Program-made: the position numbers and the translations under genes
The notes under the pieces: model-generated
Databases searched by the model: none
Seen by the model: only the letters and a program-made list of their open reading frames with translations
Told to the model about the DNA's origin: nothing
IMG/VR virus record: IMGVR_UViG_3300046542_000086
Span: 17,696 to 81,695 of that record
DNA: 64,000 bases
Origin: a virus
Direction: 5' to 3' (one strand)
Shown: positions 1 to 64,000 of the stretch, piece after piece
Layout of the letters: each line of letters opens with the position of its first letter
Position numbering within the stretch: position 1 is the stretch's first letter

Positions 1-528
1 ATCCACTCGACCACCAGCATTGCTTTGACGACCGATGGGGAAGCTATCCTCAAAGACCGTCAACGTAGCTTCTCGACGTACAAGCGGTACATCCACAGTG
101 TGATCCCTGATAGACAAACGTTTATCCGTGACGAGGTGGTGTCAGTTATTACAGATGCCATGCACACTATGTCCCCGAAGTTATTTATCGACGTATTGGA
201 ACACTGTAGTGCTAACTACGGCAAAGCCCAACACGCTGAGATTGGGGAGTTGTGCGATGAGACGTTACTCCACGCCTTTGAGTTCTTGGCCACTAACCGT
301 GCGCTACTGCGCAACCAAGGCGACCTGAGTAAACTCCTAACGCGTCTGCGTTCGTTGTATATGGCCTCCCGGATGGTAGATCCTGTATTACTGAAAATGC
401 GTGACCTTGCTGACAGCATTGTAGCCAAGTCCTCAATCAGTAAGAACAAAGCCATGCAAGCCAGTCTCCGAACGGGTTTGGAGTTGTACATCGTCCTGCG
501 CACCTTTACCATGAACTACTACTCTTGA
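1..528 (+). CDS. Unknown phage protein, 5' end outside window
   Basis: The reading frame is open from the first base, so the true start lies upstream and at least 176 residues are visible. I do not recognise a family. The visible part is soluble, looks mostly helical, is rich in Leu, Arg and Ala, and has no membrane segment or cysteine cluster. It ends eight bases before the next gene, which has its own GAGG ribosome site inside that gap, so the two are probably co-transcribed. Its place just upstream of the terminase block suggests a conserved phiKZ-type gene, but nothing in the sequence fixes its role. Confidence 0.8.
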   Translation: MHSTTSIALTTDGEAILKDRQRSFSTYKRYIHSVIPDRQTFIRDEVVSVITDAMHTMSPKLFIDVLEHCSANYGKAQHAEIGELCDETLLHAFEFLATNRALLRNQGDLSKLLTRLRSLYMASRMVDPVLLKMRDLADSIVAKSSISKNKAMQASLRTGLELYIVLRTFTMNYYS

Positions 529-535
529 GGCAACC

Positions 536-904
536 ATGAAAGAACTGCTCCGCGCACTGGGCACCCAATTCAATACTGAAAAGTCGAAGTGGGATCTGAT
601 CATCGAGCGTCCTCCGTTTGAGCCGGAGTTGCGTAAGATTATCAAAAGTACCCGACAGGTGATTAAGACCACCACGAAGATCAGAAGTTGGCAGTGCCTG
701 TGGTGGAATGGTTACGAGGAAGAAGTGGTGGTGGATTACCACGTTGTTCACTACCTGGTTCGCGGTGACGTCCTGTCGTACACCAAACGCTCTACCAATG
801 GGCAGGTTGATCCTGCTAAGTTGGAAGCGTTGTACCAAGAGTCGTTGTTCTACGTCAAAGGTGCTTTGGCTGAAGACGAGTTCTTCGCCGAGATCAATGA
901 GTAA
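536..904 (+). CDS. Unknown small phage protein
   Basis: A 122-residue protein with a GAGG site five bases before ATG. It is charged, with a basic N-terminal half (Arg/Lys-rich around residues 30-48), a short aromatic stretch containing WQCLWW near residue 52 and an acidic C-terminus. No known motif, signal peptide or membrane segment is visible. It is the last gene of the plus-strand unit that ends at the convergent terminator shared with the terminase gene. Confidence 0.8.
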   Translation: MKELLRALGTQFNTEKSKWDLIIERPPFEPELRKIIKSTRQVIKTTTKIRSWQCLWWNGYEEEVVVDYHVVHYLVRGDVLSYTKRSTNGQVDPAKLEALYQESLFYVKGALAEDEFFAEINE

Positions 905-906
905 GC

Positions 907-942
907 GCATAACGAGGGAGGCCTAGGCCTCCCTCTATGCCG
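907..942. terminator. Bidirectional terminator between convergent genes
   Basis: A perfect 10-bp stem GAGGGAGGCC/GGCCTCCCTC (914-923 with 926-935) has a 2-base TA loop and is flanked by GCATAA on the left and TATGCC on the right. It lies between the stop of the 536-904 gene and the stop of the terminase gene and can serve both strands. Confidence 0.8.
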
Positions 943-943
943 T

Positions 944-3154
944 CTATCGACGCATCAGTGCTTGCCAGTGACTGGTGTCACGTTTGGTCGAGTTACCGCC
1001 CCAGTTGATTCCCTTCTGGAAGAAATCACTTTGAGTCAGTCGCTGAGACTTCTGGTTACGAGCCATCCGTTCATCAGCCGCACGCTTGATCAAGGAGTCC
1101 ATGTTAGTGATCTCCTCGGAGTCTTCCTCAACCCGAGTACTCAAGAACCGCAAACGAGCCTCACACTTAGTCACAGTGAAAGTATCATTAGCATCCGTGA
1201 GCTGAGCGTACAAGTCGTCAATCTCCTTACGGAACAGCTTCTGCATCTGTCGCTCGTAGATCTCCTCCTGAGTCATCTGCTTACTATTGTCACTGACCCC
1301 AATCATTACCTGACTTCGGTCAATCCCATAGAACTCGAGGTTCTTCCCGATCGTGAGCAACCAGTTCGCCAACAGCCACGCAACTACCGTGTCATCGTGT
1401 CCAGAAGCTTCGTGGTCAATCCTACCCCGCTTCACTACCAACGCTCGGATCTCTCCTGACAGCACCTTATCCCTCACCAGATGTCCTGCCTTCTTCGCCG
1501 CGTTCTGCAACACAGTGGAGTAGAGGGTCATCCGTGATTCAGCTGAGGTGTTGAAACCAAAGTACTTCTTGGTCGTGTCGTAGAAGCTGGTGGTACGACT
1601 ACCCGCAGGCTTGGAGATCTCTTTGAACAGATCTGGCTTCTCGTTAGCTTCATCGACAATGCGGTTGAAGATACGACGGAATGGATCGATACCGTGTTTA
1701 GGCAGGATCATCAACAGGGCGTCAACGATCATCTGGCCAGTGGACTTCTTCTCAGGGATCAAGGTCATGTTAGGGTACTTAACCATGATCTCAGCCAGAG
1801 CGTTCGAGAAGCGGATCAAGTTGGTTTCGTTCACAGTGAACGCACCGACTACCGACAGGTCACGCGCAGAGATAATCACACCAGCAATGGCGTCTCGCCC
1901 TACGGCTTCTGAAGTATCGAGACCGAGGATAAACTGGTCGTTGCGTTTGGCCGCTTCCAGTTCCTTCTCGTCCAAGTACCAACGAATGCAGTACAGCTCT
2001 TTCGTGATCTCGGTGTGTTTGACATCTCGTACCGAATCGCGAATCTTTTCGTTGAGTGCTGGAGACAGTGGAGAACTCTGTGTACCAGAAGTCCACACGT
2101 TGAAGAAGTCACGGTCAGCTGCTTCACCAAACGAGGAAGCCTGTGCCATCGCTTCGTACAGCCATTCGTCAGTGTAACCCAATTGACGGTGACTGAAGGT
2201 AGCGTTGATCATCAACTTACGACCAGCGCAGTTGACTTTAACCATTTGACGTAGTGCTTCCAGATCCATGCAGTCGTAGAACAGTTCAGTCCAAGTCGCT
2301 GCACCGTGGATCATGTCGTACATGAACTTACCGTCACGGTCGTCTTTCTTACCGGCGGTTGTGGTAAAGATGTTTCCGTGTGGAGCCCCGTGTAGCTTAG
2401 CTTCAGCACGAGCGGTAGTAGCAGCAGCCAGTGCAGCAGGCAGTGTAGTACCGATGTGGTTAATGAAGGGACCTTCGTCGATGTGGGTAATCGGAGCAGT
2501 CAAACCCCGACCCAAGTTGTTTGCAGTGGACTCAGAGTTCTGAGCAACACCAGTGGTGTACTGGTTGTTGTGTTCCTTACAAGTAACTTCGAATTGGTTG
2601 TCCGAGTCTTCGCGGTGCTTAGGTACCAAGTACTGCGGCAACAGGTCACGCAGCTTCTTAATACGCTCCACGTTCTTCTTACGCAGACCGTCATCCTTCG
2701 TGATCATGTTGATGATGGAGTTACCAGCACCAATGAACAGAAGCCACAACATCACACAGTCAGTAGACACTGACTTACCTGTCTGTCGTGGTTGGATCAA
2801 CGCGATGTCGATACTGTTTAAGAAAGCCCAGGTGATCGCAATGTTGCCCCGGTTCGCTTTGTACGAAATAGGGTTAGGGCCGGACACTGGAGGAATGCGG
2901 ACGACTTCACGCAGGAAGTACCAGATGTTGTAGCGACACTCCAAACCGATCGCAATCTTGGTTGCATCAGACAGAATAGCGCTGTGTGGATCTACCCCTT
3001 TCAAGTCTTGGTTGATCAAGGCTAAGGGGAAAAACCGGTTCTTTATGCCCATTTCATCGTACAAGGAAACCAGTCGTAGAAAGGACTCGTTCTTTGTGTC
3101 GAAGTCTGGTCTGGCAGTACTAAACCGATTCCAATCTTGGTGAAATAGAATCAT
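944..3154 (-). CDS. Terminase large subunit (DNA packaging motor)
   Basis: ATP-driven motor and nuclease that packages and cuts phage DNA at the prohead portal. Counted from ATG at 3154 (736 residues), Walker A is QPRQTGKS at 121-128 and Walker B with catalytic Glu is ITHIDE ending at E227. The C-terminal RNase H-like nuclease shows D413 in GLDTSEA, E468 in IPEKKS and the HDD pair at 587-588, the three expected acidic positions. The frame is open to 3232, but the extra 26 residues would begin in the terminator hairpin, so 3154 is the likelier start even though its ribosome site is weak. It is equivalent in position and type to phiKZ gp25 and is followed upstream by structural genes in the same order. 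Confidence 0.93.
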   Translation of the reverse strand: MILFHQDWNRFSTARPDFDTKNESFLRLVSLYDEMGIKNRFFPLALINQDLKGVDPHSAILSDATKIAIGLECRYNIWYFLREVVRIPPVSGPNPISYKANRGNIAITWAFLNSIDIALIQPRQTGKSVSTDCVMLWLLFIGAGNSIINMITKDDGLRKKNVERIKKLRDLLPQYLVPKHREDSDNQFEVTCKEHNNQYTTGVAQNSESTANNLGRGLTAPITHIDEGPFINHIGTTLPAALAAATTARAEAKLHGAPHGNIFTTTAGKKDDRDGKFMYDMIHGAATWTELFYDCMDLEALRQMVKVNCAGRKLMINATFSHRQLGYTDEWLYEAMAQASSFGEAADRDFFNVWTSGTQSSPLSPALNEKIRDSVRDVKHTEITKELYCIRWYLDEKELEAAKRNDQFILGLDTSEAVGRDAIAGVIISARDLSVVGAFTVNETNLIRFSNALAEIMVKYPNMTLIPEKKSTGQMIVDALLMILPKHGIDPFRRIFNRIVDEANEKPDLFKEISKPAGSRTTSFYDTTKKYFGFNTSAESRMTLYSTVLQNAAKKAGHLVRDKVLSGEIRALVVKRGRIDHEASGHDDTVVAWLLANWLLTIGKNLEFYGIDRSQVMIGVSDNSKQMTQEEIYERQMQKLFRKEIDDLYAQLTDANDTFTVTKCEARLRFLSTRVEEDSEEITNMDSLIKRAADERMARNQKSQRLTQSDFFQKGINWGGNSTKRDTSHWQALMRR

Positions 3155-3201
3155 AGGGGAACCCGTGGGTATAGGGAAGTATTCATAGGTATACCCCACA
3201 G

Positions 3202-3228
3202 GGCATAAACGGAGCCCGAAGGCCCCGT
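3202..3228 (-). terminator. Intrinsic terminator upstream of terminase
   Basis: On the minus strand ACGGGGCC-TTCG-GGCTCCGT forms an 8-bp stem with a UUCG loop (one G-U pair) followed by TTTATGCC. It lies between the structural gene ending at 3238 and the terminase start, so it probably separates or attenuates the two. Confidence 0.7.
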
Positions 3229-3237
3229 TCACTTAGA

Positions 3238-4938
3238 TCACGCCGAAGCGTCCTGTTGCAACACGATCATGCCACCGATGCCGAGCTGGAGATCAGCCTC
3301 AGGTAGACGACGGATGAAGCGAATGAACAACGGTTCACCACTTGCCGGTACCGCAGGAACCAACAGCTCAGTGTTCCAACGATCAATCGGGTAAGTGTAC
3401 TCCGTACCATTGATCATCAAGATGAAATGGTTTGGTTCTGGAGCACGGGTTTCCGATTGGGTGTTAACCAACGGCTCGGAGTTGTAGAACACCTTCTGGA
3501 GCCAAGTCGATTGCAATTCCAGTCCGCAGTCGATCTTGATCTTCCAGTTGTTGACGTTGACAAAGGTCGTGATCGCTCGCAGACCCTTACCGTACAACTC
3601 AGCTTGACCTGGACTGTACTCGATGTTCCAACCGTTGCTGGTGTCGTTCCCTGGAGCCAACAGACCGATACCAATCTCTTGCGAGTGGCGCCAGTTACCG
3701 TAGCTGGAGTCCAAGTCAGACATGTTGATACCGACTGTAACCCGCTGAAGCGGACCGTAAGCAATCGGATCGAACGGGTTGGAGTTCACACCGAAGGTCA
3801 CCATCGAAGTCACTTCGAAGAACTGCGAACGGTTCAAGTTGAACAAGAACCAGCGCAGGCGGTAACCCGATACAGCATCGACCCATTGCGGGAAGCAGAA
3901 CAGCTTGACCGAGAACGCACCATCGAGTCGTGTAGTGGTTGCCCAATACGGAACCGACATGTGTTTCTGCAAGCTGGCTGAAGCGCCGTAGACGTATTCC
4001 TCAGCCGACAGACGGTAAGACAGAACCAACTCAACCTTCTGACCTACGATCGTCGCAATGAAGTTCTGCAAGCCGTACAGGTTGAACTTAGTACCATCCA
4101 CTGGGAACTGTTTCTTCGAACCGTCACTGTAAGTCACCACACCTCGGGCGTTGAGGGCTTCGACTGGCATGTTGATCGCAAACTTCAACAGACTGTCATC
4201 GCCTTCCGAGATAAACGGAGACTCCAAGTGAATACTGGTGATGAACTTCTTCGACGCGTCCGTAGTACGGATAAACGCCGTGTTCATGATCAACAGTTTA
4301 GCCAACGAGGTCACGTTACCGACATCATCGTACATTACGACAGTGACGACTTCGTTATCCGGCAGCTGCTGGTTCGTGTAACCAACCATCGGGGTTTTCA
4401 CCGCGTAGTTGATTGCTGAAGGAACACCTGACTGTGGGTTGGTCGGCATCTGAACCAGTTCGAGTGGGATGTTCTCCCCGAGCAAAGTACCACCTTGGTC
4501 ATACATCGCCGAGATGACTTTGGACTCGTCACTGATGTCCGTACCCCAGAACACTTTGATCTGACTCACGCTAGTACCGTACACCCGCAAGCGAGAGTCG
4601 ATAGCCAGTACGTGAGGGATTACCGAAGTGTCCAGATACACACGGTAGGATTCTGACTGATAGCCAGGTCCCACGCCCAACAGCATGTCTTCCTCGGTCA
4701 CAGTCTCACCGGTAGCCGGTGGAACGTATTGAACCAGTTGGCTCAGACCAGTAGACAGGTTGACACTGGCGACGCGCCACAGACCAGTGATCCAGTCCCA
4801 GACTTCATCGTCGATGTTGGGGATGTATACACCAGTACCCGTGGGGCCGGTATAGATTTCACTTTTTAGCCACCGACGGTGTCCCCGGTTAGGATCGCCA
4901 ATCGGGACAATAGCCACATCACTCATGGTTATACCCAT
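3238..4938 (-). CDS. Virion structural protein, phiKZ gp26-like position
   Basis: A 566-residue protein of mostly beta-rich, hydrophilic sequence without membrane segments or enzymatic motifs. The start overlaps the stop of the preceding 856-residue gene by ten bases; a second in-frame ATG at 4926 lies just after that stop and could be used instead. Its place between terminase and the sheath/tube genes matches the phiKZ tail and structural block, which is why I call it structural. The exact part of the particle is not visible from sequence. Confidence 0.7.
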   Translation of the reverse strand: MGITMSDVAIVPIGDPNRGHRRWLKSEIYTGPTGTGVYIPNIDDEVWDWITGLWRVASVNLSTGLSQLVQYVPPATGETVTEEDMLLGVGPGYQSESYRVYLDTSVIPHVLAIDSRLRVYGTSVSQIKVFWGTDISDESKVISAMYDQGGTLLGENIPLELVQMPTNPQSGVPSAINYAVKTPMVGYTNQQLPDNEVVTVVMYDDVGNVTSLAKLLIMNTAFIRTTDASKKFITSIHLESPFISEGDDSLLKFAINMPVEALNARGVVTYSDGSKKQFPVDGTKFNLYGLQNFIATIVGQKVELVLSYRLSAEEYVYGASASLQKHMSVPYWATTTRLDGAFSVKLFCFPQWVDAVSGYRLRWFLFNLNRSQFFEVTSMVTFGVNSNPFDPIAYGPLQRVTVGINMSDLDSSYGNWRHSQEIGIGLLAPGNDTSNGWNIEYSPGQAELYGKGLRAITTFVNVNNWKIKIDCGLELQSTWLQKVFYNSEPLVNTQSETRAPEPNHFILMINGTEYTYPIDRWNTELLVPAVPASGEPLFIRFIRRLPEADLQLGIGGMIVLQQDASA

Positions 4939-7499
4939 CCGTCTTTGATAGAGATAAAGTGACTGATGTCAACTTTAGACTCCAAGTAAAAGGCAATAGC
5001 CCGTTTTAAGAAGTTGTACTGGTAGATGTTCAACTCCACTACGCTGGACCGGTGGTGTGGATGGATACTGACGTACCGCGTGTCCACATCCTGCTTACAC
5101 GGATCGAAATCCAGCAGGTACTCGTAAGAGGCCAGCCAACGCTTGATGTCCATGTCACCGTAGTGGGTCATCATCTGGTCGTCCCAGATCACTCCACTGA
5201 TCAGGTCAAACATCACCTTGCACGCAAACGGGCTGAACACCTCGTAACGCTCAGTGATAACGTTTGGATCAGACACCTGTGGCTCAGGAAGCTTCAAGGT
5301 GAGGTAGTTGGAGATACTCGTGTCGATTGCCTGCGACTTAGCACGCAATGAGTAAGTGTTCTCGTCCACCAGATTACGCAACGGGACAACCACGTCATCA
5401 ATCAGGTACGGGCTTCCGTTTTGCACGACGTTAGTGAGGTACACACCACTGTGCTCTTCTGCAAACTTCAGCTTGTCACGAGTCAGCGTCTTTCCACGCA
5501 CGATGATCCGCATGACTTTGTCGTCACGAATATCGAAGCGTTTATTACGACTGAGCAAACCTAGGTTCACAAAACCAAACTCAGCAGGTGGCTCCATCGA
5601 CATGTCGTCGTCAGGGAAACCTGTTACCCGCACCACTACGTTCTGGGTGTCACCTGGGACCAAGAACTCGCGGTTCGTGATCGTGACGTACGGCCAGTTC
5701 AAGAAGTAGTCGAGACCTTCGATCAAGGCGTGTCGATTCAAGAACAGTTCGACCTTACCCATCCGCAGGTTCATCGGCTGGTTATAGTAGTTACCGTCGC
5801 TGCGCTTTTCAGTCGCTTTGATCGGGAAGTAGTACAACCCATCTGGAGCTGTGATGTTGACGCTGTAAGTCAGGAACTTGCGGTCATCACGTACAGCGGT
5901 ATACCACGACACTCGGTCGAGCATCCAGACCACTTTACCATCAACGAAGGTGTAGTCAACGTCTTCCACCGCCGTGACCCAGTTATACGACGGCGTACCA
6001 GCCACCATCGAACACTTGTAGTATCGATAGTTGTAGACCGGATCAATCGTCGTGGTCAGGGCGTTATAGACAGTGTCCAAGATCTCAGAACCTGTCCCCA
6101 CCAGAGCCTCAACCAAACGACAGTCGACGTTACGTGGGTTGTAGTAGACCCCGGAGGTGTGAGGATAGATCCCCAATAGCAAACCGTCAGCGTCAAACTC
6201 GTAGCACGTCGCCGCACTCTGCAAACCGTAAGGCATGGTCGCAAAGCGGTCACGGGTGAGTACTGTCACCTTCTGTGGCGTGTCAGCAACCAACTTACTG
6301 ATGGCGTTGTAGCCATAAGCGTTCTGTACCAACTCACGAGTAATCCCAGGACCTAAGTCCCGCATCACTTTAGGGTACATGGCTGCTTCGAGGTTGTCGG
6401 CTCGCCAAACGGCTACAGTCGATTCAATCCCGAGCATGGCTTTAGGGATGTCTGCCGCACTGAGTTTGTACAACTCTTTAATGCGGGAGTTCTCATTCAC
6501 CAGCGGACGTTTCCATCCTGACTCACGAATGCACAACCGAACCGTGATGTCTGAGGGATTGGACCAACCTTCTTTAGCCGCAATGAAACCTGCCACGTAA
6601 GGCACTACAATCGAGTAGTCCTTGTGCGTGACCATGCGCATCGAGTCTTCCTGATTGCGGTGATGGAACACCCCAGTAAAGCGACCGTTGGTCTCTTTCT
6701 TGATCAGGTAGATGTCAATGTCATCGCAGTAGTCGATCGTTTCCTGTTGGTCAGCGGTGTAGTGCAACAGGTACTTGAACTTATTGTCCAAGCTACTGGT
6801 GAACGTACTGAGCCCACTGATCGGCAAGTCTACTACCCGACGAATTGTCGAATCGTAAACGTACTCCAACACATCCCCCACCTTGTAGCGGTTAGGTTGG
6901 AAGTCGTCGACCAGATAGCCGTTGCAGTAAGCGTAGGTGTGACCCAACTTAGCTTTCCAAGCGAGGTACTCACGTTGGAAGGTTAGCAGGCGACCAGAGT
7001 CTCCATCGAACGTGTAGCCATTAACGACCACAGAGTTCGCCACGTTGTACGAACGTTCAGAAGCCAAGTAGGCGTTGGAGTAAACCCGGAAGAACACGGG
7101 CTCGTTGTACAGGCTATCAAACTGCTCGTTACGCTTAATGGCGATCACGAGGTTTCGATCACCCATCACTTGGAAATACGCCAAGTGGCGAGGAATCTGA
7201 ACACCGTCGTTGTTGTACAGATCCACCATCATCTTCGCCTCATTACAGACGACGGAGAACGGGGTCCAGGTCTTCCACGAGTCAACCAACCCGAGGAGCT
7301 TAGGATGAATCTGTCCAATCCAGTAAACGTTGAAGGTATCGGTGCGGTTTGGCAACACGATGGTTTGCCATTCTACATCGACCAAACGAGTAGTACCGTA
7401 CGGCCCAGTGATGTGTGCCAAACGGTAGATGTATTGATAGTCCTGATCGGGAGTGCACCAGACATTGTCTAGCGCGTGCTCAATCAAGAAATCAGACAT
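4929..7499 (-). CDS. Large virion structural protein, phiKZ gp27-like position
   Basis: An 856-residue protein rich in Tyr, Asp, Val and Arg, with a low-complexity-free, beta-strand-like composition throughout. There is no signal peptide, membrane segment or catalytic motif. It overlaps its neighbours on both sides (stop inside the start of the 566-residue gene; start inside the end of the 303-residue gene), so the three are translationally coupled. Role inferred only from synteny with phiKZ-like genomes, where the genes between terminase and sheath are virion proteins. Confidence 0.7.
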   Translation of the reverse strand: MSDFLIEHALDNVWCTPDQDYQYIYRLAHITGPYGTTRLVDVEWQTIVLPNRTDTFNVYWIGQIHPKLLGLVDSWKTWTPFSVVCNEAKMMVDLYNNDGVQIPRHLAYFQVMGDRNLVIAIKRNEQFDSLYNEPVFFRVYSNAYLASERSYNVANSVVVNGYTFDGDSGRLLTFQREYLAWKAKLGHTYAYCNGYLVDDFQPNRYKVGDVLEYVYDSTIRRVVDLPISGLSTFTSSLDNKFKYLLHYTADQQETIDYCDDIDIYLIKKETNGRFTGVFHHRNQEDSMRMVTHKDYSIVVPYVAGFIAAKEGWSNPSDITVRLCIRESGWKRPLVNENSRIKELYKLSAADIPKAMLGIESTVAVWRADNLEAAMYPKVMRDLGPGITRELVQNAYGYNAISKLVADTPQKVTVLTRDRFATMPYGLQSAATCYEFDADGLLLGIYPHTSGVYYNPRNVDCRLVEALVGTGSEILDTVYNALTTTIDPVYNYRYYKCSMVAGTPSYNWVTAVEDVDYTFVDGKVVWMLDRVSWYTAVRDDRKFLTYSVNITAPDGLYYFPIKATEKRSDGNYYNQPMNLRMGKVELFLNRHALIEGLDYFLNWPYVTITNREFLVPGDTQNVVVRVTGFPDDDMSMEPPAEFGFVNLGLLSRNKRFDIRDDKVMRIIVRGKTLTRDKLKFAEEHSGVYLTNVVQNGSPYLIDDVVVPLRNLVDENTYSLRAKSQAIDTSISNYLTLKLPEPQVSDPNVITERYEVFSPFACKVMFDLISGVIWDDQMMTHYGDMDIKRWLASYEYLLDFDPCKQDVDTRYVSIHPHHRSSVVELNIYQYNFLKRAIAFYLESKVDISHFISIKDGWV

Positions 7500-8403
7500 T
7501 CAAGGCCTCGATTAGACGTGAAACGTTCAGGAGGAAACTCTTGCCTGCGTTGTTACGATCGGACGCTTGAACGATCTTGGCAACACCCGAGTTACGGTAG
7601 CTGCGATCCAACAGAGACATGTACACCATCGCCAAAAACGTCGGGACGTGTTCCAGTGCCACAGCCATGGTTTCTTTCTGGTTCAGACCAAACCAACCAC
7701 CGCCAACAATAGCGAACAACAGTGGAACGTTGAGGTTCTCACCGCGCTTGTTGTTCAGCACTTCTTTAAGCACTGCAACGAAGTCTTCTGGACCGTCCAT
7801 GTGACGCAATGAAGCGGCGTGATCGAATACCACGTCGGCTGGAATGCGGGTAGCTCGAGCTACTTTCAACGCAATCTTTTGCAGTTCACGCTCGTCGAGT
7901 TCTTCGGCAGGACGGAACATACAAGCGTACCAAACGGCAGCAGTCATGGTGATCAGCATTTGTTCTTGCGGACTGAACATCAAACGCTTGGTGATGTTCT
8001 CACCGAGGTAACGGGCAAACACGGTCATGGGGAGATCACCCAAACCAGCCATGTCTTCTACACCGTAACGGTGGGCATAAACAGTCAGTGCAGCACGCAC
8101 CATGTTGAAGTTGTATTCACCCATGTTGCTGATGCTCAGCTCGTCACCCTTACGACCACGAGTGTAACCCCGTACGTCCAGAATCACCATCTCGCTGCCG
8201 TCACGCGACTTGAAGAACAGTGGGTGAGCAAAGCCGGGTACTTCTTTGTTCTCAGGACTCACGCCCCAGACGCAATTGATGTACTTACCATTCAGCTTCA
8301 GAGGTTGCAGCTCGCCTTCAATCTCAGCGAGGGACAGAGCCTTTTTAATGCCGTCCATTTGGTACCCAGCACAGGGTTTTGTTTCATACGGTGAGATCTT
8401 CAT
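7492..8403 (-). CDS. Virion-associated protein, phiKZ gp28-like position
   Basis: A 303-residue mostly helical protein, first gene of the minus-strand terminase block. The C-terminal third is more hydrophobic (around LLFAIVGGGWFGL) but is not a convincing transmembrane helix. No known family is visible to me. It diverges from the sheath gene across a 210-base control region that carries the AATGGTATAG motif on this strand. The eight-base overlap with the next gene points to coupled translation. Confidence 0.7.
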   Translation of the reverse strand: MKISPYETKPCAGYQMDGIKKALSLAEIEGELQPLKLNGKYINCVWGVSPENKEVPGFAHPLFFKSRDGSEMVILDVRGYTRGRKGDELSISNMGEYNFNMVRAALTVYAHRYGVEDMAGLGDLPMTVFARYLGENITKRLMFSPQEQMLITMTAAVWYACMFRPAEELDERELQKIALKVARATRIPADVVFDHAASLRHMDGPEDFVAVLKEVLNNKRGENLNVPLLFAIVGGGWFGLNQKETMAVALEHVPTFLAMVYMSLLDRSYRNSGVAKIVQASDRNNAGKSFLLNVSRLIEALNV

Positions 8404-8613
8404 TCGCTCAGGTCCCCAGTGGAATGTAGGTGTAAAAGTTTACTAAACCGACATATATACATTTTAACTTAGAATAGTATGATGTATTCCATCGGTACGG
8501 TAACTATACCATTCAAGTCAATTCTCTCTCTAAAGGACCATGGCCTTGAAAGATGAGAGATTTGAGTGGGTTCCCAAAGCGGTAACTTAGATAGATCTAT
8601 CACAGGAGCTGTT
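8404..8613. promoter_or_regulatory. Divergent control region between 303-aa gene and tail sheath
   Basis: This AT-rich 210-base gap holds no gene. On the minus strand AATGGTATAG lies at 8513-8504, the same ten bases found upstream of two plus-strand genes in this window. On the plus strand a TATG in an AT-rich setting lies at 8478-8481, matching the minimal late-promoter motif described for phiKZ. A GGAG site precedes the sheath ATG at 8614. Transcription start sites are inferred. Confidence 0.5.
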
Positions 8614-10671
8614 ATGATCAATATCAGAAACGCTGCTCCTCGCGCAATCCTGAAGGGCTTCAAAGATGAGAGCGGTCGTGCTCCGGTTGTAGAACCGGAA
8701 CAGCTTCCTTCTCACTTGGCGCACTCGTTCATCTTCGCTGAACGTGGTACGCTTTTGCCCCAACTGGTTGTCGGGGACAGCCTGACTACTACTTACGGTG
8801 CCAAGTCATTCGACTACCGTTCGAAGTTTGCCAACCACCAAACCGTGCTGGTTAACACCATCAATGGCGAGGGCAACTCGCAGATGGTTCAACGTCTGGT
8901 TCCAGACGATGCCGCGACTGCAACGCTGGTTCTGTGGCTGGACGTGGTGGAAGATAACGTTCCCCAATTCGAGCGTAACACCGACCTGTCGTTTAAGCTG
9001 TCACAGCTGAACGAACGCATTCCTACCGCGACCGTGGTGCTCGGTCACCGTGTGCGCTGGGCTGTTGAAGTTCTCCCTGAGGGTAAAGCCCTGAGTGAGC
9101 TGGTTCCGAAAGTTGGTAGCCTGACTTCGGTTCTGAACAGCAGCCAATCCCAGATGTACCCAATCCACGCGTTCACCGTTGCCTCCCCAGGCTCGTACGG
9201 TAACCTGGTTGGCGTCCGTCTGTCAGCTCCGACTACCGTTTCGGCTTCACCAATCGACGATGCCACCGTAGATGCGGCGAAAGCCTATATGTACCGGTTC
9301 GCGATGGTTGAACGTCCAGACGAATTCTCCACCCCGAATGTGAAAGAAACAATTCAGGGTGAGCAGTCGGTTGACTTCACCTACAAGGCTGGCGTAATCA
9401 ACCGCAACGACAAGCTGGTATCTGTCGATGACGTGTTGCTGCAATCGTGGAACGCTTCGGCGATCAACGGTATCCCAGCGACCGTGGGCGTGATCAACGA
9501 TCACCACGTTTACCACGATCACATCGCTACTCTGCTGGCTCAGTTCCAAGCTGCTGAAGCCGAGTTCGATCTGATCTCTGACCTGGACGAAGACGTACAC
9601 CTCTTCAACTTCGTCGGCGGTACCTCGATCCAAAACGTACCGTACTACTCGTACGTCGTTGAAGGTCCTGCGTCCGGTGGGGTGCTCCTGTCCGAAACCT
9701 CCAGCCACTACGCCAAAGGTGGTGCTGACGGTACCCTGGACTTCGCTACTTTCGACGCACTCGTTGCTAACGCCACCGCCAACTACGGCGACCTGGCTGG
9801 CTTCGATTTCCTCGATACCGCGATCTACCCTCAGAGCTGCATCTACGATACCGGCTTCACGCTGGACACGAAGAAGAAGCTGCTGACCGTACTCGGTCGT
9901 CGTAAAGACATGTGGGTCGTGCTGTCGACTCAAGACGTGTCTGCCAAACAGAACACTCCGTCTGAAGAATCGAGCATCGCGGTTGCCCTGCGTACTGCTG
10001 CTCGTATGTACCCAGAATCGGAAGTTTACGGTACCCCGGTTTGCCGTGCTATCGTGATCGGCCACTCTGGCTACCTGATCAACTCCCAATGGACCAAACT
10101 GACCCCGCTGACCATCGAGTTCGCGGCCAAGTCGGCTCGTTACATGGGTGCTGGTAACGGTATCTGGAAATCGGCTTCGTCGTTCAGCATCTCCCCAGCT
10201 AACCAAGTCACCATGTTCCGTGACGTAAACGCCAGCTTCAAGAAAGCTGACGTCCGTTCACAAGACTGGGACACTGGTCTGGTGTGGGTACAGAACTACG
10301 ACCGCCGTAGCCTGTTCTTCCCGGCGTTCCAAACTGTGTACGATGACGACACCTCGATCCTGAACAGCTTCTTCAACATGGCTATCGCCGTGGAGCTGGA
10401 AAAGATCGCAGACCGCGCCTGGCGTGATCTGGTCGGTATCGACAGTCTGACCCCAGAGCAGTTCATCGCTCGTTCCAACCGCATCATCAGTCAAGCCGTA
10501 GCTGGTCGTTTCGACGGTCGTGTAACGATTGAGGTAGATACTTTCCTCACCGCAGCCGACACCCAGCGTGGTTACTCGTGGTCGTGTAACATCATCATGT
10601 ACGGTAACAACATGATGACCGTTGGTTCGTTCACCATCGTTGCCCGTCGTCGTGAGGATCTCGCACAATGA
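8614..10671 (+). CDS. Contractile tail sheath protein
   Basis: Forms the contractile outer cylinder of the tail, which shortens to drive the tube through the host envelope. It has 685 residues from ATG 8614, chosen because GGAG lies five bases upstream; an in-frame upstream ATG at 8566 has no such site. The C-terminal region carries the usual sheath features: an FFPAFQTVYDDDTSILNSF segment followed by a helix with an IADRAWRDLVG stretch, then a beta-rich end. Length is close to the 695 residues of phiKZ gp29. Codon choice (many CTG, GGT, AAC, TTC) fits a strongly expressed late gene. It shares ATGA with the tube gene. Confidence 0.9.
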   Translation: MINIRNAAPRAILKGFKDESGRAPVVEPEQLPSHLAHSFIFAERGTLLPQLVVGDSLTTTYGAKSFDYRSKFANHQTVLVNTINGEGNSQMVQRLVPDDAATATLVLWLDVVEDNVPQFERNTDLSFKLSQLNERIPTATVVLGHRVRWAVEVLPEGKALSELVPKVGSLTSVLNSSQSQMYPIHAFTVASPGSYGNLVGVRLSAPTTVSASPIDDATVDAAKAYMYRFAMVERPDEFSTPNVKETIQGEQSVDFTYKAGVINRNDKLVSVDDVLLQSWNASAINGIPATVGVINDHHVYHDHIATLLAQFQAAEAEFDLISDLDEDVHLFNFVGGTSIQNVPYYSYVVEGPASGGVLLSETSSHYAKGGADGTLDFATFDALVANATANYGDLAGFDFLDTAIYPQSCIYDTGFTLDTKKKLLTVLGRRKDMWVVLSTQDVSAKQNTPSEESSIAVALRTAARMYPESEVYGTPVCRAIVIGHSGYLINSQWTKLTPLTIEFAAKSARYMGAGNGIWKSASSFSISPANQVTMFRDVNASFKKADVRSQDWDTGLVWVQNYDRRSLFFPAFQTVYDDDTSILNSFFNMAIAVELEKIADRAWRDLVGIDSLTPEQFIARSNRIISQAVAGRFDGRVTIEVDTFLTAADTQRGYSWSCNIIMYGNNMMTVGSFTIVARRREDLAQ

Positions 10672-11528
10672 GCCGATTAGCCGATACGATCCTTGATAAC
10701 AAGGCGTACAACCAGTACGGTCGTCAGGCCATGGTTGACATCCGTAAGGGTGGTCAGAATGGTGTAGCACCAGATTTCTCGACGTATGTCAGCAACGCTG
10801 CGTACGTTCGCCGGAACCTGATCGCGATCTTGATCGAGGCCCCTCGGGGCTTCCAAGATCTCGAGAACCCGGACTACTGGGTTTCGACCCTGAAGAACCT
10901 GGTTGAGCTGGCACCGAAGTCCATTGAAGGTCTCGTACAGACCCTCAGCGTTGAGCACATCGAAAACCCATTCGGTGGCGCTGGTGAGATGCAACAAGAC
11001 ATCTCCAACGTTACCCGTGCTCGTTCGAGCCCGTCGTTCACCTGGACCGAGAAATACGGTAAGTCGGTAGCGACATTCCTGAACGGTTGGGTACTCAACC
11101 TGATCATGGACCCAGAAACCAAGTACCCTCGTGTGGTCAACAACGCTGAAAAGCCGACTGACCTGCTGCCGGATTACACTGGCATGACGGTACTGTTCCT
11201 GGAGCCAGATCCAACTGGCACCAAGGTGATCACCGCATGGCTGTCTACCAACATGCGTCCAAACAGCAACGTAGCTGAAATCACGGGTAACCGTGACGTA
11301 ACTGCCGCGCTACAAGGTCAGGACTACAGCGTGGAGTTCACTGCTCTGACTCAGGTCGGTGAAGGCGTAAATACCTTCGCTCAAGAGCTGCTGGACAACA
11401 TGACTCTGACTGGTGCTAACCCTAACCTGCAAGAAGCGTTCGTTCGAGAAATCGACGCCGACGTTAAAGCCGGTGAATCGGGTTACGCCGAACAGATCAA
11501 CAAGATGGCCTCCTCGGCGATCTCGTAA
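10668..11528 (+). CDS. Tail tube protein
   Basis: Predicted inner tube subunit of the contractile tail, stacked in hexameric rings inside the sheath. The 286-residue protein starts within the stop of the sheath gene (ATGA overlap). The family is assigned mainly from size and order (sheath then tube, as phiKZ gp29-gp30) and from a soluble beta-rich composition with strong late-gene codon bias. A terminator follows 13 bases after the stop, so sheath and tube form a two-gene unit. Confidence 0.82.
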   Translation: MSRLADTILDNKAYNQYGRQAMVDIRKGGQNGVAPDFSTYVSNAAYVRRNLIAILIEAPRGFQDLENPDYWVSTLKNLVELAPKSIEGLVQTLSVEHIENPFGGAGEMQQDISNVTRARSSPSFTWTEKYGKSVATFLNGWVLNLIMDPETKYPRVVNNAEKPTDLLPDYTGMTVLFLEPDPTGTKVITAWLSTNMRPNSNVAEITGNRDVTAALQGQDYSVEFTALTQVGEGVNTFAQELLDNMTLTGANPNLQEAFVREIDADVKAGESGYAEQINKMASSAIS

Positions 11529-11541
11529 GTCTGGTATTAAA

Positions 11542-11571
11542 GCGGGGGCCTTCGGGCTTCCGCTTTATGCC
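11542..11571 (+). terminator. Intrinsic terminator after tail tube
   Basis: GCGGGGGCC-TTCG-GGCTTCCGC forms a 9-bp stem with one mismatch-like G-U and a UUCG loop, followed by TTTATGCC, the tail seen after most hairpins in this window. Confidence 0.85.
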
Positions 11572-11612
11572 GTATCTAATGAATAAACCTAACCCAATAA
11601 GGATTTGGCAAC

Positions 11613-12884
11613 ATGGCCCTTAATGAATACTTTGAAGAACCCCCAGTAGCCAAGAGCGCACTGGATAGCTACGATGCTCTGCGTGTGGTGGCCCGTGACC
11701 GTCAGGTTGATCCATTCGTACATGACGACAACCTCGATGCTTTGGCTGATGACGTGGACACTTTCGTGGCTAGCGTTGAGTCGATCATTGACTCAGGTCA
11801 GTGCAGTAAAGGTACAGCGGCCATGGTGTACGCCTCGCTGGAAAGCATCTCCACGCGCATGGGGATCGTTCTGGAACTGCCATCGCTGGAGTCGGATGAC
11901 CATAGTCCTGAAGACATCCACACGATCGCTATGGAAGCTTTCACTGACATCCTCGGTCGTATCATCCAGGGTTACGTGAACAAGTACAAGACGATGTTCG
12001 CTGGTCTGATCATCCTCTTCCGTGGCCGTGCTAAGTTGGCACAGCGTCACAAGCGCCGCATTGGTGAATACCGCCAAGAGTGGAAAGACAAGGGTGACGA
12101 AATCTTCCAGATCCGTCAAACCGGTAGCGCTCTGGGTCTGATGACTCAGCAAGTGTTCTATGCGAACAACCGCGTAGTAACCGACCCGTTTGCCCAACTG
12201 TCTCACGACATGGTGTTCTACCGCTGGTTCTTTGGTCCTTACTCGCGCAGTCTGGAACAAGCAGCCAACACGGTAGGTCAGACGTTCAAGTCTACCCGAA
12301 TCAATTCGGACAAAGACATTGAAACCTTGGCTGGCAAGATCGTCAAGCTCAAGCGTCCAGCACAACTGTTCGATCAGAAGTACCTGAACAAAGGTCCGAT
12401 CCTGATGAAGAACGTAGGCTTTACGGTAAAGACCAGTAAAGCTCCTCGTCCTGCTGGTCGTGGACCTGTCTTCGATCGTCTGGCTGAAATCTCCGGTAAA
12501 GAGCTGGTCTACCCAACTGCCAAAGTGTTGAAGCTAGCCTTCGACCCTAGCCAGATCTGGAAAGACGTCCACATCAAAACGGCTGACGTCGTGAAGTACC
12601 TGGACATGTGCGACGAGGCCTGTGACATCATCATCGACTACGTCGAGCGTATGAAGATCCACACTGCGCCGTACTGGAACATGGTTGACGACATGAAGCA
12701 GGCTGCTGATGCTGTTGACGGTCTGTCCAACACCAGCAAACGTGCCTTGAAGCAAGCGATTGGTTTCGGCGACTCGATCCGGTACCAGCACTTCTTCTTG
12801 GTCAAACAGATGTCGATGGTGCTTAACGATGTGTCTATCGGGTGCACGTACTTCATCTCGCGTTTGATTGCTCGTTCGAAATGA
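11613..12884 (+). CDS. Probable inner head (internal virion) protein
   Basis: A 423-residue, largely helical protein preceded by AAGGA. It carries AMEAF near residue 110, which fits the small-X-Glu motif cut by phiKZ/T4 prohead proteases, followed by a basic helix (LFRGRAKLAQRHKRR). This arrangement, a pro-region, a protease site and a basic helical domain, resembles the internal head proteins of phiKZ-like phages. The 43527-44339 protein has a comparable SMEAF motif close to its N-terminus. Family assignment is inference; the motif is visible, cleavage is not proven. Confidence 0.55.
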   Translation: MALNEYFEEPPVAKSALDSYDALRVVARDRQVDPFVHDDNLDALADDVDTFVASVESIIDSGQCSKGTAAMVYASLESISTRMGIVLELPSLESDDHSPEDIHTIAMEAFTDILGRIIQGYVNKYKTMFAGLIILFRGRAKLAQRHKRRIGEYRQEWKDKGDEIFQIRQTGSALGLMTQQVFYANNRVVTDPFAQLSHDMVFYRWFFGPYSRSLEQAANTVGQTFKSTRINSDKDIETLAGKIVKLKRPAQLFDQKYLNKGPILMKNVGFTVKTSKAPRPAGRGPVFDRLAEISGKELVYPTAKVLKLAFDPSQIWKDVHIKTADVVKYLDMCDEACDIIIDYVERMKIHTAPYWNMVDDMKQAADAVDGLSNTSKRALKQAIGFGDSIRYQHFFLVKQMSMVLNDVSIGCTYFISRLIARSK

Positions 12885-12935
12885 CGGCATAAAGACCAAA
12901 AAAAAGGAGGGCCCGAAAGCCCTCCTTTTATGCCG
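12885..12935. terminator. Bidirectional terminator
   Basis: GGAGGGC-CCGAAA-GCCCTCC (7-bp stem, 12906-12912 with 12919-12925) is flanked by GGCATAAA on the left with an A run and by TTTTATGCC on the right. It lies between convergent genes and overlaps the 3' end of the minus-strand gene. Confidence 0.85.
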
Positions 12936-13314
12936 CCTTACGTAGACGGTGTCCTAACACCAACTCGTGTACAAGGTAGAATAGCTCTAGTTCAACAAGA
13001 TACTCTTTGTCCAATGACCATGGTCTGATGTAGTTGTTCTTAAGGGAGTAATCGTAGAACTGTTGGTAGCACTGAGCCTTCTCAGGCCAGCGATCACTGA
13101 ATGCCAAACACCACTGGAAGTAGAACACCACCAACGGATTGTTCCCACAGACTTGATGCACCCTCATGGGTCGTAGTTCTTTATGGAACTCTGCCACTAA
13201 GGAGTTGAACTCCTTGTGTTCGGTATCTGTACGTCCCCGCAGATCAACCGAATCGTAAAGGATCACCCCATCCATTACAGCAACCAACATTGTTCTGTAG
13301 CGATCAACGTCCAT
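12928..13314 (-). CDS. Unknown protein, 128 aa
   Basis: A soluble, aromatic-rich protein (many Tyr, Phe, Trp) with no recognised motif, signal or membrane segment. Its stop lies inside the bidirectional terminator. A TATAAT-like element is seen on the minus strand in the 38-base gap before it (around 13340), so it may have its own promoter, although it follows the DUF488-like gene closely enough to be read from upstream. Confidence 0.7.
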   Translation of the reverse strand: MDVDRYRTMLVAVMDGVILYDSVDLRGRTDTEHKEFNSLVAEFHKELRPMRVHQVCGNNPLVVFYFQWCLAFSDRWPEKAQCYQQFYDYSLKNNYIRPWSLDKEYLVELELFYLVHELVLGHRLRKAA

Positions 13315-13352
13315 GCCCCAACCCCTAACATAGCCTCAATTATACAGTAGGC

Positions 13353-13709
13353 TTAGATTTCACCCATGTACACGCAGTCAAGACCCTTCTCGACAGCGTA
13401 AGCTTGAATCTTCAGCACACACAAGTGACGATGACAGAATACCCCAGCTCGACACATACAGGCTATGGCTACCTTACCGTGTTCAAAGAGCGCAGCCCAT
13501 TCTTCGGGACTGGTCTCTTGGGACTGGTTCAGGATGTCGTTGTAGAGTTCTGCGTATTCGTCTTGCGACATGCTCCCGTACTTGTAGGAATGTACCATCC
13601 ACTTGGTAGGGGAGAAGGCTGTTTCTTTTTTGAAGGTGGTGTCCACAAAGTGAATACCCAGTGGTGCACAGCGTCGCCACTGACCCATTTGGATTGTATA
13701 CAGTTCCAT
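13353..13709 (-). CDS. DUF488-like protein
   Basis: A 118-residue protein whose C-terminal half contains ACMCRAGVFCHRHL, the cysteine/histidine pattern that closes DUF488-type domains (Cys, then CHR). DUF488 proteins are small, poorly understood proteins that occur widely in bacteria and phages; the reaction is not known. GAGG precedes the ATG by five bases. It sits between a terminator on the upstream side and an unknown gene downstream. Family assignment rests on the motif alone. Confidence 0.6.
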   Translation of the reverse strand: MELYTIQMGQWRRCAPLGIHFVDTTFKKETAFSPTKWMVHSYKYGSMSQDEYAELYNDILNQSQETSPEEWAALFEHGKVAIACMCRAGVFCHRHLCVLKIQAYAVEKGLDCVYMGEI

Positions 13710-13737
13710 TTCGACCTCAACAAAAAAATAAGACTCA

Positions 13738-13771
13738 GCATAAAAGCGGTAGGGTTGGCCCCTACCGCTTT
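13738..13771 (-). terminator. Intrinsic terminator after 13785-14657 gene
   Basis: On the minus strand AAAGCGGTAGGG pairs perfectly with CCCTACCGCTTT (12 bp, 5-base loop) and is followed by TATGCTG. It ends the operon carrying the 290/160-residue gene. Confidence 0.85.
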
Positions 13772-13784
13772 CACACTTTAGTAC

Positions 13785-14267
13785 TTAGGCCTTGGCCAGA
13801 GCTTCAGCAGCACGCTTGTTGATGCCGTCGCGGACTTTCTTCAGCGAACCCTTGTTCGCATGAGCGTTAACGCCGTACTTCATGTTGACGATGCCGTACT
13901 TGACGACGGTCGCGTTTGGATCACGCACTTCGCCTTCTTTCGGGATGCCGCCAGCTGGGTACTCTTTCGAGCGCTGGATGGTGCCGGCCAGGGAGTCACT
14001 GCCGCAGCCGAATTCGACGCTCAGTTGTTCCAGCTTGTCGTCAGCCTGGAACGCCGGGATCGCGATGTTTGCCAGAGCTTCAGCAGTACCGGCAACCAGG
14101 TCGCTGGTGTGGTCCTGGTAAACCTTGACGAGTTCCGGGGTCAGGGTTTCAGGCAGCAGCTTGGTGTACAGATCGCTGCTGACTTCGACGATGCCCGCTT
14201 CACCGATTTTCATTTCGGCTTGGATAGCTGCGGCCAGGTCCAGAACGTTCTTTTTGATGTCGCTCAT
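13785..14267 (-). CDS. Probable short product from internal start, 160 aa
   Basis: In-frame ATG at 14267 is preceded at good spacing by AAGGAAAT. The 160-residue product begins MSDIKKNVLDL, has a helical N-terminal half, a PEGE-like glycine/proline turn region near residue 115 and a lysine-rich C-terminal helix. Synonymous codon choice becomes strongly biased exactly from this start, which argues that this product is made in larger amounts than the full-length chain. Function unknown. Confidence 0.5.
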   Translation of the reverse strand: MSDIKKNVLDLAAAIQAEMKIGEAGIVEVSSDLYTKLLPETLTPELVKVYQDHTSDLVAGTAEALANIAIPAFQADDKLEQLSVEFGCGSDSLAGTIQRSKEYPAGGIPKEGEVRDPNATVVKYGIVNMKYGVNAHANKGSLKKVRDGINKRAAEALAKA

Positions 14268-14657
14268 TGCACGATTTCCTTGCGGTTGATTTGGTGTATC
14301 TGAATTTTGAGGGGTAACTACATACTCTTGTTCATCACAGTAATCTTTTACTGATAGATTATCGAGCGGTGTAGCGTTGACTAAGGCTCCAACAACGACT
14401 TTATCAATGATCGCTTTGATCTCGTCGGCGTCGAGTTCCCTAGGTTCAGGGTACGTAACCCTGATTACATCTGCCATCTCTGTGACGATCTCGAGTTGAT
14501 TGTCACTATCGATGTTGTCGAACCAGCCGTCAAAGCCTCCACGACAGCTTAGGTTAAACAGGATGTCCTTTGCTGCTTGGTTAGCTGGATCAGAGAGATC
14601 GAGTTTAGTGAAGGGATCTCCATCATCCTCGTCCTCATCCAGATCGTAATTAGACAT
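13785..14657 (-). CDS. Unknown two-part protein with likely internal start at 14267
   Basis: The full frame gives 290 residues from ATG 14657 (GGAG seven bases upstream). The first 110 residues are acidic (DLDEDEDDGD at the start) and end in a polar linker rich in Gln, Asn and Pro. An internal ATG at 14267 with AAGGAAAT in front opens a 160-residue C-terminal product whose codons are those of highly expressed late genes here, unlike the N-terminal part. I do not recognise either half. A CATATTAC-type promoter lies 39 bases upstream of the long start. Two products from one frame are plausible. Confidence 0.65.
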   Translation of the reverse strand: MSNYDLDEDEDDGDPFTKLDLSDPANQAAKDILFNLSCRGGFDGWFDNIDSDNQLEIVTEMADVIRVTYPEPRELDADEIKAIIDKVVVGALVNATPLDNLSVKDYCDEQEYVVTPQNSDTPNQPQGNRAMSDIKKNVLDLAAAIQAEMKIGEAGIVEVSSDLYTKLLPETLTPELVKVYQDHTSDLVAGTAEALANIAIPAFQADDKLEQLSVEFGCGSDSLAGTIQRSKEYPAGGIPKEGEVRDPNATVVKYGIVNMKYGVNAHANKGSLKKVRDGINKRAAEALAKA

Positions 14658-14695
14658 CACACGACTCCATAGACAATGGATTCAGCTAGTTATTG

Positions 14696-14710
14696 CACTT
14701 AGGTAATATG
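14696..14710 (-). promoter_or_regulatory. Early-type promoter core (CATATTAC)
   Basis: Minus-strand CATATTACCTAAGTG matches the cores at 15843-15857 and 41758-41772 at 12 of 15 or more positions. It overlaps the 3' end of the upstream gene and lies 39 bases before ATG 14657. TATATTAC is the early promoter motif I recall for phiKZ. Confidence 0.6.
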
Positions 14711-15037
14711 TGTCTCAAATCTATTTGGATCAAGTCTTTCGAATACGGTTACGCTAGCAGCCTCCAGTAGCTTAGGCTCAGGTCGTTCTACCTCAAAGGT
14801 GTAAGGTAGTTCAACCCGCTTCCAAGGAACTGTTAGCTGGCCGCTCTTGTGGACATTCAATAGCAAGCGTTCTCTAGCGAGGATCACCCGGTTGTCGCTG
14901 AGGGTAATCTTAAGATTGTGCTTGATCCGTTTGTACTTACCACCGAGGATGTTCGTAATCCCAACCACCACAGCATCGAGGTGGATGATCCGATCGAGGA
15001 CCTGTAGCTGATAAGGGTTCACAGTGACCCGACTCAT
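14699..15037 (-). CDS. Unknown protein, 112 aa
   Basis: A basic, beta-rich 112-residue protein with AAGGA before its ATG, overlapping the stop of the next upstream gene by four bases (ATGA). No family recognised and no membrane segment. It lies in a five-gene minus-strand unit of small early-type genes that begins at the promoter near 15850. Confidence 0.7.
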   Translation of the reverse strand: MSRVTVNPYQLQVLDRIIHLDAVVVGITNILGGKYKRIKHNLKITLSDNRVILARERLLLNVHKSGQLTVPWKRVELPYTFEVERPEPKLLEAASVTVFERLDPNRFETHIT

Positions 15038-15408
15038 CAGTCCTTCATCCCGTAGTACTTAGTCCGAGGAAAAGCACCGCACAATGCCGAGCGTGCCTGT
15101 GTAGCCCGCTTAACAATCATCACCTCTTTACCAATGTCCTCAGTGGACACAGGGTCGATCTTGTTGTCGCAGCGAACCAACGTGCCGAGAGTAGGGAAGA
15201 TGAAAGCAGTGCGCTTAGACTCAACCTCCTCCAGACGAATCCGTTCGATAGTGTAAGGGACCTCATCCGTCCACATACCTGCCGCATTCACCGTACCACT
15301 GAAACCCGGTGGATAGCCAAAGCCACGTTCTTTAACGCACACGTCGTACTCAACCAACATGTCACCAACCCGCAGGTTGTTCAGAACCATGCTTTCAAGC
15401 TCAACCAT
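15037..15408 (-). CDS. Unknown protein, 123 aa
   Basis: Start ATG 15408 is chosen because GGAG lies eight bases upstream; a GTG three codons earlier is less likely. The protein is soluble with an Arg/Glu-rich middle and a glycine/tyrosine segment near residues 30-38. No motif recognised. It overlaps both neighbours and is therefore translated with them. Confidence 0.7.
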   Translation of the reverse strand: MVELESMVLNNLRVGDMLVEYDVCVKERGFGYPPGFSGTVNAAGMWTDEVPYTIERIRLEEVESKRTAFIFPTLGTLVRCDNKIDPVSTEDIGKEVMIVKRATQARSALCGAFPRTKYYGMKD

Positions 15409-15595
15409 TTTTAGCACTCCACATTAGTAGACCACCAAGACCACGCCGAATCGGCTTACAGACTACCACCAGTAACAGGAACACAATCTGAAGAGCAGTG
15501 ATCACCAGACTGAGTTTCAGGAAGATCAGACAGAACAGATCCACCGCTAGGAAACCCAGCAAGCAGATCAGTAGGAATTTCTTAATTGCTTTCAT
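15401..15595 (-). CDS. Small membrane protein, 64 aa
   Basis: ATG 15595 overlaps the TGA of the preceding gene (ATGA). The chain starts with a short basic segment, MKAIKK, then two hydrophobic stretches at about residues 6-27 and 31-48, and ends with a basic amphipathic tail. This is a two-pass inner-membrane topology. Size and pairing with the next membrane gene would suit a holin or antiholin, but no family signature is present and no lysis enzyme is adjacent. Confidence 0.65.
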   Translation of the reverse strand: MKAIKKFLLICLLGFLAVDLFCLIFLKLSLVITALQIVFLLLVVVCKPIRRGLGGLLMWSAKNG

Positions 15596-15792
15596 CGCCG
15601 TTGATACCACCGATAGGTTTTCAGCACAGCCAAGCCTAGGGTCAAGATGAACACAAAGAAGATCTGTGCGTAGAAGATGGCATCTTCAGTTGAGAAGAAC
15701 TGCATCAGCACCACGATGGTGAGGAGGTACGCAATGGAACAACCAATCAAGTACCAAGCCTTGGGGGTAATGCTTCGGATATATGCTTTCAC
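15592..15792 (-). CDS. Small membrane protein, 66 aa
   Basis: First gene of this minus-strand unit, 51 bases after an early-type promoter core. Two transmembrane stretches are visible at about residues 13-33 and 39-58, with basic residues at both ends (MKAYIRS... and YRWYQRR), giving both termini a probable cytoplasmic location. It is coupled to a second two-pass protein. An early membrane role, such as superinfection exclusion, is as plausible as lysis; neither is shown. Confidence 0.65.
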   Translation of the reverse strand: MKAYIRSITPKAWYLIGCSIAYLLTIVVLMQFFSTEDAIFYAQIFFVFILTLGLAVLKTYRWYQRR

Positions 15793-15842
15793 GGTAAGTC
15801 TACCTTTTGATTAAAAGACTATGCTACAACTTTGTAGTTCAT

Positions 15843-15857
15843 CACCTAAGTAATATA
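15843..15857 (-). promoter_or_regulatory. Early-type promoter core (TATATTAC)
   Basis: Minus-strand TATATTACTTAGGTG is preceded by an AT-rich stretch. It starts the unit 15792 to 14699. The octamer equals the early promoter motif known from phiKZ, recognised there by the virion RNA polymerase. The stretch 15793-15942 otherwise contains only this site and the terminator next to it. Confidence 0.65.
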
Positions 15858-15892
15858 GGTTTGAAATTTATTTCAACAGAACTCGATTTAAA

Positions 15893-15937
15893 GGGCATAA
15901 AAGCCCCAAGGGCTACACACCCTTGGGGTCTTATGCG
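15893..15937 (-). terminator. Intrinsic terminator after 15944-16657 gene
   Basis: CCCCAAGGG/CCCTTGGGG forms a 9-bp perfect stem with a 7-base loop; on the minus strand it is followed by CTTTTATGCCC. It separates the protease operon from the small early genes. Confidence 0.85.
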
Positions 15938-15943
15938 ATCGTG

Positions 15944-16657
15944 TCACCAGCGAGCGCTGGGAGGCTCCTGATGGGACAGGAGGTCTGCTGTTTGGCCTTT
16001 GATCTTCTTCCACTCAGTCGAGGTCAGTTGGCGAAGGTTTGACACTTCCCCTTTGTTCCAACCCTCTACCATACGAGCGTATTCCAACGTCCAGAACCCC
16101 TCAGTCAGAATGATGTCATCCATCACTCGAACCACAGCACCCTTACTCACCTCGAAGAACATCTCGATAGCTTTCTGGTACTTGTCGTTGAGTTGCCTTA
16201 CGTAGATCGACCGGTAGAAATACTTACCGATGATCTCGGCTGGGTATTGCCACTTGTTGTCAGCGTAAGGAACCAACCACCGCTCATCAGTGTAGTCAGC
16301 ATCAAACAAGATCTTGACGGACGGTTTGACGTTCACCTCGTTGCGGAAACCGTAGATGTACCAACCATCACGCCACTTCTTGTTATAGCGACCCTCTTCC
16401 CAATCGATGCGATCCTGTTGATAACCCAAGATGCAACCGATGATTGTTGGCGCTGTACTGATTCGAGGAACAGAACGATCCTCGTGCTTGGCAGAACGTT
16501 GGGTCAACTGAGGGACAAACTTCTTAATCCCAGGGTTAACGGAGATGTGATACAGAAACTCCTGACCCGTCTCTTCTGGCGACACTACCTTGCAGTTCTT
16601 ACCCACACCGTTCTTGAAGGAATCAATGTAGGTCTGGCAGTCTTCGACGTCGCTCAT
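15944..16657 (-). CDS. Unknown protein ending in PPSARW, 237 aa
   Basis: A GGGAGG site precedes ATG. The 237-residue protein has an N-terminal LYHIS segment (about residues 35-39) followed by an EDRSVPRIS segment, a pattern that recalls small phage proteins of unknown activity, and several aromatic-rich stretches. The last six residues, PPSARW, are identical to those of the prohead protease encoded two genes upstream although the codons differ. I do not assign a function; association with the head or with the protease is possible. Confidence 0.7.
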   Translation of the reverse strand: MSDVEDCQTYIDSFKNGVGKNCKVVSPEETGQEFLYHISVNPGIKKFVPQLTQRSAKHEDRSVPRISTAPTIIGCILGYQQDRIDWEEGRYNKKWRDGWYIYGFRNEVNVKPSVKILFDADYTDERWLVPYADNKWQYPAEIIGKYFYRSIYVRQLNDKYQKAIEMFFEVSKGAVVRVMDDIILTEGFWTLEYARMVEGWNKGEVSNLRQLTSTEWKKIKGQTADLLSHQEPPSARW

Positions 16658-16667
16658 TGTTCCTCCC

Positions 16668-17063
16668 CTAATCTTTCAAATACTGCACCAACACTTCCTC
16701 ATCGTCCTTGATAGACTTTGCGGTAGCGTAGAACCCAGCCTTTGTGAAGGCGTGGATACTCGGTTGGTTCGTTGGGTTGATATAAGAACGACCCCGACGA
16801 TGCTTGAAGAACTCTACAAGCCACTTACCCCCAAACCCTTTACCGCGTTCTTTCGCAGTAATGAAGATAGGGCCAGAGCGCCAGCGTCCGTCGCTTTCCT
16901 TTCGAGGGATCGCAAACCCAATCAACTCACGCCCTGAATAGATCGGGACAATGTCTTTAGGGTTCTTGTGTAACGCGATGTCCCCAAGGTAAGGATCGTG
17001 GGTCGACTCATTGAGCAACTCGATCATCCCTTTCGGAAGCTTGGAATAGTCAGGGTTACTCAT
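16668..17063 (-). CDS. GNAT-family acetyltransferase
   Basis: Counted from ATG 17063 (131 residues; the open frame extends upstream into the protease gene and is not used). The motif A region FITAKERGKGFGGKWL contains the R/KxxGxG acetyl-CoA loop, and the following NPTNQPSIHAFTKAGFY segment is the usual GNAT motif B. The substrate cannot be read from sequence. The start is four bases after the protease stop, so the two are co-translated. Head-gene company suggests virion or host protein modification, but this is inference. Confidence 0.75.
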   Translation of the reverse strand: MSNPDYSKLPKGMIELLNESTHDPYLGDIALHKNPKDIVPIYSGRELIGFAIPRKESDGRWRSGPIFITAKERGKGFGGKWLVEFFKHRRGRSYINPTNQPSIHAFTKAGFYATAKSIKDDEEVLVQYLKD

Positions 17064-17067
17064 TAAA

Positions 17068-17829
17068 TCACCAACGGGCAGAAGGAGGGAGAACCAAACC
17101 AGCAGGGCCAGTTTTCTTCCAACCGAAGTCAACGAAGATCGTGCCGCTAGACACCCCGTTGTCTTCCATCGACACGCCTTCACCTACACCACCGTCCAGA
17201 CCTTCAACGTGCTCACGGGTGAACTCAGCTTCTTGGAAGGATTCCAACGACGGAGAGTGCCACTTGCGAGCAATGTCAATGCCAGGCTCGTTCACGTAGT
17301 CCCAGGTGACGATTGTGCGGATGTGCTTGACCAGACGTCCGCCTTCGATCTTGTCGTCCGTCAGCGAGCGTACAGAGAAGCACACGCTTTCGTTCGGGTT
17401 CTCCATCGATTCGCCCAGTGACTGACCTTTAGGACCAGACGGCTTGACGTGTCCGATGACAGCAACCACACGATTACCCGACTTGTCTTTGATCGTGTCC
17501 TTCTCGATGCGTACATCTTTGAAGTGGCAGCAGACGTTGTCTTCGTAGATCGTTGACACACGACGCAAGAAGCTGCGCATGTCTTGACCCGGTAGTTGTT
17601 TCGGGTGACCGTACTCGCCACGACAAGCACCGGTCTCGATACGACGCATCAGGTTCGAGGATTGCTCGAACAGTGACTGTGCCGACTTCAGCGGATAGAA
17701 AGCACCACCGCTGTTGTAGGTGTCTAGTCCACCCAGAACGAATTCGTAGTAGCCCGAACTGTCTGGGGTCATCTTGCCTACTTTGTTAGTGCCGAGCAAC
17801 GCGACACAACCATAACTCACACGTTCCAT
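17068..17829 (-). CDS. Prohead (head maturation) protease
   Basis: Serine protease of the T4 gp21/phiKZ gp175 type that cleaves scaffold and internal head proteins after small-X-Glu sites during head maturation. The 253-residue chain shows H75 in GEYGHP and S152 in CFSVRSLT, the expected His and Ser; the third residue is probably an Asp or Glu around TWDYVNE (176-182). A possible self-cleavage site SME lies at 220-222, before a C-terminal tail ending in PPSARW. Followed by GNAT and the 237-residue gene. Confidence 0.83.
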   Translation of the reverse strand: MERVSYGCVALLGTNKVGKMTPDSSGYYEFVLGGLDTYNSGGAFYPLKSAQSLFEQSSNLMRRIETGACRGEYGHPKQLPGQDMRSFLRRVSTIYEDNVCCHFKDVRIEKDTIKDKSGNRVVAVIGHVKPSGPKGQSLGESMENPNESVCFSVRSLTDDKIEGGRLVKHIRTIVTWDYVNEPGIDIARKWHSPSLESFQEAEFTREHVEGLDGGVGEGVSMEDNGVSSGTIFVDFGWKKTGPAGLVLPPSARW

Positions 17830-17839
17830 AATGGCACCA

Positions 17840-18565
17840 TTACCTTCTCAAGAGTCCTTCAATGGGCTCTACTGTATCGGAAGGATTCACCAAAGCCGAA
17901 GTGAGACCCTCTTCCCAATAAGCACCCACCAGTTTTGCTGTAGTGTTACTTGCACCGTACGTCACCGAACGCAGAGGGATATAAAACGCAGGGACAGTCC
18001 CCAAGTCTTTCTCCATCTTAACCGCATGGCGATAGAACATTGACCGATCCGCAGACAGACGACTGATCGCAGCGATGATCATCTCCACGATGGCGAAGTT
18101 AGCACCCACTGACACACCAGCATGTTTCGGTGCACTCTCGAAGATCCGCCCCAAGTCCTCGTAAGACATAAACCAAGGAACGTGTCCCTTAGCAATGATC
18201 TCTGAGTACACTCGGTAGATGAACGTGTCTCGCTTAACCAAGTTGGTGTCAGCAATAACCACGCTACCAGGCTCGAAAACAAACTCAAGGTAGTCTTCGT
18301 CTTCGATCTTGATGTAGTTCGTGCTTGTGGGTTCAATACGCATCATGGCGTTGACCAACGACACACCGTAGTAAGTGTCGTCGACCGTGATTGCAAAGAT
18401 ACCAGAGATGCTAGTCTCAGTACCTAAGAACGCCATCTGTTGTTCAGTAAAACGGGCAGGGACGTAGATCTTACATCCCTTGGTAGTTACCAGTGTCCCG
18501 TCTTCCATCTCCCGCAGATACGCATGAACCTTCGAAGGATCGCGTTTGAGCTTTCTCGGGTCCAT
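17840..18565 (-). CDS. Structural or head-assembly protein, 241 aa
   Basis: AGGAA lies seven bases before ATG. The soluble protein is of mixed composition, with no enzymatic motif or membrane segment. Its place between the prohead protease and the 483-residue gene matches the phiKZ gp175-gp178 interval. Role unknown; virion association is inferred from neighbours and codon bias only. Confidence 0.6.
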   Translation of the reverse strand: MDPRKLKRDPSKVHAYLREMEDGTLVTTKGCKIYVPARFTEQQMAFLGTETSISGIFAITVDDTYYGVSLVNAMMRIEPTSTNYIKIEDEDYLEFVFEPGSVVIADTNLVKRDTFIYRVYSEIIAKGHVPWFMSYEDLGRIFESAPKHAGVSVGANFAIVEMIIAAISRLSADRSMFYRHAVKMEKDLGTVPAFYIPLRSVTYGASNTTAKLVGAYWEEGLTSALVNPSDTVEPIEGLLRR

Positions 18566-18576
18566 TAGTCAGTTCC

Positions 18577-20028
18577 TTAGGCGGCTGGGTTAACGCGGTC
18601 AGCAGTGATCAGAGTAGCAACCCAGTTCGGGATGTATTCGATCATTGCCAGCAAGCCAGCTTCACGAAGATCCAGAGTTGGGTTTTCTTTGGCCGCTGTG
18701 TCGAGCATGGTGAGGATTTCCAGCGCATCGGTGTGCGGGAACATCACGTTGCAGATCACTTTACGGCAAGTGGTGAACAGGCAGTCTTCGTACCAGTTGT
18801 TCGGCATGTCCTTCACGTAAGCGTGCAGGGACGTCACGTAGATGCTGCGCTCGGTAACCAACAGGTCATCTGGCAGAGCAGCGATCTGTTGTTCCACACC
18901 ACGTACCAGGCCGGTCAGGTAATGGTTAGCCTTTTGCAGACGCAGGTTGGTGTTCATCACACGTTCCTGACTTTCCCACACTTTGACGTACTGGTCTTTA
19001 CGCTCGAGCAGCATGTCGTAGTTGTAGTTACGATCGGTCAGGAAAGCCCCGAACAACACTTCAGGAGAACCACCGGCTTCGAGGAACGTGCCGTAGATGT
19101 CGCCGTTCACGCGGATAACAATCGGAGTCACACCGATGTCGTCTTCGCGGTACTGGGTCCAATCGTTGATCAGCACCTTACGCTTGGCAGCAGCTTCACG
19201 ACGCTCGAGGATACGTACCAACGCACGGCCCGATTGGGCGATGATGTCAGAGACGTACTCTTTATAGTCGTTGAGGCTGGCACGGATACCTTCCGGCACC
19301 ACTTCCAACAGCTTGAGAGCCATCAGGTGGATCAACAGAACCTGGTTCGGTTCAACGTACAGGTGGTTCAGGTGCGACAACAGCGACGGGTTGTAGTCGG
19401 CGTCCTGGGTCACGAACAACTTGTTGTACAGGCTGGTGATGTAGTTCTCTGGCAGGGTAGCCACGAACTCAGTCAGCTCAGTGTTGAAGCGGGTGATCCC
19501 GGTTTCGATCAGCGCAGTAGGACTGGCCATGTTTTCCGGCAGTGGAACAGCGATTGCCATCTTGATGTCTTTGACGGCAGTTTCGTTGTAACGCTCGATC
19601 ATCCCCTGGAGGTAATGGCTACCCCAGATGGAGTGGTAAGTGTCAGCACGCACCGAGATCGCAGTGTTCTTCAGAGTCATCGCCGAAGCGGTGTAGTCTT
19701 CGATGAACTGTACGGTGGTGTGGACGCATGGGTTAACTTGGTTACGGGCCAAGTCCAGACCCCAAGTCACGGTACGCTTGAGGACTTCCACAACTTCGTC
19801 CATGACGAGGTCGTGTTCACACACGCCTTGGGCGTTCTTGCTCACGCTACCAAACTGGATGCGCTCTTCAGCCGACATCTCCATGCTACCCACGTCGGGG
19901 TTAGGCAGGTAGCCAGCAGAGATCAAGGTGGCCAACGGCGTGCCAGTGATGGCTTTCAGTTGAACGCCTTTCTTTTCCAGCTTGTCCGCCAGAGCGATAG
20001 CTGCTGTTAAGGAATTGTAGTTAAGCAT
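18577..20028 (-). CDS. Probable virion protein, 483 aa
   Basis: A long, mostly helical protein with strong late-gene codon bias and no membrane segment. It contains GSMEMS near residue 49, a candidate prohead protease site (S-M-E), which would remove a short N-terminal pro-peptide. Placed just downstream of the polymerase genes, in the position of phiKZ gp177. The protease site suggests that it enters the head, but I do not recognise the family. Confidence 0.6.
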   Translation of the reverse strand: MLNYNSLTAAIALADKLEKKGVQLKAITGTPLATLISAGYLPNPDVGSMEMSAEERIQFGSVSKNAQGVCEHDLVMDEVVEVLKRTVTWGLDLARNQVNPCVHTTVQFIEDYTASAMTLKNTAISVRADTYHSIWGSHYLQGMIERYNETAVKDIKMAIAVPLPENMASPTALIETGITRFNTELTEFVATLPENYITSLYNKLFVTQDADYNPSLLSHLNHLYVEPNQVLLIHLMALKLLEVVPEGIRASLNDYKEYVSDIIAQSGRALVRILERREAAAKRKVLINDWTQYREDDIGVTPIVIRVNGDIYGTFLEAGGSPEVLFGAFLTDRNYNYDMLLERKDQYVKVWESQERVMNTNLRLQKANHYLTGLVRGVEQQIAALPDDLLVTERSIYVTSLHAYVKDMPNNWYEDCLFTTCRKVICNVMFPHTDALEILTMLDTAAKENPTLDLREAGLLAMIEYIPNWVATLITADRVNPAA

Positions 20029-20030
20029 GG

Positions 20031-20225
20031 TTACACCACCCCTTGGTCTTTCGACAGACGACGTTGAATGGTCGCCGCGATGGCGCTCTTCATGGTAGCT
20101 GGAGGAATCTTTTTCCCGTTGACAGTGTTGGACACTGCTTCACCGGCTACTGCCAGAATCAGACAGGCTGACAGTTCAATGGCGTTACCCAAAACGGTCA
20201 GGTTTTGTTCAGTTACTTTGTTCAT
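20031..20225 (-). CDS. Small unknown protein, 64 aa
   Basis: A short chain with a hydrophobic helix at about residues 13-30 (ELSACLILAVAGEAV) that may be membrane-associated, followed by a basic C-terminal half. It ends three bases before the 483-residue gene starts, with a hairpin upstream separating it from the beta subunit gene. Function unknown. Confidence 0.6.
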   Translation of the reverse strand: MNKVTEQNLTVLGNAIELSACLILAVAGEAVSNTVNGKKIPPATMKSAIAATIQRRLSKDQGVV

Positions 20226-20257
20226 AAGAAGAACCCGATTGAGAGTTAACGTAGATC

Positions 20258-20273
20258 AGGGGCCGAAGCCCCT
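20258..20273 (-). terminator. Hairpin after RNA polymerase beta gene
   Basis: AGGGGC-TTCG-GCCCCT on the minus strand forms a 6-bp stem with a UUCG loop, five bases after the beta stop. No U run and no TTATGC tail follow, so it may be a weak terminator or an RNA end protector. Confidence 0.5.
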
Positions 20274-20278
20274 AACCA

Positions 20279-23200
20279 CTAACCTTTTTTGTACGCCTCT
20301 ACTACCTTCTTGCTCAACACCTTCAACAACGTGGTGGTGGTCCCGATTAACTCAGGAGAGAGACAGATCCGGTTTGAGAAACTGGTGTACGAGAAGATGG
20401 CGTCCAAGTCTTCGCCGGATTCAGTCTGGTTACGACCTGACATTACCCGACCAAAGATCGTCTTCATCTGGTTAACGAAGACACCCTTGTCACCCACCCC
20501 AGCAGACACACGAGTCGTGATGTAAACGCGAATAGCCATAGAATCCATGTTCAAAGGATTCCCTGCCACTCGCAAAGCACCGTCGACGCTACCTGTTAGC
20601 ACTTTACGGTTGAGGTTCTTGGAGAGCTTAGCACGCTCCTTGTCACCCAGATCCGCAATCGCCCGCAGGCTTGGAGACATGTCTTCTTTGTCCCCATTGT
20701 AGAACACTTCGATCCGTTCAATCACACCGTTGTGCTTGGCTTTAGGGGTTTGAGCCCCGAGCAAACGCAGTGTATCAATGGTGTCTTCATCGAACAGTTC
20801 GGTGTTCGCCGTAACAGCGTCTTCGATAGTACATAAAATATCTTCACTATCGACCGTTTGCCCTGTTTTGACGAAGTTACGAACCGTCTGGTCAAACGTC
20901 AGAACGATGTCACGGATCTCGGTGACCGAGGTAGTCATCAACTTAGCAACACGCTCAGAGATGACCGAGGAGTCTTCCAGGGTGTCCGCACATTCCAGAA
21001 TGGCTGTCCGAACCATCACACCCGTTTTCATCGAAACCTGTTTAGGGTTCAGCGTAGACGGTTGGAAGTACAGAGTGTTGTAGGAAACAACGTCACCGGC
21101 TTTAACCTTCTGACCCAACTTCAGATCAGTGGCGATGTTGTGTGGGAACGTCTTACCCGCTACCGTACCGAAGCGACGACCTAACTCAACCGAACGAGTA
21201 GTCCCGTCCTTATAAGTAACAGTGATCGCATCATCTGACAACGCAGTGATAGTTCCGTCCAATTGCGCAGTGTAAGCGAACAAGTCGTTCACCCGGTGAG
21301 CAATGACTTCGTCGTAGCCAGTTTGTACTGGTTGGACTTGGTAGCCTTCCGAGAACATTGTCGAGTGATACTGAATGCCGATGAAGTTAACCCGTTTCGG
21401 GTCATCACGGTCAGCACAAGGCGACACCAACGCAGCGGTAGAGATCAGCTTAGTAGCACCGTCCTCACCTGAGCGATAACGACGAGAGATACCACGCAGC
21501 GACGTGAAGCTTGGGTCAGCTGTGAGGAACGTTGAGATAGCTACGTCACCAGAGTCCACGGTCGACTCAGAGATTACCCCCATGTCGTTTGGATGGAACA
21601 CCCGAGAACGTTTAACCATCGAACGACGGCTACGACCACCCACACCACCAAAGGTTACGGCTTCCTGAGTACGCAGACACTCGATCGGGTTGGACTCTTC
21701 CACCAGACCTTTCGAGGGGTCTTCTTGAATAGCCTGCCAGATAGCGTGTGGAGCCATCTCTAGTTTGTTACCTGAACTACCACGACGAGCATTGTGGATA
21801 CGGGTAGATCTCACTACCTCAGCATACACAGCACCGGCGATACGCTCGTAGCCTTTGATCCGCATGAACTCCATGTCAGTCTCAGCTGGAGCCCAGTCAG
21901 TGATCAACAGTTCCACAGCACGGGTCAACAAACCTTCCCATTGCGTTGGTTCCTTCATCTCAACCAGCAGGTCGTAAGTGACAGGGTCAACAAACATATC
22001 CCGCAGCAAGTCCAGTTCACGCAAGTAGCGTACACCGATCTTGTTGGTTTCCAGAACGTTGAGGTACACGTCCTTACGGTTGAAGTCTTGAACGCTGTAG
22101 TTCTTGATGGTCTTAGCGTAGGTGTTGAAACCTTCCATCAACAACGCAATGACTTTATCGTCACGGTGGAAGATCAAGTTCTCATCAGCAAAGCGAACAG
22201 CGTACTCACCGTCTGCCAACTTCAGTCGTTCACCGACTGGAGAGCGGCGGAACGAGGTAGGCTTCAGAGACTTAATGATGCGCTCCAAACCTAGGTAGTA
22301 GCTGAGCACCATACCCAACGGAATGGTCTTGTTGAACACACGCAGTTCAGCCATCTCCATTGGGGCTGTAGAGATGTCGAGTTCCAACAGCTCTTCGATC
22401 TTGCCGAGTGGTTCCAGACCTTTGGCTTTAACAGCGTACAGAGTGTCGTAGTGGTCCACTACAATCAGTTCCGTACCCTTACGACCAATCACTACTACGC
22501 CTTTGCCTTCCGCAGCTTGCACTGCTTTAGCACCGAACTCTTCTTCGCGCTTGGTGTACTCCAGCACAAAGTCAATCCCCACCGCTTTGAAACGACGGAA
22601 GTGTTGAGCCAGTGTTGAGTAAAGCTTAGGTACGCTCACCAGTTGGTCAAAGACGTTAGACGGTTTCATTTCCGTCACACGCTTGTCGCTGTCATCCAGT
22701 CCGATAGCACGGATTTTGTTGCACAGCCATTTCGGGTAATCGTTTACTGCTCGCTCAGATCGATCAACGAACACTTTACCGTAATAGCTAGTGAGAGCAA
22801 CACGGGACGGAGAGACCTTGCGAATCGGGACATCGCCACGTTGCTTGCGTAGGCTGTACCGTACGCCGTTTGCCAGATAAGAACCATCAGGGTCCACCTT
22901 AGGAATTTTGAATCGGATAGTCGATGACTGACCAGTTGCAGGTGTCAGTTTGATCGTGTGAATCTCGTAGTGGTTGAGAACGTCTTCTACGTCTTCTACG
23001 TCGTACGAGGTCACCGCCACACCAGCGTTCTGGATGGACATTACCGAGTTCACAACGTCTTTGGGCAGAATGTTTTCAATGTAACGTTTATCGAACTCCA
23101 GCAACGAGGACTGAAGCATCGACTTGTCAAACACGGTTGGTGAATCAGGAATCAACACCGGCTTGGTGATCTTGAGCGACTCAGGGTTGATAACCATGTG

Positions 23201-24547
23201 GTCAGCCAGAGTTCCTTTACCGTACGGGTTAGGGATCTCTTTATAGCTGTTGGCAAGTTTCATCAGACGACGATACTCAGCCCCCGAGACCATACCAGAG
23301 TCGGCCAGTTCATTAGCCTTCTCGATGATCCCTTGGTCCATGCCTTTGCGTTCACCACCGATGACGATCAGTTCAGCCGTAGCCGACTCTTCAGCAGCCG
23401 CTTCAGTGTTCTCCGCAATCTGAGTCAAACCAGCAAGGTCTTTCTCCAGATCCTCGTCCATCAAGCCATCAGCTTTAGCTTGATCCAAGTCTTCACGCAG
23501 GTGACGCTCAACCTCTTCAGCAAAGCTGGCATCAGAGATGGATTCTTCCTCTTCGGTCAATACAACCGGAGCGGTGTCTTCCAAACGCTTCTTGACGGTC
23601 TTGGTCCCTTTGTCGTTTTCCACGGCATCAGGATGCAGGTCGTCTTCGTCCAGTTCCTCGTTATCAGCTTCATCCTCGATCTCAACGATCGTGTGGGCTT
23701 CTTGCAAGGACATCATGGCTTTGAGGAAACGTTTCTGCAAGACGAAAGGATCAACCCCTTCAGTCTTCTTGCCGTTGACAATCTTGGCACGCCACGAGTC
23801 CAACAGACCCAAGTTGATGGTGAACCATTTGTCTTGGCTTTGGAAGATCAGGTTGACTTTGTCGAGGTTAGCTTCCTTGACGTGAGCCATCGGCGTCTCA
23901 GCACGGTGTTCACCCAACCACTGGTACATGTCCAGCAAGTTGAAAGCTTCCCAACCCTTGAGCTTACCCAACGAGTTACGGTCGATGTTCTTTTCAGCCA
24001 ACATCAACGCTGGGAGTGCTGGGATCACCTGAGGCAACAGCATCCGTACAAACTGCTGACGCTCAGGTTGTTTGTCGATCAGCTGGTCAATGTGTTTCCA
24101 CATCGTGTGGCGAATGTTCACCCAACGATAGTAGTTGGCAAAGAAGCTCGACGTGTAGCGCTTGGTGAACAGTAGTGGAGCAAAGTTCTCCAGTACCAAC
24201 GTCCGAGGGTTAGCGAACGCCGATTGAGGGTTAGTCAACAGACGCATCTTGCTACGGTTCTTACGCTGGTAGTCCCGCAGTGGTTTACCAATCAGGAACT
24301 GGGCTACCTTCGGGTTACCAACGTCGCTCTGCATGTCAAAGATGTGCTCAACGAACACGATCTTCTCAGCAGTCTTGATCAGCGGGTCTTCAACGGACGG
24401 ACCGAAGTTGACCATGTCTTCAGGGAAGTAGTTGACCACCGCCCCTTGGGGGAGTGTTAACTTACCGATCCCAAACGTAACAGGTACCGTGAAATTCGGT
24501 AAGCGACGCACACCAAACCGACGGTACCAAATAGGGTACAGAATCAT
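20279..24547 (-). CDS. Virion RNA polymerase beta subunit, main part
   Basis: Encodes most of a beta-type RNA polymerase subunit (1422 residues), the phiKZ gp178-like component packaged in the particle to transcribe early genes. Recognisable blocks: the VKRSRVFHPNDMGVIS region at about 970-985 corresponds to the bacterial beta stretch ending in HPTHYGRVCPIE; GDKGVFVNQ at about 1352 corresponds to the HGNKGVIS loop; the last 45 residues, with SFSNRICLSP, correspond to GVPSRMNIGQ. The chain then stops, before the C-terminal clamp, which is encoded at 39697-40368. A highly acidic insert lies at about 290-390. GGAG precedes ATG. Confidence 0.9.
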   Translation of the reverse strand: MILYPIWYRRFGVRRLPNFTVPVTFGIGKLTLPQGAVVNYFPEDMVNFGPSVEDPLIKTAEKIVFVEHIFDMQSDVGNPKVAQFLIGKPLRDYQRKNRSKMRLLTNPQSAFANPRTLVLENFAPLLFTKRYTSSFFANYYRWVNIRHTMWKHIDQLIDKQPERQQFVRMLLPQVIPALPALMLAEKNIDRNSLGKLKGWEAFNLLDMYQWLGEHRAETPMAHVKEANLDKVNLIFQSQDKWFTINLGLLDSWRAKIVNGKKTEGVDPFVLQKRFLKAMMSLQEAHTIVEIEDEADNEELDEDDLHPDAVENDKGTKTVKKRLEDTAPVVLTEEEESISDASFAEEVERHLREDLDQAKADGLMDEDLEKDLAGLTQIAENTEAAAEESATAELIVIGGERKGMDQGIIEKANELADSGMVSGAEYRRLMKLANSYKEIPNPYGKGTLADHMVINPESLKITKPVLIPDSPTVFDKSMLQSSLLEFDKRYIENILPKDVVNSVMSIQNAGVAVTSYDVEDVEDVLNHYEIHTIKLTPATGQSSTIRFKIPKVDPDGSYLANGVRYSLRKQRGDVPIRKVSPSRVALTSYYGKVFVDRSERAVNDYPKWLCNKIRAIGLDDSDKRVTEMKPSNVFDQLVSVPKLYSTLAQHFRRFKAVGIDFVLEYTKREEEFGAKAVQAAEGKGVVVIGRKGTELIVVDHYDTLYAVKAKGLEPLGKIEELLELDISTAPMEMAELRVFNKTIPLGMVLSYYLGLERIIKSLKPTSFRRSPVGERLKLADGEYAVRFADENLIFHRDDKVIALLMEGFNTYAKTIKNYSVQDFNRKDVYLNVLETNKIGVRYLRELDLLRDMFVDPVTYDLLVEMKEPTQWEGLLTRAVELLITDWAPAETDMEFMRIKGYERIAGAVYAEVVRSTRIHNARRGSSGNKLEMAPHAIWQAIQEDPSKGLVEESNPIECLRTQEAVTFGGVGGRSRRSMVKRSRVFHPNDMGVISESTVDSGDVAISTFLTADPSFTSLRGISRRYRSGEDGATKLISTAALVSPCADRDDPKRVNFIGIQYHSTMFSEGYQVQPVQTGYDEVIAHRVNDLFAYTAQLDGTITALSDDAITVTYKDGTTRSVELGRRFGTVAGKTFPHNIATDLKLGQKVKAGDVVSYNTLYFQPSTLNPKQVSMKTGVMVRTAILECADTLEDSSVISERVAKLMTTSVTEIRDIVLTFDQTVRNFVKTGQTVDSEDILCTIEDAVTANTELFDEDTIDTLRLLGAQTPKAKHNGVIERIEVFYNGDKEDMSPSLRAIADLGDKERAKLSKNLNRKVLTGSVDGALRVAGNPLNMDSMAIRVYITTRVSAGVGDKGVFVNQMKTIFGRVMSGRNQTESGEDLDAIFSYTSFSNRICLSPELIGTTTTLLKVLSKKVVEAYKKG

Positions 24548-24550
24548 GGG

Positions 24551-26179
24551 TTAATCTCCGGTCATATTTCTCAAAACAAGTTGTACGGTGGTGACGTTAC
24601 TGGAAGCACGGAAGCCACCACGAGGATCAAGGAACGCCTCACGACTGTCCAAGAGACGGTCGATCTCAGCAATCGCTTCAGAGGTATAGACCAGAGTCGA
24701 CGACGCCGTGTCACCGTCATAGTCCGCACCCAAGCCTGCGATACGAGACGGGTGGATTACTTGACTGTCTACGAAAGCATTCGGAACACGAGTCGGGAAC
24801 TCCAATGCGAGTGGTCCCTCAACTGGTGTCCAAGTAGCATCCAGTTCAGTACGCACTTCACCACGGATACTGGTCTTGCAATACACAGTGGATGGGTAGG
24901 TCGAACCAATACCGGTTACGGGGTAACGCGTCACGATACTCTTCAGGGTGTTCCACTTGTGGTAACCCGAGAGGTAAAGGAGTTCCACCAGAGTCAGTGG
25001 CTCGACGTATTGACGATCGTAACCTTCGGGGAGTTCATTGATGTCGCCAAAGATACGGAACGTCATGTCCGGACCTTTATAGATCAGCCCGAGGTAACGT
25101 CCTTCCACCAAGATTGGCTTGTGACGGTTCTCAACGATCCGATACGACTCAATGACTTTCTCCAAACCTTCCACAGTGATCCAACGGTCACGAGTGTCCG
25201 AAGGCAAGTCAACCATTTCCGACTTGAGGGTTTTGACATCTACCAGTCTCGCAGTAGTAGCCGAACCACCCACGGAGAACACTTCACCCAACCAACCGGT
25301 ACGCAACAGGTTAATGGTCAGAGGCAGGGCACCTTTAATCACTTGGAACAACCCAAGGATTGTATCGGTGTAGTCAGGAGCCTGAACGCCATCCAAGTCA
25401 GCTGTGGAAGTATCCATCGCCGAGATTACGTTTCGAGTACCGTTAAAGATACGACGAGAACCGAACTTCTCTTGGATGAAACCTTTCTTGCCGGTTATCA
25501 TTCCGAGGATGGTGTCGTAGACGTCGTTGAAGCCTTGCTGGAGAGACTTGCGACTGTTGTCGTACAACGACGAGGTCTCTGCTCCATCAGCCCCTACGAT
25601 GACCTTAGAGGCCCCGAGGATGCGACGGTACACGTCGTTGATTTCGTCCTCAGTACCACGACCACTGGCATCAATAACAAAGTCACGCAGACCAGCTGGC
25701 ATGACCAAGATTTGTTTGGTGGTGGAGATAGGGAGATACTTATCAATCATCTTCACCCGTTCAGTCCGCACAGGAGACTTCGACGGTTTGAACTTGATCT
25801 TCTTCCAGTGTTTGAGAAAGAAAGCGTAGCCGGTTTCACCCGTCATTTCGTTAGCAGGAACGAAGTCGTTTTCTTCATTACTCCACTGGGCATAAGCAGT
25901 GCCGCCCATGATGTCACGATACAGAGAACGCAACTGCACCAAAGCGCGGTAAATAGTAGGATGAAGGACATTCAAATGCATGTCGATATAAGAGAACTTC
26001 TGGTCTCGAATTTCGTCACCTACACGCCCGAATGTCAGCACACTGAAGAGCCCATCCTCATGAAAGTTACCGGTCACTGGATCGTACACATCCGGCGATT
26101 TTACTGGACGTAACGTCTTGAGTTTCTCTGGAGTAAGATTCAAGATGGAAACGTTAAAAGGAATCTGACTATTTTTCAT
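24551..26179 (-). CDS. Virion RNA polymerase beta-prime subunit, N-terminal part
   Basis: Carries the catalytic metal site of RNA polymerase: D486-Y-D488-G-D490 in HPSRIAGLGADYDGD, equal to bacterial HP...NADFDGD. The 542-residue chain ends only 52 residues later, so bridge helix, trigger loop and clamp parts must come from another gene, as in phiKZ where beta-prime is divided. No such gene is in this window. It lies three bases upstream of the beta gene start and is co-translated with it. Synteny equals phiKZ gp180, and the giant transglycosylase gene diverges from it as gp181 does. Confidence 0.9.
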   Translation of the reverse strand: MKNSQIPFNVSILNLTPEKLKTLRPVKSPDVYDPVTGNFHEDGLFSVLTFGRVGDEIRDQKFSYIDMHLNVLHPTIYRALVQLRSLYRDIMGGTAYAQWSNEENDFVPANEMTGETGYAFFLKHWKKIKFKPSKSPVRTERVKMIDKYLPISTTKQILVMPAGLRDFVIDASGRGTEDEINDVYRRILGASKVIVGADGAETSSLYDNSRKSLQQGFNDVYDTILGMITGKKGFIQEKFGSRRIFNGTRNVISAMDTSTADLDGVQAPDYTDTILGLFQVIKGALPLTINLLRTGWLGEVFSVGGSATTARLVDVKTLKSEMVDLPSDTRDRWITVEGLEKVIESYRIVENRHKPILVEGRYLGLIYKGPDMTFRIFGDINELPEGYDRQYVEPLTLVELLYLSGYHKWNTLKSIVTRYPVTGIGSTYPSTVYCKTSIRGEVRTELDATWTPVEGPLALEFPTRVPNAFVDSQVIHPSRIAGLGADYDGDTASSTLVYTSEAIAEIDRLLDSREAFLDPRGGFRASSNVTTVQLVLRNMTGD

Positions 26180-26240
26180 TGGTAACTCTCAGGAATTTAT
26201 ATGAATACCAATACTTCACCCAAGAGCCGGGAGCGTAACC
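26180..26240 (+). promoter_or_regulatory. Divergent promoter region before the giant tail protein
   Basis: A TATG in an AT-rich context (26200-26203) lies 38 bases before ATG 26241, with GGGAGCG as ribosome site. It fits the minimal late-promoter motif. The polymerase operon starts on the other strand from the same gap. Confidence 0.45.
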
Positions 26241-29200
26241 ATGGCTAAGGATAAGAACGAATTTGGGGATGATGACGATCTGAAGTGGGATGACTTAGAC
26301 TTTGGGGATGACTTTCCCGACTTCGATGCGCCTCCGCCAGCAGACGATCGTAAACCAGTGGTTAAGGTAGCGACCTCTTTCTTGAAGGGTGCTGCCGAAG
26401 AACTCACTGACCCCACCAGAGTCCGTAAAATGGCCCTGGATGCGTTACCTGAAGGCTATGGCAAAGCAGCTAATCTCGCCGATACCATAGCGTCAACGGG
26501 ACGCGAACTATACCATACGACCGCCGAGGAATTGAAGCCCGTAATTAAAGACGCAAAGCGCGTTGCTAGACGGGTTCTACCGCTGACCAAAAGTCTGTTG
26601 CCAGAGAAACTCCAGAAGAAACTGGAGGACATGACTTCTGACAACGAGTACAAAGGTCCAAGCGTTGAACAGACTCGGGACTCACAGATCAACTCTGAAG
26701 TTGCGGACATCTTCAAACTCCAAATGGAGAATGACGCCCGTGACAAAGCAGAGGACGAAGTAGCTGACCAAACCAAACGCAAACAGGACACGGCTCGGTT
26801 TAAGACTGAGTTGCAAACCCTGAATGCGATCTTGGGTGGCGTGAACCGTCAAGTGGCTTACCAAGACCAGATTGCCTCGAAGTACCAGCGTAAACATCTG
26901 GAGCTTCAGTTCCTTCAATACTTCACCCTGCGTGACACTTACGAGTTGCACAAGGCTTCTGCTAAAGAGACCAAGTCCCAACTCGACAACGTGATCAAGA
27001 ACACTGGCTTGCCTGAGTTTGCGAAATCAAACGTAACTGAGCATGCGGGTCACTTGTTCCGTGAACGGTTGCTCAACGCAGCGTCGTCGAAGGTGAACCA
27101 GTTCGCTAAAGGGTACATCGATAAGTACAAAGACAACATCATCAAGAAAGGCAAGGAACAGATCGGTGCCTTTAAAGATGGCGCTATGCAAGGTCTGACC
27201 GGCGTCGACATGTTGCTAGACTCGCGTGAGCAGATGGCTGACATGGGTGAAGGCGGAGACGCTTACACTGGTGGCGGGAAGATGCTCGGCGGGATGGCTG
27301 GTGGTTGGTTAGGGAGTAAAGTCTCTAAGCTGGCTAAGCCTCTGTTGGAACGTAATCCAGGGATTGCTAAATGGGGCAACAAACTGGAATACGGTGTCGA
27401 TAACTTTGCCTCGTTGTCTTCTGATTGGGCGAAGAGTGACAAGGGCGAGAACACCGGGATGGATTGGTGGAACAAAGCTCTACGGGGCTTTAAAGACCTT
27501 TCCCCGACTGAGGTGGTTGACTCCAGTCTCGGCGACTCTGACCTGACTCGTTCACAAGACGCCGTACCGTTCAACCATCTGGCACGCAAAACCCTCACGG
27601 ACATTATCCCTGGCTACCTGTCGCGGATTCACCATGAGTTGGCTATCATCCGTACAGGAGATCCTTCGCTTAAACGCCTAGGCTACGACCTGAAGGATGG
27701 TGGGTTTGCTTCGATGGATAAAGTCACCAAGTCGATGGGTTCGGTGCTGTTCGATCAGACCAAGAACTTCGATAAGGTTAAAGGCACTACCAACAACCTG
27801 ATTGATGGGTTGGAAAAGCAACACGGGCAAAAGTTCTCTGACACCCAACGCAAAGCTCTCTATGACAAGTTCATTGGCGAAGCAGCTTCGGGGCAGGGTC
27901 GTTTTGACGTCAAGAAGTTCGCAGACGTTGACCAATGGAAGGACCTCAGTGATGAGGACGCTCTGAAGCTCTCCTACATGTTCAGTGATGACGTGGGTGA
28001 AGAGCAACAGAATAAATACTCGAAAGAGTTCTTGAAGATCCGTGAAGGCGTCAACAACCCGACCGACGCTATTAAAGGTCTGATTGATTCTGGTCAACTC
28101 GAGAGTATGCGAGCACTGGGGCTAGTTACGGGTGAGGGTGACGGTCGCAAGGTATCACAAGAGCGTATCGTAGACATCCTACGTAATGGAGGTTTCGGTG
28201 AGCCAACTGATGAAGGAACTCCTCCTCCTAACGGTTCTCCTCCTAGTCCTGACAGCCGTCCAGGCGGTGGAGGCCCTCTTGGCGGTCTTCGTAATGCCAA
28301 CGACGCTCCTAAAGGCGCTGGCCAGAAAGATGGGGGGATAGACACACCTAAGAATCCTAATGAGTTCATGGAGGTCATTGGGGAATACCAAATGCTGTTG
28401 CTGGAAGACATCCGTAAGGGGATTGCTAACCCAGCCGCACTCTCTCAATACGCCGAGGCTGCACGCAATGCTCCGGGCGCTACTGAAGAGACGTGTGAGT
28501 GTGTGGACAAGATGGTGGAGGCGTATAAAGCTGGTAACGATGAGCTGGTGCAACACTTAGCTAACGTGTACGAGCTGCTGGCTTCTGGGCAACTGCAAAC
28601 CATGTCGATGAGTATGCCGTTTGACCCTGAGCGTTTCAACACGGTAGGCGGTCACCTAGGTCGTGGGTTGAGCAAACTCAAAGGGGCTGGTAAGTGGGGC
28701 TTGGGCAAAGTTACTGGTTTCTATGGCTCGATGCTGTCCATGCAAAAGAACCTCCTCAAAGGTGGGGTGAAAGGTGCGTGGTCTGCTGCTAAGGGTGCAG
28801 GCAATCTGCTTCTGGGTAGAGCCAAAGACCAACTGAACGAATGGGGTGACGTCTACATTAAAGGACAGGGTCGACCTATCCTGACGTGGGCTCAACTCAA
28901 GGCTGGTGAATACTTAAACGAAGACGGTACGCCGATTACTTCGTGGAAGGACGTCAAAGGTCCAGTGAAGAACAAAGCGGGTCAGTACGTTCTGACAGCT
29001 GAGCAGTTTGCAAAAGGCTTGGTCGACGAACACGCTCGTCCGATGTTCACCAAGATCAAAGACTTCGGGATGAAATGGGCTGGCCGTTTGAGCAGCTTCG
29101 TGACGTCTCCGTTCCGTGGAATGAAAGACGCTATCAAAGGCACTTTCAACACAGTCAAGGACTTTGTAGAACGTCCACGCGACATGTACCTGCCGGGCAA

Positions 29201-32200
29201 TCCGATTCCGGTACTGTTGGCGAGTGTGATGCAAGCTGGTGGTTATAAGAACTCTGACGGTTCTGAGATCCGTAAGATCACCGACATCAAAGGTACCGTG
29301 TACGATCTGGAAGGGAACGTAGTAGTCTCTCTCGAATCGTTGCGGGCTGGTCTGGTCGACGTTGCGGGCAAGAAGTTCAAGTCATTGGGTCAGGCTGTAC
29401 TGGGGGGTGCTGGGAAGCTGATCGGGGGAGCTGTTGGCCTCGGGATCAAAGCGTTCAAAGGCGTCTCCAACCACATGAGTAAAATGCTCGGTGGATTGAA
29501 GTCTGGTGCTGGCAATCTGTTTAACAAAGGTCGAGGAATGCTGAAGGGACTTAAGGTCCCTGGTCTGGGTGGCGATACAGAAATGATGGAAGTGATTGGT
29601 GAATACCAAATCCTTCTGCTCGAAGAGATTCGAGACGCTATCCGTGCACAATCGGCTAAAAAGGTTAAAGGCGACTTTGACGGTGACGGACTACGCAATG
29701 GTTCTGGGGAAGCCCTCAGTGCTAGCCGTAAGAAAACTCGTGACGAACGTGAGGCTAAACAGAAGGCTGCTGACGAAGAACGCAAGAAAGGTAAAGGCGA
29801 GAAGAAAGGCGGCTTGATGGGGTTGTTGACCATGATCGGTGGCGCTGTGATGGGGATGGCTAAAGGCTTCATGGACCTACCTAAAACCCTGATCACTGCG
29901 ATGCGTGCAATGTCTGCGGCGAAAGCTTTGGGTAGTGCGGCTGACCTAGCTGGTGGTGCTGGTCGTGGTGGTAAGTTGGCTCGTGGGGCGAAAGCTCTAG
30001 GTCGTGGTCTGTTGGGTGCTGGCTCGATGTTGGGGACAGCAGCAATGGGTGTCGGTCGTCTGGCCTTCGGTGGCGTGAGTGGTTTGGCTCGTGGTGCTTG
30101 GGCGGTGGGTTCAGCAGCAGTCGGTGTGCTGGGTGCTCCAGTCGTCTTGGGTATCGCTGCGGCTGCGGCTGTTGGGTATCTGGGTTACAAAGCTTGGAAG
30201 TCTTACAAGAAGACTGGCAACAGTGACCTGTTGAAGTACCGAGTAGCACAGTACGGTCTCGACTACGAGGATGACGAGCAGACTAAGAAAGTCTTCGAGT
30301 TGGAAAGCTTGATTGGTCCGAACGTTAAGTTCAATGGGCGTGGTCCAGAGATCAACTGGCAGAACGTTGACGTTAAACGTGTCCGTGAGATCTTTGGTCT
30401 GAAGGACGATGATCCTGAGGGTCTCAAACGTTTCGGTACTTGGTTCGAGACTCGCTTTGGTCCAGTGTTCGTCAGTCACCTTAAAATGCTTCAGAAGTAT
30501 TCGACGTCTACCAAGATCGAAGAAGCTGATGAAGTGGTGAAGATCGAAGACAAACTGAAGTTCCTCGAAGGTGTCCAAGTTGATGACGCTGACACCACTT
30601 ACGGTGAGTTGACCAGTCCGTTTGGTGACGAAGCTTTGTCTATGGGTCCGTCTCAGGTGAAAGCGGTCTACGATACAGTAGTAGCGCACATCAAAGAGCA
30701 GCTACCTAAAGGCAAGGACAAAACCGGTAAAGAACCAGCGGTTGGCATTGCTGGGGCTGCTGCGGCAGCGACTTTGGCTGGTGGTCCTCTGGCTGGCCTC
30801 GCTACGGCGAACGCTAAGGCAGAAGTTGAGCAGACCCTAGCCTCTAAGGTTGGTGGTTGGTTGTCCAACGCGGTCTCGTCTATCCCCGGTGCGGGTATGG
30901 TGGGCTCAGCTTTCAACTGGCTCAAGGACAAGGTGCTCGGGAAAGACTTCAAAGTCCCTGACATCATGAACCGTGAGATTGATCCACTGACCTCTATTCG
31001 CTACCGCTTGTACGGTTTAGCGGAGATGAACTACTCTCGTGTGTCGCCGATCTCTCGCTTGGAAGAGCGGGTGTTGAAGGACATCTCGTACAGTGGTTCG
31101 AAACAGGCAGAGTTTAACGGGGATGCTGAAGACATCTGGAATGAGGTAGCTGGTGGCTTTACGTCCAGTCCTAATTCTGAAGCAGTCAAGACCCGTTGGA
31201 TGAAGTGGTTCGGTGAGCGTTTCCTCCCAGTGATGATTGCGTTCTTAACCGGTGTGCAGAAGTTTGTCTCGAACGGTAACCCGTTTGAAGCACACGATCG
31301 CCTCAAAGCGTCTCAGAGTCTTGAGATTGCTCGGTTCATGAACAGCTCCCAGTCCAACTACGACAAACAGTCGAATGAGAATTCTTCGGTTTGGGGTGTG
31401 ACTGCTTCGCCGTTTGATGACTACGAGGTCAACACTGACGCTACGGTACTCAAACCGTTCATGGCTGCTCTGGAAGAGTCTGCTAACAAAGAGACCCTCA
31501 ACGAGAAAGTCAAAACGGAACGAGCGGGGAAAGTACAAGCCCTGTTGAATAAAGTCACCGGTAGTTCGGGTAAGGCTAATCCAAGTCCGCTGTGGGAAGA
31601 CGAAGGCGTAGCTGATCGCAGCAGTGTGCCTAAGCCGTTGCTGAAAGCCATGTACGGCGTAATGCCAATGGCTGGTGGTGAGGCGGGTTACACGAAAGGC
31701 GGTCTCGGGACGTTGGATGTGGGTGCAGGGGCTGGCGGTAACATTGCTGGTCTACCTGAAGTCACAGGTCCTGACGGAGAATACTCCACCTACAAAGACA
31801 TGATCATCGCTGTGTCGAAGATGGTGGGTGTTGACCCTGGTCTGATGGCTACCATGGCATCGATCGAGTCAGGCTTCCGTGGTCGAGTGAAAGCTGCTAC
31901 GTCCTCTGCGACTGGTTTGTATCAGTTCATCAGTGGTACGTGGAAGACCATGTTGGCGAAGTACGGTTCCAAGTATGGGTTGTCTCCGGATACCCCGTCC
32001 TCTGATCCTCGTGCTAACGCCTTGATGGGTGCGGAGTACATCCGTGAGAACTCGGCAATCCTCAAAGCCAAAACTGGACGGACTCCAACTGACACCGATA
32101 TTTACTTGGCGCACTTCTTGGGCCCAGGTGGTGCGGCTAAGTTGCTCAGTGCTGACCCTAGTGCAAACGCGGCAACGCTGATGCCTTCGGCTGCTGGTGC

Positions 32201-32963
32201 GAACAAGTCGATCTTCTTCGCAGATGGTCGTCCTCGTACGGTAGCACAAGTCTACGCTGAGATTGACCGTCGGGTTCGTGTACACCGGGCTAAGTATGCT
32301 GGTGACGCACGTGCGGCTGGTGGGTTCTCTGCTAACGTAGACGTTCCTACTTCGGCTCCGTCAATTCCGGGTGTAACAGCTCCGACTGCTGCTCCATCAG
32401 CTAGTGGGACTCCTGCTCCTAAAGCTCCTGCAAGTGGCGGTCCAATTGGGATCATGGCTCCAGCGGCTCCGACTGCTGCTCCTGAAGTCCCAGCGACTAA
32501 ACAGTCTCCATTGGTTCAATCGGTTGCTGCTGCGGCACCAGCTGCAATGCCAACGGGTCCTGTCGCCCCAGTAACTAACAGCGTTCCTCCAAGCACTGGT
32601 GTAACTAGTGAGCCTGCACTGGGTGGTAACGTAGCTGAAGCCGCTGTGATCCGTAAGGCACAGGCTGAGAGACAAGCACAAGCTGCCTCGTTGCAAGACC
32701 AGGAATCAAGTGCTGCGTTGAATCAGAACTTCAGTGGTGTGGCTGAGGTCATGCGCAAACAACTGGAGATTCAGCTGAAGATGGCTCAGTCGTTGGATAA
32801 CATCGACCAAGGTATTCAGACGCTGGTCAAGAGTGGTTCTGTAGCAGCCGCAGGTCAACCTGCTCGTAATGAACCTGTTGCGAGTAGATCCAACACCGCA
32901 GTTAAACCGACAGACGTGCCTGCACGTTTGACGCCCATTAGCATGAAGCGGTTGAAGGCGTAA
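26241..32963 (+). CDS. Giant tail protein with lytic transglycosylase domain (phiKZ gp181-like)
   Basis: A 2240-residue virion protein, near the 2237 of phiKZ gp181, expected to act as tape measure and to open peptidoglycan during infection. Order: acidic N-terminus; coiled-coil helices (150-330); a glycine/proline linker near 660-700; a repeated MEVIGEYQ helix at 710 and 1116; a repeated domain with GEYLNEDG and GGYKNSDG near 890 and 1000; DFDGDG, a calcium-loop-like motif, near 1143; Gly/Ala-rich hydrophobic segments at 1190-1320; an SLT-type transglycosylase with catalytic E1876 (SIESGF) and GLYQF; an Ala/Pro-rich stretch at 2030-2130; and a C-terminal helix. The start has GGGAGCG. Confidence 0.9.
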   Translation: MAKDKNEFGDDDDLKWDDLDFGDDFPDFDAPPPADDRKPVVKVATSFLKGAAEELTDPTRVRKMALDALPEGYGKAANLADTIASTGRELYHTTAEELKPVIKDAKRVARRVLPLTKSLLPEKLQKKLEDMTSDNEYKGPSVEQTRDSQINSEVADIFKLQMENDARDKAEDEVADQTKRKQDTARFKTELQTLNAILGGVNRQVAYQDQIASKYQRKHLELQFLQYFTLRDTYELHKASAKETKSQLDNVIKNTGLPEFAKSNVTEHAGHLFRERLLNAASSKVNQFAKGYIDKYKDNIIKKGKEQIGAFKDGAMQGLTGVDMLLDSREQMADMGEGGDAYTGGGKMLGGMAGGWLGSKVSKLAKPLLERNPGIAKWGNKLEYGVDNFASLSSDWAKSDKGENTGMDWWNKALRGFKDLSPTEVVDSSLGDSDLTRSQDAVPFNHLARKTLTDIIPGYLSRIHHELAIIRTGDPSLKRLGYDLKDGGFASMDKVTKSMGSVLFDQTKNFDKVKGTTNNLIDGLEKQHGQKFSDTQRKALYDKFIGEAASGQGRFDVKKFADVDQWKDLSDEDALKLSYMFSDDVGEEQQNKYSKEFLKIREGVNNPTDAIKGLIDSGQLESMRALGLVTGEGDGRKVSQERIVDILRNGGFGEPTDEGTPPPNGSPPSPDSRPGGGGPLGGLRNANDAPKGAGQKDGGIDTPKNPNEFMEVIGEYQMLLLEDIRKGIANPAALSQYAEAARNAPGATEETCECVDKMVEAYKAGNDELVQHLANVYELLASGQLQTMSMSMPFDPERFNTVGGHLGRGLSKLKGAGKWGLGKVTGFYGSMLSMQKNLLKGGVKGAWSAAKGAGNLLLGRAKDQLNEWGDVYIKGQGRPILTWAQLKAGEYLNEDGTPITSWKDVKGPVKNKAGQYVLTAEQFAKGLVDEHARPMFTKIKDFGMKWAGRLSSFVTSPFRGMKDAIKGTFNTVKDFVERPRDMYLPGNPIPVLLASVMQAGGYKNSDGSEIRKITDIKGTVYDLEGNVVVSLESLRAGLVDVAGKKFKSLGQAVLGGAGKLIGGAVGLGIKAFKGVSNHMSKMLGGLKSGAGNLFNKGRGMLKGLKVPGLGGDTEMMEVIGEYQILLLEEIRDAIRAQSAKKVKGDFDGDGLRNGSGEALSASRKKTRDEREAKQKAADEERKKGKGEKKGGLMGLLTMIGGAVMGMAKGFMDLPKTLITAMRAMSAAKALGSAADLAGGAGRGGKLARGAKALGRGLLGAGSMLGTAAMGVGRLAFGGVSGLARGAWAVGSAAVGVLGAPVVLGIAAAAAVGYLGYKAWKSYKKTGNSDLLKYRVAQYGLDYEDDEQTKKVFELESLIGPNVKFNGRGPEINWQNVDVKRVREIFGLKDDDPEGLKRFGTWFETRFGPVFVSHLKMLQKYSTSTKIEEADEVVKIEDKLKFLEGVQVDDADTTYGELTSPFGDEALSMGPSQVKAVYDTVVAHIKEQLPKGKDKTGKEPAVGIAGAAAAATLAGGPLAGLATANAKAEVEQTLASKVGGWLSNAVSSIPGAGMVGSAFNWLKDKVLGKDFKVPDIMNREIDPLTSIRYRLYGLAEMNYSRVSPISRLEERVLKDISYSGSKQAEFNGDAEDIWNEVAGGFTSSPNSEAVKTRWMKWFGERFLPVMIAFLTGVQKFVSNGNPFEAHDRLKASQSLEIARFMNSSQSNYDKQSNENSSVWGVTASPFDDYEVNTDATVLKPFMAALEESANKETLNEKVKTERAGKVQALLNKVTGSSGKANPSPLWEDEGVADRSSVPKPLLKAMYGVMPMAGGEAGYTKGGLGTLDVGAGAGGNIAGLPEVTGPDGEYSTYKDMIIAVSKMVGVDPGLMATMASIESGFRGRVKAATSSATGLYQFISGTWKTMLAKYGSKYGLSPDTPSSDPRANALMGAEYIRENSAILKAKTGRTPTDTDIYLAHFLGPGGAAKLLSADPSANAATLMPSAAGANKSIFFADGRPRTVAQVYAEIDRRVRVHRAKYAGDARAAGGFSANVDVPTSAPSIPGVTAPTAAPSASGTPAPKAPASGGPIGIMAPAAPTAAPEVPATKQSPLVQSVAAAAPAAMPTGPVAPVTNSVPPSTGVTSEPALGGNVAEAAVIRKAQAERQAQAASLQDQESSAALNQNFSGVAEVMRKQLEIQLKMAQSLDNIDQGIQTLVKSGSVAAAGQPARNEPVASRSNTAVKPTDVPARLTPISMKRLKA

Positions 32964-32966
32964 CTA

Positions 32967-32993
32967 GAGTGGGGGCAACCCCACTCTCCCTTT
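32967..32993 (+). terminator. Intrinsic terminator after giant tail protein
   Basis: GAGTGGGG-GCAA-CCCCACTC, an 8-bp perfect stem with a GCAA tetraloop, is followed by TCCCTTTACTT. It lies between two plus-strand structural genes. Confidence 0.8.
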
Positions 32994-33012
32994 ACTTAAA
33001 CGAGATCAGGTC

Positions 33013-34968
33013 ATGGCTGAATTAAAGGACACAGACTGGATCAGACAATCGTTTATGTTGCCACGCAAGTCTATTGCGAATGCTGACTCCATTCGTCGTA
33101 CCCTAACAGATGCTCGGTTCAAGTTCACCGACACCACGCTAGGCGGCAACTTCGCGATTAACCCTCCTCCTCAGTTTACTCGTTATGCTGACTTGGTGGT
33201 ACCTAGCTTGTACAGTAAGTCCACGGGGATGGGTCGTTACTACAGTGAGGCCATCGATGACAACGCACAACTGATCCACATGCGTTTCGGTGTACCAGAG
33301 TTCAACTCCCTCACGAACTTCTTCTTCAACTTCTATAACCCTCAAGCGGCTTCCCTAGCGCGGACCGGTAGGGCTAACGAGATCTCGTTTGCTCTGGGTA
33401 AGTTGTTGGGGACGATCATTACCTTGCCTGCTCAGTTGTTTATCACAGCAGGTTCGGCACTGAACTTCTTCTTGGGTCGTCCTACCTCGAAGTACTACTA
33501 CCTCAAACCAGCGATGCCTTTGTATTGGAACGCTGTGAACACCATTGCCAACGGCATTGCCGTGAACATGGGTATCACCCCTCGTACCTTTCAGGACGAT
33601 GAAAAGAAATCCATTCCGGGTTCACTGGAGAACACTGCCGAACAAGCCAAGCTCTATCACAAACTCAATCCGGGGTTGTGGCATGAGTCTGGTCAGATCG
33701 ACGTGTACTCACTGGCAACCAAAGCGCAACGCTTGGCCAACAGTCAACGTGACAAGATGGCGGAGATCCTCGAGTCCCGTGAGAGTCCTACGGCGATTCG
33801 CAATGCGATCCTAAGCTTCCGGGAAAACCCTCAGCTTAACGACAACCGCATCTATAAGGACTTCGAGTCTTACCTGTCTGCCTACCAAGGTCTCAACGAA
33901 CGCAAGTCTGATACTGATGACGGTGCTGCGGAGATGACTGGAGACAAACGGGAGTACAAGAAGAACTTCCTTGAGTTTGTGGAAGCCGAGCACAACGACG
34001 GTGCACAGTGGGTTACGTTTAACGTAGAACACACAGGGTCTGCCTCTGAGAGTTTCAACAGCTCGGTGGGTGAGTCTGACATCTCGTCCAAGTTGAATGG
34101 GTTGTCGGCTGCTGGTCGTTCGGCACGTTTCTCTACAGCTGATGGTCAGTCCGGTATCAACTTCATTGACGATGCGATGAAGATGGTGGGGAGCTTTGTA
34201 GACGGTGCGTTGGATTCTATTAAGCTCTCGGGCTTGATGGCGTTCTCTGGTATGGCCATTGCTGACATTCCCAAGATGTGGCAATCGTCTTCGGCTAACC
34301 TACCACGCATGGATTACACGATCAAACTACGCACGCCGTACGGGAACAAGTTCTCCCGGTTCACGGATATGTACGTTCAGTTGTCGATGTTGTTGGCAGC
34401 CGCTCTACCGATCTCCACTGGTAAGCAATCGTACACCAGTCCGTTTCTGTGTGAGGTCTATTCCAAAGGGCGGGCACAAACCCGTCTGGGTATGATCGAG
34501 TCTATGACGATCACTCGGGGTACTGGTAACCTTGGGTGGACACAGGACAGTGAAGCACTGGGTATTGACGTGACGTTCTCGATTGTGGACATGTCTACGA
34601 TCATGCACATGCCAATCAACGCAGGCTTCCAGTTGAACGACGCTATCGTTGGCGGTCTCGGTGTAGCAACCGCAATCGCTGGTGGTGGTAGCGGTAAAGC
34701 TATTGCTGCGGGTGTGTCACTGGTGGCGGGAACAGACTTTGCCAAAGGGGTGTTTGCTGAAGACACCATGTTCTCGGACTACTTAGCAGTCTTAAGTAGT
34801 ATGTCACTCGTCGAACAAACGTACACGTATCAGAAACTGCGCTTGAACCTTGCGAAACAAATGGGTTCGATGGATACGTGGTTCTCGCAGTCGCACTTCG
34901 CCAACTGGTTCATGAACACCAAACCAGCACGCCTGATCTCTGGGTTTGCTACGGGTACAGGTATCTGA
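33013..34968 (+). CDS. Virion structural protein, 651 aa
   Basis: Large protein following the transglycosylase gene, in the phiKZ gp182-like position. It has hydrophobic helical stretches at about residues 138-160 (LLGTIITLPAQLFITAGSAL) and a Gly/Ala-rich hydrophobic region near 550-580, so parts may contact membrane or pack inside the tail. No enzymatic motif. Start with GATCAGGTC ahead of ATG; stop within a two-way terminator that is duplicated at 54123-54168. Role unproven. Confidence 0.7.
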   Translation: MAELKDTDWIRQSFMLPRKSIANADSIRRTLTDARFKFTDTTLGGNFAINPPPQFTRYADLVVPSLYSKSTGMGRYYSEAIDDNAQLIHMRFGVPEFNSLTNFFFNFYNPQAASLARTGRANEISFALGKLLGTIITLPAQLFITAGSALNFFLGRPTSKYYYLKPAMPLYWNAVNTIANGIAVNMGITPRTFQDDEKKSIPGSLENTAEQAKLYHKLNPGLWHESGQIDVYSLATKAQRLANSQRDKMAEILESRESPTAIRNAILSFRENPQLNDNRIYKDFESYLSAYQGLNERKSDTDDGAAEMTGDKREYKKNFLEFVEAEHNDGAQWVTFNVEHTGSASESFNSSVGESDISSKLNGLSAAGRSARFSTADGQSGINFIDDAMKMVGSFVDGALDSIKLSGLMAFSGMAIADIPKMWQSSSANLPRMDYTIKLRTPYGNKFSRFTDMYVQLSMLLAAALPISTGKQSYTSPFLCEVYSKGRAQTRLGMIESMTITRGTGNLGWTQDSEALGIDVTFSIVDMSTIMHMPINAGFQLNDAIVGGLGVATAIAGGGSGKAIAAGVSLVAGTDFAKGVFAEDTMFSDYLAVLSSMSLVEQTYTYQKLRLNLAKQMGSMDTWFSQSHFANWFMNTKPARLISGFATGTGI

Positions 34969-35011
34969 CGGCATAGAGGCTCCCTTCGGGGAGCCTCGTT
35001 ATGCGCTTACA
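34966..35011. terminator. Bidirectional terminator, copy 1 of a 46-bp duplicate
   Basis: GAGGCTCCC-TTCG-GGGAGCCTC forms a 9-bp perfect stem flanked by GCATA and TTATGC, between convergent genes. The 46 bases from the stop codon of the left gene to beyond the stop of the right gene equal 54123-54168 with a single mismatch. Confidence 0.9.
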
Positions 35012-36011
35012 AATTGACACCGGGGTAGTACTGACGAATCAACGAAGTCAAAGCAGCCGCCTTGTGCGTTGGTGCAATCATCACTGGCAACTTGTATTCT
35101 TCCATTTGACCCAGTAACGTCAAAGCACTGGCGGAAGCGTACGTGAACATTTCCAAGTTGTCGATGCTCACACCGTTACGAGTGTACTTCGCCCAATTGG
35201 GGTCAATGTGATTCAAGACCGCTAGCAGCTCCGTGGTGCGTTCTGGATACTGAGCCGGTGTGGTTTTATCAGCGAACTTGTAAAACATCAGGATGCGCTT
35301 ACAGGCGTCCGGAGCAGTGTTCAACACACCACCTGCGGTTAACGTCTCACCCATAATCTTCAACGCTTCGATATTACTCGACAGGATGGCTACTGTGTAG
35401 GACTTACCGTAAGAATACAACGTTACGGAATTATCGCTAACCGAAGCCACAGCTTCCTGAATCAAGTCAGTAGCACCCGACTTAATTGCGTAGTCGATGA
35501 TCGTGCTAGCCATCGATGCTTCAGCTGCCAAATCGAACACACTGAAGATGTCAGACTTACCAGTTAACTGCCGCGCTAGACCAGCCAGTCCGTTGATGTC
35601 ATCCAAGTTACCTGACATGTACGCCTTCACGCCAGTCTTGGTTGCCCCCATGATTGACGCCACGGTACCCTTAGACACCCCGAACTTATCGAAGGTATCG
35701 AACAGAGTGTTCTGCATGTTCCCCGTCAAGCCTTTCATCAGACCTGTGGAGCCCATGCTCTTACCGATCCGAGTCAGTACGTCCAGCTTAGACAGTCGTC
35801 CATTCTGAGCCGCCGTAACGTCCCGCATGATGTTTTTGAGCATCGCTGGGTTTTTACGGATGGTCTGTGCAGCGTCAGCACTGAAGTTCTTCAGTACGTC
35901 CGGTAACGAGTTAAGCGTCTGGTTAGCTTTCTGTTTATACGTATCGACCGTTAGGAGTGCGTCCACCGGCCCAGACTTAAACAGAGAGGTTGCAATCTTA
36001 CCTGTAGTCAC
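35007..36011 (-). CDS. Probable virion protein, 334 aa
   Basis: A mostly helical protein, Ala/Lys/Leu-rich, without membrane segment or catalytic motif. GTG 36011 is preceded by GGGAGAG. It is convergent with the 651-residue structural gene. Position corresponds to the block after phiKZ gp181-gp182, whose products are virion proteins; this is the only support for the role. Confidence 0.6.
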   Translation of the reverse strand: MTTGKIATSLFKSGPVDALLTVDTYKQKANQTLNSLPDVLKNFSADAAQTIRKNPAMLKNIMRDVTAAQNGRLSKLDVLTRIGKSMGSTGLMKGLTGNMQNTLFDTFDKFGVSKGTVASIMGATKTGVKAYMSGNLDDINGLAGLARQLTGKSDIFSVFDLAAEASMASTIIDYAIKSGATDLIQEAVASVSDNSVTLYSYGKSYTVAILSSNIEALKIMGETLTAGGVLNTAPDACKRILMFYKFADKTTPAQYPERTTELLAVLNHIDPNWAKYTRNGVSIDNLEMFTYASASALTLLGQMEEYKLPVMIAPTHKAAALTSLIRQYYPGVNL

Positions 36012-36031
36012 GGTTCTCTCCCAAACGAGAC

Positions 36032-36061
36032 AAAAAAAAGAAGGGGCGTGAACCCCTTCTT
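36032..36061 (-). terminator. Intrinsic terminator after 36075-36383 gene
   Basis: GAAGGGG/CCCCTTC (7 bp, 6-base loop) is followed on the minus strand by eight T residues, the only textbook U-run terminator in this part; it lacks the TTATGC tail. Confidence 0.88.
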
Positions 36062-36074
36062 AATTCTTTAGAGC

Positions 36075-36383
36075 TTAGAAATGCTGGGTGCCGACTGGGC
36101 GCTCCAGTTTACACAGCTTCAGGAAACCAGCGGCTTCCAGTTTCTGCATGAACACAGCAGGAGGGTACAGTAGCTTACCGATCTGGATGAAGTCGCCATC
36201 TTGCACGTCTTCAGCCTGATGGAACTCAAAGCCGTCCATGGAAGGCGGTACCAAACGAACCATGTGGTCGTGATACGCCTTGCCAGTGACTTTGCGCCAG
36301 TAGGTCATGTCGGTCGGATTCAGCTTCGGAAGCGGAGTCTCTTCACCAACAATACGGCACTTCAGAACAGTTTCCAAACTCAT
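36075..36383 (-). CDS. Unknown protein, 102 aa
   Basis: A small soluble protein with GGAAG before ATG. The N-terminus is beta-like, with a proline-rich segment near residues 15-22 and an amphipathic C-terminal helix. Not recognised. It lies two bases after the stop of the 172-residue gene and is ended by the U-run terminator, so the two form one unit. Confidence 0.65.
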   Translation of the reverse strand: MSLETVLKCRIVGEETPLPKLNPTDMTYWRKVTGKAYHDHMVRLVPPSMDGFEFHQAEDVQDGDFIQIGKLLYPPAVFMQKLEAAGFLKLCKLERPVGTQHF

Positions 36384-36385
36384 CT

Positions 36386-36904
36386 TTATTTCTTCCCAAT
36401 CAATCCAGTATGTCCGGCTTTCAAGAAGACACGAATGTCTTCCAAGTCGGTCACCAACGTTCCTGTTTCCTTGGCGTTGACCACTTTACATTTATCCAAG
36501 GAGTCAGGGTCTCCATAGTAATAGTAATGGGTAAACGGTAGCTCGCTCTCGATGAAGAGCTCGAACAGTTCTTGGTTCTGTGTAATCTTGGCTACTAAGC
36601 CAATACGGAACATCCAGTCGAACTGGTAGTCTAGTACGATGTTGTTAGGAATCTTGCAGTAGGCCACGCCCAACTCTTTTGCTTTATAGCCCCACAGCTT
36701 ACGGAACTCCTGTACCTTGCGTCCTGTCTTCAGGAAGTAATGGAGTCCCTCGGTGGATTCAAACTGCCCTAGCAACGGGTGCCAGAACGGTTCATGGGCG
36801 AAGTTAGTTAGCTTCAGTCCCAATGGTGACTTCGCTTTTGTGTAGACGTTGATGTGGTCTACATTGTCCGTCGACGGATGCCAAGATTTAAGTACTTCTG
36901 TCAC
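36386..36904 (-). CDS. Unknown protein, 172 aa
   Basis: Starts with GTG 36904 after GAAGAG. Aromatic-rich, with HPLLGQFESTEG and HYYYYGD segments. The HxxxGxF...G...YFLK stretch recalls phage proteins resembling ADP-ribosylation or macro-type folds only vaguely, so no function is assigned. It is the first gene downstream of the terminator at 36919-36948. Confidence 0.6.
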   Translation of the reverse strand: MTEVLKSWHPSTDNVDHINVYTKAKSPLGLKLTNFAHEPFWHPLLGQFESTEGLHYFLKTGRKVQEFRKLWGYKAKELGVAYCKIPNNIVLDYQFDWMFRIGLVAKITQNQELFELFIESELPFTHYYYYGDPDSLDKCKVVNAKETGTLVTDLEDIRVFLKAGHTGLIGKK

Positions 36905-36918
36905 GATAACTACTCTTC

Positions 36919-36948
36919 GGGCATAAAGCCGCCTCGCTAAAGGCGGCT
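36919..36948 (-). terminator. Intrinsic terminator after 36956-37429 gene
   Basis: AGCCGCC/GGCGGCT (7 bp, 8-base loop) is followed on the minus strand by TTTATGCCCG. Confidence 0.82.
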
Positions 36949-36955
36949 GTTGGGA

Positions 36956-37429
36956 TCAAACACCACTATTGGGGTCAATGTCTCTGATCGCCTTCACGAG
37001 GTTCTCAACACTGACGCCTGTGTGTTTAACGGGAATGGTGGATTCATCAGACTCTTGCGCAGTCTCAGTTCCCACATGAATGATCGCAGAATACTCGGTC
37101 TTAAGACCCGTACGCCATTCGAACTCCAGAGTCAATCTCACACGCATGGGATTGAGGAATCGAATAGCCTTCTCAAAGACACCCCAAGTCATCGAGGGCT
37201 TCAAGAGTTCCTTAGACAGGTTGCCCCTTGCGGAGGACATGTCGCGGGAGTTTTGCGGGATACGGTTACGTGGATCTTTCAGGTACCGTAGCATGTTACG
37301 GTTCCACGTACTCATATTGAAGTTCTGGTCACTCAAGATCTGTCGAAACAACTTGCTCAACGTACCGTTGGCTTCTTCAGACCTTTTGGTTTTGGAGCTG
37401 AGTACCTGATTGAGTTCCTTGTTTTGCAT
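36956..37429 (-). CDS. Unknown protein, 157 aa
   Basis: GGAGG lies eight bases before ATG. A basic N-terminal half (many Arg/Asn/Lys) and a more acidic C-terminal half suggest a soluble, possibly nucleic-acid-binding protein, but no fold is recognised. The first 53 bases overlap the end of the upstream gene in another frame, an unusually long overlap for this genome. Confidence 0.65.
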   Translation of the reverse strand: MQNKELNQVLSSKTKRSEEANGTLSKLFRQILSDQNFNMSTWNRNMLRYLKDPRNRIPQNSRDMSSARGNLSKELLKPSMTWGVFEKAIRFLNPMRVRLTLEFEWRTGLKTEYSAIIHVGTETAQESDESTIPVKHTGVSVENLVKAIRDIDPNSGV

Positions 37430-38021
37430 ACGATTGGACCTCCAGGAAAGCTTTAACTACCGCTTCCACATCACCCATCAGGTGTGTGAATTGTCGGGTG
37501 TAGTACTCAACACCACTTTTGGAATCTGCACTTTCATGCAACAACGCTTTCTGGATATATTCCAGTTGTAGAATGAGGGCATTATAAACCTCCACAGGTT
37601 CTAGTTGATGACCCTTATCAGTAGACAAGTAGTCGTCCAGTTTTACAACACGCACGTTACCGGGTAGGTTACGGCTTTTCTGGATACGTTCAGACACAAG
37701 GTCTTTGTCATGTACGATGCGTGAACACTCGTTCAGCAGCAGTAACAAGGAATGTACCGTAGGGTTGATTACGCGAACATTGATGGAAAGTCCCAGCAAT
37801 GGTGTGTATTGCTTAAGTTGCGCGACATCAACCAACCGTGCCAAATCCATGCAGTAAAGTACGTCCATCAGGACAGTGCCTTCTACTGTGTGTTTACGGA
37901 TCACCGATTCGATTTGGTTCTGCAACGTGGGCTTCTTTACTACTCCACTAAGCAGTTTTCTCAAACTAGCTTCAATGGAATAATATACACTTGTAATTTT
38001 TTTGAGCGAGGAGCTGAACAT
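37377..38021 (-). CDS. Unknown protein, about 214 aa, start uncertain
   Basis: A helical, leucine-rich protein without recognised motifs. The frame is open far upstream into the divergent gene. ATG 38021 has AAAAGG at reasonable spacing but overlaps the divergent ATG at 38020 base for base; TATATTAT on the minus strand at about 37987-37980 would instead support a start downstream, at a non-ATG codon near 37965. I give the longer form. The 3' end overlaps the 157-residue gene. Confidence 0.5.
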   Translation of the reverse strand: MFSSSLKKITSVYYSIEASLRKLLSGVVKKPTLQNQIESVIRKHTVEGTVLMDVLYCMDLARLVDVAQLKQYTPLLGLSINVRVINPTVHSLLLLLNECSRIVHDKDLVSERIQKSRNLPGNVRVVKLDDYLSTDKGHQLEPVEVYNALILQLEYIQKALLHESADSKSGVEYYTRQFTHLMGDVEAVVKAFLEVQSYAKQGTQSGTQLQNQKV

Positions 38022-38442
38022 GTCTGAGGACCTTTTAACGGACGACAACATTCTACGGTTTACCCAGAAGCAACGGAAGTCACTCGAAGCTGAGCTGATG
38101 AAAAACGGCTGGCCTAAGGATACGGATACCCAAGAACAGTTGATGACTCTGTGGAATGACATGGATCGCCAAGCTCTGGGTAACAAGCGAATCGGTGCGG
38201 CAGAGAAGCTGGCTGACTCCGACAAATACGTAGCAAGTGTGATCGCTGACGTAGTGAAGAAGTTCGGCTCGAAAATTCCTTACGAGAACGGAAGCCGTGG
38301 GGACACTGGTCTGTTGATCGAACAGTACACGGAAGGCGAGAAGCACAAGTTGCCTAAAGCTGAGCCAGTGCCGGGGGAAATGGGCATCGGTACAGCCAAC
38401 ATGAACTTCACGGACTTCGTTAAGGCGTTCGAGGAGGAATAA
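38020..38442 (+). CDS. Unknown protein, 140 aa
   Basis: GAGGAG lies seven bases before ATG 38020. A soluble, charged, mostly helical protein with an acidic end (FVKAFEEE). A lone plus-strand gene inside a minus-strand block, bounded by a divergent start and a two-way terminator. No family recognised; an assembly or regulatory role cannot be distinguished from sequence. Confidence 0.7.
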   Translation: MSEDLLTDDNILRFTQKQRKSLEAELMKNGWPKDTDTQEQLMTLWNDMDRQALGNKRIGAAEKLADSDKYVASVIADVVKKFGSKIPYENGSRGDTGLLIEQYTEGEKHKLPKAEPVPGEMGIGTANMNFTDFVKAFEEE

Positions 38443-38482
38443 GCAACATAATATCGCACTACCCCGTAATTTTAAATACGGT

Positions 38483-38515
38483 CATAAAGGGAGGCCTGGG
38501 GCCTCCTTCTATGCC
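38483..38515. terminator. Bidirectional terminator
   Basis: GGAGGCC-TGG-GGCCTCC, a 7-bp stem with a three-base loop, is flanked by TCATAAAG and TTCTATGCC between convergent genes. Confidence 0.82.
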
Positions 38516-38516
38516 G

Positions 38517-39221
38517 TTAGCGAACGGGGCTGAACTGAGCGATGTCTAGCAGCTGGAGGTTAACGTACAGTTTACTGGTGAACTCAAGCATCTCGAAGGG
38601 AGACACTATACCAATCCCAGGCAGGGTGATGTCCTCCTCAGTAAAGTCGCCCACTGCCGATCTAGCCGGAGCAAAGACCGTGATGCTGGGGATAACCTTA
38701 TTGTGGAAGCGAGCTTCCTGTAGACCCATCCATTCGTCAAAGTCGTACAGGATGTAAGCTGAGTAGTCTGCATCCAACAACGCTGGAGTGATTTCGTCAG
38801 GAGCCATCCAGACGTGGTCTAACTTAACCTCGTTGTTAGTGAACACCGCAAGGCTGGTCAGGTACATCTCGATCTGGTCATCATCCAAGTGGTATGGATA
38901 GAAGTTGATCGTAAGCTTGACGTCGTGTACCAGCGGAGAGTTGATACGCTGGTCACAGAGGTTCGCAAACATGCTCGTCAATGACAGACACAGGTTTGTA
39001 CACAACGAGCCCCGTAGGGTGTCTACATCGCGTTTGGCGTACTGAGCTTGATAAGCCTCGTTAGTCACCATCCCACCAGTGTACTTAGCAAAGTCATCAG
39101 ACAGACGTTGCCAGTAGTACTCGTTCACCATCTTTGCAGCTGCCTCAGGATTGACCCGTGCCAGAGACGGCAACCGGGTATCAACCAAGGCATCAATCTG
39201 ACACAGGACATGTTGATCCAT
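38517..39221 (-). CDS. Unknown protein, 234 aa
   Basis: A soluble protein with an acidic middle and no known motif. It shares its start with the stop of the 159-residue gene (39221), so the set 40368-39697-39221-38517 is one coupled unit led by the polymerase clamp gene. Synteny places it near phiKZ gp147. Structural or polymerase-associated roles are both possible. Confidence 0.65.
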   Translation of the reverse strand: MDQHVLCQIDALVDTRLPSLARVNPEAAAKMVNEYYWQRLSDDFAKYTGGMVTNEAYQAQYAKRDVDTLRGSLCTNLCLSLTSMFANLCDQRINSPLVHDVKLTINFYPYHLDDDQIEMYLTSLAVFTNNEVKLDHVWMAPDEITPALLDADYSAYILYDFDEWMGLQEARFHNKVIPSITVFAPARSAVGDFTEEDITLPGIGIVSPFEMLEFTSKLYVNLQLLDIAQFSPVR

Positions 39222-39700
39222 TACGCAGCCTCTTCCGGACGCAGACCACCCAACACACGATCGAGTTCGAGGAAGTCAATCAGCAACACAAGAACCAACC
39301 ACGGATAGGCACTCATGTACTTGGTCAGGTTAGGCTCAGACACCATCCGTTCCAACATGTCCTCACCGATGGTTTTATCTTCCTCTACGTCCAGACTGGA
39401 TTCGTAGTGAACAGTGAACGCATCGGCCAACTTAGCCACCAGTTCATCCCAACCCTCTTTACCGAGGATGAATCGCATCTGCTGACTACCACCGTGAACG
39501 AAGTCCACCAGCACTTCTTTCTCACGGATCATTTCCCACAGTTCTTGAACCTGAGTCTCCGTGGCGAGTTGGTTCAGACGGATGTCGTTCTGGAGGAAGA
39601 ACAGAAACTCCACTACATCAATCTTGCCTGGCTCATCCAACATCGCTTCGAAGCGACGACGCAGAGCGTACGTGATGTCATTGATGACGTCTTTCATCAT
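39221..39700 (-). CDS. Unknown protein, 159 aa
   Basis: Helical and acidic (rich in Glu, Leu, Asp), with an N-terminal MMKDVIND and no membrane segment. It overlaps the polymerase clamp gene at its start and the next gene at its stop by one to four bases. The tight coupling to a polymerase gene makes a transcription or virion-core role worth testing. Not recognised. Confidence 0.65.
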   Translation of the reverse strand: MMKDVINDITYALRRRFEAMLDEPGKIDVVEFLFFLQNDIRLNQLATETQVQELWEMIREKEVLVDFVHGGSQQMRFILGKEGWDELVAKLADAFTVHYESSLDVEEDKTIGEDMLERMVSEPNLTKYMSAYPWLVLVLLIDFLELDRVLGGLRPEEAA

Positions 39701-40368
39701 TTATCCAAAGTGTTGTCGAGGTGGATAGTTTTGAGGAGGGTGGATAGAGTCGTTACAGACTTGACCTTAGTGCCGAACTGAGACAAGTACTCGATACTCA
39801 CCCCACCCGTTTCAATGATCGAACGGTTCATGGCGTTGAAAGCCTGAGCGTCGCCCCCACGGAACTTGATCAGCTCAGTGATCGTAGCGTCCAACCCTTG
39901 AGCGAACAACACCTGTAGTTCAGGGAAGGAGATCTTCGAACCTTTGGAAGGGCCAGTAGACTGACCAGACAGTTCGTCGATGTGCTTGTTGTTCTCTGGG
40001 ATGGTCGCTTTACTTTGCAGCAACTGAACCTGACGACGCAGTGGTACGTCAATGACCAGATACTTCACCGGAGTCTTGTAGACTTCCCCAGTGGTCGGAT
40101 CAGTCAGGATCAGGTATTGGAAGAAGTCGTGTCCCAGTTCCTTAGCGATCGCAAGGTTACGGTCTAGACTCAACTTCTGTTTCGACAGGTTCGGTGTCTT
40201 GATGGTCAGGATCTCAGTCCCGTCCTCTAGATTCTTCATGAACTGGTCGAATTCTTTGTCCGTCATCTCAGACAGACGCATCGTGTAGAACGCAGTATTC
40301 GGGCTACCGGGTAGGATCTTTTCGATGTACTTCAAGATCATAGCGGTAGCAGCTTTACGGTTGCTCAT
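39697..40368 (-). CDS. RNA polymerase beta subunit, C-terminal clamp fragment
   Basis: A 223-residue protein equal to the C-terminal end of bacterial beta. Visible matches: TTGEVYKTPV (92-101) against the beta stretch RTGEQFERPV; STGP at 137-140, equal to the beta ARSTGP motif; then FPELQVLFAQGLDATITELI (148-167) against [22 protein letters not shown]. It supplies what the 1422-residue beta chain lacks after its GVPSRMNIGQ-like end. In phiKZ, gp149 of the virion polymerase has the same place before the UvsX-like and RNase H genes. It leads a coupled four-gene unit. The match is read by eye but is extensive and collinear. Confidence 0.85.
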   Translation of the reverse strand: MSNRKAATAMILKYIEKILPGSPNTAFYTMRLSEMTDKEFDQFMKNLEDGTEILTIKTPNLSKQKLSLDRNLAIAKELGHDFFQYLILTDPTTGEVYKTPVKYLVIDVPLRRQVQLLQSKATIPENNKHIDELSGQSTGPSKGSKISFPELQVLFAQGLDATITELIKFRGGDAQAFNAMNRSIIETGGVSIEYLSQFGTKVKSVTTLSTLLKTIHLDNTLDK

Positions 40369-40397
40369 GGTCGTGTCCTAATTAGTTCCCTATAGGA

Positions 40398-40916
40398 TCA
40401 CTCATTAAGAATGAACTTAAGGTAAGACAAACCATGTGACCACGCCAAAGTGGCAAAGTGAGATTGTTGTGTAAAGTTCTGGGTAGCCATGCGACGTGAG
40501 GTGAATTCCACAGCATGGGTACATTGCTTCAGGAGATGGTCAATTGATTCCTGGGCTTCTGCATTGTCCTTAGATAACCGCACGCCATGGTGGGGTAGGC
40601 GCTGTTTGGTTACGCAGTAGGTCATCGCGTTGACGAACTCTGTACTCCCGGAGATGTGTAACACAGCACCGACACGCGGTAGTTCTGGGTCCCATCCGAG
40701 GTCCTTGAGTAACGTCAGTACGGTATTCTCAATCGATACCATGTCCCCTACGAAGTCTGAGCAGTACACCAACAAGTGTACGACGTCGTAAAGACCACGG
40801 GTTTCAAGCTTCACATTAACCGAAGGCAGTGCATCGTTACGTTCACTTCTCCCCGTGGTAGCCATAATGGCTTGGGCGAAGACGTCGATGCCTCCGGTGG
40901 GGAGTTGAATGTTCAT
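40398..40916 (-). CDS. Unknown protein, 172 aa
   Basis: ATG 40916 is chosen because GGAAG lies eight bases upstream, overlapping the end of the preceding gene region. Soluble, His- and Cys-containing (several His near residues 125-150), with no recognised metal-binding pattern. Preceded four bases away by the 92-residue gene, with which it must be co-translated. Confidence 0.65.
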   Translation of the reverse strand: MNIQLPTGGIDVFAQAIMATTGRSERNDALPSVNVKLETRGLYDVVHLLVYCSDFVGDMVSIENTVLTLLKDLGWDPELPRVGAVLHISGSTEFVNAMTYCVTKQRLPHHGVRLSKDNAEAQESIDHLLKQCTHAVEFTSRRMATQNFTQQSHFATLAWSHGLSYLKFILNE

Positions 40917-40920
40917 GGGG

Positions 40921-41199
40921 TCACTTCCAGCTAGGTAGTCCGTAAGCCGCAATGGTCGGAGCTACGTGTTTATTGAACAGACGCAACCAGTCTTTCTCGG
41001 TAACGTCATCCATCAAGCATTCACGTTCGTTCACCGTGGAGCACGGCAACATGCCCAACTGTACCCGCAGGTAGTTGTTGGTCGTAATCACTGGATTGGG
41101 AACATCTGCGGAAGGGCTGAAGTGTGCTTGCATTTTAGCGGCAGCATCAGCACTGTGTTTACTCAAGCACTGTAATACGTTGTCGTAAAAGGTATTCAT
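40921..41199 (-). CDS. Unknown protein, 92 aa
   Basis: A small soluble protein with AGGTGAT before ATG. No motif. The 117 bases upstream (41200-41316) hold only a terminator and a short AT-rich stretch with TATATAG; no other gene is visible there. Confidence 0.65.
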   Translation of the reverse strand: MNTFYDNVLQCLSKHSADAAAKMQAHFSPSADVPNPVITTNNYLRVQLGMLPCSTVNERECLMDDVTEKDWLRLFNKHVAPTIAAYGLPSWK

Positions 41200-41273
41200 T
41201 GGATCACCTGTCGTTTAAGAAGGCGGACATTCCACCTATATAGTTACTTTGCTGCATTAAGAATTACTAGGCA

Positions 41274-41308
41274 CAAAAAAATAGCCCCTAGGTAAGCAGG
41301 CTATTTTC
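41274..41308 (-). terminator. Intrinsic terminator after 41317-41703 gene
   Basis: AAATAGCC/GGCTATTT (8 bp, 12-base loop) is followed on the minus strand by a run of seven T residues. Confidence 0.85.
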
Positions 41309-41316
41309 TCTAGAGT

Positions 41317-41703
41317 TCAACCGCCAATCCGATTCTGGATAGCTTTGATCTCTTTGCCCAGCGCCAAGACTTGGCTGCCGATTTTCTCAGCGATGTTACC
41401 AATGCGATTAGCTTGATGCTGACGAAGATGTTCAATCTTAATACAGTGCTGAATGTCTTCGGCGACTTGGGTAGTGGCGTCGAGCCAGAACACCATCATC
41501 AACCAATTACCACTGCAAAGCGCAGCCATACTGTAGACCAACAACGTGGACATGTTTTCATCAGTATAAGGCATCTCACGACATTTGATTATCCGGTCAT
41601 TGAGTGCACGCAGTCGAAGCAGCTTCTTATGAAGCTTACCAAGTTCACCCATCTTGACATTGATCAAGATACGTCCTGCATTGTATTGTGCGTCAGTTAC
41701 CAT
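41317..41703 (-). CDS. Unknown protein, 128 aa, early-type gene
   Basis: ATG 41703 has GGAGA at good spacing. The protein is helical with Lys/Arg-rich first and last thirds and a hydrophobic stretch at about residues 55-75 (LLVYSMAALCSGNWLMMVFW) that could be a membrane-embedded helix. Driven by the TATATTAC core 55 bases upstream and closed by its own terminator, so it is a single-gene unit. Candidate early host-takeover gene, by promoter type only. Confidence 0.65.
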   Translation of the reverse strand: MVTDAQYNAGRILINVKMGELGKLHKKLLRLRALNDRIIKCREMPYTDENMSTLLVYSMAALCSGNWLMMVFWLDATTQVAEDIQHCIKIEHLRQHQANRIGNIAEKIGSQVLALGKEIKAIQNRIGG

Positions 41704-41757
41704 TATCAGTTCTCCAGAGAACACTAGATTGTTGTAAACAAGATATTGCTATCCTAT

Positions 41758-41772
41758 CCCCTAGGTAATATA
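41758..41772 (-). promoter_or_regulatory. Early-type promoter core (TATATTAC)
   Basis: Minus-strand TATATTACCTAGGGG shares 13 of 15 bases with the core at 15843-15857. It sits alone between a terminator and the 128-residue gene it would express. Confidence 0.68.
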
Positions 41773-41800
41773 TACCTGAGATATTTTTAGTTTTACTGGC

Positions 41801-41830
41801 GGCATAAAAGCCTCCCCGAAGGGAGGCTCC
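41801..41830 (-). terminator. Intrinsic terminator after UvsX-like operon
   Basis: GCCTCCC-TTCG-GGGAGGC (7-bp stem, UUCG loop on the minus strand) is followed by TTTTATGCC. Confidence 0.85.
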
Positions 41831-41835
41831 CACGT

Positions 41836-42006
41836 TTACCGATCAGGTCTCTTGAGACCGAGCTTTAACAACCCACTGATACTGAGCTTTAACTCAGACA
41901 TCCTGATTATGGTTTGCTCCCAGAACGCTATCCGATCATCAGTCACCAGATCTAAGCACTTCTCTTTGAGTACACGACAACCGATGGTAGCCCGACGCCG
42001 CTTCAT
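41836..42006 (-). CDS. Small basic protein, 56 aa
   Basis: A short frame missed by length filters: ATG 42006 overlaps the stop of the RecA-like gene (TAATG) and the frame ends just before the terminator. The chain starts MKRRRAT and is strongly basic, with a heptad-like hydrophobic C-terminal helix (ISGLLKLGLKR). Coupled translation with the recombinase-like ATPase suggests a small partner, but the function is unknown. Confidence 0.55.
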   Translation of the reverse strand: MKRRRATIGCRVLKEKCLDLVTDDRIAFWEQTIIRMSELKLSISGLLKLGLKRPDR

Positions 42007-43412
42007 TACGCAGCCGCCTTGTTGACCACGCCCTTGTACCAGTAAGGAACGTACTCACCCTTGGCCATACGGAGCAAGTCGAAGGTGGACATGAACTGTT
42101 TAGGGTTCTTGTTCTCTTCGAAGTCCCAGTAACCACGAGTGTCCAGCAACTCGTCCCAGTTGTAACCCATCGCCTTGATCTTCTCGTAGAGCTCTTTAGG
42201 CTCCATCAGGTAGCCACGAGTTTGAACAAAGCCGAGGTTTTCCATCTGGCAAAGCTCAGAGGTGATTTCCATCGCCCGCTGGAGACGCTCAGAGTCACGG
42301 ATCTTGCCACGCACAGTCGTACGCTGCATGGTGATCTCTGGACACAGTTCCATGTAGTACGCACGGTCGTGACCGCCAATACCGTACTTGAAGAACTTGC
42401 AGTAGTTGAACTCAGTCATCCCTACCAGCAAACCTTCACGCTGAGAGTAGATCACTTCGAACGGCATCCCGGTAGGACCCGCCTTAGCCCGCAGGTTCTG
42501 TAGAACCAGCAAGTTCAGGTCAGTGTCGCCTTCAAGGTTGTCATCCGGCCCTGCTGGGAACTCAGGAGCTTTGGTGGCCTTGTTCTGGAGTACCGTAACG
42601 CTGTTGCAGTACCACAGGTTGTTCGTGAGGAACGTAAACTTCTCAGGAACGTTCTTGAAGACGTTCTTCCCTTTGAGGAAGGCCAGCTTCTTCGGATCAG
42701 GTGCGTACTGATCGAGCTGGTGCTTGTCGCCCACGTGTGCCGTTGCAATCAGGTAGTTGTTAGCACCTGCTGTCAAGTTCGGCAACTGCATCAACATCTG
42801 CGTCTTAGCCGCAGCAGAACGCAAGGCGTCAGTGTTAGCACCGGAGTCACCGATCTCGTTCTTGTCGTAGATGCCTTCGACCGAGTCAGTGATGAACATG
42901 CTGAGGGAATCGATCTCGAACAAGTGCGGCATGATGCACTTGATGAACTCACCCTTGTTGTCGATGAAAGGCATGGTCCGTTGCATGGACTTCGCCTCTT
43001 TCTTCTTGAGGTTGGACATGTCACGGAACTTGTCGAACCATTTGTTACCGGAGACCATCGTCGAGTCAGTGAGGACGATCTTCTTCAGTTCAGCCAGATC
43101 CTGACCCATCAGCTCAGGGAACTGCATGGCCAACTGGTACAGACGTTCGAGCGTCATAGACGTTTCGGTGTCGTAGAAGTTAGCCTTAGCCAGATAGCGG
43201 GCAATGATCCGAAGAATCATGAAGTGGGCAATCAGCGACTTACCCATATTACCGCGACCAGCAATACCAGTGAACGGCGACAAACCACCGTTCATGATCA
43301 TCTCCCCATGCTTACCTTTGTAGTAGCGTCCAGTGGGAAGGTCAAACAGGCAGCCCAAGTTAAAGAAAGGGCGAAGGCGTGGTGCCTGTTCAAAGAAATC
43401 GTCTAATTCCAT
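42006..43412 (-). CDS. RecA/UvsX-like ATPase
   Basis: A 468-residue ATPase with Walker A GIAGRGNMGKS at 49-59 and a probable Walker B hydrophobic strand ending in Asp (LSMFITD, about 170-176), the layout of RecA, UvsX and KaiC-type ATPases acting on DNA. It is equivalent in type and position to the UvsX-like protein of phiKZ upstream of the RNase H gene. The ribosome site is weak (GCGAG). A helicase-type role cannot be excluded because the C-terminal half is divergent. Confidence 0.7.
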   Translation of the reverse strand: MELDDFFEQAPRLRPFFNLGCLFDLPTGRYYKGKHGEMIMNGGLSPFTGIAGRGNMGKSLIAHFMILRIIARYLAKANFYDTETSMTLERLYQLAMQFPELMGQDLAELKKIVLTDSTMVSGNKWFDKFRDMSNLKKKEAKSMQRTMPFIDNKGEFIKCIMPHLFEIDSLSMFITDSVEGIYDKNEIGDSGANTDALRSAAAKTQMLMQLPNLTAGANNYLIATAHVGDKHQLDQYAPDPKKLAFLKGKNVFKNVPEKFTFLTNNLWYCNSVTVLQNKATKAPEFPAGPDDNLEGDTDLNLLVLQNLRAKAGPTGMPFEVIYSQREGLLVGMTEFNYCKFFKYGIGGHDRAYYMELCPEITMQRTTVRGKIRDSERLQRAMEITSELCQMENLGFVQTRGYLMEPKELYEKIKAMGYNWDELLDTRGYWDFEENKNPKQFMSTFDLLRMAKGEYVPYWYKGVVNKAAA

Positions 43413-43526
43413 GTTTTACTCGCTACTGTGGCTGGAATAAATGTTTTAAACTCATTTGATACGTCCCGTGAGTTTAATTTTATGTGTCTTTGCTCAACCG
43501 AGCTATTCCCCACTCAAGGTGACTCA
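43413..43526 (+). promoter_or_regulatory. Late-type promoter region before 43527 gene
   Basis: A divergent gap with AT-rich sequence around TATG at 43481-43484 on the plus strand. An open frame runs through it from 43428 but the first ATG with a ribosome site (AAGGTG) is 43527, so this part is taken as untranslated leader and promoter. Confidence 0.45.
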
Positions 43527-44339
43527 ATGAACATCTCTTTAGAACACCAGGCCAGTGTCCTGTCGATGGAAGCGTTTAACCTGCGCGCTTCTCTGACAGC
43601 ACTGACCAAAGTCTTTCCTCAATACGCTCGTGGCATCGGCGACACCATCCTTTCGTATCTGGCCAACGACCAACCACAGATCCCTCTGGTGCAGGTACCA
43701 AAGAAGACCGGTCTGGGTAAAGGCGTTGACTACTCGTCTCACCGTAAAACTGCCATCATTGGCCCTGCTGGTCTGAAGACCAACTACCTCGAGTACCTAC
43801 ACGCTGTAGAAGCCTCTGTAAGCCTCGCTAAGGAAGTCTACGCTTCACAGCTGGTACCTTTCAACCAATGGGTCGGCAGCCTCTTGGGCAGCCCTGAGGA
43901 GCTTACCAGCATCGCTGTTAAGCAAGACGTGTTGAAGTACGACGACTCGGACATCGAGAAGTGCAAGCGTCTTCTGGAGAAGTGCATTAACCGCGCTAGC
44001 TCGCAGACCAAACACGAATACGGCAAGCTGGTTAAGCAGAATGCTGAGTGGGATGCGATCTTGGAAAAGACCAACCATCTCGTGGTCGGCTACCAAACCG
44101 TGAACCGGACTGCGGTCCTCGATGAAGTGGATGTCCTTAACGAACAACTACTGAAGCTGGCTCAGCGTATCCAAGACGAACCAGAAGTCTATAAGGCTTC
44201 AGGTGTAACGATCTCGGAACTGGCCAAGCGTTGCCTCGTAGTTGCCCGTTTCGTAGAGTTCTACTCGATCACCGGTTACCTGATGACCGAACTGTCGAAC
44301 TCGGTACAAGCATCCGTAGATGCACTGAAGCGCCTGTAA
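43527..44339 (+). CDS. Probable inner head protein with SMEAF protease site
   Basis: A 270-residue, almost fully helical protein with late-gene codon bias. VLSMEAFN at about residues 9-16 is a small-X-Glu motif placed where a pro-peptide would be cut by the prohead protease; a similar AMEAF occurs in the 11613-12884 protein. This suggests both belong to the internal head protein class. Start chosen at 43527, not 43428, from the AAGGTG site. Followed directly by a convergent terminator. Confidence 0.6.
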   Translation: MNISLEHQASVLSMEAFNLRASLTALTKVFPQYARGIGDTILSYLANDQPQIPLVQVPKKTGLGKGVDYSSHRKTAIIGPAGLKTNYLEYLHAVEASVSLAKEVYASQLVPFNQWVGSLLGSPEELTSIAVKQDVLKYDDSDIEKCKRLLEKCINRASSQTKHEYGKLVKQNAEWDAILEKTNHLVVGYQTVNRTAVLDEVDVLNEQLLKLAQRIQDEPEVYKASGVTISELAKRCLVVARFVEFYSITGYLMTELSNSVQASVDALKRL

Positions 44340-44342
44340 GCG

Positions 44343-44392
44343 TCATAAAGACTGACTACCCGGCTGAGGCTAGGTAGTCAGTCAGCTATGCT
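44343..44392. terminator. Bidirectional terminator
   Basis: GACTGACTACC/GGTAGTCAGTC, an 11-bp perfect stem with a 12-base loop, is flanked by GTCATAAA and GCTATGC between convergent genes. Confidence 0.85.
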
Positions 44393-44399
44393 GGCTTGT

Positions 44400-44807
44400 T
44401 TAAGCCACACCCAATCTTGCCGTTTGAATGACAGTCCGGGCATCTTCCACCATTTTGGCAGTATCGCCGTATTGCATCCATGACGGCATCGCTTTAACTA
44501 CTTGGTCTGCACCAGCCCCAAGCGAGCCACAGGCAATAGCTTGATCCAAGTCACAATTCTTCCATATCCGTTTGGAGAAAAGAACCGGAATTTCCAGGGC
44601 CTCCGTACAAGAAGCCAAGCTCATCTTCTTGTTCAGCAGTTCCAGATCTTTCAGTTCTGTGTGGGAGAGCTGCTTAAGTCCGGCAAACAGACTGACAACA
44701 AACATCAGGCGTTTACCGTACCGTGGCAACCCCACCCGCAAGAGTCGAGTCATTAGTCTGTGGTTAAGACGACTGACCCGCTCCGTGATGGCGGTAATTG
44801 GGTTCAT
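44400..44807 (-). CDS. Unknown protein, 135 aa
   Basis: A basic, helical protein with GAGAA before ATG and a weakly hydrophobic stretch around residues 36-46. No motif recognised. It follows the RNase H fusion gene by 14 bases and shares its operon; phiKZ has a small gene at the same place. Confidence 0.65.
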   Translation of the reverse strand: MNPITAITERVSRLNHRLMTRLLRVGLPRYGKRLMFVVSLFAGLKQLSHTELKDLELLNKKMSLASCTEALEIPVLFSKRIWKNCDLDQAIACGSLGAGADQVVKAMPSWMQYGDTAKMVEDARTVIQTARLGVA

Positions 44808-44821
44808 AGGGCGTTCTCAGG

Positions 44822-46354
44822 TCAACTGGTCAAAAGACAGATGTTGGAATAAATACCAGCCCAAATACCAATGTCGTCGTCCGTTTGAACAATGGTAGCG
44901 TAACGGAAGGCCGTGTCGCTCTCTCGCCATGTGATCAAATGAACTTTGGGATTCAAGGCCGCCAACGCCGACAACGTGTTTCGGTTAGCGATGTCAATTC
45001 CGATCGTAACCGGAAGTTTAAACACGCCAGACTTCGCACCCGTGTCATACGCCGCTTCGATCTCTAGACGCTTCACCGTACTGTTGATCGCAGGGAGCAA
45101 CTTCGTCACAGGCTTCTTCTTGGCGGTATTTACCTCATAGAGTAGACCTGTAATGTCGTTAACAATCACGCCCTTGCCAGTAGGGTCGCTGATGTAGTCA
45201 ATCAACATACTTTCCATCACACCCATTTGCTGCATAACCCGGAAGGCAATGCGGGGTGGACGCAGTTCTTTGGTCAGGAGCAGTTCACTCGCTGTGAACA
45301 GATCCATCTTGCCATAGTTACAGTTCTGAAGGAACTGATCACCATAGCGTTCCAAGTCCGTGTAGGTCTTCGATGAAGTAATGTTACTCAACCGACCGAT
45401 AATCATGCTGTTGAAACCGCCGGTGTCCAAAGAGTCTTGGTGCGCCGTCAGCATCTCCAGTACAGGATTACGCTCTTTCAAGAACAGTACCGAGAAGCTT
45501 GCCGAGCTAACTGGTTTACCCAGGAAGTCGTCTTCAGCACCATGTTCGCCAAGGTAATACACCACACGACCATCTGGACTCTTCTGAGTGCCGCCCACAT
45601 TGGTATTGAAGTACCAGTACGGGTGAGAGATCATCCGGTTGTAATCAGCCTTGACACTCCAGTAGCCTTTCGCTTCAACCAGTTCGATCGAACGCAAGGC
45701 CTTACCTTTCTTACCAGCGATGACTGCCGAAGTAGCCAGCAAGTCTACCGTATCGTTACCGGTGTCGCCACTGTGACCACGAACCCAACGGGTGTGAATC
45801 AAAGTACCACGGTCTGCGAGGATTTGTTTAGCCACCAGAACCTGTTTCCACAGCTCAGCGTTAGCCACTGGGGTCAGGTCCGGTCGTACCCAGTTGTTGG
45901 ACTGCCACTTAGGCGACCAGTTGAGCAAACCGTTCAAGGCGTACTTACTGTCGATGATCAACATCACCGAAACAACCTGTTGTTCGATGGCAACCTGTAA
46001 GGCTTCCAGCAAACCAGTTACTTCGGCAATGTTGTTAGTGGCTTCAGGGATCAACGAACCGTAACCATTGATGTACTTCAACGGCGTCACAGTCGAGATC
46101 ATCGGGTTATCGAAATACTCAACCTCAGCATCACGATCAGCCGACTTGTAGTTAAAGAAGGACGAACCCGGCGCGGCATCAACCGCATCGATGTAGCCGA
46201 AGTTAGTGACTAAGCACGGGGCTCCGGTACCTTGCTTCGACTTCTCTGTCGTATAGATGTATCCATGGACACCCCAACCACCAATACCGCGAGACGGCTT
46301 ACAGCCACCGTCTGTATAGATCACGGCGTGGAGTTTTGCTTCCTCATTGCTCAT
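44822..46354 (-). CDS. Ribonuclease HI domain fused to long C-terminal region
   Basis: Removes RNA from RNA-DNA hybrids, probably primers or transcripts, during phage replication. The four catalytic carboxylates are all present: D15 (YTDGG), E111 (NNIAE), D135 (IIDSKYAL) and D204 (GNDTVDLLA), with H194 in the GHSG loop. A long insert separates D15 from E111. After about residue 215 some 295 residues follow with no recognised fold, making the protein about three times the usual 155 residues. Placed after the UvsX-like gene as phiKZ gp155 is. Confidence 0.88.
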   Translation of the reverse strand: MSNEEAKLHAVIYTDGGCKPSRGIGGWGVHGYIYTTEKSKQGTGAPCLVTNFGYIDAVDAAPGSSFFNYKSADRDAEVEYFDNPMISTVTPLKYINGYGSLIPEATNNIAEVTGLLEALQVAIEQQVVSVMLIIDSKYALNGLLNWSPKWQSNNWVRPDLTPVANAELWKQVLVAKQILADRGTLIHTRWVRGHSGDTGNDTVDLLATSAVIAGKKGKALRSIELVEAKGYWSVKADYNRMISHPYWYFNTNVGGTQKSPDGRVVYYLGEHGAEDDFLGKPVSSASFSVLFLKERNPVLEMLTAHQDSLDTGGFNSMIIGRLSNITSSKTYTDLERYGDQFLQNCNYGKMDLFTASELLLTKELRPPRIAFRVMQQMGVMESMLIDYISDPTGKGVIVNDITGLLYEVNTAKKKPVTKLLPAINSTVKRLEIEAAYDTGAKSGVFKLPVTIGIDIANRNTLSALAALNPKVHLITWRESDTAFRYATIVQTDDDIGIWAGIYSNICLLTS

Positions 46355-46408
46355 CGGTTCTACCTAAAAGTTAGTTCTTCTCAAGAGATTCGTGGCGACC
46401 GTAATTAC

Positions 46409-46834
46409 TTACTTGCGCTTGAGATTACGGTCTCGTTCGTATTCCAGACTGTGTTGCAAGTCTGTGACTCGTTGCTCCAACCAGAGCTTCTCAGCTTTGA
46501 TCGTAGCCTCAGAGACCTCTTGATCGTGGTTAGTGTCACGGATGGTTTCATACTTGCCGACCAGTATAGCATGTTCGGCAATCAAGCTTTGGTACTTGGT
46601 AGTGGTCTCCCGACTCTCCCTCAAGACCCGTTCGTACAACCGAGCATACTCGTGGGAACTTCTAGCGTTACCCACAGTCAACAACAGGAGCACCAACGAA
46701 GAGCAGAGCAGGATGACGATGCTTTTGTTGGTGACGACAGCGGCCTGAAAGTCTTTGTTCTTGAAGAACACTTCCTTTACAAAAGGCCATAGTTTCAAAA
46801 GAAACTTGAACAAAAGGATAGCGTTGCCGATCAT
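46409..46834 (-). CDS. Membrane-anchored coiled-coil protein, 141 aa
   Basis: An amphipathic, aromatic and Lys-rich N-terminus is followed by one clear transmembrane helix at about residues 38-55 (IVILLCSSLVLLLLTVG) and a charged coiled coil from 60 to the end. Topology with a long helical domain on one side resembles i-spanins (Rz-type lysis proteins), but no paired lipoprotein frame was noticed. GGAG precedes ATG 46834. It diverges from the 46915 gene. Confidence 0.6.
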   Translation of the reverse strand: MIGNAILLFKFLLKLWPFVKEVFFKNKDFQAAVVTNKSIVILLCSSLVLLLLTVGNARSSHEYARLYERVLRESRETTTKYQSLIAEHAILVGKYETIRDTNHDQEVSEATIKAEKLWLEQRVTDLQHSLEYERDRNLKRK

Positions 46835-46863
46835 GATGAGTATTGCTCCGACGAATGCTCAAG

Positions 46864-46873
46864 AATGGTATAG
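46864..46873 (+). promoter_or_regulatory. AATGGTATAG promoter-like motif
   Basis: Shared with 59657-59666 (plus) and 8513-8504 (minus), each 40 to 110 bases before a gene start. Here it is followed by GTAATTTATTAC, 42 bases before ATG 46915. Confidence 0.5.
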
Positions 46874-46914
46874 GTAATTTATTACTGAACCCTACCCACC
46901 CTCGAGGTCCTTAC

Positions 46915-48234
46915 ATGTATAATCTTAAAGGGTTTATGGTCTTCGCGCCATTGGCTAACAATTCAGTTGATGTCATTGCACCTCTTGGGGAACTCTCCAC
47001 CCATTGTGCAACTTTCTCCAAAGAGAAAGGTCAATACATCAACCCTCTGTACGCGGACTCTAAACTAATTAGTTTCCTCAGTCAACAAGTTGCTGTTGAC
47101 GGCACCAAAACTTTGGTTAGTGTTCCAGTAGTTCACCAGAACGCTGCACTGACTTTGAGCCAGTGGATCTATACCAAAGCCCTCGCTCAAGAGATCTCGT
47201 TTGACCGTGACGCATTCCAGTCCGCCCTACAGACCAGCTTCGGTCAATCGCACCTCGACTTAGCCTTCGGCGAAATCGTAAGCGATGGTGTTCGTCAAAT
47301 GCCTGAGTGGGTCAGTTACAAACTGAACGACCCGGCAGAAAACACAGTACGACTGTGGCTTGCTGATGACTCTTTTCGTCGTCAGTACGACGAGTACGAA
47401 ATTGGCTTCGTAGCCCCGATCGCCGTAATCGACGACTTCTTCAAAGACCCCCTGGTGGTGAAGCAACTGACTGATGCGTGGACGTTGACCACCGCACTGG
47501 AAAAGGCTGACGCGTTGAAAAACCGTAAACCTGAAACCGTGCTGCTCAACAAGCTCTACACCTACCACGCTCAGAACGGTTCCAACATCACCATTAATAC
47601 CAACTGGACCGTAGTGATCTGGGGCCCAACTGGTAATAACCCAGACATCATTAAGCAAGAACTGGCCAAGTGGATTCTGGCGAACTCACAACATACCGAA
47701 GAAGAATGGATGGATCTTTTCCCAGACATCTTCACTTCGACTGAGTTCATCATCACGCCGTTCTGGGAACACATGGCGATTGAACAAACCTCAATCACCA
47801 CCGGTGTGTATTCACCGTCGATCCCACTGACCGACGTCACCGAAATCTCCACGGCAACGATCAAGGGTAAGAACTACACTCCTGATCACATCGCGGCTAA
47901 CCTCGTGGTTTCCAGCGTCCTGTACGGTTCGTTGGCTCTGACGATCTGCGGTGGTCCGTACAACCGTGGTGGCGTGAAGAAGTTCACTGAGCAATGGCCT
48001 GACTACATCAACGTGTCGACCAACTCACCAGACTTCAACCGGATGAAACTGGAAACCCAGAACTTCATCAACCTGCTGTACGAAATGCTGATCATTGCTG
48101 AGTCTGCTACTCTGGTCTCGGACATTCCAGTCGGCATGGCTCGGGTGACTCGTAACGGTATCGTCTACATCGGTGCTTCAATGAACGACGTCCTGTATCT
48201 GGTTGTAACCAAGTACTCGATGCTCGACATCTAA
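46915..48234 (+). CDS. Virion structural protein, 439 aa
   Basis: The open frame begins at 46843 but the likely start is ATG 46915, with GAGGT upstream and the promoter-like motif between the two. The product is soluble with mixed strands and helices and strong late-gene codon bias. No known domain. It forms a two-gene unit with the 203-residue gene. The structural role is inferred from codon usage and position among late genes. Confidence 0.6.
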   Translation: MYNLKGFMVFAPLANNSVDVIAPLGELSTHCATFSKEKGQYINPLYADSKLISFLSQQVAVDGTKTLVSVPVVHQNAALTLSQWIYTKALAQEISFDRDAFQSALQTSFGQSHLDLAFGEIVSDGVRQMPEWVSYKLNDPAENTVRLWLADDSFRRQYDEYEIGFVAPIAVIDDFFKDPLVVKQLTDAWTLTTALEKADALKNRKPETVLLNKLYTYHAQNGSNITINTNWTVVIWGPTGNNPDIIKQELAKWILANSQHTEEEWMDLFPDIFTSTEFIITPFWEHMAIEQTSITTGVYSPSIPLTDVTEISTATIKGKNYTPDHIAANLVVSSVLYGSLALTICGGPYNRGGVKKFTEQWPDYINVSTNSPDFNRMKLETQNFINLLYEMLIIAESATLVSDIPVGMARVTRNGIVYIGASMNDVLYLVVTKYSMLDI

Positions 48235-48246
48235 CAGAGGTGAGTT

Positions 48247-48858
48247 ATGGCCGGTATTACTCCTCCACTGTTGACTAAAGGGCGCTACACGTTAGTTGCT
48301 CCGTTCGTTGCGTTACCGACCGTCCTTTATACGTGCAATGCTATCCGTACATTCGACGAGTGTCTGGTTAGTGGTGTGGATGTCCTCAACGGGGTGTACA
48401 TCGCTGCGGGACTGACGAAGGTTGAATACGACCGGGACTACAAGGCTGGCAAGAAGATTGTCACCTTGATGTCTGATACTGAGACTCCGATCTATGTACC
48501 GGATTCTTACATCGAGTCGTTCCCCAACTTTGATGCTGCGCCTTACAGCCACATCGTGTGTTCATTGGACTTCGGTGCACTACCTGACTTCCTCAGCTTG
48601 TCTAACCTACAACTGGAGATAGCCGCACTGGCTTCTGACGTCGTGGGTAAAGAACCTGTAGTGAAGATCCATCGGGCTCCCTCGACTGGACTGGTTACGC
48701 CAGAGCAACATGAGATTGCTGAAGTAGCACGTCAAGCTGCGATCTCTCGACGCACCACGTACCGGGCTGAGAACATTCAACTGCGGACACGTATCACCAC
48801 GCTGGAAGAACAGAACCAAATCCTGGTAGACCTGTTAAAGGCTAACGGCATTTTGTGA
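48247..48858 (+). CDS. Structural protein with C-terminal coiled coil, 203 aa
   Basis: AGAGGTGAG precedes ATG. The first 120 residues are beta-rich; from about 155 a heptad-like helix (RAENIQLRTRITTLEEQNQI) runs to the end, a typical trimer or dimer former. It is 12 bases after the 439-residue gene and probably works with it. No family recognised. Confidence 0.6.
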   Translation: MAGITPPLLTKGRYTLVAPFVALPTVLYTCNAIRTFDECLVSGVDVLNGVYIAAGLTKVEYDRDYKAGKKIVTLMSDTETPIYVPDSYIESFPNFDAAPYSHIVCSLDFGALPDFLSLSNLQLEIAALASDVVGKEPVVKIHRAPSTGLVTPEQHEIAEVARQAAISRRTTYRAENIQLRTRITTLEEQNQILVDLLKANGIL

Positions 48859-48860
48859 CG

Positions 48861-48896
48861 GCATAGGGAGGAGCCGTGAGGCTCCTCCTTTTATGC
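48861..48896. terminator. Bidirectional terminator
   Basis: GGAGGAGCC-GTGA-GGCTCCTCC (9-bp perfect stem, GTGA loop) is flanked by GCATAG and TTTTATGC between convergent genes. Confidence 0.88.
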
Positions 48897-49397
48897 GGTG
48901 AAACGGAAGAACGTGATGTACCGAGCATCGGCGTAATCTTGTACGAACAACAACTCGGTCAACCAATTCACGTAAGCGTCCGTCCAAACTAGACGGAGTT
49001 CACGAGACAAGAACCGTTCAATCTCACGTTGCCGTGCTTGCCGACGATTGTTCTGGATTGGGAACATCTGCTGGATATAGTGGATGGCCAAGGTAGTCTG
49101 TAGGTCAAACCCACGGCTTTCTTGGTCAGTACACGCCACGTAAGCAAACTCGTTGGCTCGCTCTAACTGCTCTGCGATCAGTCCAGGTTTACTGAAGAGG
49201 AGTGTGACCCCCTCCTCAGTGAAACAGTTGACCAGTACATTCACGGTGTCTTCAAACGTAATCACGTTCTCACCATCGAAGCTTCGAGTGAAGACGATGT
49301 TCTGGTGTTCCTTAAGCAGACCGTCTCGTAAACGAGCGAAAGCTTTGGTCGGCTTAAACAAACCAGTTTGTGACAACTTAGCGTGAACGAATGTCAT
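48891..49397 (-). CDS. Unknown protein, 168 aa
   Basis: ATG 49397 overlaps the stop of the preceding gene (ATGA) and is preferred over an earlier in-frame codon. The protein is aromatic- and Arg-rich and predicted soluble, with a basic stretch NNRRQARQREIERF near the middle. Not recognised. Its stop lies inside the terminator hairpin flank. Confidence 0.65.
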   Translation of the reverse strand: MTFVHAKLSQTGLFKPTKAFARLRDGLLKEHQNIVFTRSFDGENVITFEDTVNVLVNCFTEEGVTLLFSKPGLIAEQLERANEFAYVACTDQESRGFDLQTTLAIHYIQQMFPIQNNRRQARQREIERFLSRELRLVWTDAYVNWLTELLFVQDYADARYITFFRFTA

Positions 49398-49762
49398 TGC
49401 ACCTGATACTCCCAACGGAGATCCTGATCAGGGTAACGGGAGAACCACCCCAGCTTGTTGGCGTTCAGGTCAGAACCTGAGAAACCGAAAGCCGCAGTAG
49501 CACTACCCATCACCCCACGGAAGAGGCAGACTGCGTAGCGATCCCACGCTGGTTCCATACACGGAGTCACCTGAATGTCCATAGCGACTGGAGAGAAGCA
49601 GTAGTTATACGCTTCCAAAACCTCACACTCACCAACGGCACACGGAATGCCATCACGTTTTGGGATGTAGAAGATCGGAACCCCGGAGATCAGATCATGC
49701 TGCTCCAACAGGAAATCTTCAACCTTTTCTACTACACCCAGCGAATCGAGATCACTCATCAT
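49394..49762 (-). CDS. Unknown protein, 122 aa
   Basis: AAGGCGG precedes two consecutive ATG codons. Contains five cysteines spaced through the chain without a clear metal pattern. Starts 12 bases after the acidic MazG-like gene ends and overlaps the next gene, so the three form an operon. Confidence 0.65.
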   Translation of the reverse strand: MMSDLDSLGVVEKVEDFLLEQHDLISGVPIFYIPKRDGIPCAVGECEVLEAYNYCFSPVAMDIQVTPCMEPAWDRYAVCLFRGVMGSATAAFGFSGSDLNANKLGWFSRYPDQDLRWEYQVQ

Positions 49763-49774
49763 TAAGCCGCCTTA

Positions 49775-50440
49775 TTACACATCGTTAGAACCAGGTTCTT
49801 CTTCTTCCTCTTCTTCAGAGGACTCATCTTCGGACTCTCCAGCATCGTCCCCGGTGCCGGCATCGTCATCGGAAGAATCGTCTTCAGACTCTTCCTCTTC
49901 TGTGTTGTCACCCGAATCGTCGGAGTCAGTATCGTCGCCTTGGTCACCGGCATCGTCACCACTGGTGTCGTCCGAACCATCGCCGCTACCTTCTGGGGCA
50001 GTACCATCGCCATCGCTAGCACCAGTGCCATCAGCACCCAGGTCGCCTTGGTCATTGTCACCACCTTGACCTTCACCTTCTTCGCCTTCCGGCATTCCAG
50101 TGTCGGCCTCGTTCACGCCCTCAGGACGTGGATTCTGATCGTCTTCCGACAGAGTCAGGGTACCGGCCTGCATGGCTTTCTCCATATCCTCTACGATCAC
50201 ACGTTTAGCTTCGCCAACAGCCACTGGATCACCGATACCGGCCAACGGAATACCACGGTCGCGCAGCAGTTCCACGCAGGCCAGGATTTGGTTGAGTTCC
50301 TTGATGGCCCCGAGGGTCAGTGGTTCCCCAGTTTCGGAGTCAGTCGCTTTGATACCGGCGAAGTTCAGTTTGGAGAAGGCTTTGCCCAACTCACATGCTT
50401 CCTCGGTGGCTTTAGCAACCAGAGTTTCAATAAGGTTCAT
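49775..50440 (-). CDS. MazG-like N-terminal domain with long acidic tail
   Basis: Counted from ATG 50440 (AAAGG upstream), 221 residues. Residues 10-65 resemble the all-alpha MazG/phage pyrophosphohydrolase-like helix pair: EEACELGKAFSKLNFAG, then IKELNQILACVELL. The usual ExxE...ExxD metal set appears as E14-E17 and E48 with Gln at 51 where Asp is expected, so activity may be lost. From residue 100 on the chain is almost only Asp, Glu, Gly and Ser, ending in a run of glutamates. Such a tail could bind basic proteins or mimic DNA. Confidence 0.55.
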   Translation of the reverse strand: MNLIETLVAKATEEACELGKAFSKLNFAGIKATDSETGEPLTLGAIKELNQILACVELLRDRGIPLAGIGDPVAVGEAKRVIVEDMEKAMQAGTLTLSEDDQNPRPEGVNEADTGMPEGEEGEGQGGDNDQGDLGADGTGASDGDGTAPEGSGDGSDDTSGDDAGDQGDDTDSDDSGDNTEEEESEDDSSDDDAGTGDDAGESEDESSEEEEEEEPGSNDV

Positions 50441-50476
50441 GCAGATTACCTTTACAGTGGGTTTAAAAGAGTACCG

Positions 50477-50548
50477 CACCGCCCAGAGTCTTCGGGTGGT
50501 GTCTGAGCGGTGGTTGACGCTCCTTTCACCTTATACGTGAAGGTGGAG
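50477..50548 (-). other. Two stable hairpins in the leader of the acidic-tail gene
   Basis: Minus strand first shows CTCC...GGAG with TTCAC/GTGAA inside (50548-50520), then CACCGC and CAGA paired with TCTG and GCGGTG (50512-50477, ten pairs, one mismatch). Neither has a T run or TTATGC tail. They fill the 131-base gap between the SbcC-like gene and the MazG-like gene; no small gene is visible. Possible processed end, attenuator or leader structure. Confidence 0.45.
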
Positions 50549-50571
50549 TTATCAAACCATTAGTGCGGTAA

Positions 50572-53028
50572 TCATGTCATTGTGACGTGTTGGTTGTGTT
50601 TTACCGGGACAGCGATGTTACTCGCATCGATCACCATTACTTCCGCTTGGGTGAACGCACCATGAGAAGAAGCATAGTGAGAGATCATGAATACCTGAGA
50701 AAACCCTTTGGATTCCACGAGGTCTTTAATGAAGTTCATCACGTTCAAACGGTGAGTCTCATCAAAGGTTGCCCCGAGTTCATCCAAGTGCAACGGGTAG
50801 TTCGTCAGACGCAAGTAGAACATCACCACCAACACGAAAGAGAAGTTGATCATCTCCTTCTGACCCTTGGAAGTGCGATACACGTCATCAGGACCGTGGG
50901 GATCACCATCAATCCGTACAGGGAAGCGATAGTTCAGTTCACCCGAGTCCAGCCCACACGCTTGGATTTCCATCTGGTACGTCCAGACGTTTTCAATGAT
51001 CGCATTCATGTGACCAGTGAACGCCGCAATGAACCCAGACATCTGTTCAGCAATGAAGCCGTCTTTCGGTGAGAGGATGTCAGCAATCAGCTTGTTAGCT
51101 TTCTGCTTGAGTTCCACCTCGTCACGAAACTTCTCCATATCACCCAGCAGGTTCTGGATCGTTTGCTTCTCAGACAGCTTGCTATTAAGGAACGCTAGAC
51201 GAGACTGAGTAGTGCGGGTCAGCTCAGCAATAGAGTCATCGCGCATCTCCACCACGTAGTCTTCAAAGGCCGCTACAGACTTGTCGTAGCCTTGACGCAG
51301 TTGGGTGTCCATCTGTATCAACTGTTCAGCCTTCTGCTTCATGACGACCAGCTCAGCACGACTCGCTTCCAGTTCAATCATCTGCTCAGTCAGAGCGGAG
51401 ATCTTTTGGTTGCTCTGTTCGATACGAATCGACAGTTGTTCCGAGCCGTTGGTCTTGCGCATGGCATCAACAGTCAGGTTCAGTTTATCCATGCGTTGTT
51501 CCGCATCGACCACTTCCAACCACACCTTAGCGTCTTTGGAGAAACTACCGAACTCAGCCAACCACGCTTTAGGATCGTTGTTGATTGCGTCTTCGTCCAA
51601 CATCGCATTCCAGTACAGCGACAGGGATGGGTTGTTGGAAACCAGTGCACGGTAACGCATGAAGTAACCAGAGAACTCCCCAGCAGCTTCAAGGTAGTCT
51701 TCACATTGCTTCAAGGTAGCCGTAGCGTCAGCCAACTTAGCTTGGAACTCGACGACAGCATTCTCTGCGGCAATACGACGACCTTCCGACATACCCGGTA
51801 ACCACGAGAAGGAACACTGTGGACATTCAGTCTTACAGGCTCCTGCGATGTGCTCCAGAGTCGCTTCCTCTTTAGCCACACGGTTAGCAAACCCTTCGAC
51901 TTGTTTCTTCAAGTCCAGTCGAGCATCACGAGCTTCTTGTACCGTCTGCTTATTAAAGCGTTTGGTCGAGTTATCTGGAATACCACGCAGTACGTCTCCC
52001 AGCTCCTCCTGTACGCTCTCAATCGAGTTGAGGATAGCCCGTGGGTCAGTGTCCCCGAAGTCCGTATAACGGATCAGGTGCGTCCGTAGCTCCTCAGCCT
52101 TAGCCTTTAGAGTGACCAGCTCCTGCTCTGCTTGTTCCAGAGACTCCACACCCCCACCTTCTACGGTGCGTTGTAGTTGTTGAAGGTCATCCAGTGCCTC
52201 AGTGGTCCACTCCCGTGAGTGTTTCACTAAGTCTAACTCTTTGTCGATCGCAGTGATACGGTCGGAGAGTTCTTCCATCGAACTGAACTTGCCTTTAATG
52301 GGATTACCCATCGCCAGCATACGGTCAGCCATCTGACATTCCCAATCGATCATCCGTTTAACACGGGACTCACCACCGGACAGGTTACGGTTAGAACGAC
52401 TGAGGAACAACAACTCCAGTTCTTTCTGGAGACGTTCAGCCTCTTCAGCCCACTCGCCTGTCTCACCCAAAGCCTTGAGCTTCTTCTGCTCATTGACCAT
52501 ACGTTCAGACAGTTCTTTAAACGTACCTTGAGAGTCACGGGCAGAGCTACTGTATTTCTTGAACTGGTTGGTAGCGTAAGTGAAGTCAGTGTCACTGAGC
52601 ATAGTCAGCCACTTACGACGATCAGCTGTGGACATGTCAGTGAACAGGATTTGTCCAGTCACCAGTTCGTGGAGTTGGTCAGTCATGCGGAATTCTTGCC
52701 AGCACAGTTCTCGCTGGACAGAGATAGTTCCCCCAGGGTTTAGTTCAACCCCGTCCTTCAACATGGAATGCTTAGAGCCAGACTTAAAGCTCGAGGTGCA
52801 GATGTATTCGTGACCTTCGTGTTCCCACTTAGTCATCTCCTGTCCACCCTTGATGTAATCCTTGGGGTCTGCTGGCATTGGACTCGCAGCATTGATTACG
52901 GAGGACTTGCCACTACCGTTAGTGCCTAAGATGATTTGGTACAGGTTGGTTGGCTTGTAGTGTAGTTTATTGATGTTATTAAGCATCAGTCTACGACTGC
53001 CTTCCATTAACAGCTCTAGCATTCGCAT
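50572..53028 (-). CDS. SbcC/Rad50-like ATPase with zinc hook
   Basis: An SMC-type ATPase of the T4 gp46/SbcC group that, with a nuclease partner, processes DNA ends during recombination. Counted from ATG 53028 (GGGGAAG nine bases upstream): Walker A LGTNGSGKSS near residue 32; two long coiled coils; a zinc-hook apex CxxxCPQC near 397; LSGGE-like signature replaced by TSKGQKEM near 715; Walker B LHLDELGATFDE near 743; switch His in SHY near 786. The partner nuclease (SbcD/gp47) is not next to it and not in the window. An in-frame start at 53058 is less likely. Confidence 0.83.
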   Translation of the reverse strand: MRMLELLMEGSRRLMLNNINKLHYKPTNLYQIILGTNGSGKSSVINAASPMPADPKDYIKGGQEMTKWEHEGHEYICTSSFKSGSKHSMLKDGVELNPGGTISVQRELCWQEFRMTDQLHELVTGQILFTDMSTADRRKWLTMLSDTDFTYATNQFKKYSSSARDSQGTFKELSERMVNEQKKLKALGETGEWAEEAERLQKELELLFLSRSNRNLSGGESRVKRMIDWECQMADRMLAMGNPIKGKFSSMEELSDRITAIDKELDLVKHSREWTTEALDDLQQLQRTVEGGGVESLEQAEQELVTLKAKAEELRTHLIRYTDFGDTDPRAILNSIESVQEELGDVLRGIPDNSTKRFNKQTVQEARDARLDLKKQVEGFANRVAKEEATLEHIAGACKTECPQCSFSWLPGMSEGRRIAAENAVVEFQAKLADATATLKQCEDYLEAAGEFSGYFMRYRALVSNNPSLSLYWNAMLDEDAINNDPKAWLAEFGSFSKDAKVWLEVVDAEQRMDKLNLTVDAMRKTNGSEQLSIRIEQSNQKISALTEQMIELEASRAELVVMKQKAEQLIQMDTQLRQGYDKSVAAFEDYVVEMRDDSIAELTRTTQSRLAFLNSKLSEKQTIQNLLGDMEKFRDEVELKQKANKLIADILSPKDGFIAEQMSGFIAAFTGHMNAIIENVWTYQMEIQACGLDSGELNYRFPVRIDGDPHGPDDVYRTSKGQKEMINFSFVLVVMFYLRLTNYPLHLDELGATFDETHRLNVMNFIKDLVESKGFSQVFMISHYASSHGAFTQAEVMVIDASNIAVPVKHNQHVTMT

Positions 53029-53121
53029 TATAAAAAGCTTCCCCAATTTTACTAACATAATGTACAGAGCGTGGGTAATAATTAACTTATGGTTTGAAAC
53101 CCCATCACAAAGGAGCCTCCA
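53029..53121. promoter_or_regulatory. Divergent late-type promoter region
   Basis: Plus-strand TATG at 53088-53091 precedes the spike gene. Minus-strand TATG at 53059-53056 precedes the SbcC-like gene, and ATTATTACCC lies further up. AAGGAG (53110-53115) decides the GTG start at 53122. Confidence 0.45.
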
Positions 53122-53868
53122 GTGGACGCGACCGTATTCAGAATCGTCTCTATTGGGATCGTGGCAGAAAACAAAGCCATGTTCGCCAAAGAGGTCGATG
53201 TCACCCCCATTGAAAGCATGAGCATGTTGGATGGGGAAATAAAATCTAATCCTACGGCTGTCGAATCAGAAGGCACAGACGCCCGTGGACAGAGCTTTGC
53301 GACTCGGGCTACCGTAGACTCCACTGTGACGGCAACGTGGCTCCCATGGGGCTCTAATCGCGTTACACCGCCTGATGTACGTCGTGGTGAGCGAGTGTAT
53401 CTGTGGCAAGCTGCTGATGCTGACAAATATTACTGGACTTCCAGTGGTCTAGACGATCGCCTGCGTAAACTGGAGACGGCTATCTTTGCCTTCAGTGCTT
53501 CCAGTAATGAGACAGACTCTGGGATTGATGTCGACAAGTGCTATTTCATCGAGATCTCTACTCACCAGAAGCTCATCACTTTAAAGACGTCCTCAGCTAA
53601 TGGTGAACCGTACGAGTACACTTTCCAGTTCAACACTGGTGAAGGTGCGGTGACCCTAGCAGATGATGTGGGTAATTACTTCGAGCTAGACAGTGAAGCC
53701 CAAAAGCTCACACTGAAGAACCAAGCTCAGTCGCATGTAATTCTCGACAAGACTCGGATCAATATCAAAGCACTCGACGAAGTGGCTATTGATGTAGGGG
53801 CATCCCAAGTGTCTATCACTCCGGGTGGGACCATCTGGAAGACGCCGAAGTTCGAAGGGGGTAGTTGA
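53122..53868 (+). CDS. Baseplate central spike (gpV/gp5-like)
   Basis: Trimeric needle at the tip of the tail that pierces the outer membrane. GTG 53122 follows AAGGAG. The 248-residue chain has an N-terminal OB-fold-like region ending in RRGERVYLWQ (about 92-101), a short helix, then a C-terminal half of alternating strands with LTLKNQAQSHVILDKTRINI-type repeats, as expected for a beta-helix spike. The next gene, a PAAR tip, starts within its stop codon. The position after a late promoter and before fibre genes agrees with a baseplate cluster. Confidence 0.75.
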   Translation: MDATVFRIVSIGIVAENKAMFAKEVDVTPIESMSMLDGEIKSNPTAVESEGTDARGQSFATRATVDSTVTATWLPWGSNRVTPPDVRRGERVYLWQAADADKYYWTSSGLDDRLRKLETAIFAFSASSNETDSGIDVDKCYFIEISTHQKLITLKTSSANGEPYEYTFQFNTGEGAVTLADDVGNYFELDSEAQKLTLKNQAQSHVILDKTRINIKALDEVAIDVGASQVSITPGGTIWKTPKFEGGS

Positions 53869-54125
53869 TGCCTGGAATCACTTTAGTCGGTGTACACAAA
53901 GCCGGTGGAGAGATCTTAGGTCCAGGAGAACCCACCTTTACTATTAATGGAGCACCTGTCTCACTGCTCAACGACACCGTGGTCCCTCATGATGGACACG
54001 TTAACGTCAAGTTAGTGGAAGGTTCAGCTTGGATGACGTGGAATGGCGTCCCAGTCGTCCACCAAGGACACTTAGCCAGTTGCGGACACACGGCTGAGGG
54101 TTTGGCCAATTGGATCATTGAGTGA
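53868..54125 (+). CDS. PAAR-motif spike tip protein
   Basis: An 85-residue cone-shaped cap that sharpens the spike, with a metal ion held by conserved His and Cys. The sequence shows the PAAR-like pattern: GDH-like turns replaced by PHDGHVN, a VHQGHLASCGH segment with three His and one Cys able to bind metal, and glycine-rich turns. It starts one base inside the stop of the spike gene (TGATG). The pair is the same as in phiKZ-like, T4 and type VI secretion systems. Confidence 0.82.
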   Translation: MPGITLVGVHKAGGEILGPGEPTFTINGAPVSLLNDTVVPHDGHVNVKLVEGSAWMTWNGVPVVHQGHLASCGHTAEGLANWIIE

Positions 54126-54168
54126 CAGCATAGAGGCTCCCTTCGGGGAGCCTCGTTATGCGCTTACA
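54123..54168. terminator. Bidirectional terminator, copy 2 of a 46-bp duplicate
   Basis: Same 9-bp stem with TTCG loop as at 34966-35011, differing in one base outside the stem. It covers the stop codons of both convergent genes. Confidence 0.9.
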
Positions 54169-55408
54169 TGTCAGAACCGATCTTCAGGAAGTAGGCTTTG
54201 GAGAAACGGAACGGATTGATCGTCGAACGAGTCGGGTCAATCGAGTTACCCTGTCCCCAGTCCGTGGTCTCGAAGTTGTACTCAGGACGATTGTTATTCG
54301 CCCCAGCCAACACATACGTGTCAGCTTCAGTGATGGTCCAGTAGTCGAAGATCCGACCTTTACCAAAGATCACTGGCCACACCGGACGTGTCCGAGTGAA
54401 GTAACGATCAGGAGTTTGTGAAACCCCCAACTGTTCACGGTCTACATAGATGTCGGAGTTGTTGATCACCACCAAGAAACTCTGTGGCAAAGCCAACATC
54501 TTGCGGATCACGATGTCGCTGGTGAACTGATCCAGACCAATCTGATCGTAACCACCGTTCTTGTAGGTCAGGTGTTCTTCGATAGTCGAGAGATCAATCA
54601 GTCCCTTGGCTTCAAAGTACCAATCCACGAACACTTGGTTGCGCAGGTCCAGACTGAAGGTTGAGTCCCCCAGACGTTTGAACGCACGCTCCAGTGGCAA
54701 CAGGTAGCCCATGAAGCTGAGCATCACAGTCTTGTCAGCCAACGGTTCATCTGAGGAGATAATCGTGTTGACGTACAACTGAGGATCGATGCCACCAGGA
54801 CTGATCATGTTGTCAGTGATAGGAATCGCTCGAACCCCACCCACAGCTTTGAAGTTCAGGATACCAACGTGGTTGTCGTTAGAGATCCGTCCAGTCAGCC
54901 CACCATTGTAAACACGGATACCGTCAGAGTCGTAGTCCGAGTAATGGAGCAATCCGTTAACGTCCACCAGACAGTTCTCATGGAAGTCCTGATAGGTGAG
55001 TCCCGCCTTAGTCAGGAGGAGGTCTGCTGCATCAGACAACAGGTAGTCGTTACCATGAGCAATGGTGCGGTGTGTCGGAGCCATCGAGTAACCGGCTTGT
55101 ACAGCGTCACGGTACTCCACGAACTTTGGTTTGATCTCTGGGATCGTAGTTGAGGTAGGGAGAGACTCGTTCCCCAAACCTACCAACCACTGTGTCACTG
55201 TAGTGCCCGGCTTCACCAAAGTGAGGCGACTGCGTACAGTGTTTAGGTCCAGTGAGACCTGTCCAACGACGACTGGGTTAGTGAGGATCAGGTAAATCCG
55301 CGAGTAATCCGTCCAGAGCCTGAAGACATCCATCGCTGAAAGATCTACTTCCGACCAACTACCAGTACGACCACGCGTTCTGGCTAACGATTTTACGAGT
55401 GAGTACAT
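54164..55408 (-). CDS. Probable baseplate or tail structural protein, 414 aa
   Basis: ATG 55408 has AAGAGA upstream; the longer frame would run through the promoter of the fibre gene. The protein is soluble and beta-rich, with many Asn, Asp and Gly and no known motif. It lies convergent to the spike/PAAR pair and divergent from the first fibre gene, so a baseplate role is inferred from location only. Confidence 0.6.
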   Translation of the reverse strand: MYSLVKSLARTRGRTGSWSEVDLSAMDVFRLWTDYSRIYLILTNPVVVGQVSLDLNTVRSRLTLVKPGTTVTQWLVGLGNESLPTSTTIPEIKPKFVEYRDAVQAGYSMAPTHRTIAHGNDYLLSDAADLLLTKAGLTYQDFHENCLVDVNGLLHYSDYDSDGIRVYNGGLTGRISNDNHVGILNFKAVGGVRAIPITDNMISPGGIDPQLYVNTIISSDEPLADKTVMLSFMGYLLPLERAFKRLGDSTFSLDLRNQVFVDWYFEAKGLIDLSTIEEHLTYKNGGYDQIGLDQFTSDIVIRKMLALPQSFLVVINNSDIYVDREQLGVSQTPDRYFTRTRPVWPVIFGKGRIFDYWTITEADTYVLAGANNNRPEYNFETTDWGQGNSIDPTRSTINPFRFSKAYFLKIGSDM

Positions 55409-55450
55409 GGCTAAATTCTCTTGAAGGGCGGAACACGAGCCGGGTAATAG

Positions 55451-55454
55451 TATG
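55451..55454 (+). promoter_or_regulatory. TATG late-type promoter before fibre 1
   Basis: TAATAGTATGGTG lies 58 bases upstream of ATG 55512, with AGGAG as ribosome site. The same AATAGTATG string precedes the tail sheath gene (8473-8481). Confidence 0.5.
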
Positions 55455-55511
55455 GTGCGTATTCTTTTACAGGCAACTATAACATTCGCTGTTTTCACAG
55501 GAGTCATCGGT

Positions 55512-57995
55512 ATGGCGACAACCTATACTTACCCATTTGACCCTACTGGTGCTGCGACAACTAACGCCGTTGCTAACGAGCGACACGTGTTGTCCCCACC
55601 AGCATGGAAGGACTTTTACTTCATAGTCCCTAAGTTTGCCCCTTACTTCCGGGACTCGTTGCGGGTGATCCATCGCCCGTCAGGTAAGCTCCTCGTCGAA
55701 GGTAAGGATTACCATTGCACTCACTACTTCCACGCAGCTTCTCACGGCGTGGCACGGCGAGTGTACGGTTCAATCACGATGCTCGACAAGACGCTGATCG
55801 GTGTCCTCGAGATCAACTACCAAACCCTCGGCGGTGACTGGGTACTGGATGCGTCGGCTGACTTGACTCGTCTGACCAACACGCTGACCAACCCTCGGAT
55901 TACTACGTGGGAAGAAGTGGTTGATGTTCCATACCAGTTCCCTCCTATTGATCACCAGTGGGACCTCGAAGACCTCAAGGGCGTTGAAGCCATCCTTCCG
56001 ATTCTGGAATCGATGACTGAAGCAATCCGCGACTCGGCTGGTTCTTCGTTTGCATTGCACATCGCTGACAAAGCGAACCCTCACTCGGTAACGAAAGACC
56101 AAGTGGGACTTGACCAAGTTCAGAACTTACCCATTGCGAATATTTCAGAGGCCAACGCTGGTACTCTCAATACTCGTTACATGACGCCTGTTCGCACCAA
56201 GAACTTCGTTGACGCCTACGTCGTACCGTTGCTCGAAACCCACAAAGCGGACTTGAACAACCCTCACGGGACGACCAAGACGCAAGTGGGTCTGGGCTTG
56301 GTTGAGAACTTCAGCATCGCTTCACAAGCAGAAGCTGAGACGGGTAGTGCGACTAACCGTTACATGACTCCGTTGGCGGTTAAGCAAGCCATTAACATGT
56401 TGGCGAACACCGGCCTGTCTACGCACTTGGCAGACATCAACAACCCACACCAAACCACCAAAGCTCAAGTGGGCCTCGGTAGTGTGGAGAACTTGCCGGT
56501 AGCGACGACTGCTGAGGCTGAGGCCGCTGCACGTAACGACCGCTACATGACTCCACTGGCAACCGCTAAGCAGATCCAGGTCTTGGTCAAAGACTCGATG
56601 GACTTGCACTTGAACGCGGTGAACAACCCCCACTTGACCACCAAGGCTCAGGTAGGGTTGGGTAACGTTCAGAACTACCTGACCGCCACTCAAGCAGAAG
56701 CCGAAGCTGGCTTGATCACCACTGCGTACATGACGCCGTTGATGACTCGTAAAGCGATCGAAGCGATTGCTACTGGTTCCATCGGTTCTCACTTGGCTGA
56801 CAGTAACAACCCCCACGCTACGACTAAAGCGCAGGTAGGTCTCAGTAACGTAGAGAACTACACCATCGCTAACACCACAGAAGCTCAGGTGGGGGATTCC
56901 AATACCCGCTATATGACCCCTCTGTTGGTAAAGGCGGCGATTGATGCACAAGTGGGTACTGGGGTGTCTGGTCACGTTAGTGCTGTGAACAACCCGCACC
57001 AAGTGACTGCTGTTCAAGTCGGTACGTACGCTTCGGGTACTCTGGACACCATGTTCGCTGCTAAGCTGGGTACTCTGGCTATGGCTGCTGATTCGGCTGG
57101 TCTGGAAGGACACACCTACGAGGACGTGTTGGTAGCTGCGAAGAGTCAAGGGACTTTGAACTCGGATAAACTGGGTAACCAAACTCTCGCTCAAGTACTG
57201 GCTTCCGCTAAGGCTCAGACCGCTGATAACTCCACGCTACTCGGCGGCAAGACGGCAACTCAGATCGGTGACGAACTGGTAGCGGCTCTGGCTTACACCA
57301 AGCAACTACGTGTGCCTGACTACGCCATCGCTAACGATGCCACTAACAAGTGGATTCCACTGTGTAAAGCGTCCCCAGTGGTCAACATCGACACCGATGA
57401 CCTATGCATCATGTTCAACGGTCTGAACGAGGTCAGTGGTCGGACCATCACCGGCATCATTGACCTGAACACTACCGCTCTGACGTCGTCTGTTACGATC
57501 CTGTCGGGACACGTCACGGACTTGGAGATCTTGTACACGAACGTCGGCGGTGTATTCCGACTGTGGTACAAAACCAATGCCAACGAACTGTCGACCACGA
57601 CCTTGACGCTGATCTCTGGTAAGTCCTTCACTGAGATTGATCCAGCAGCGGTGGTGTCTGCTACAGCTCCGGCTGGTGCAGTGCTGATCCCAATGGTTGC
57701 CGTTGCTCCTAAACGGATCGCCTCAGAGTTCGTCACGCTGGCTGCTGCTGCTAACAAAGAGTACGACCTGCAAACGTTGCTGGGTGCCAGTCACGCAGCT
57801 TACGACAAAGACGGTGCTCTGGTTCAGGTGCGTGTGAAAGACGTACAGGCAGGTTCGCCTACGCTTAACATGTACATCACTCCTCCTGCTGGCGTTGTCA
57901 CCGCTCTGCGGGCTAACCGGTATGTTCGGGTGTTGAACTCTACTGCTGCTTCGGTAGATCTCCAAATCCGTGTAGACGTACCCCGTCTTCCATAA
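55512..57995 (+). CDS. Tail fibre 1 with 61-aa repeats
   Basis: An 827-residue receptor-binding or fibre protein. Order: N-terminal attachment domain (1-185) beginning TTYTYPFDPTG; six repeats of 61 residues (about 187-500), each with NNPHxTTKAQVGLG, then a TxAEAExG and a RYMTPL segment, as in the phage fibre repeat family (PF03406-like); a spacer; and a distinct beta-rich C-terminal domain (about 600-827) likely to contact the receptor. ATG 55512 is chosen from AGGAG. It shares domain plan with the next gene. Confidence 0.83.
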   Translation: MATTYTYPFDPTGAATTNAVANERHVLSPPAWKDFYFIVPKFAPYFRDSLRVIHRPSGKLLVEGKDYHCTHYFHAASHGVARRVYGSITMLDKTLIGVLEINYQTLGGDWVLDASADLTRLTNTLTNPRITTWEEVVDVPYQFPPIDHQWDLEDLKGVEAILPILESMTEAIRDSAGSSFALHIADKANPHSVTKDQVGLDQVQNLPIANISEANAGTLNTRYMTPVRTKNFVDAYVVPLLETHKADLNNPHGTTKTQVGLGLVENFSIASQAEAETGSATNRYMTPLAVKQAINMLANTGLSTHLADINNPHQTTKAQVGLGSVENLPVATTAEAEAAARNDRYMTPLATAKQIQVLVKDSMDLHLNAVNNPHLTTKAQVGLGNVQNYLTATQAEAEAGLITTAYMTPLMTRKAIEAIATGSIGSHLADSNNPHATTKAQVGLSNVENYTIANTTEAQVGDSNTRYMTPLLVKAAIDAQVGTGVSGHVSAVNNPHQVTAVQVGTYASGTLDTMFAAKLGTLAMAADSAGLEGHTYEDVLVAAKSQGTLNSDKLGNQTLAQVLASAKAQTADNSTLLGGKTATQIGDELVAALAYTKQLRVPDYAIANDATNKWIPLCKASPVVNIDTDDLCIMFNGLNEVSGRTITGIIDLNTTALTSSVTILSGHVTDLEILYTNVGGVFRLWYKTNANELSTTTLTLISGKSFTEIDPAAVVSATAPAGAVLIPMVAVAPKRIASEFVTLAAAANKEYDLQTLLGASHAAYDKDGALVQVRVKDVQAGSPTLNMYITPPAGVVTALRANRYVRVLNSTAASVDLQIRVDVPRLP
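56073..57050 (+). repeat. Six 183-bp coding repeats in fibre 1
   Basis: The NNPH (first copy ANPH) codons start at 56073, 56256, 56439, 56622, 56805 and 56988, an exact 183-base period. Core residues are conserved while codons vary, so selection keeps the protein repeat. The last copy decays after the VQVG segment. Confidence 0.92.
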
Positions 57996-58008
57996 GGAAT
58001 AGGTAATC

Positions 58009-59634
58009 ATGGGCACAATCATTCTTAAGTACCCAGAAGACCCTACTGGGGTAAACCCGAACAACCTGGTCATCAACGAACCTCACGACTTGGGTCCTGC
58101 TCGTAACCGAGCATTCGTTCCCAACTACGGCTCTTACTTCACAGAGTCGATGATTGTTACTGAGGCGGTGACCGGTCGGGTGCTCACCAAGGGTGTTCAC
58201 TACATCGCTGCACAACTGCAACAAGACGCCACGCTGGCGATGGACAAAGAGATTTGTGCCGTCGTCGTGGTGATCGATGAAAACGTGCGGGACTCGTTGC
58301 TGTTCACTTACCAAGTTGTTGGTGGTGTGTTCAGTACTTCGGCTGCTGCACTGGCGACGTTGATTGAAGCGTTGGACATTGACGAACGTGAAGTAGAGTG
58401 GGGTGGCTTGATCGGCATCCCTACCGCGTTCCCACCAGCGCCTCACCTCCACGACATCGGCGACGTCTACGGTTTCGAGTATCTGGTTGAAGCCCTCGAT
58501 GCTCTGCGTAACGCTATCTTGATTGGTGATGAATCAGCGCACGATGAACTGCGTCAGTACATCAACTACCAAGACGGTTTGGCGATTGCATCGATTGCTG
58601 ACCTGCGTGCTGACTTTGAAGGACACGAGAACAGCCGTAATAACCCACACGCTGTGAACAAGACACAAGTTGGCTTGGGTAGTGTGCAGGACTACGGCAT
58701 CGCGACCACTCAGGAAGCACAAGCGGGCATCGTCAACAACAAGTACATGACTCCGTTGCGTACTTACGAGGCGATCATCCAGTTGACCACTGGTCCGTTG
58801 AACGCTCACTTGACGAACATGTCGAACCCACACCAAACCACTAAGGCTCAGGTAGGGTTGGGGGTAGTCGAGAACTATCAACCATCGACACAAGCTGAAG
58901 CGGAAGCAGGGACACGACCAGATCGGTACATGACCCCGCTGACGACTAAGCAGGCGATCACGCTGCAAGCGATCACTCCGCTCAACAACCACATCAACAA
59001 CGTGAACAACCCACACGCCACTACTAAAGCCCAAGTTGGTTTGGGTAGCGTATTGGATTACGGGATTGCGTTGCAGAACGAAGCAGAAGCCGGTACCTCG
59101 AACCTGAAGTACATGACTCCTCTGCGAACTGCGAACGCGATTGCGGTGTTGGCTGTAGCTCCGTTGAACACACACATCGCTAACGTCAACAACCCGCATG
59201 CTACTACCAAGGCGCAAGTGGGTCTGGGGAACGTACAAGACTTACCATTGGCTACTTCGGCTGAAGCTATCGCAGGTGCGTCGAATGCCCGCTATATGAC
59301 TCCTGTCACTACGGCGAACGCAATCAACTCACAGATCATTGTAGCTTTCAACGCCCACACCGGTAACCTGTCGAACCCCCACGCTACGACTAAAGCGCAG
59401 GTTGGCTTGAGTGCCATTCCTAACGCTATCACTCGTTCTCGTGCGTTGAACAGCGATGCTTCGTTGTTGACTGCTGGTGGTATGTACGACCACACCATCT
59501 CTCTCGACCACGATGCTCGCTACGCTCCAAAGAACATGGCGGGTGTTGACTGTTCGGTACATTGGAACGGGGCTGGTGTGTTTGTTTGGGGCGGTGGTGC
59601 TTGGCGTCAAGTCTGGCCTGCTCAGTGGTCCTAA
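58009..59634 (+). CDS. Tail fibre 2 with 61-aa repeats
   Basis: A 541-residue paralogue of fibre 1, 13 bases downstream with AAGGAATAGG before ATG. The N-terminal 205 residues share the YPxDPTG start and general plan with fibre 1 but are diverged; five 61-residue repeats follow; the C-terminal 60 residues are short, ending in a Trp-rich segment (WNGAGVFVWGGGAWRQVW). The lack of a large tip domain suggests a shorter fibre, or that fibre 1 carries the receptor-binding head. Confidence 0.83.
   Translation: MGTIILKYPEDPTGVNPNNLVINEPHDLGPARNRAFVPNYGSYFTESMIVTEAVTGRVLTKGVHYIAAQLQQDATLAMDKEICAVVVVIDENVRDSLLFTYQVVGGVFSTSAAALATLIEALDIDEREVEWGGLIGIPTAFPPAPHLHDIGDVYGFEYLVEALDALRNAILIGDESAHDELRQYINYQDGLAIASIADLRADFEGHENSRNNPHAVNKTQVGLGSVQDYGIATTQEAQAGIVNNKYMTPLRTYEAIIQLTTGPLNAHLTNMSNPHQTTKAQVGLGVVENYQPSTQAEAEAGTRPDRYMTPLTTKQAITLQAITPLNNHINNVNNPHATTKAQVGLGSVLDYGIALQNEAEAGTSNLKYMTPLRTANAIAVLAVAPLNTHIANVNNPHATTKAQVGLGNVQDLPLATSAEAIAGASNARYMTPVTTANAINSQIIVAFNAHTGNLSNPHATTKAQVGLSAIPNAITRSRALNSDASLLTAGGMYDHTISLDHDARYAPKNMAGVDCSVHWNGAGVFVWGGGAWRQVWPAQWS
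58639..59433 (+). repeat. Five 183-bp coding repeats in fibre 2
   Basis: NNPH or SNPH codons start at 58639, 58822, 59005, 59188 and 59371, again an exact 183-base period, in phase with the fibre 1 repeat length. The motif NPHxTTKAQVGL is retained in all but the first copy, which has NPHAVNKTQVGL. Confidence 0.92.
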
Positions 59635-59656
59635 GTAGAAAAATATACCCGAGGGC

Positions 59657-59666
59657 AATGGTATAG
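59657..59666 (+). promoter_or_regulatory. AATGGTATAG promoter-like motif before maturation operon
   Basis: Ten bases identical to those at 46864-46873, followed by TTAATTAC, 26 bases before ATG 59693. It suggests that the modification operon has its own promoter apart from the fibres. Confidence 0.5.
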
Positions 59667-59692
59667 TTAATTACCAGCCCTTGGGGGTCGAG

Positions 59693-60202
59693 ATGTTGAA
59701 ACTAATAAACGACTTCACTTTTGATGGCATCACCGAAGCCAGTCTCAAACTGGACGACGTGTTAGCCAGCCCTTTCTTCTACGAGCAAGGGTTAGTGAAG
59801 TACGTGCTACTCGGCCAGTCTCACGATGCCTACAACCCGTGGGACTATATACAGAACTCTGCGAGCGTCTTTAAGATTGAAGGCTTTGAAAGATTCAGCT
59901 TAAAGATGTTCGACGAGTGCCGTTATTTGGCAGAACATTACAAACACCATGGTGCGATAACTTGCCATGTGTTTAAGTCCCCTAAGGGGGCAAAGAGTTT
60001 CCCTGAACACACTGATCCTGACGACGTGGTCCTGTACATGGTCAGTGGACAGAAAGAGTTCGTACATGACGGTGGCGTCTTGACCCTACATGAGGGAGAG
60101 ATCCTTTTGATCCCCGCTGGCACCAGACACCGTGCCGTCAACACTGAAGCTTCGGTTATGCTGAGCTTTGGGTTGGAGCGCTTCTTAGTTGAGAAACTGT
60201 AA
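59693..60202 (+). CDS. JmjC/cupin-type putative Fe(II) oxygenase
   Basis: A 169-residue protein whose second half has the plan of a small JmjC-like hydroxylase: H106-T-D108 (HxD), K121 in a VSGQKEF strand where 2-oxoglutarate-binding Lys is found, a HEGEILLIPAGTRH segment, and H146 as third iron ligand. Such enzymes hydroxylate residues of proteins. The start is ATG 59693 with a G-rich site. It shares the TAATG junction with the radical SAM gene, so it is translated with it. It could alternatively be a non-oxygenase cupin, for example a metal-binding partner. Confidence 0.65.
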   Translation: MLKLINDFTFDGITEASLKLDDVLASPFFYEQGLVKYVLLGQSHDAYNPWDYIQNSASVFKIEGFERFSLKMFDECRYLAEHYKHHGAITCHVFKSPKGAKSFPEHTDPDDVVLYMVSGQKEFVHDGGVLTLHEGEILLIPAGTRHRAVNTEASVMLSFGLERFLVEKL

Positions 60203-61236
60203 TGGGTAAGACGATCTACGTTAAGACTACCGGTGCGTGTAACCTTGCTTGCAAACACTGCTTCACCAACGGCAAAGACGGCGATAAAACTCAGTTCGAT
60301 CCCGTGCAAGTAGGGGATTGGATTGAGGACTATATGTCCCGTCATCCAGCAGGCACAGACTACCACCTAGAGTTCCATGGTGGCGAACCGTTTCTTGTGC
60401 CGTTAGAAAAGCTAGAGGTTTTGGCCTCTCGGTTCCACGAGCGTGAAGGCGTAGGGATGTGTGCGAACTCTAACCTGACCTTCAAGATTACCCCAGAGCA
60501 CGTGGCGTTCATCCAGAAGTACTTCTACGGCCACATTGGTACGAGTTGGGATCACTGGATCAGGTGGAGCAACCAGAAACAGTTTGACCTCTGGTGTAGC
60601 AACCTTGCGTTACTCCGTGGGGAAGGGATCTCGATCTACCTCAAGGTGTCGGTGAGTCGTGAACTACTGAAGATGGCTCCGGATTGGTTCTTGGACCAGA
60701 TCGAGTTCTTCGGAGTGAAGGAAGTTTCACTGGAGCGCTTAACGTTGGATGGTAGTGCCAATGAAAACTTGGACATCTTCCCTGACAACGAAGCCCAAGA
60801 CAACTGGTACCTTGCCCTCTACCAACGTTATAAAGAACGTAAAGGTACGGTAAAGATCCGCACCCTCGACATCATCGAGCAGAAGCTCAAGTACGGCATC
60901 GTTAAGGTAGACACCAACTGTCGCAACTGTGAGCAGAACCTCGTCACCATCAACTCTAACGGTGCTCTCGGGGGTTGTCCTAACGTTGCCACTACTCGAC
61001 AGCACTCCCGGTTGGAACAAGGTGCTGAGGCCTTCATTAAGTCTGATGGTCGGGTTGAAGAAATCGCCCAAGAGTTGACGTGGAACGAGAACTGCATTAC
61101 CTGCGACGTGTCTGACTTGTGTGGGGGCGACTGTCACCGTCTACCGTGGCAAGGGAATCGTTGTGGGGGACTGAAGAATACTTTGAGACACTTATCCGGT
61201 CGTTCACAACAGACCAACTTAATTTTGAAGGTGTGA
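60202..61236 (+). CDS. Radical SAM/SPASM peptide-modifying enzyme
   Basis: A 344-residue enzyme with the CxxxCxxC cluster-binding motif at C13, C17 and C20, and GGEP at 60-63 for SAM binding. The C-terminal part has a SPASM domain: C240, C243 and C259, then C298-xx-C301-x5-C307-xxx-C311-x9-C321, which bind further iron-sulfur clusters. SPASM enzymes modify ribosomally made peptides or proteins, for example by thioether or carbon-carbon crosslinks, or oxidise a Cys/Ser of a target as sulfatase maturases do. It starts on the stop of the oxygenase-like gene and ends one base before the Cys-rich gene, its likely substrate. Confidence 0.9.
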   Translation: MGKTIYVKTTGACNLACKHCFTNGKDGDKTQFDPVQVGDWIEDYMSRHPAGTDYHLEFHGGEPFLVPLEKLEVLASRFHEREGVGMCANSNLTFKITPEHVAFIQKYFYGHIGTSWDHWIRWSNQKQFDLWCSNLALLRGEGISIYLKVSVSRELLKMAPDWFLDQIEFFGVKEVSLERLTLDGSANENLDIFPDNEAQDNWYLALYQRYKERKGTVKIRTLDIIEQKLKYGIVKVDTNCRNCEQNLVTINSNGALGGCPNVATTRQHSRLEQGAEAFIKSDGRVEEIAQELTWNENCITCDVSDLCGGDCHRLPWQGNRCGGLKNTLRHLSGRSQQTNLILKV

Positions 61237-61237
61237 C

Positions 61238-61789
61238 ATGGCAAACGTAACTAAAGCTAGTGTACTCGAGCGGGCTAACGCTTGGCTCGCGGGTAACGGT
61301 AACGCAGGTATCTCGTGGGGTACGAACAACTACCCTGCCGGTGCTCTCGCTGGTTGGTTCGGTGGTACTACTGGCGGTGTGGCTGCGATGGCTGCCAACT
61401 CGTTCAGTGACGGTAATGCCAATGCTGCCTCGTTGGCTGCTGCCCTGCGAGCCTTCACCAACACCTTTGCCGCAATCCGCTTGACCCGCATTGTGATCTA
61501 CTATGCCAACAACACGGGTGAAGACTACGTCAACGCATTCAACACTGTGCAGTATGACGGTACAGCGATTGCTCACACGGCGTACTCGGTGGGTAACATC
61601 GGTGCTGGGGTCTCTCTCCCGGGCATGGTTGCTAACCAGAACCTGAACTACGCCAACCTCGAGGCGTCCTGTTCGAACCTGTGGTCCAGTTACTACAACA
61701 ACTGCCGTACTAACGCTCTGACATTGGTTAACACCGTATGTCACAGCAGCTGCCACGACAACTGCCACTGTGCACGCGGTCGTCGTTAA
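61238..61789 (+). CDS. Cys-His-tailed protein, probable substrate of the radical SAM enzymes
   Basis: 183 residues, GAAGG before ATG. The first 140 residues are Ala, Gly and Asn rich with no Cys and one His. All six Cys lie in the last 39 residues: C145, C156, C168, C172, C176, C178, with His directly after C168, C172 and C176, followed by an ARGRR end. This Cys-His pattern at four-residue spacing is unlike common zinc fingers and looks like a modification or metal site. Adjacency to the SPASM enzyme suggests a precursor-like substrate. Whether it is secreted, cut or built into the virion is unknown. No family recognised. Confidence 0.75.
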   Translation: MANVTKASVLERANAWLAGNGNAGISWGTNNYPAGALAGWFGGTTGGVAAMAANSFSDGNANAASLAAALRAFTNTFAAIRLTRIVIYYANNTGEDYVNAFNTVQYDGTAIAHTAYSVGNIGAGVSLPGMVANQNLNYANLEASCSNLWSSYYNNCRTNALTLVNTVCHSSCHDNCHCARGRR

Positions 61790-61800
61790 AGGAGTTTCCC

Positions 61801-62532
61801 GTGGAAAAGATTCACTGTACTGCCCCGATTGGTTTGGCTGAACTGAAACGTAAGTTCACTGAAGACGTCGAGTTTGTGATCGACTACGACAACTCGCGCT
61901 TCAAAGGTAAGACGCTGATCACTTACCTCAGTAACTTGGACATCCAAGTCCGTCTGGACCTGAAAGACCCAGAAGCGATTCAGGTACTCCTCGCTGACTA
62001 CTTGAACATGTCGGCTATGGTCAAGATCGCTGACCTCGAAGAACTGGCGATGAACGTATTGCTAGCCTTCTGTCAAAAGCCTTACGTGTTGCCGTTTGAT
62101 TCGGCACCGTTCATTCAGGCTAACCGCGACATCCTGGACGTCTGGACTCGTCGACTGCAATCTCTGCCGTTGTACGCAATCCACACGATGGGGGAAAAGT
62201 ATCACGACTACGTTTTCAGTTTCCCTGAAGACCGTGATGACTCGGTAGTGGGTCTGAACTTCGTGAACCTGATCAAGCTCCCGATGTTTGCTGTGCTGAT
62301 CGCTGGTGTAGAAGAAACCGCCTACACTTGGAATAAAACCTTCTTTACCGACTACGTGTTTGGCGGTAACAACCTGTTCAACTACTTCGCCGTGAAAGAG
62401 AACCCGCTGTTCATTGGTGTACTGGCGTTGCAAGACCAGGCCTCCTTTGACTCAGTGGTACCTCAGTTGATCGCAGCTGAAGCTGACGCAGAACGTCAGT
62501 TCAAGGAGCTTACACATGTACCATCTGTTTAA
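61801..62532 (+). CDS. Unknown protein of the maturation operon, 243 aa
   Basis: GTG 61801 is chosen because AAAGGAG lies just before it; an earlier frame start would overlap the Cys-rich gene. A soluble protein with mixed composition and codon use of well-expressed genes. No motif. Its last 17 bases overlap the next gene. It could be a substrate carrier, a peptide-recognition partner or a virion part, but none is visible from sequence. Confidence 0.65.
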   Translation: MEKIHCTAPIGLAELKRKFTEDVEFVIDYDNSRFKGKTLITYLSNLDIQVRLDLKDPEAIQVLLADYLNMSAMVKIADLEELAMNVLLAFCQKPYVLPFDSAPFIQANRDILDVWTRRLQSLPLYAIHTMGEKYHDYVFSFPEDRDDSVVGLNFVNLIKLPMFAVLIAGVEETAYTWNKTFFTDYVFGGNNLFNYFAVKENPLFIGVLALQDQASFDSVVPQLIAAEADAERQFKELTHVPSV

Positions 62533-63571
62533 CTCGGTGTACGTCGACACTGAACGCCGGGTTAACCGGGCGGTCAGCAACATCACTATCTCGAAACACA
62601 TCGGCTTTGAGTATCACCCAGGGCCGAATGAACAAGCGGGTGAGCAGATTGGCTTTGCTCAGTCGTTGGATGACGTAGAACCTCGCGTCCTGTTGGCTTG
62701 GCTGACACTGGCGATGCAGCAGGAAGAAAAAGTATTCATCTACTGCGATGGCGAAACGTATGTACGACTGTATTCCTTGCTCGTGCGTACCGTCTTCCCG
62801 AACCTTGACCTGCTGACCTACAAGTGGATCATGCTCTGCAAGAAGGCTACGTTGCACACCTCACTCACCAACTGGAAACAGGCTGGCTGTGAAGTACTGG
62901 CTGGCGTAGAGCTGAACACTGCAACCATCACTGCGTCGTTCGAGAACCCAGATCCACTGACGTCGATGTTCAAAGAACTGCTGTCTACTGACCGTGACGT
63001 TCTGTCGTTGGAATGGCAACTGGTTCGTCTGATGGCTGAAGGTACGGTAGGTTGCATCCCTGCTCGTCTGAAGAACATCCTGCGTCGTATCGCTTTGGCG
63101 AACACTCACGATGCGCTGGACGTTTGGGGTCGTGTGATTACCGATCCTCAGCACTGGGAATTCGCTGGTGCTGACCTCGACACGCTGTTGGATGCTCCTT
63201 CGGTGTTTGAAGGTTGTATGTTGTTCCAGTACACCAACAACCGGATGTTCCTCAAACCCGGTACGTTGGAGAAGACTCCGAAAGACAACTGGTTGATCGG
63301 TCTGCTGCGTGAACTTGATCCACTGCTCGAACGTGTCGGCGAACCTGCGACGGCCAAACGGACTCGTCTGATTCTTGAGATGTTGGAATCGGAAGACGAT
63401 CTGAATGACCCAGCTGTGCTGCTGGAACGCGTCAAGCAGATGTTCCTCGGACCAGATCGTTTGGCTCTGCCTAACCGGGACTCGAGCAAGTACGACGAGA
63501 ACCTGATCCGCTACCTGTTGGGTCGTTCGGACATTGACCTAGCTTATTACCTAGAAGGGGCTACATGGTGA
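62516..63571 (+). CDS. Unknown protein of the maturation operon, 351 aa
   Basis: AAGGAG lies five bases before ATG 62516. A soluble, leucine-rich, mostly helical protein with several Trp and Cys but no cluster. It overlaps the second radical SAM gene by seven bases, so the three genes 61801-64000 are strictly coupled. Not recognised; a scaffold or leader-binding role is a guess. Confidence 0.65.
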   Translation: MYHLFNSVYVDTERRVNRAVSNITISKHIGFEYHPGPNEQAGEQIGFAQSLDDVEPRVLLAWLTLAMQQEEKVFIYCDGETYVRLYSLLVRTVFPNLDLLTYKWIMLCKKATLHTSLTNWKQAGCEVLAGVELNTATITASFENPDPLTSMFKELLSTDRDVLSLEWQLVRLMAEGTVGCIPARLKNILRRIALANTHDALDVWGRVITDPQHWEFAGADLDTLLDAPSVFEGCMLFQYTNNRMFLKPGTLEKTPKDNWLIGLLRELDPLLERVGEPATAKRTRLILEMLESEDDLNDPAVLLERVKQMFLGPDRLALPNRDSSKYDENLIRYLLGRSDIDLAYYLEGATW

Positions 63572-64000
63572 ATCTGATACCGTTGGTTGACATACTCCAA
63601 GAGAAGAAAGGCGATACCAAAGAAGCACACCTGATTCTCTTTGAGAAGTGTAACCTTCGGTGTTCGTTCTGCCATCAGGATCATGACTCTGAAGTTGGCT
63701 TGGATGCTGGGGACATAATGCGCAAGGGCTTGAAGCTGATTGCTGAGAGTGACCTTGAAGCTCCCATCGTGATCAACATCACTGGTGGGGAGTTGTTCTC
63801 AGATAACATCGAGGACTGGGTGTTCGGCTACTACTTGTCGTTAGGACAGTTGTTGCTGAAGAACTTCAAGCGGGCTAAGTTGGTCTGGGGTACAAACCTG
63901 ATCTACAGTGATCTCTGGCGAGTAATGCGGTTGATCAGCATGTTGCGGGCTGGGGCTACCAAAGACCAGACCGTGTGCTTGGCAACGTCGTACGATCCAG
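63565..64000 (+). CDS. Second radical SAM enzyme, cut by window end
   Basis: ATG 63565 (AAGGGG upstream) opens at least 145 residues running past the window. CxxxCxxC is at C29, C33, C36 and the GGE motif at 74-76 (NITGGELF). The N-terminus differs from that of the first enzyme, so this is a different subfamily, not a duplicate. A C-terminal SPASM or other domain cannot be judged. It is the last visible gene of the operon. Confidence 0.85.
   Translation, partial: MVNLIPLVDILQEKKGDTKEAHLILFEKCNLRCSFCHQDHDSEVGLDAGDIMRKGLKLIAESDLEAPIVINITGGELFSDNIEDWVFGYYLSLGQLLLKNFKRAKLVWGTNLIYSDLWRVMRLISMLRAGATKDQTVCLATSYDP

Follow-up and report, generated by a model that had tools for sequence, protein, structure and literature searches.

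The final part of a viral DNA stretch of 64,000 bases (hereafter the window, bases 17696-81695 of the 81,695-base record IMGVR_UViG_3300046542_000086, an 81.7-kb contig) carries what we consider probable, though well short of certain, to be the opening genes of a cluster dedicated to post-translational maturation. Its substrate would be the protein encoded at 61238-61789, a fibre-linked adhesin or tip protein that is modified at its C-terminal tail. This assessment builds on five observations: the gene set itself, the constancy of its motifs, the two-way co-occurrence of the small tail protein with radical SAM (rSAM) genes, the linkage to fibre genes, and the predicted fold of the tail protein. 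A protein-maturation operon, as originally predicted, remains the best reading of these genes, although neither modification itself nor presence in the particle has been shown.

The cassette consists of six coupled genes on the forward strand, whose spacing (overlaps of 1, 17 and 7 bases, gaps of 1 and 11 bases) is as first described. These encode a cupin/JmjC-like oxygenase (gene 1, 59693-60202, with a possible start at 59681), the radical SAM/SPASM enzyme rSAM1 (gene 2, 60202-61236), the tail protein (gene 3, 61238-61789), two conserved proteins of unknown function, F5 (gene 4, 61801-62532) and F3 (gene 5, 62516-63571), and a further radical SAM enzyme, rSAM2 (gene 6, 63565-64000). The contig end truncates the operon within gene 6, leaving the first 145 of approximately 336 aa (the length of a full-length homologue in locus L131), so that the rest of what is a larger cluster is missing and the original description of a complete system fails for the window. 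Directly upstream lie two tail-fibre-like genes of the same kind, also on the forward strand: one at 55452-57995 with repeated NNPHxTTKAQVGLG units (family F7; PHROG tail/virion structural protein, E 6e-143), a family that also precedes the cassette in phiKZ-like relatives, and one at 58009-59634 immediately before the cassette (PHROG virion structural/tail, E 5e-154). The promoter-like motif that had been proposed for the operon held up only in part. Sigma-70 promoter and terminator scans returned nothing above chance level, while a TATA(A/G) element 5' of the cupin gene recurs in about 10 relatives (judged by eye), as would a promoter of a phage RNA polymerase, judging from sequence pattern alone. 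An intergenic hairpin with a TATAGTTAA element just 5' of the cassette (59648-59685, forward strand; -25.2 kcal/mol, z -3.0) is, unlike the TATA(A/G) element, mostly not kept in relatives.

Profile searches and alignments supported the enzyme assignments. Gene 1 matched Cupin_2 (3e-12) and JmjC_2 (9e-8), both above the Pfam cut-off, and its H-x-D...H iron triad was invariant in 60/60 relatives; use of 2-oxoglutarate is inferred only from the family, and matches to quercetin dioxygenase structures were weak. For rSAM1, with 355 relatives in IMG/VR, both the radical SAM domain (PF04055, 29.7 bits vs. a cut-off of 29.5) and the SPASM domain (TIGR04085, 27.5 bits vs. 27) were recovered just above threshold. 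The full SPASM set predicted for it is present, with CxxxCxxC and eight more invariant cysteines (C240, 243, 259, 298, 301, 307, 311, 321), and the cysteines of CxxxCxxC plus the 7-Cys SPASM pattern were unchanged in all 60 relatives aligned. The claim of a second radical SAM enzyme stands as far as the CxxxCxxC motif and a match to phrog_1802 (radical SAM, 5e-15) go, and is limited by the incompleteness of the gene. F5 (phrog_20767, 2e-41) lies directly 3' of the tail gene in 74 loci and is modeled by AF2 at pLDDT 94, with no relatives in the PDB by sequence/profile or by fold; F3, found in 73 loci, gave no family match in profile searches and no convincing PDB relative by profile comparison.

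The tail protein combines a predicted folded alpha/beta body with a disordered C-terminus (AF2 pLDDT 85 overall, about 93-96 over much of the body, and below 50 for residues 175-183). The Cys/His tail noted in the original prediction is real, reading C-H-S-S-C-H-D-N-C-H-C-A-R-G-R-R in the window (core CHSSCHDNCHCARGRR, 61739-61786, forward strand), and a CHxxCHxxCH pattern arose in 0/200,000 shuffles of the protein. Across relatives the fixed end reads [V/I]CHxSCHxSCHxSRGRR-stop, with a body that has diverged almost beyond recognition. In an alignment of 171 distinct relatives, C, H, C, H, C, R, R and R of the core were invariant and the third His was present in 170, giving 4.27-4.32 bits per column vs. 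approximately 1-2 bits just upstream. As many as 8 DNA versions encode one and the same core peptide; codons thus vary freely under a near-invariant core, and selection therefore acts on the peptide. In two phages (L134 and L150) the core is expanded to many CHSSCH units. The body had no match in the PDB by profile or by fold, and gp170 of phage Atu_ph07 has the same predicted fold at 14% identity.

Because tblastn with the short tail peptide against phages and plasmids returned nothing (the query being too short and of low complexity), relatives were instead found by DNA patterns and enzyme profiles. Co-occurrence was assessed from both sides. Starting from rSAM1, a tail-protein ORF adjoined in 78/78 evaluable loci; starting from the motif, rSAM genes were present in the fetched DNA of 110/115 loci, the remaining five having at most 1.65 kb of downstream sequence. 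The maturation proposal was to be refuted if homologues of the two enzymes occurred only in cofactor or nucleotide pathways with the Cys-rich gene absent, and the outcome was the opposite, both in this adjacency and in the nearest named families of rSAM1, whose full-length profile matches were mostly peptide/protein maturases (PapB, anSME, DynA, DarE). The full system in relatives comprises the HxD...H cupin/JmjC-like enzyme, rSAM1, the tail protein, F5, F3, rSAM2-rSAM4 and F8, with 2OG oxygenases and, in some phages, a KedN5/ApyD-like B12-rSAM as variable extras. A full cluster thus has several oxygenases and roughly 4-6 genes for radical SAM enzymes. Cupin, F5 and F3 are near-constant and rSAM1 is obligate beside the tail protein. 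Gene order is kept across 80 contigs; the cupin-rSAM1-tail order is absent in some copies, a second architecture (L057) has the same parts reshuffled, and clusters in Bdellovibrionota are rearranged.

Comparison with known systems identified partial likenesses only. The His-Xaa-Ser (HXS) system (HxsA/HxsB/HxsC/HxsD) likewise pairs two radical SAM enzymes with a protein bearing repeated His-x-Ser, and some Bdellovibrionota variants of the tail read HSSHSSHSSHSS, but Cys is interleaved in the phage core (CHxS), and the cassette has many more enzymes and a fibre linkage. Membership in HXS, expected from the His-x-Ser pattern, was rejected, with all models far below cut-off: HxsA (TIGR03979) did not match the window tail protein and reached only one variant tail (L276; E 0.008, 16 bits vs. 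121.65, over 19 residues), the best HxsB and HxsC scores were 34 bits (vs. 370) and 31 bits (vs. 267.9), and no HxsD was found among tail proteins, F5 and F8 (E up to 10) or for F3 (E up to 1). rSAM1 resembles PapB-type ranthipeptide and other SPASM RiPP maturases (DynA, DarE) in aligning over its whole length, across both radical SAM and SPASM domains, and the substrate shares C-x3-C frames; however, its scores (46 bits for PapB, 40 bits for DynA) are far below every curated cut-off (340 for PapB model NF047865), and the cassette substrate is a folded protein of 130-300 aa with a fixed end and no recognisable leader, rather than a short peptide. No peptidase was recognised among the annotated cassette genes, and the tail protein body is folded. 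A precursor encoded beside its maturases, as expected of a RiPP, is provided by the two-way co-occurrence of tail protein and rSAM genes, with covalent modification only inferred. Anaerobic-type sulfatase maturases (anSME) act on a Cys/Ser that lies within C-x-(P/A)-x-R of a full-size protein, and the last core Cys of the tail protein lies in C-H-x-S-R. rSAM1 scored 42.4 bits against anSME model TIGR03942 (cut-off 349.45), and the third motif position in cassette tails is Gly, Ser, Thr or others, not Pro. The residue after the auxiliary-cluster Cys is Asp in anSME, which we take to be its catalytic base, and Pro in rSAM1 (58/60; Pro-Asn at this site in 58-60 of 60 relatives); with this Asp missing, formylglycine formation from the last Cys was lowered as a candidate chemistry.

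Individual radical SAM genes have been listed in pelagimyophages (PMC7029224), T4-like marine phages (PMC5332604), FLC6 (PMC8066314), SURPRISE13 (PMC11898562) and phiRP12/31 (PMC5468394), some of these papers also listing cupin and 2OG-oxygenase genes, and the radical SAM cassettes of pelagimyophages were noted to lie in a host-recognition island (PMC7029224). In the portions of these five papers available to us, the rSAM genes are not linked to a substrate, motif or maturation function, and no tested family and no paper found describes the cassette.

The chemistry, the location in the virion and the tail as the site of modification are all inferred. We propose that rSAM1 would dock the tail of the small protein and, using its auxiliary Fe-S clusters, abstract hydrogen and form bonds at the C-x3-C, His or Ser positions, with cross-links of the thioether or Cys/His type as the most likely products. 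Next, the JmjC-like HxD...H cupin (of a class hydroxylating His and Arg) and the 2OG oxygenases might hydroxylate tail His, Ser/Asn or Arg, with further steps possibly carried out by rSAM2-rSAM4 and, in some phages, the B12-rSAM, and with F5, F3 and F8 as putative subunits for scaffolding or substrate delivery. Once finished, the protein would sit on the tail fibre (or on a pilus or fibre in predatory bacteria) as a chemically modified tip or adhesin touching the target cell—a role that would explain why the body varies, why the tail is constant and why the genes follow those for fibres. Three points count against this proposal: the fixed end could serve as a recognition tag without itself being modified, one 16-residue core hardly explains the many rSAM genes per cluster, and some copies depart from the cupin-rSAM1-tail order. 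In an alternative we regard as unlikely but real, the constant tail is a follower peptide bound by the enzymes, and modification falls on the variable body, by analogy with hypermodified RiPPs that have a conserved recognition part and a varying core. The conserved part of most RiPPs does serve recognition, the many rSAM and oxygenase genes (including the KedN5/ApyD-like B12-rSAM) suit many sites, and the bodies look Asn-, Thr- and Gly-rich (an impression, without counts), whereas the body has a confidently predicted fold that it keeps at great sequence divergence, unlike a flexible core, and it is the disordered tail that has most of the Cys and His and expands as repeats.

The setting of the cassette bears on where its product acts. 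The original prediction placed the operon after fibre genes in a jumbo phage; the link to fibre genes proved much stronger than stated, and the jumbo-phage limit did not hold, as the cassette also occurs in marine T4-like phages, Rak2-like phages and Bdellovibrionota chromosomes. Six isolated phages of Pseudomonas, Burkholderia, Agrobacterium and Sinorhizobium carry it (DT01, FLC6, FLC8, SURPRISE13, Atu_ph07 and Phosso), the tail protein being gp65 in pPa_SNUABM_DT01 and gp72 in FLC6. In phiKZ-like, Rak2-like and marine T4-like phages the cluster usually lies 3' of tail-fibre genes, the upstream gene being most often a fibre gene (F11 in 34, F7 in 29 and F31 in 5 of 84 scored), and T4-like copies sit between baseplate-wedge and L-shaped-tail-fibre-assembly genes. 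An rSAM1 gene was found in 18/369 Bdellovibrionota genomes, most with much of the cassette, with one copy on a 4.15-Mb contig. A Peptidase_S74 fibre chaperone domain protein adjoins the cassette in the three Bdellovibrionota loci checked, and two of these proteins have a pilin-type N-terminus, in distinction from the MAT fibres of Bdellovibrio bacteriovorus, one of the closest known systems. The paper on those fibres (PMC10769870) mentions neither radical SAM nor post-translational modification. The same location could reflect late expression within a host-interaction island, with the infected cell making not a fibre part but a RiPP-like effector that stays inside or is released (e.g., for superinfection exclusion, host killing or counter-defence). 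The host-recognition islands of pelagimyophages do hold other host-altering genes beside their radical SAM cassettes (PMC7029224), and there is no virion evidence for the tail protein. We nevertheless find such an effector improbable: at least three unrelated phage backbones have the cassette after fibre genes, several copies in Bdellovibrionota neighbour genes for fibre chaperones, the clusters have no gene recognised as a transporter or protease, and the body of the protein is large and folded.

Two further explanations fare worse. The tail might be an unmodified metal site (Zn, Fe or Cu) or haem anchor, with the enzymes acting on another particle component. Metal-tipped phage spikes exist, and the C-x3-C-H spacing with three Cys and three His would be suitable, but we think this very unlikely, as it does not account for why rSAM1 is obligate or why cupin, F5 and F3 are near-constant, and some Bdellovibrionota variant tails lose Cys while keeping His-x-Ser and RGRR (HSSHSSHSSHSSRGRR). 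Hardly credible, finally, is a boost to host cofactor or Fe-S metabolism, as published for the rSAM-rich Campylobacter phages CP220/CPt10 (PMC2853527) and in keeping with phages having many rSAM and Fe-S related genes (PMC5332604), given the SPASM architecture, the peptide maturases as best matches and the strict linkage to a single small protein with an invariant tail; the main rSAM cluster of CP220, considered as a possible member, has no cassette families and no tail motif and was rejected as a different case.

Modification of the fibre-linked tail protein by the cassette enzymes is directly testable because isolated phages have the cassette. More tentatively, and with the balance of our judgment against it, phages and predatory bacteria may share one invention, in which 4-6 radical SAM enzymes and several oxygenases make a hypermodified constant anchor at the end of a variable fibre-tip protein that grips or breaches the target envelope. 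If true, this shared anchor would to our knowledge be the first radical-SAM-matured virion part, and phage adsorption and bacterial predation would be chemically linked. More generally, a radical enzyme set lies beside fibre (adhesin) genes in many phages, giant and marine ones among them, and in some predatory bacteria, together with a small protein that always has the same Cys-His-Ser-Arg signature at its end. This suggests a chemically modified surface part, so far undescribed, for gripping or entering prey cells. Phage radical SAM gene sets long listed as unexplained or "metabolic" thereby gain a proposed substrate and a likely purpose, and the cluster is a source of new enzymes for peptide modification whose target is defined to 16 residues. 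If the maturation reading is right, viruses use oxygen-sensitive radical enzymes within the infected cell to chemically harden or arm part of their surface, and predatory bacteria do likewise.

The window covers positions 17696-81695 of a virus contig 81,695 bases long. Re-deriving its open reading frames confirmed all coordinates, overlaps and motifs given in the original prediction for a plus-strand run of six coupled genes, which begins 58 bases past two tail-fibre-like genes (55452-59634). These encode, in order, a cupin/JmjC-like enzyme with an HxD...H motif; a radical SAM enzyme with the full SPASM cysteine set (rSAM1, 60202-61236); a 183-aa proposed substrate ending in CHSSCHDNCHCARGRR (61238-61789), here called the tail protein after its fixed Cys/His C-terminal end (core CHxSCHxSCHxSRGRR); two unknown proteins, F5 (61801-62532) and F3 (62516-63571); and another radical SAM enzyme, of which only the first 145 aa are present before the contig ends. 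A stable hairpin (59648-59685, z -3.0) with a TATAGTTAA element lies between fibre gene and cassette, and a TATA(A/G) element upstream of the cupin gene, recurrent in about 10 relatives, is perhaps a phage-RNAP late promoter.

We clustered the proteins of 87 related loci into families, which gave the consensus order fibre gene, cupin, rSAM1, tail protein, F5, F3, rSAM2, a variable part, rSAM3, rSAM4, F8 and an oxygenase. The variable part holds 2OG oxygenases (F2/F9/F22/F25), a B12-radical SAM enzyme (F19), a radical SAM enzyme (F6) and F16; the oxygenases and the B12-radical SAM enzyme were named by Pfam and PHROGs, as were the baseplate and fibre genes that flank the cassette. In a second phage architecture, two tandem tail proteins of ~130 aa occur (L057, L011, L022, L061, L129 and others); in L057 these (~127 aa) directly follow a fibre gene, with the same enzymes in a different order. 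The NCBIfam profiles closest to rSAM1 are PapB, anSME, DynA and DarE, but the radical SAM enzymes tested all scored far under every NCBIfam system cut-off, so none of those tested is a named maturase, and the cluster did not qualify as a His-Xaa-Ser system (HxsA-D). Two proteins annotated as dihydrofolate reductase, unexpected in an inferred peptide-modifying cluster, lie within the cassettes of two Burkholderia phages (L007, L010).

Searching with tblastn, we found rSAM1 in seven phage records representing six distinct isolates: pPa_SNUABM_DT01 (Pseudomonas), FLC6, FLC8 and SURPRISE13 (Burkholderia), Phosso (Sinorhizobium) and Atu_ph07 (Agrobacterium). All six keep the order cupin-position gene, rSAM1, tail protein, and their tail proteins all end in CHxSCHxSCHxxRxRR, with almost no common sequence between host groups in the bodies. 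Relatives of rSAM1 are encoded by 355 IMG/VR stretches and the tail pattern is present in at least 120. Its strict form occurs in only 19 stretches across 257 Gb of genome sequence from bacteria and archaea, around a dozen of them real tails.

Across 171 distinct tails, the three Cys, the first two His and the three Arg of the core never vary, the third His is present in 170, and the three x-Ser positions hold Ser in 147-168; columns carry 4.3 bits in the tail vs. about 1-2 bits directly upstream. Most of these loci were found by a pattern demanding Cys, His and Arg, and the unbiased count is that of loci found through the enzyme: a full tail lies directly downstream in 77 of 80, the others being L151, with a shorter form (VCHSNCHINRSRR), and two that end at a contig edge. 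In the other direction, radical SAM genes occur in the DNA retrieved for 110 of 115 loci identified by the motif; the remaining five each have 1.65 kb or less of downstream DNA. Up to eight distinct DNA sequences specify one and the same tail peptide, indicating that selection acts on the peptide. The tail is the signature of the system. In two phages the core is enlarged to many CHSSCH units (L134, 11034-11714; L150, 11036-11737; built of CHSSCHSNVPV repeats), in effect a naturally occurring experiment in core length.

The tail protein was predicted well (pLDDT 85), with the final 9-15 residues disordered, and F5 very confidently (pLDDT 94). Neither has a match in PDB, so the system holds at least two folds lacking a solved relative. 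The tail-protein fold matches Atu_ph07 gp170 (14% identity, TM 0.57) and three large Myoviridae sp. ctijX18 proteins (504-660 aa; BFVD A0A8S5USJ8, A0A8S5USJ7, A0A8S5USV2), which may represent enlarged forms in a different phage.

When 84 cupin genes were scored, the closest large gene upstream belonged to fibre-type families F11 (34), F7 (29) or F31 (5); F11, F31 and several remaining upstream genes share a C-terminal domain that occurs in a tail-fibre family (phrog_19602/22593). In T4-like marine phages, baseplate-wedge genes flank the cassette on one side and L-shaped-tail-fibre-assembly genes on the other. Exceptions include alcohol dehydrogenase-like (L176/L198) and GTP cyclohydrolase (L178) genes.

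SPASM enzymes perform radical chemistry on peptides and proteins, JmjC-type cupins hydroxylate His or Arg, and 2OG oxygenases hydroxylate side chains. We infer that rSAM1 would act on the C-x3-C/His of the tail and the oxygenases on its His, Arg and Ser, with F5, F3 and F8 presenting the substrate, and that the finished protein would form a fibre tip carrying these modifications. In the main rival explanation, the tail serves as a recognition tag and modification falls on the body; the folded body and the repeated core both speak against it without ruling it out. Our analysis establishes the gene set, the two-way linkage, a flexible tail that does not vary, carried on a folded body that does, and the fibre neighbourhood. 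The FLC6, SURPRISE13 and phiRP12/31 papers list individual cassette genes (PMC8066314, PMC11898562, PMC5468394), and 'radical SAM cassettes' are noted in the pelagimyophage host-recognition island (PMC7029224); within the open PMC articles searched, we found no link of these genes to any substrate. Separately, Campylobacter phage CP220 (L231, 64000-86000) carries a radical SAM cluster of another kind, which follows gp5/PAAR baseplate genes and includes genes for an amidinotransferase and a sugar transferase. The tail motif is absent from this region, and the cluster may serve a separate modification system and not metabolism.

Finally, rSAM1 genes were present in 18 of 369 genomes of the phylum Bdellovibrionota, many with much of the cassette and one on a 4.15-Mb contig, with tails identical to phage tails or variants (CHGNFPPPCHGSRGRR, CHSSHSSHSSHSSRGRR, CHSNHCSHSNHGSRGRR). 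At three loci checked, a neighbour protein ends in Peptidase_S74, a phage-fibre chaperone, and two of these proteins start with a pilin-type methylation motif. Of the chromosomal cassettes (L274, G107:C1:495001-515000; L232, L234, L236, L265-L277), several adjoin Peptidase_S74/pilin-type or fibre-tip proteins, and the cassettes may belong to an undescribed predation organelle. In a midpoint-rooted rSAM1 tree, 18 of the 19 bacterial rows fall into one clade (100/93), evidence against recent contamination by prophages; Atu_ph07 and Phosso lie beside this clade, and the one other bacterial row groups with phages, on a long branch. The predator B. bacteriovorus is known to use phage-fibre-like adhesins on prey (PMC10769870).

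Follow-up and report, generated by a model that had tools for sequence, protein, structure and literature searches.

Closest Described Systems

In the His-Xaa-Ser system (HxsA, HxsB, HxsC, and HxsD; NCBIfam TIGR03976–TIGR03979), the comparatively large protein HxsA ends in a short repeat rich in His and is encoded beside radical SAM maturases. Among phage proteins, gp38 of T-even phages is an adhesin and gp37 of T4 is a His-x-His iron needle, and to our knowledge neither needs radical enzymes. Arrays of radical SAM genes have been published for phages pPa_SNUABM_DT01, 332-Vera, FLC6, SURPRISE13, RP12/RP31, and CP220; 332-Vera is reported to have eight such genes inside its structural cluster. 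Phage radical SAM genes are called "highly unusual" in two reports (PMC2853527 and PMC12390700). Within the accessible portions of the open-licence PMC literature on phage radical SAM arrays, the protein described below is not named and the enzymes are not tied to a virion protein. A description of this protein family, or of such a use of radical SAM enzymes, was not found in open-licence PMC full text.

The Cys-His Protein and Its Cassette

The window analyzed here, a stretch of 64,000 nucleotides of viral DNA, contains an ORF at 61238–61789 (+) that translates into a protein of 183 residues, the proposed substrate (assigned from the array in homologues, their alignment, and an AlphaFold2 model). 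Its C-terminal end, residues 168–183 (61739–61786, +), is the array CHSSCHDNCHCARGRR. The sequence-only reading of this DNA had placed all six Cys in the last 39 residues and a His directly after each of Cys168, Cys172, and Cys176, which is borne out by the translation: Cys occupies positions 145, 156, 168, 172, 176, and 178, and His occupies positions 113, 169, 173, and 177. It had also remarked on Cys178 and a following ARGRR; both are present, but Cys178 is not conserved, being mostly Ser, Ala, Asn, or Thr in homologues, and RGRR is, as judged from the alignments, conserved to the same degree as the Cys-His pairs. The pattern CHxxCHxxCH arose in none of 200,000 shuffles of the protein and occurs once across the six frames of the window.

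The preceding gene (60202–61236, +) encodes a 344-residue radical SAM/SPASM enzyme, identified by matches to Pfam Radical_SAM (29.7 bits; cut-off 29.5) and TIGR04085 SPASM (27.5 bits; cut-off 27) and by Cys conservation. Its CxxxCxxC motif (Cys13, Cys17, and Cys20) is kept in all 171 related ORFs of this first type of radical SAM enzyme, and each of the eight Cys of the SPASM region (240, 243, 259, 298, 301, 307, 311, and 321) is kept in 98–100% of them. Together, these Cys give the arrangement typical of SPASM enzymes that hold two auxiliary clusters, and the enzyme has both sets of Cys that characterize radical SAM/SPASM enzymes that modify peptides. For the radical SAM/SPASM enzymes of the window and of bacterial loci, the nearest curated models are the peptide maturases PapB and DynA and a sulfatase maturase, and the nearest match in a profile search of the PDB is lysine 2,3-aminomutase (2.3e-4).

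A cupin protein (59681–60202, +; Cupin_2, 3.1e-12) precedes this enzyme, its gene overlapping the start of the radical SAM gene by one base. Downstream of the Cys-His protein are a conserved partner of 243 residues with a GTG start (61801–62532, +; phrog_20767, identified by phrog match and neighbor clustering), a second conserved partner of 351 residues (62516–63571, +) of the same family as the phrog_36207-like protein of other loci, and a second radical SAM gene (63565–63999, +; identified by its radical SAM match) that is cut by the end of the window and of the contig. Because the window reaches the end of the 81,695-base contig, the cluster is incomplete here, and what follows in it was taken from relatives. 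Among 37 loci with long flanks, each has four to seven radical SAM genes; the 241-residue partner (phrog_20767) is encoded in 37, the cupin in 35, a protein of 351–358 residues in 33, a 137-residue protein in 32, a 2OG-Fe(II) oxygenase (main cluster) in 31, and a B12-binding radical SAM enzyme in 2, the neighbor-family HMMs having been built from the same loci in which they were counted. As assigned from these matches, the module consists of the cupin, the radical SAM/SPASM enzyme, the Cys-His protein, the 241-residue partner, four to seven radical SAM enzymes, and 2OG-Fe(II) oxygenases. B12-binding radical SAM genes are seen at L143:961–2631 (−) and L349:8571–10310 (+), which suggests an extra modification by C-methylation in those cassettes.

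DNA similarity of window positions 60202–61789 to phage records was not found. A tblastn search with the precursors of smaller phages matched no phage or plasmid record, apart from a partial match to Burkholderia phages.

The cassette follows a logic similar to that of the His-Xaa-Ser and CXXX-repeat systems without belonging to either. The resemblance to the former is clearest in a bacterial homologue, L360, which ends WCHSSHSSHSSHSSRGRR and whose repeats weakly match HxsA; the match (TIGR03979) reaches, however, only 16 bits where the cut-off is 121.65 and covers only the repeats. The tail of L360 thus seems to link Cys-His repeats with His-Xaa-Ser repeats, although as scored it fails the HxsA cut-off. 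The Cys-His protein of the window has no match in NCBIfam. Among the subset of radical SAM enzymes scanned, the best score is 38.1 bits for HxsC (cut-off 267.9) and 29.5 bits for HxsB (cut-off 370); the cut second radical SAM gene of the window scores 19.5 bits with HxsC, and no HxsD match was found in the partner protein of the window or of L360. The main repeat here is also different, being Cys-His-x-x with R-x-R-R and mainly viral. With the CXXX-repeat system the cassette shares a Cys at every fourth residue and a radical SAM/SPASM enzyme, but the TIGR04115 maturase model scores at best 17.6 bits (cut-off 350), for one bacterial radical SAM enzyme, and here a His follows each Cys, the body is large and folded, and the setting is that of tail fibres. 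The ranthipeptide enzyme PapB is the nearest curated model of the window radical SAM enzyme, which has a complete SPASM-type Cys set; nevertheless, NF047865 gives 46.2 bits and does not reach its cut-off of 340, and the substrate here would be a folded protein of 183 residues rather than a small peptide.

Conservation of the C-terminal Array

Aligning homologues to see which part is conserved had been proposed from the sequence alone, and the conserved part proves to be the tail array. In an alignment of 53 members (A1), all invariant columns are in the tail (Cys172, His173, Cys176, His177, Arg180, Arg182, and Arg183), and Cys168 and His169 are present in at least 90%. Counted from the C terminus, C(−12), H(−11), C(−8), H(−7), R(−4), R(−2), and R(−1) are present in 101 of 101 homologues less than 70% identical to each other, a set preselected by a CHxxCH...RxRR filter, outside which L031 falls. 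The searches unbiased by the tail are those made with the radical SAM enzyme only and with the body only. Among homologues from the former, identity of the body is at most about 60% and often lower, with hardly any variation in the tail. Pairwise comparison of the tail in the 101-homologue set gave 9.4 differences per 16 sites at third codon positions as compared with 4.9 and 3.3 at first and second positions; because third positions vary most, the constraint on the tail acts on the protein.

In homologues from the two unbiased searches, the array nearly always ends R-x-R-R. The motif is absent from L028, L029, and L252 and is therefore not essential for recognition. The number of pairs varies: L024 has two, L028 and L029 have four, and L008 and L023 have 13–14, yet these last two have six radical SAM genes each, no more than homologues with three pairs, suggesting repeated action of the enzymes. 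In L031 the third pair is Cys-Asn (CHTSCHSNCNCNRGRR).

Additional domains are found in some homologues. In L028 the array is followed by a Peptidase_S74 domain (Pfam, 1.5e-11), and L247 has an LRR_5 match within the body (Pfam, 2.2e-35). In L044 (4201–5569, −) and L125 the body gene is split into two ORFs; the first ORF of L044 has a glycine-rich domain at its end (Gly_rich_2, 1.8e-10), and the Cys-His tail belongs to the second. LRR and glycine-rich domains are common in contact proteins. In L229 (1642–2865, −), six Cys-His pairs precede a PT-rich linker, and the C terminus beyond it appears Hint-like by eye; Pfam called only the PT repeat there and not a Hint self-processing domain.

Linkage to Radical SAM Genes

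The search with the radical SAM enzyme only found 28 viral loci, which together with L002, L003, and five phage records gave 35 loci for examination. One of these, L022, was left out of the count since its sequence ends inside the radical SAM gene; in all 34 readable loci, an ORF with a Cys-His array lies directly downstream of the radical SAM gene, and 30 have the full CHxxCHxxCHxxRxRR, the exceptions being L024, L028, L029, and L031. When the body was used with the tail trimmed off, the array was present in 54 of 54 loci (52 with RxRR and two ending CHSNCHGSCHGSI), and a radical SAM gene was within 2.5 kb in each, many of these loci being on the same contigs as loci from the other searches. 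Homologues that retain the body without the tail, which would speak against the sequence-only reading, are thus absent from the 54 body-only matches; the departures from a body with a standard tail are the modified tails of Bacteriovoracia and one split gene (L044/L125).

The search with the tail gave at least 119 stretches, 117 with a qualifying ORF among the matches listed (L124 and L146 have no complete ORF and were left out of the count). Among the same matches, a radical SAM gene is present at 110 of 117 loci; in the seven without one, the sequence extends no more than about 2 kb to one side or to both, and where 2 kb was available on both sides a radical SAM gene lies within 2 kb in 46 of 46. 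Occurrence away from radical SAM genes, the other observation that would count against the earlier reading, is confined to loci whose sequence stops soon after the gene on one of its sides. In bacterial and archaeal genomes, the tail pattern gave 18 stretches, 14 with an ORF and all 14 with a radical SAM gene (L276, L279, L280, and L285, with no qualifying ORF, were left out). Both of these sets were found by pattern and hence were selected for the tail, and a radical SAM gene was called at E < 1e-5 to single-sequence HMMs of six DT01 radical SAM enzymes. One of the stretches left out, L276 from a metagenome-assembled genome of Euryarchaeota archaeon SP339, shows the tail pattern close to where the sequence stops, together with three radical SAM ORFs and a cut precursor ORF; it is probably a truncated true case, either archaeal or misbinned.

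As a control, a four-pair pattern gave 119 new loci. In six of them (L202, L210, L221, L229, L247, and L252) the protein is a variant of the family, its array adjoining the partner protein or a radical SAM gene; none of the other 113, which match by chance, has a radical SAM gene. The tail, the body, and the bacterial and archaeal genomes are independent entry points, and all three agree on the linkage; the Cys-His protein family and its cassette are real and large. The proposals that the protein is a likely enzyme substrate, that it is tied to radical SAM genes, and that it matches no named family are all supported. Not brought out by the sequence-only reading were the position next to tail-fibre genes, the conservation of R-G-R-R at the C terminus, and how large the family is.

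Predicted Structures

An AlphaFold2 model of the Cys-His protein built with 53 homologues has a pLDDT of 89 and a pTM of 0.83. The body comprises helices and a sheet, the last strand of which runs into the array, and the array is disordered. The suggestion that the Cys-His pairs lie on one face of a helix does not agree with the model, in which the tail has a pLDDT of 54–57, and a heptad or helix arrangement of the tail was dropped for the same reason. Nor does the body resemble a leader, as had been considered; it is predicted to be a well folded, conserved domain, with a pLDDT of 86–98 over nearly all of its length.

Searching the PDB for the fold of this model gave no match at E ≤ 0.001; compared with known folds by VIA, its best Z is 2.0, a result that falls short of establishing a new fold. 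Foldseek found viral relatives only: A0A8A6C8P8, A0A6J5PFP0, a protein of phage Atu_ph07, and three proteins of Myoviridae sp. ctijX18. The last three (BFVD A0A8S5USJ8, A0A8S5USJ7, and A0A8S5USV2) have 504–660 residues and the same predicted body fold and may represent a branch of the family with longer proteins. The partner of the 241-residue type was modeled with a pLDDT of 95; it has no PDB fold match at E ≤ 0.001 and at most Z 4.2 by VIA. Profile searches of the PDB with precursor and partner gave nothing credible, and Pfam found no family shared by the 53 homologues and a single Glyco_hydro_45 match at 3.9e-4.

Tail-fibre Setting

The gene directly upstream of the module in the window (58009–59634, +) encodes a tail-fibre-type protein (phrog_2163, 4.7e-154; phrog_13857, 1.4e-90) and is preceded by a second one (55452–57995, +; phrog_2163, 6.4e-143; phrog_13857, 1e-136). 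Further upstream are genes for a baseplate assembly protein (53122–53868, +; phrog_3216, 2.8e-86), the DT01 counterpart of which is annotated as central spike, and a PAAR spike-tip protein (53865–54125, +; PF05488, 3.5e-11). Across 156 loci, 109 have an upstream gene on the same strand that is outside the module and encodes at least 150 residues, and 47 do not. When the last 330 residues or fewer of each of the 109 proteins were scanned, 66 matched phrog_19602 tail fibre, 25 phrog_13857 tail protein, 26 Peptidase_G2, and 7 collagen. In several loci with tandem copies, the Cys-His gene begins 0–4 bases past the stop codon of the fibre gene. The gene thus lies behind a tail-fibre gene, as a tail-fibre tip adhesin would.

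Peptidase_S74 domains are chaperones of trimeric fibre ends and are released by self-cleavage, after which the array of L028 would lie near a new C terminus. In its position directly behind a trimeric fibre gene, its metal-capable repeats, and the glycine-rich insert of L044, the family resembles T-even gp38 and T4 gp37; it differs in that the Cys-His protein has no PDB fold match.

In the jumbo phage Atu_ph07, the homologue is gp170, a protein of 296 residues ending CHSSCHASCHNSRSRR. According to the report on this phage, 131 virion proteins were detected by ESI-MS/MS, most of them encoded in three clusters, one of which is CDS 170–215 (PMC6102473). The numbering of the paper agrees with that of the record at gp181 (baseplate) and at gp198 and gp204 (head). 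Since gp170 is the first CDS of a named cluster, this suggests that gp170 itself was detected in virions.

Bacterial Homologues

Eight of the 14 genome matches have titles of Bdellovibrio or Bacteriovorax relatives. In the class of one such genome, Bacteriovoracia, 11 of 129 genomes match A1, and in all 11 radical SAM ORFs adjoin the homologue, in some cases far inside large contigs. The bacterial tails vary (CHSSHSSHSSHSSRGRR in L360, CHSNHCSHSNHGSRGRR in L361, and CHGNFPPPCHGSRGRR in L362–L365); those of L360–L365 are His-Xaa-Ser-like or interrupted by proline, with SRGRR and the radical SAM neighbors kept. HxsA itself is matched below its cut-off in 10 of 125 genomes of the class and above it in none. 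Genomes G130, G040, G077, G076, and G074 encode proteins, some in tandem, that match HxsA below the cut-off.

In a Halobacteriovoraceae genome (L348/L349), eight neighbors include FHA, clostripain, and catalase-type peroxidase proteins, and one S74 protein is encoded on the other strand near the cassette. No tail structure was recognized among the ten neighbors scanned in two bacterial genomes. With no recognized tail genes among these few neighbors, the cassette of Bacteriovoracia indicates that a virion role cannot be universal.

Proposed Function and Alternatives

The near-invariant tail, its linkage to radical SAM/SPASM enzymes with intact Cys motifs as read from the genes, the conserved partners, the 2OG-Fe(II) oxygenases and cupin, the place behind fibre genes, and the folded body are the features to be explained. 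On balance, we favor a virion protein associated with the tail fibre, probably at its tip, with a Cys-His tail that is covalently matured by a dedicated set of radical SAM enzymes. That the enzymes act on the Cys-His tail is highly probable and that the protein is in the virion is likely, whereas its location at the fibre tip, which is deduced from gene order and one fusion, is evenly balanced. The body would dock to the enzymes, and the radical SAM/SPASM enzymes would activate C-H bonds in the CHxx units, repeatedly; tentatively, Cys- or Cys/His-centered cross-links are the most likely product. The oxygenases and cupin would add oxidations. Because oxygenases need oxygen and radical SAM clusters dislike it, these steps may occur at different times or in different locations. 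The mature protein would be mounted on the fibre, where a hardened or metal-binding tip meets the receptor.

An alternative is that the array is an unmodified metal site, for iron or zinc, at the tip of a trimeric fibre and that the radical SAM enzymes target something else. T4 gp37 and phage spikes provide precedents, adjacent Cys-His pairs are repeated on a flexible tail, the Peptidase_S74 fusion of L028 points to a trimeric fibre protein, and the cupin and 2OG-Fe enzymes handle iron too. Plain metal binding, however, needs no set of radical SAM enzymes, the linkage to radical SAM/SPASM genes is complete wherever the flank suffices, bacterial loci included, and the 45 largest neighbor clusters listed contain no other recurrent small repeat protein. 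We consider this explanation unlikely, although metal binding after modification is possible. It is improbable that the protein is the precursor of a peptide toxin or signal, with the body as leader and the modified tail released. The similarity of the enzyme to peptide maturases (PapB, DynA, and the sulfatase maturase) and the variable repeat number fit such a precursor, but the body is a folded conserved domain, two homologues have LRR or glycine-rich inserts, the gene is located in the fibre region, and the module families identified include no exporter, immunity protein, or leader peptidase.

In the reports on DT01 and CP220, the radical SAM genes are read as auxiliary metabolic genes (PMC8541153 and PMC2853527), which here would serve host metabolism or DNA repair with the Cys-His protein a mere neighbor. 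This also appears improbable for the cassette, since radical SAM genes accompany the Cys-His gene in phages and bacteria, each being found from the other in independent searches, and cluster at it in all six phage contigs scanned whole: no PF04055 match is more than 9 kb away from the Cys-His gene in the three contigs of more than 220 kb, or more than 13 kb away in the three shorter ones. Campylobacter phage CP220 (L372, FN667788.1) has 11 PF04055 matches spread over its genome, in which neither the Cys-His pattern nor a body match was found; phage radical SAM arrays therefore also serve something else, and the five-gene module of CP220 must have another substrate or role. Covalent attachment of haem through the C-x3-C-H spacing of CHSSCH is very improbable, because haem is attached to c-type cytochromes in the periplasm whereas virion proteins are assembled in the cytoplasm and no cytochrome-maturation gene is among the neighbor families identified, even though a report on Baltic Sea viruses labels 261 of their genes ahbD, haem b synthase (PMC9301287). 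Some of these ahbD genes may be radical SAM maturases of the Cys-His cassette.

Returning to the covalently matured fibre protein, we know of no precedent for such virion chemistry as a radical-modified tail-fibre tip and of no radical SAM protein maturation in a virion tail. A broader proposal, plausible though at slightly less than even chances, is that tailed phages and Bdellovibrio-like predators use a multi-enzyme radical SAM line that covalently hardens or arms the exposed C terminus of a contact protein. Phage radical SAM genes have been a puzzle for more than 10 years and have been read as metabolic helpers; here such genes are linked to a single defined substrate, the last 16 residues of which are nearly invariant. 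The idea is testable because DT01, FLC6, SURPRISE13, Atu_ph07, and Phosso have been isolated and their hosts are in culture (P. aeruginosa for DT01, B. glumae for FLC6, and A. tumefaciens for Atu_ph07). DT01, FLC6, and SURPRISE13 carry the Cys-His cassette, the Cys-His protein being QTH80265.1 in DT01 and BCM95108.1 in FLC6. If true, it would recast some "metabolic" radical SAM genes of phages as virion-maturation genes, would add covalent radical chemistry to the ways in which a phage builds its contact surface, would define a new class of modified proteins, and would offer a bridge to the unexplained His-Xaa-Ser system.
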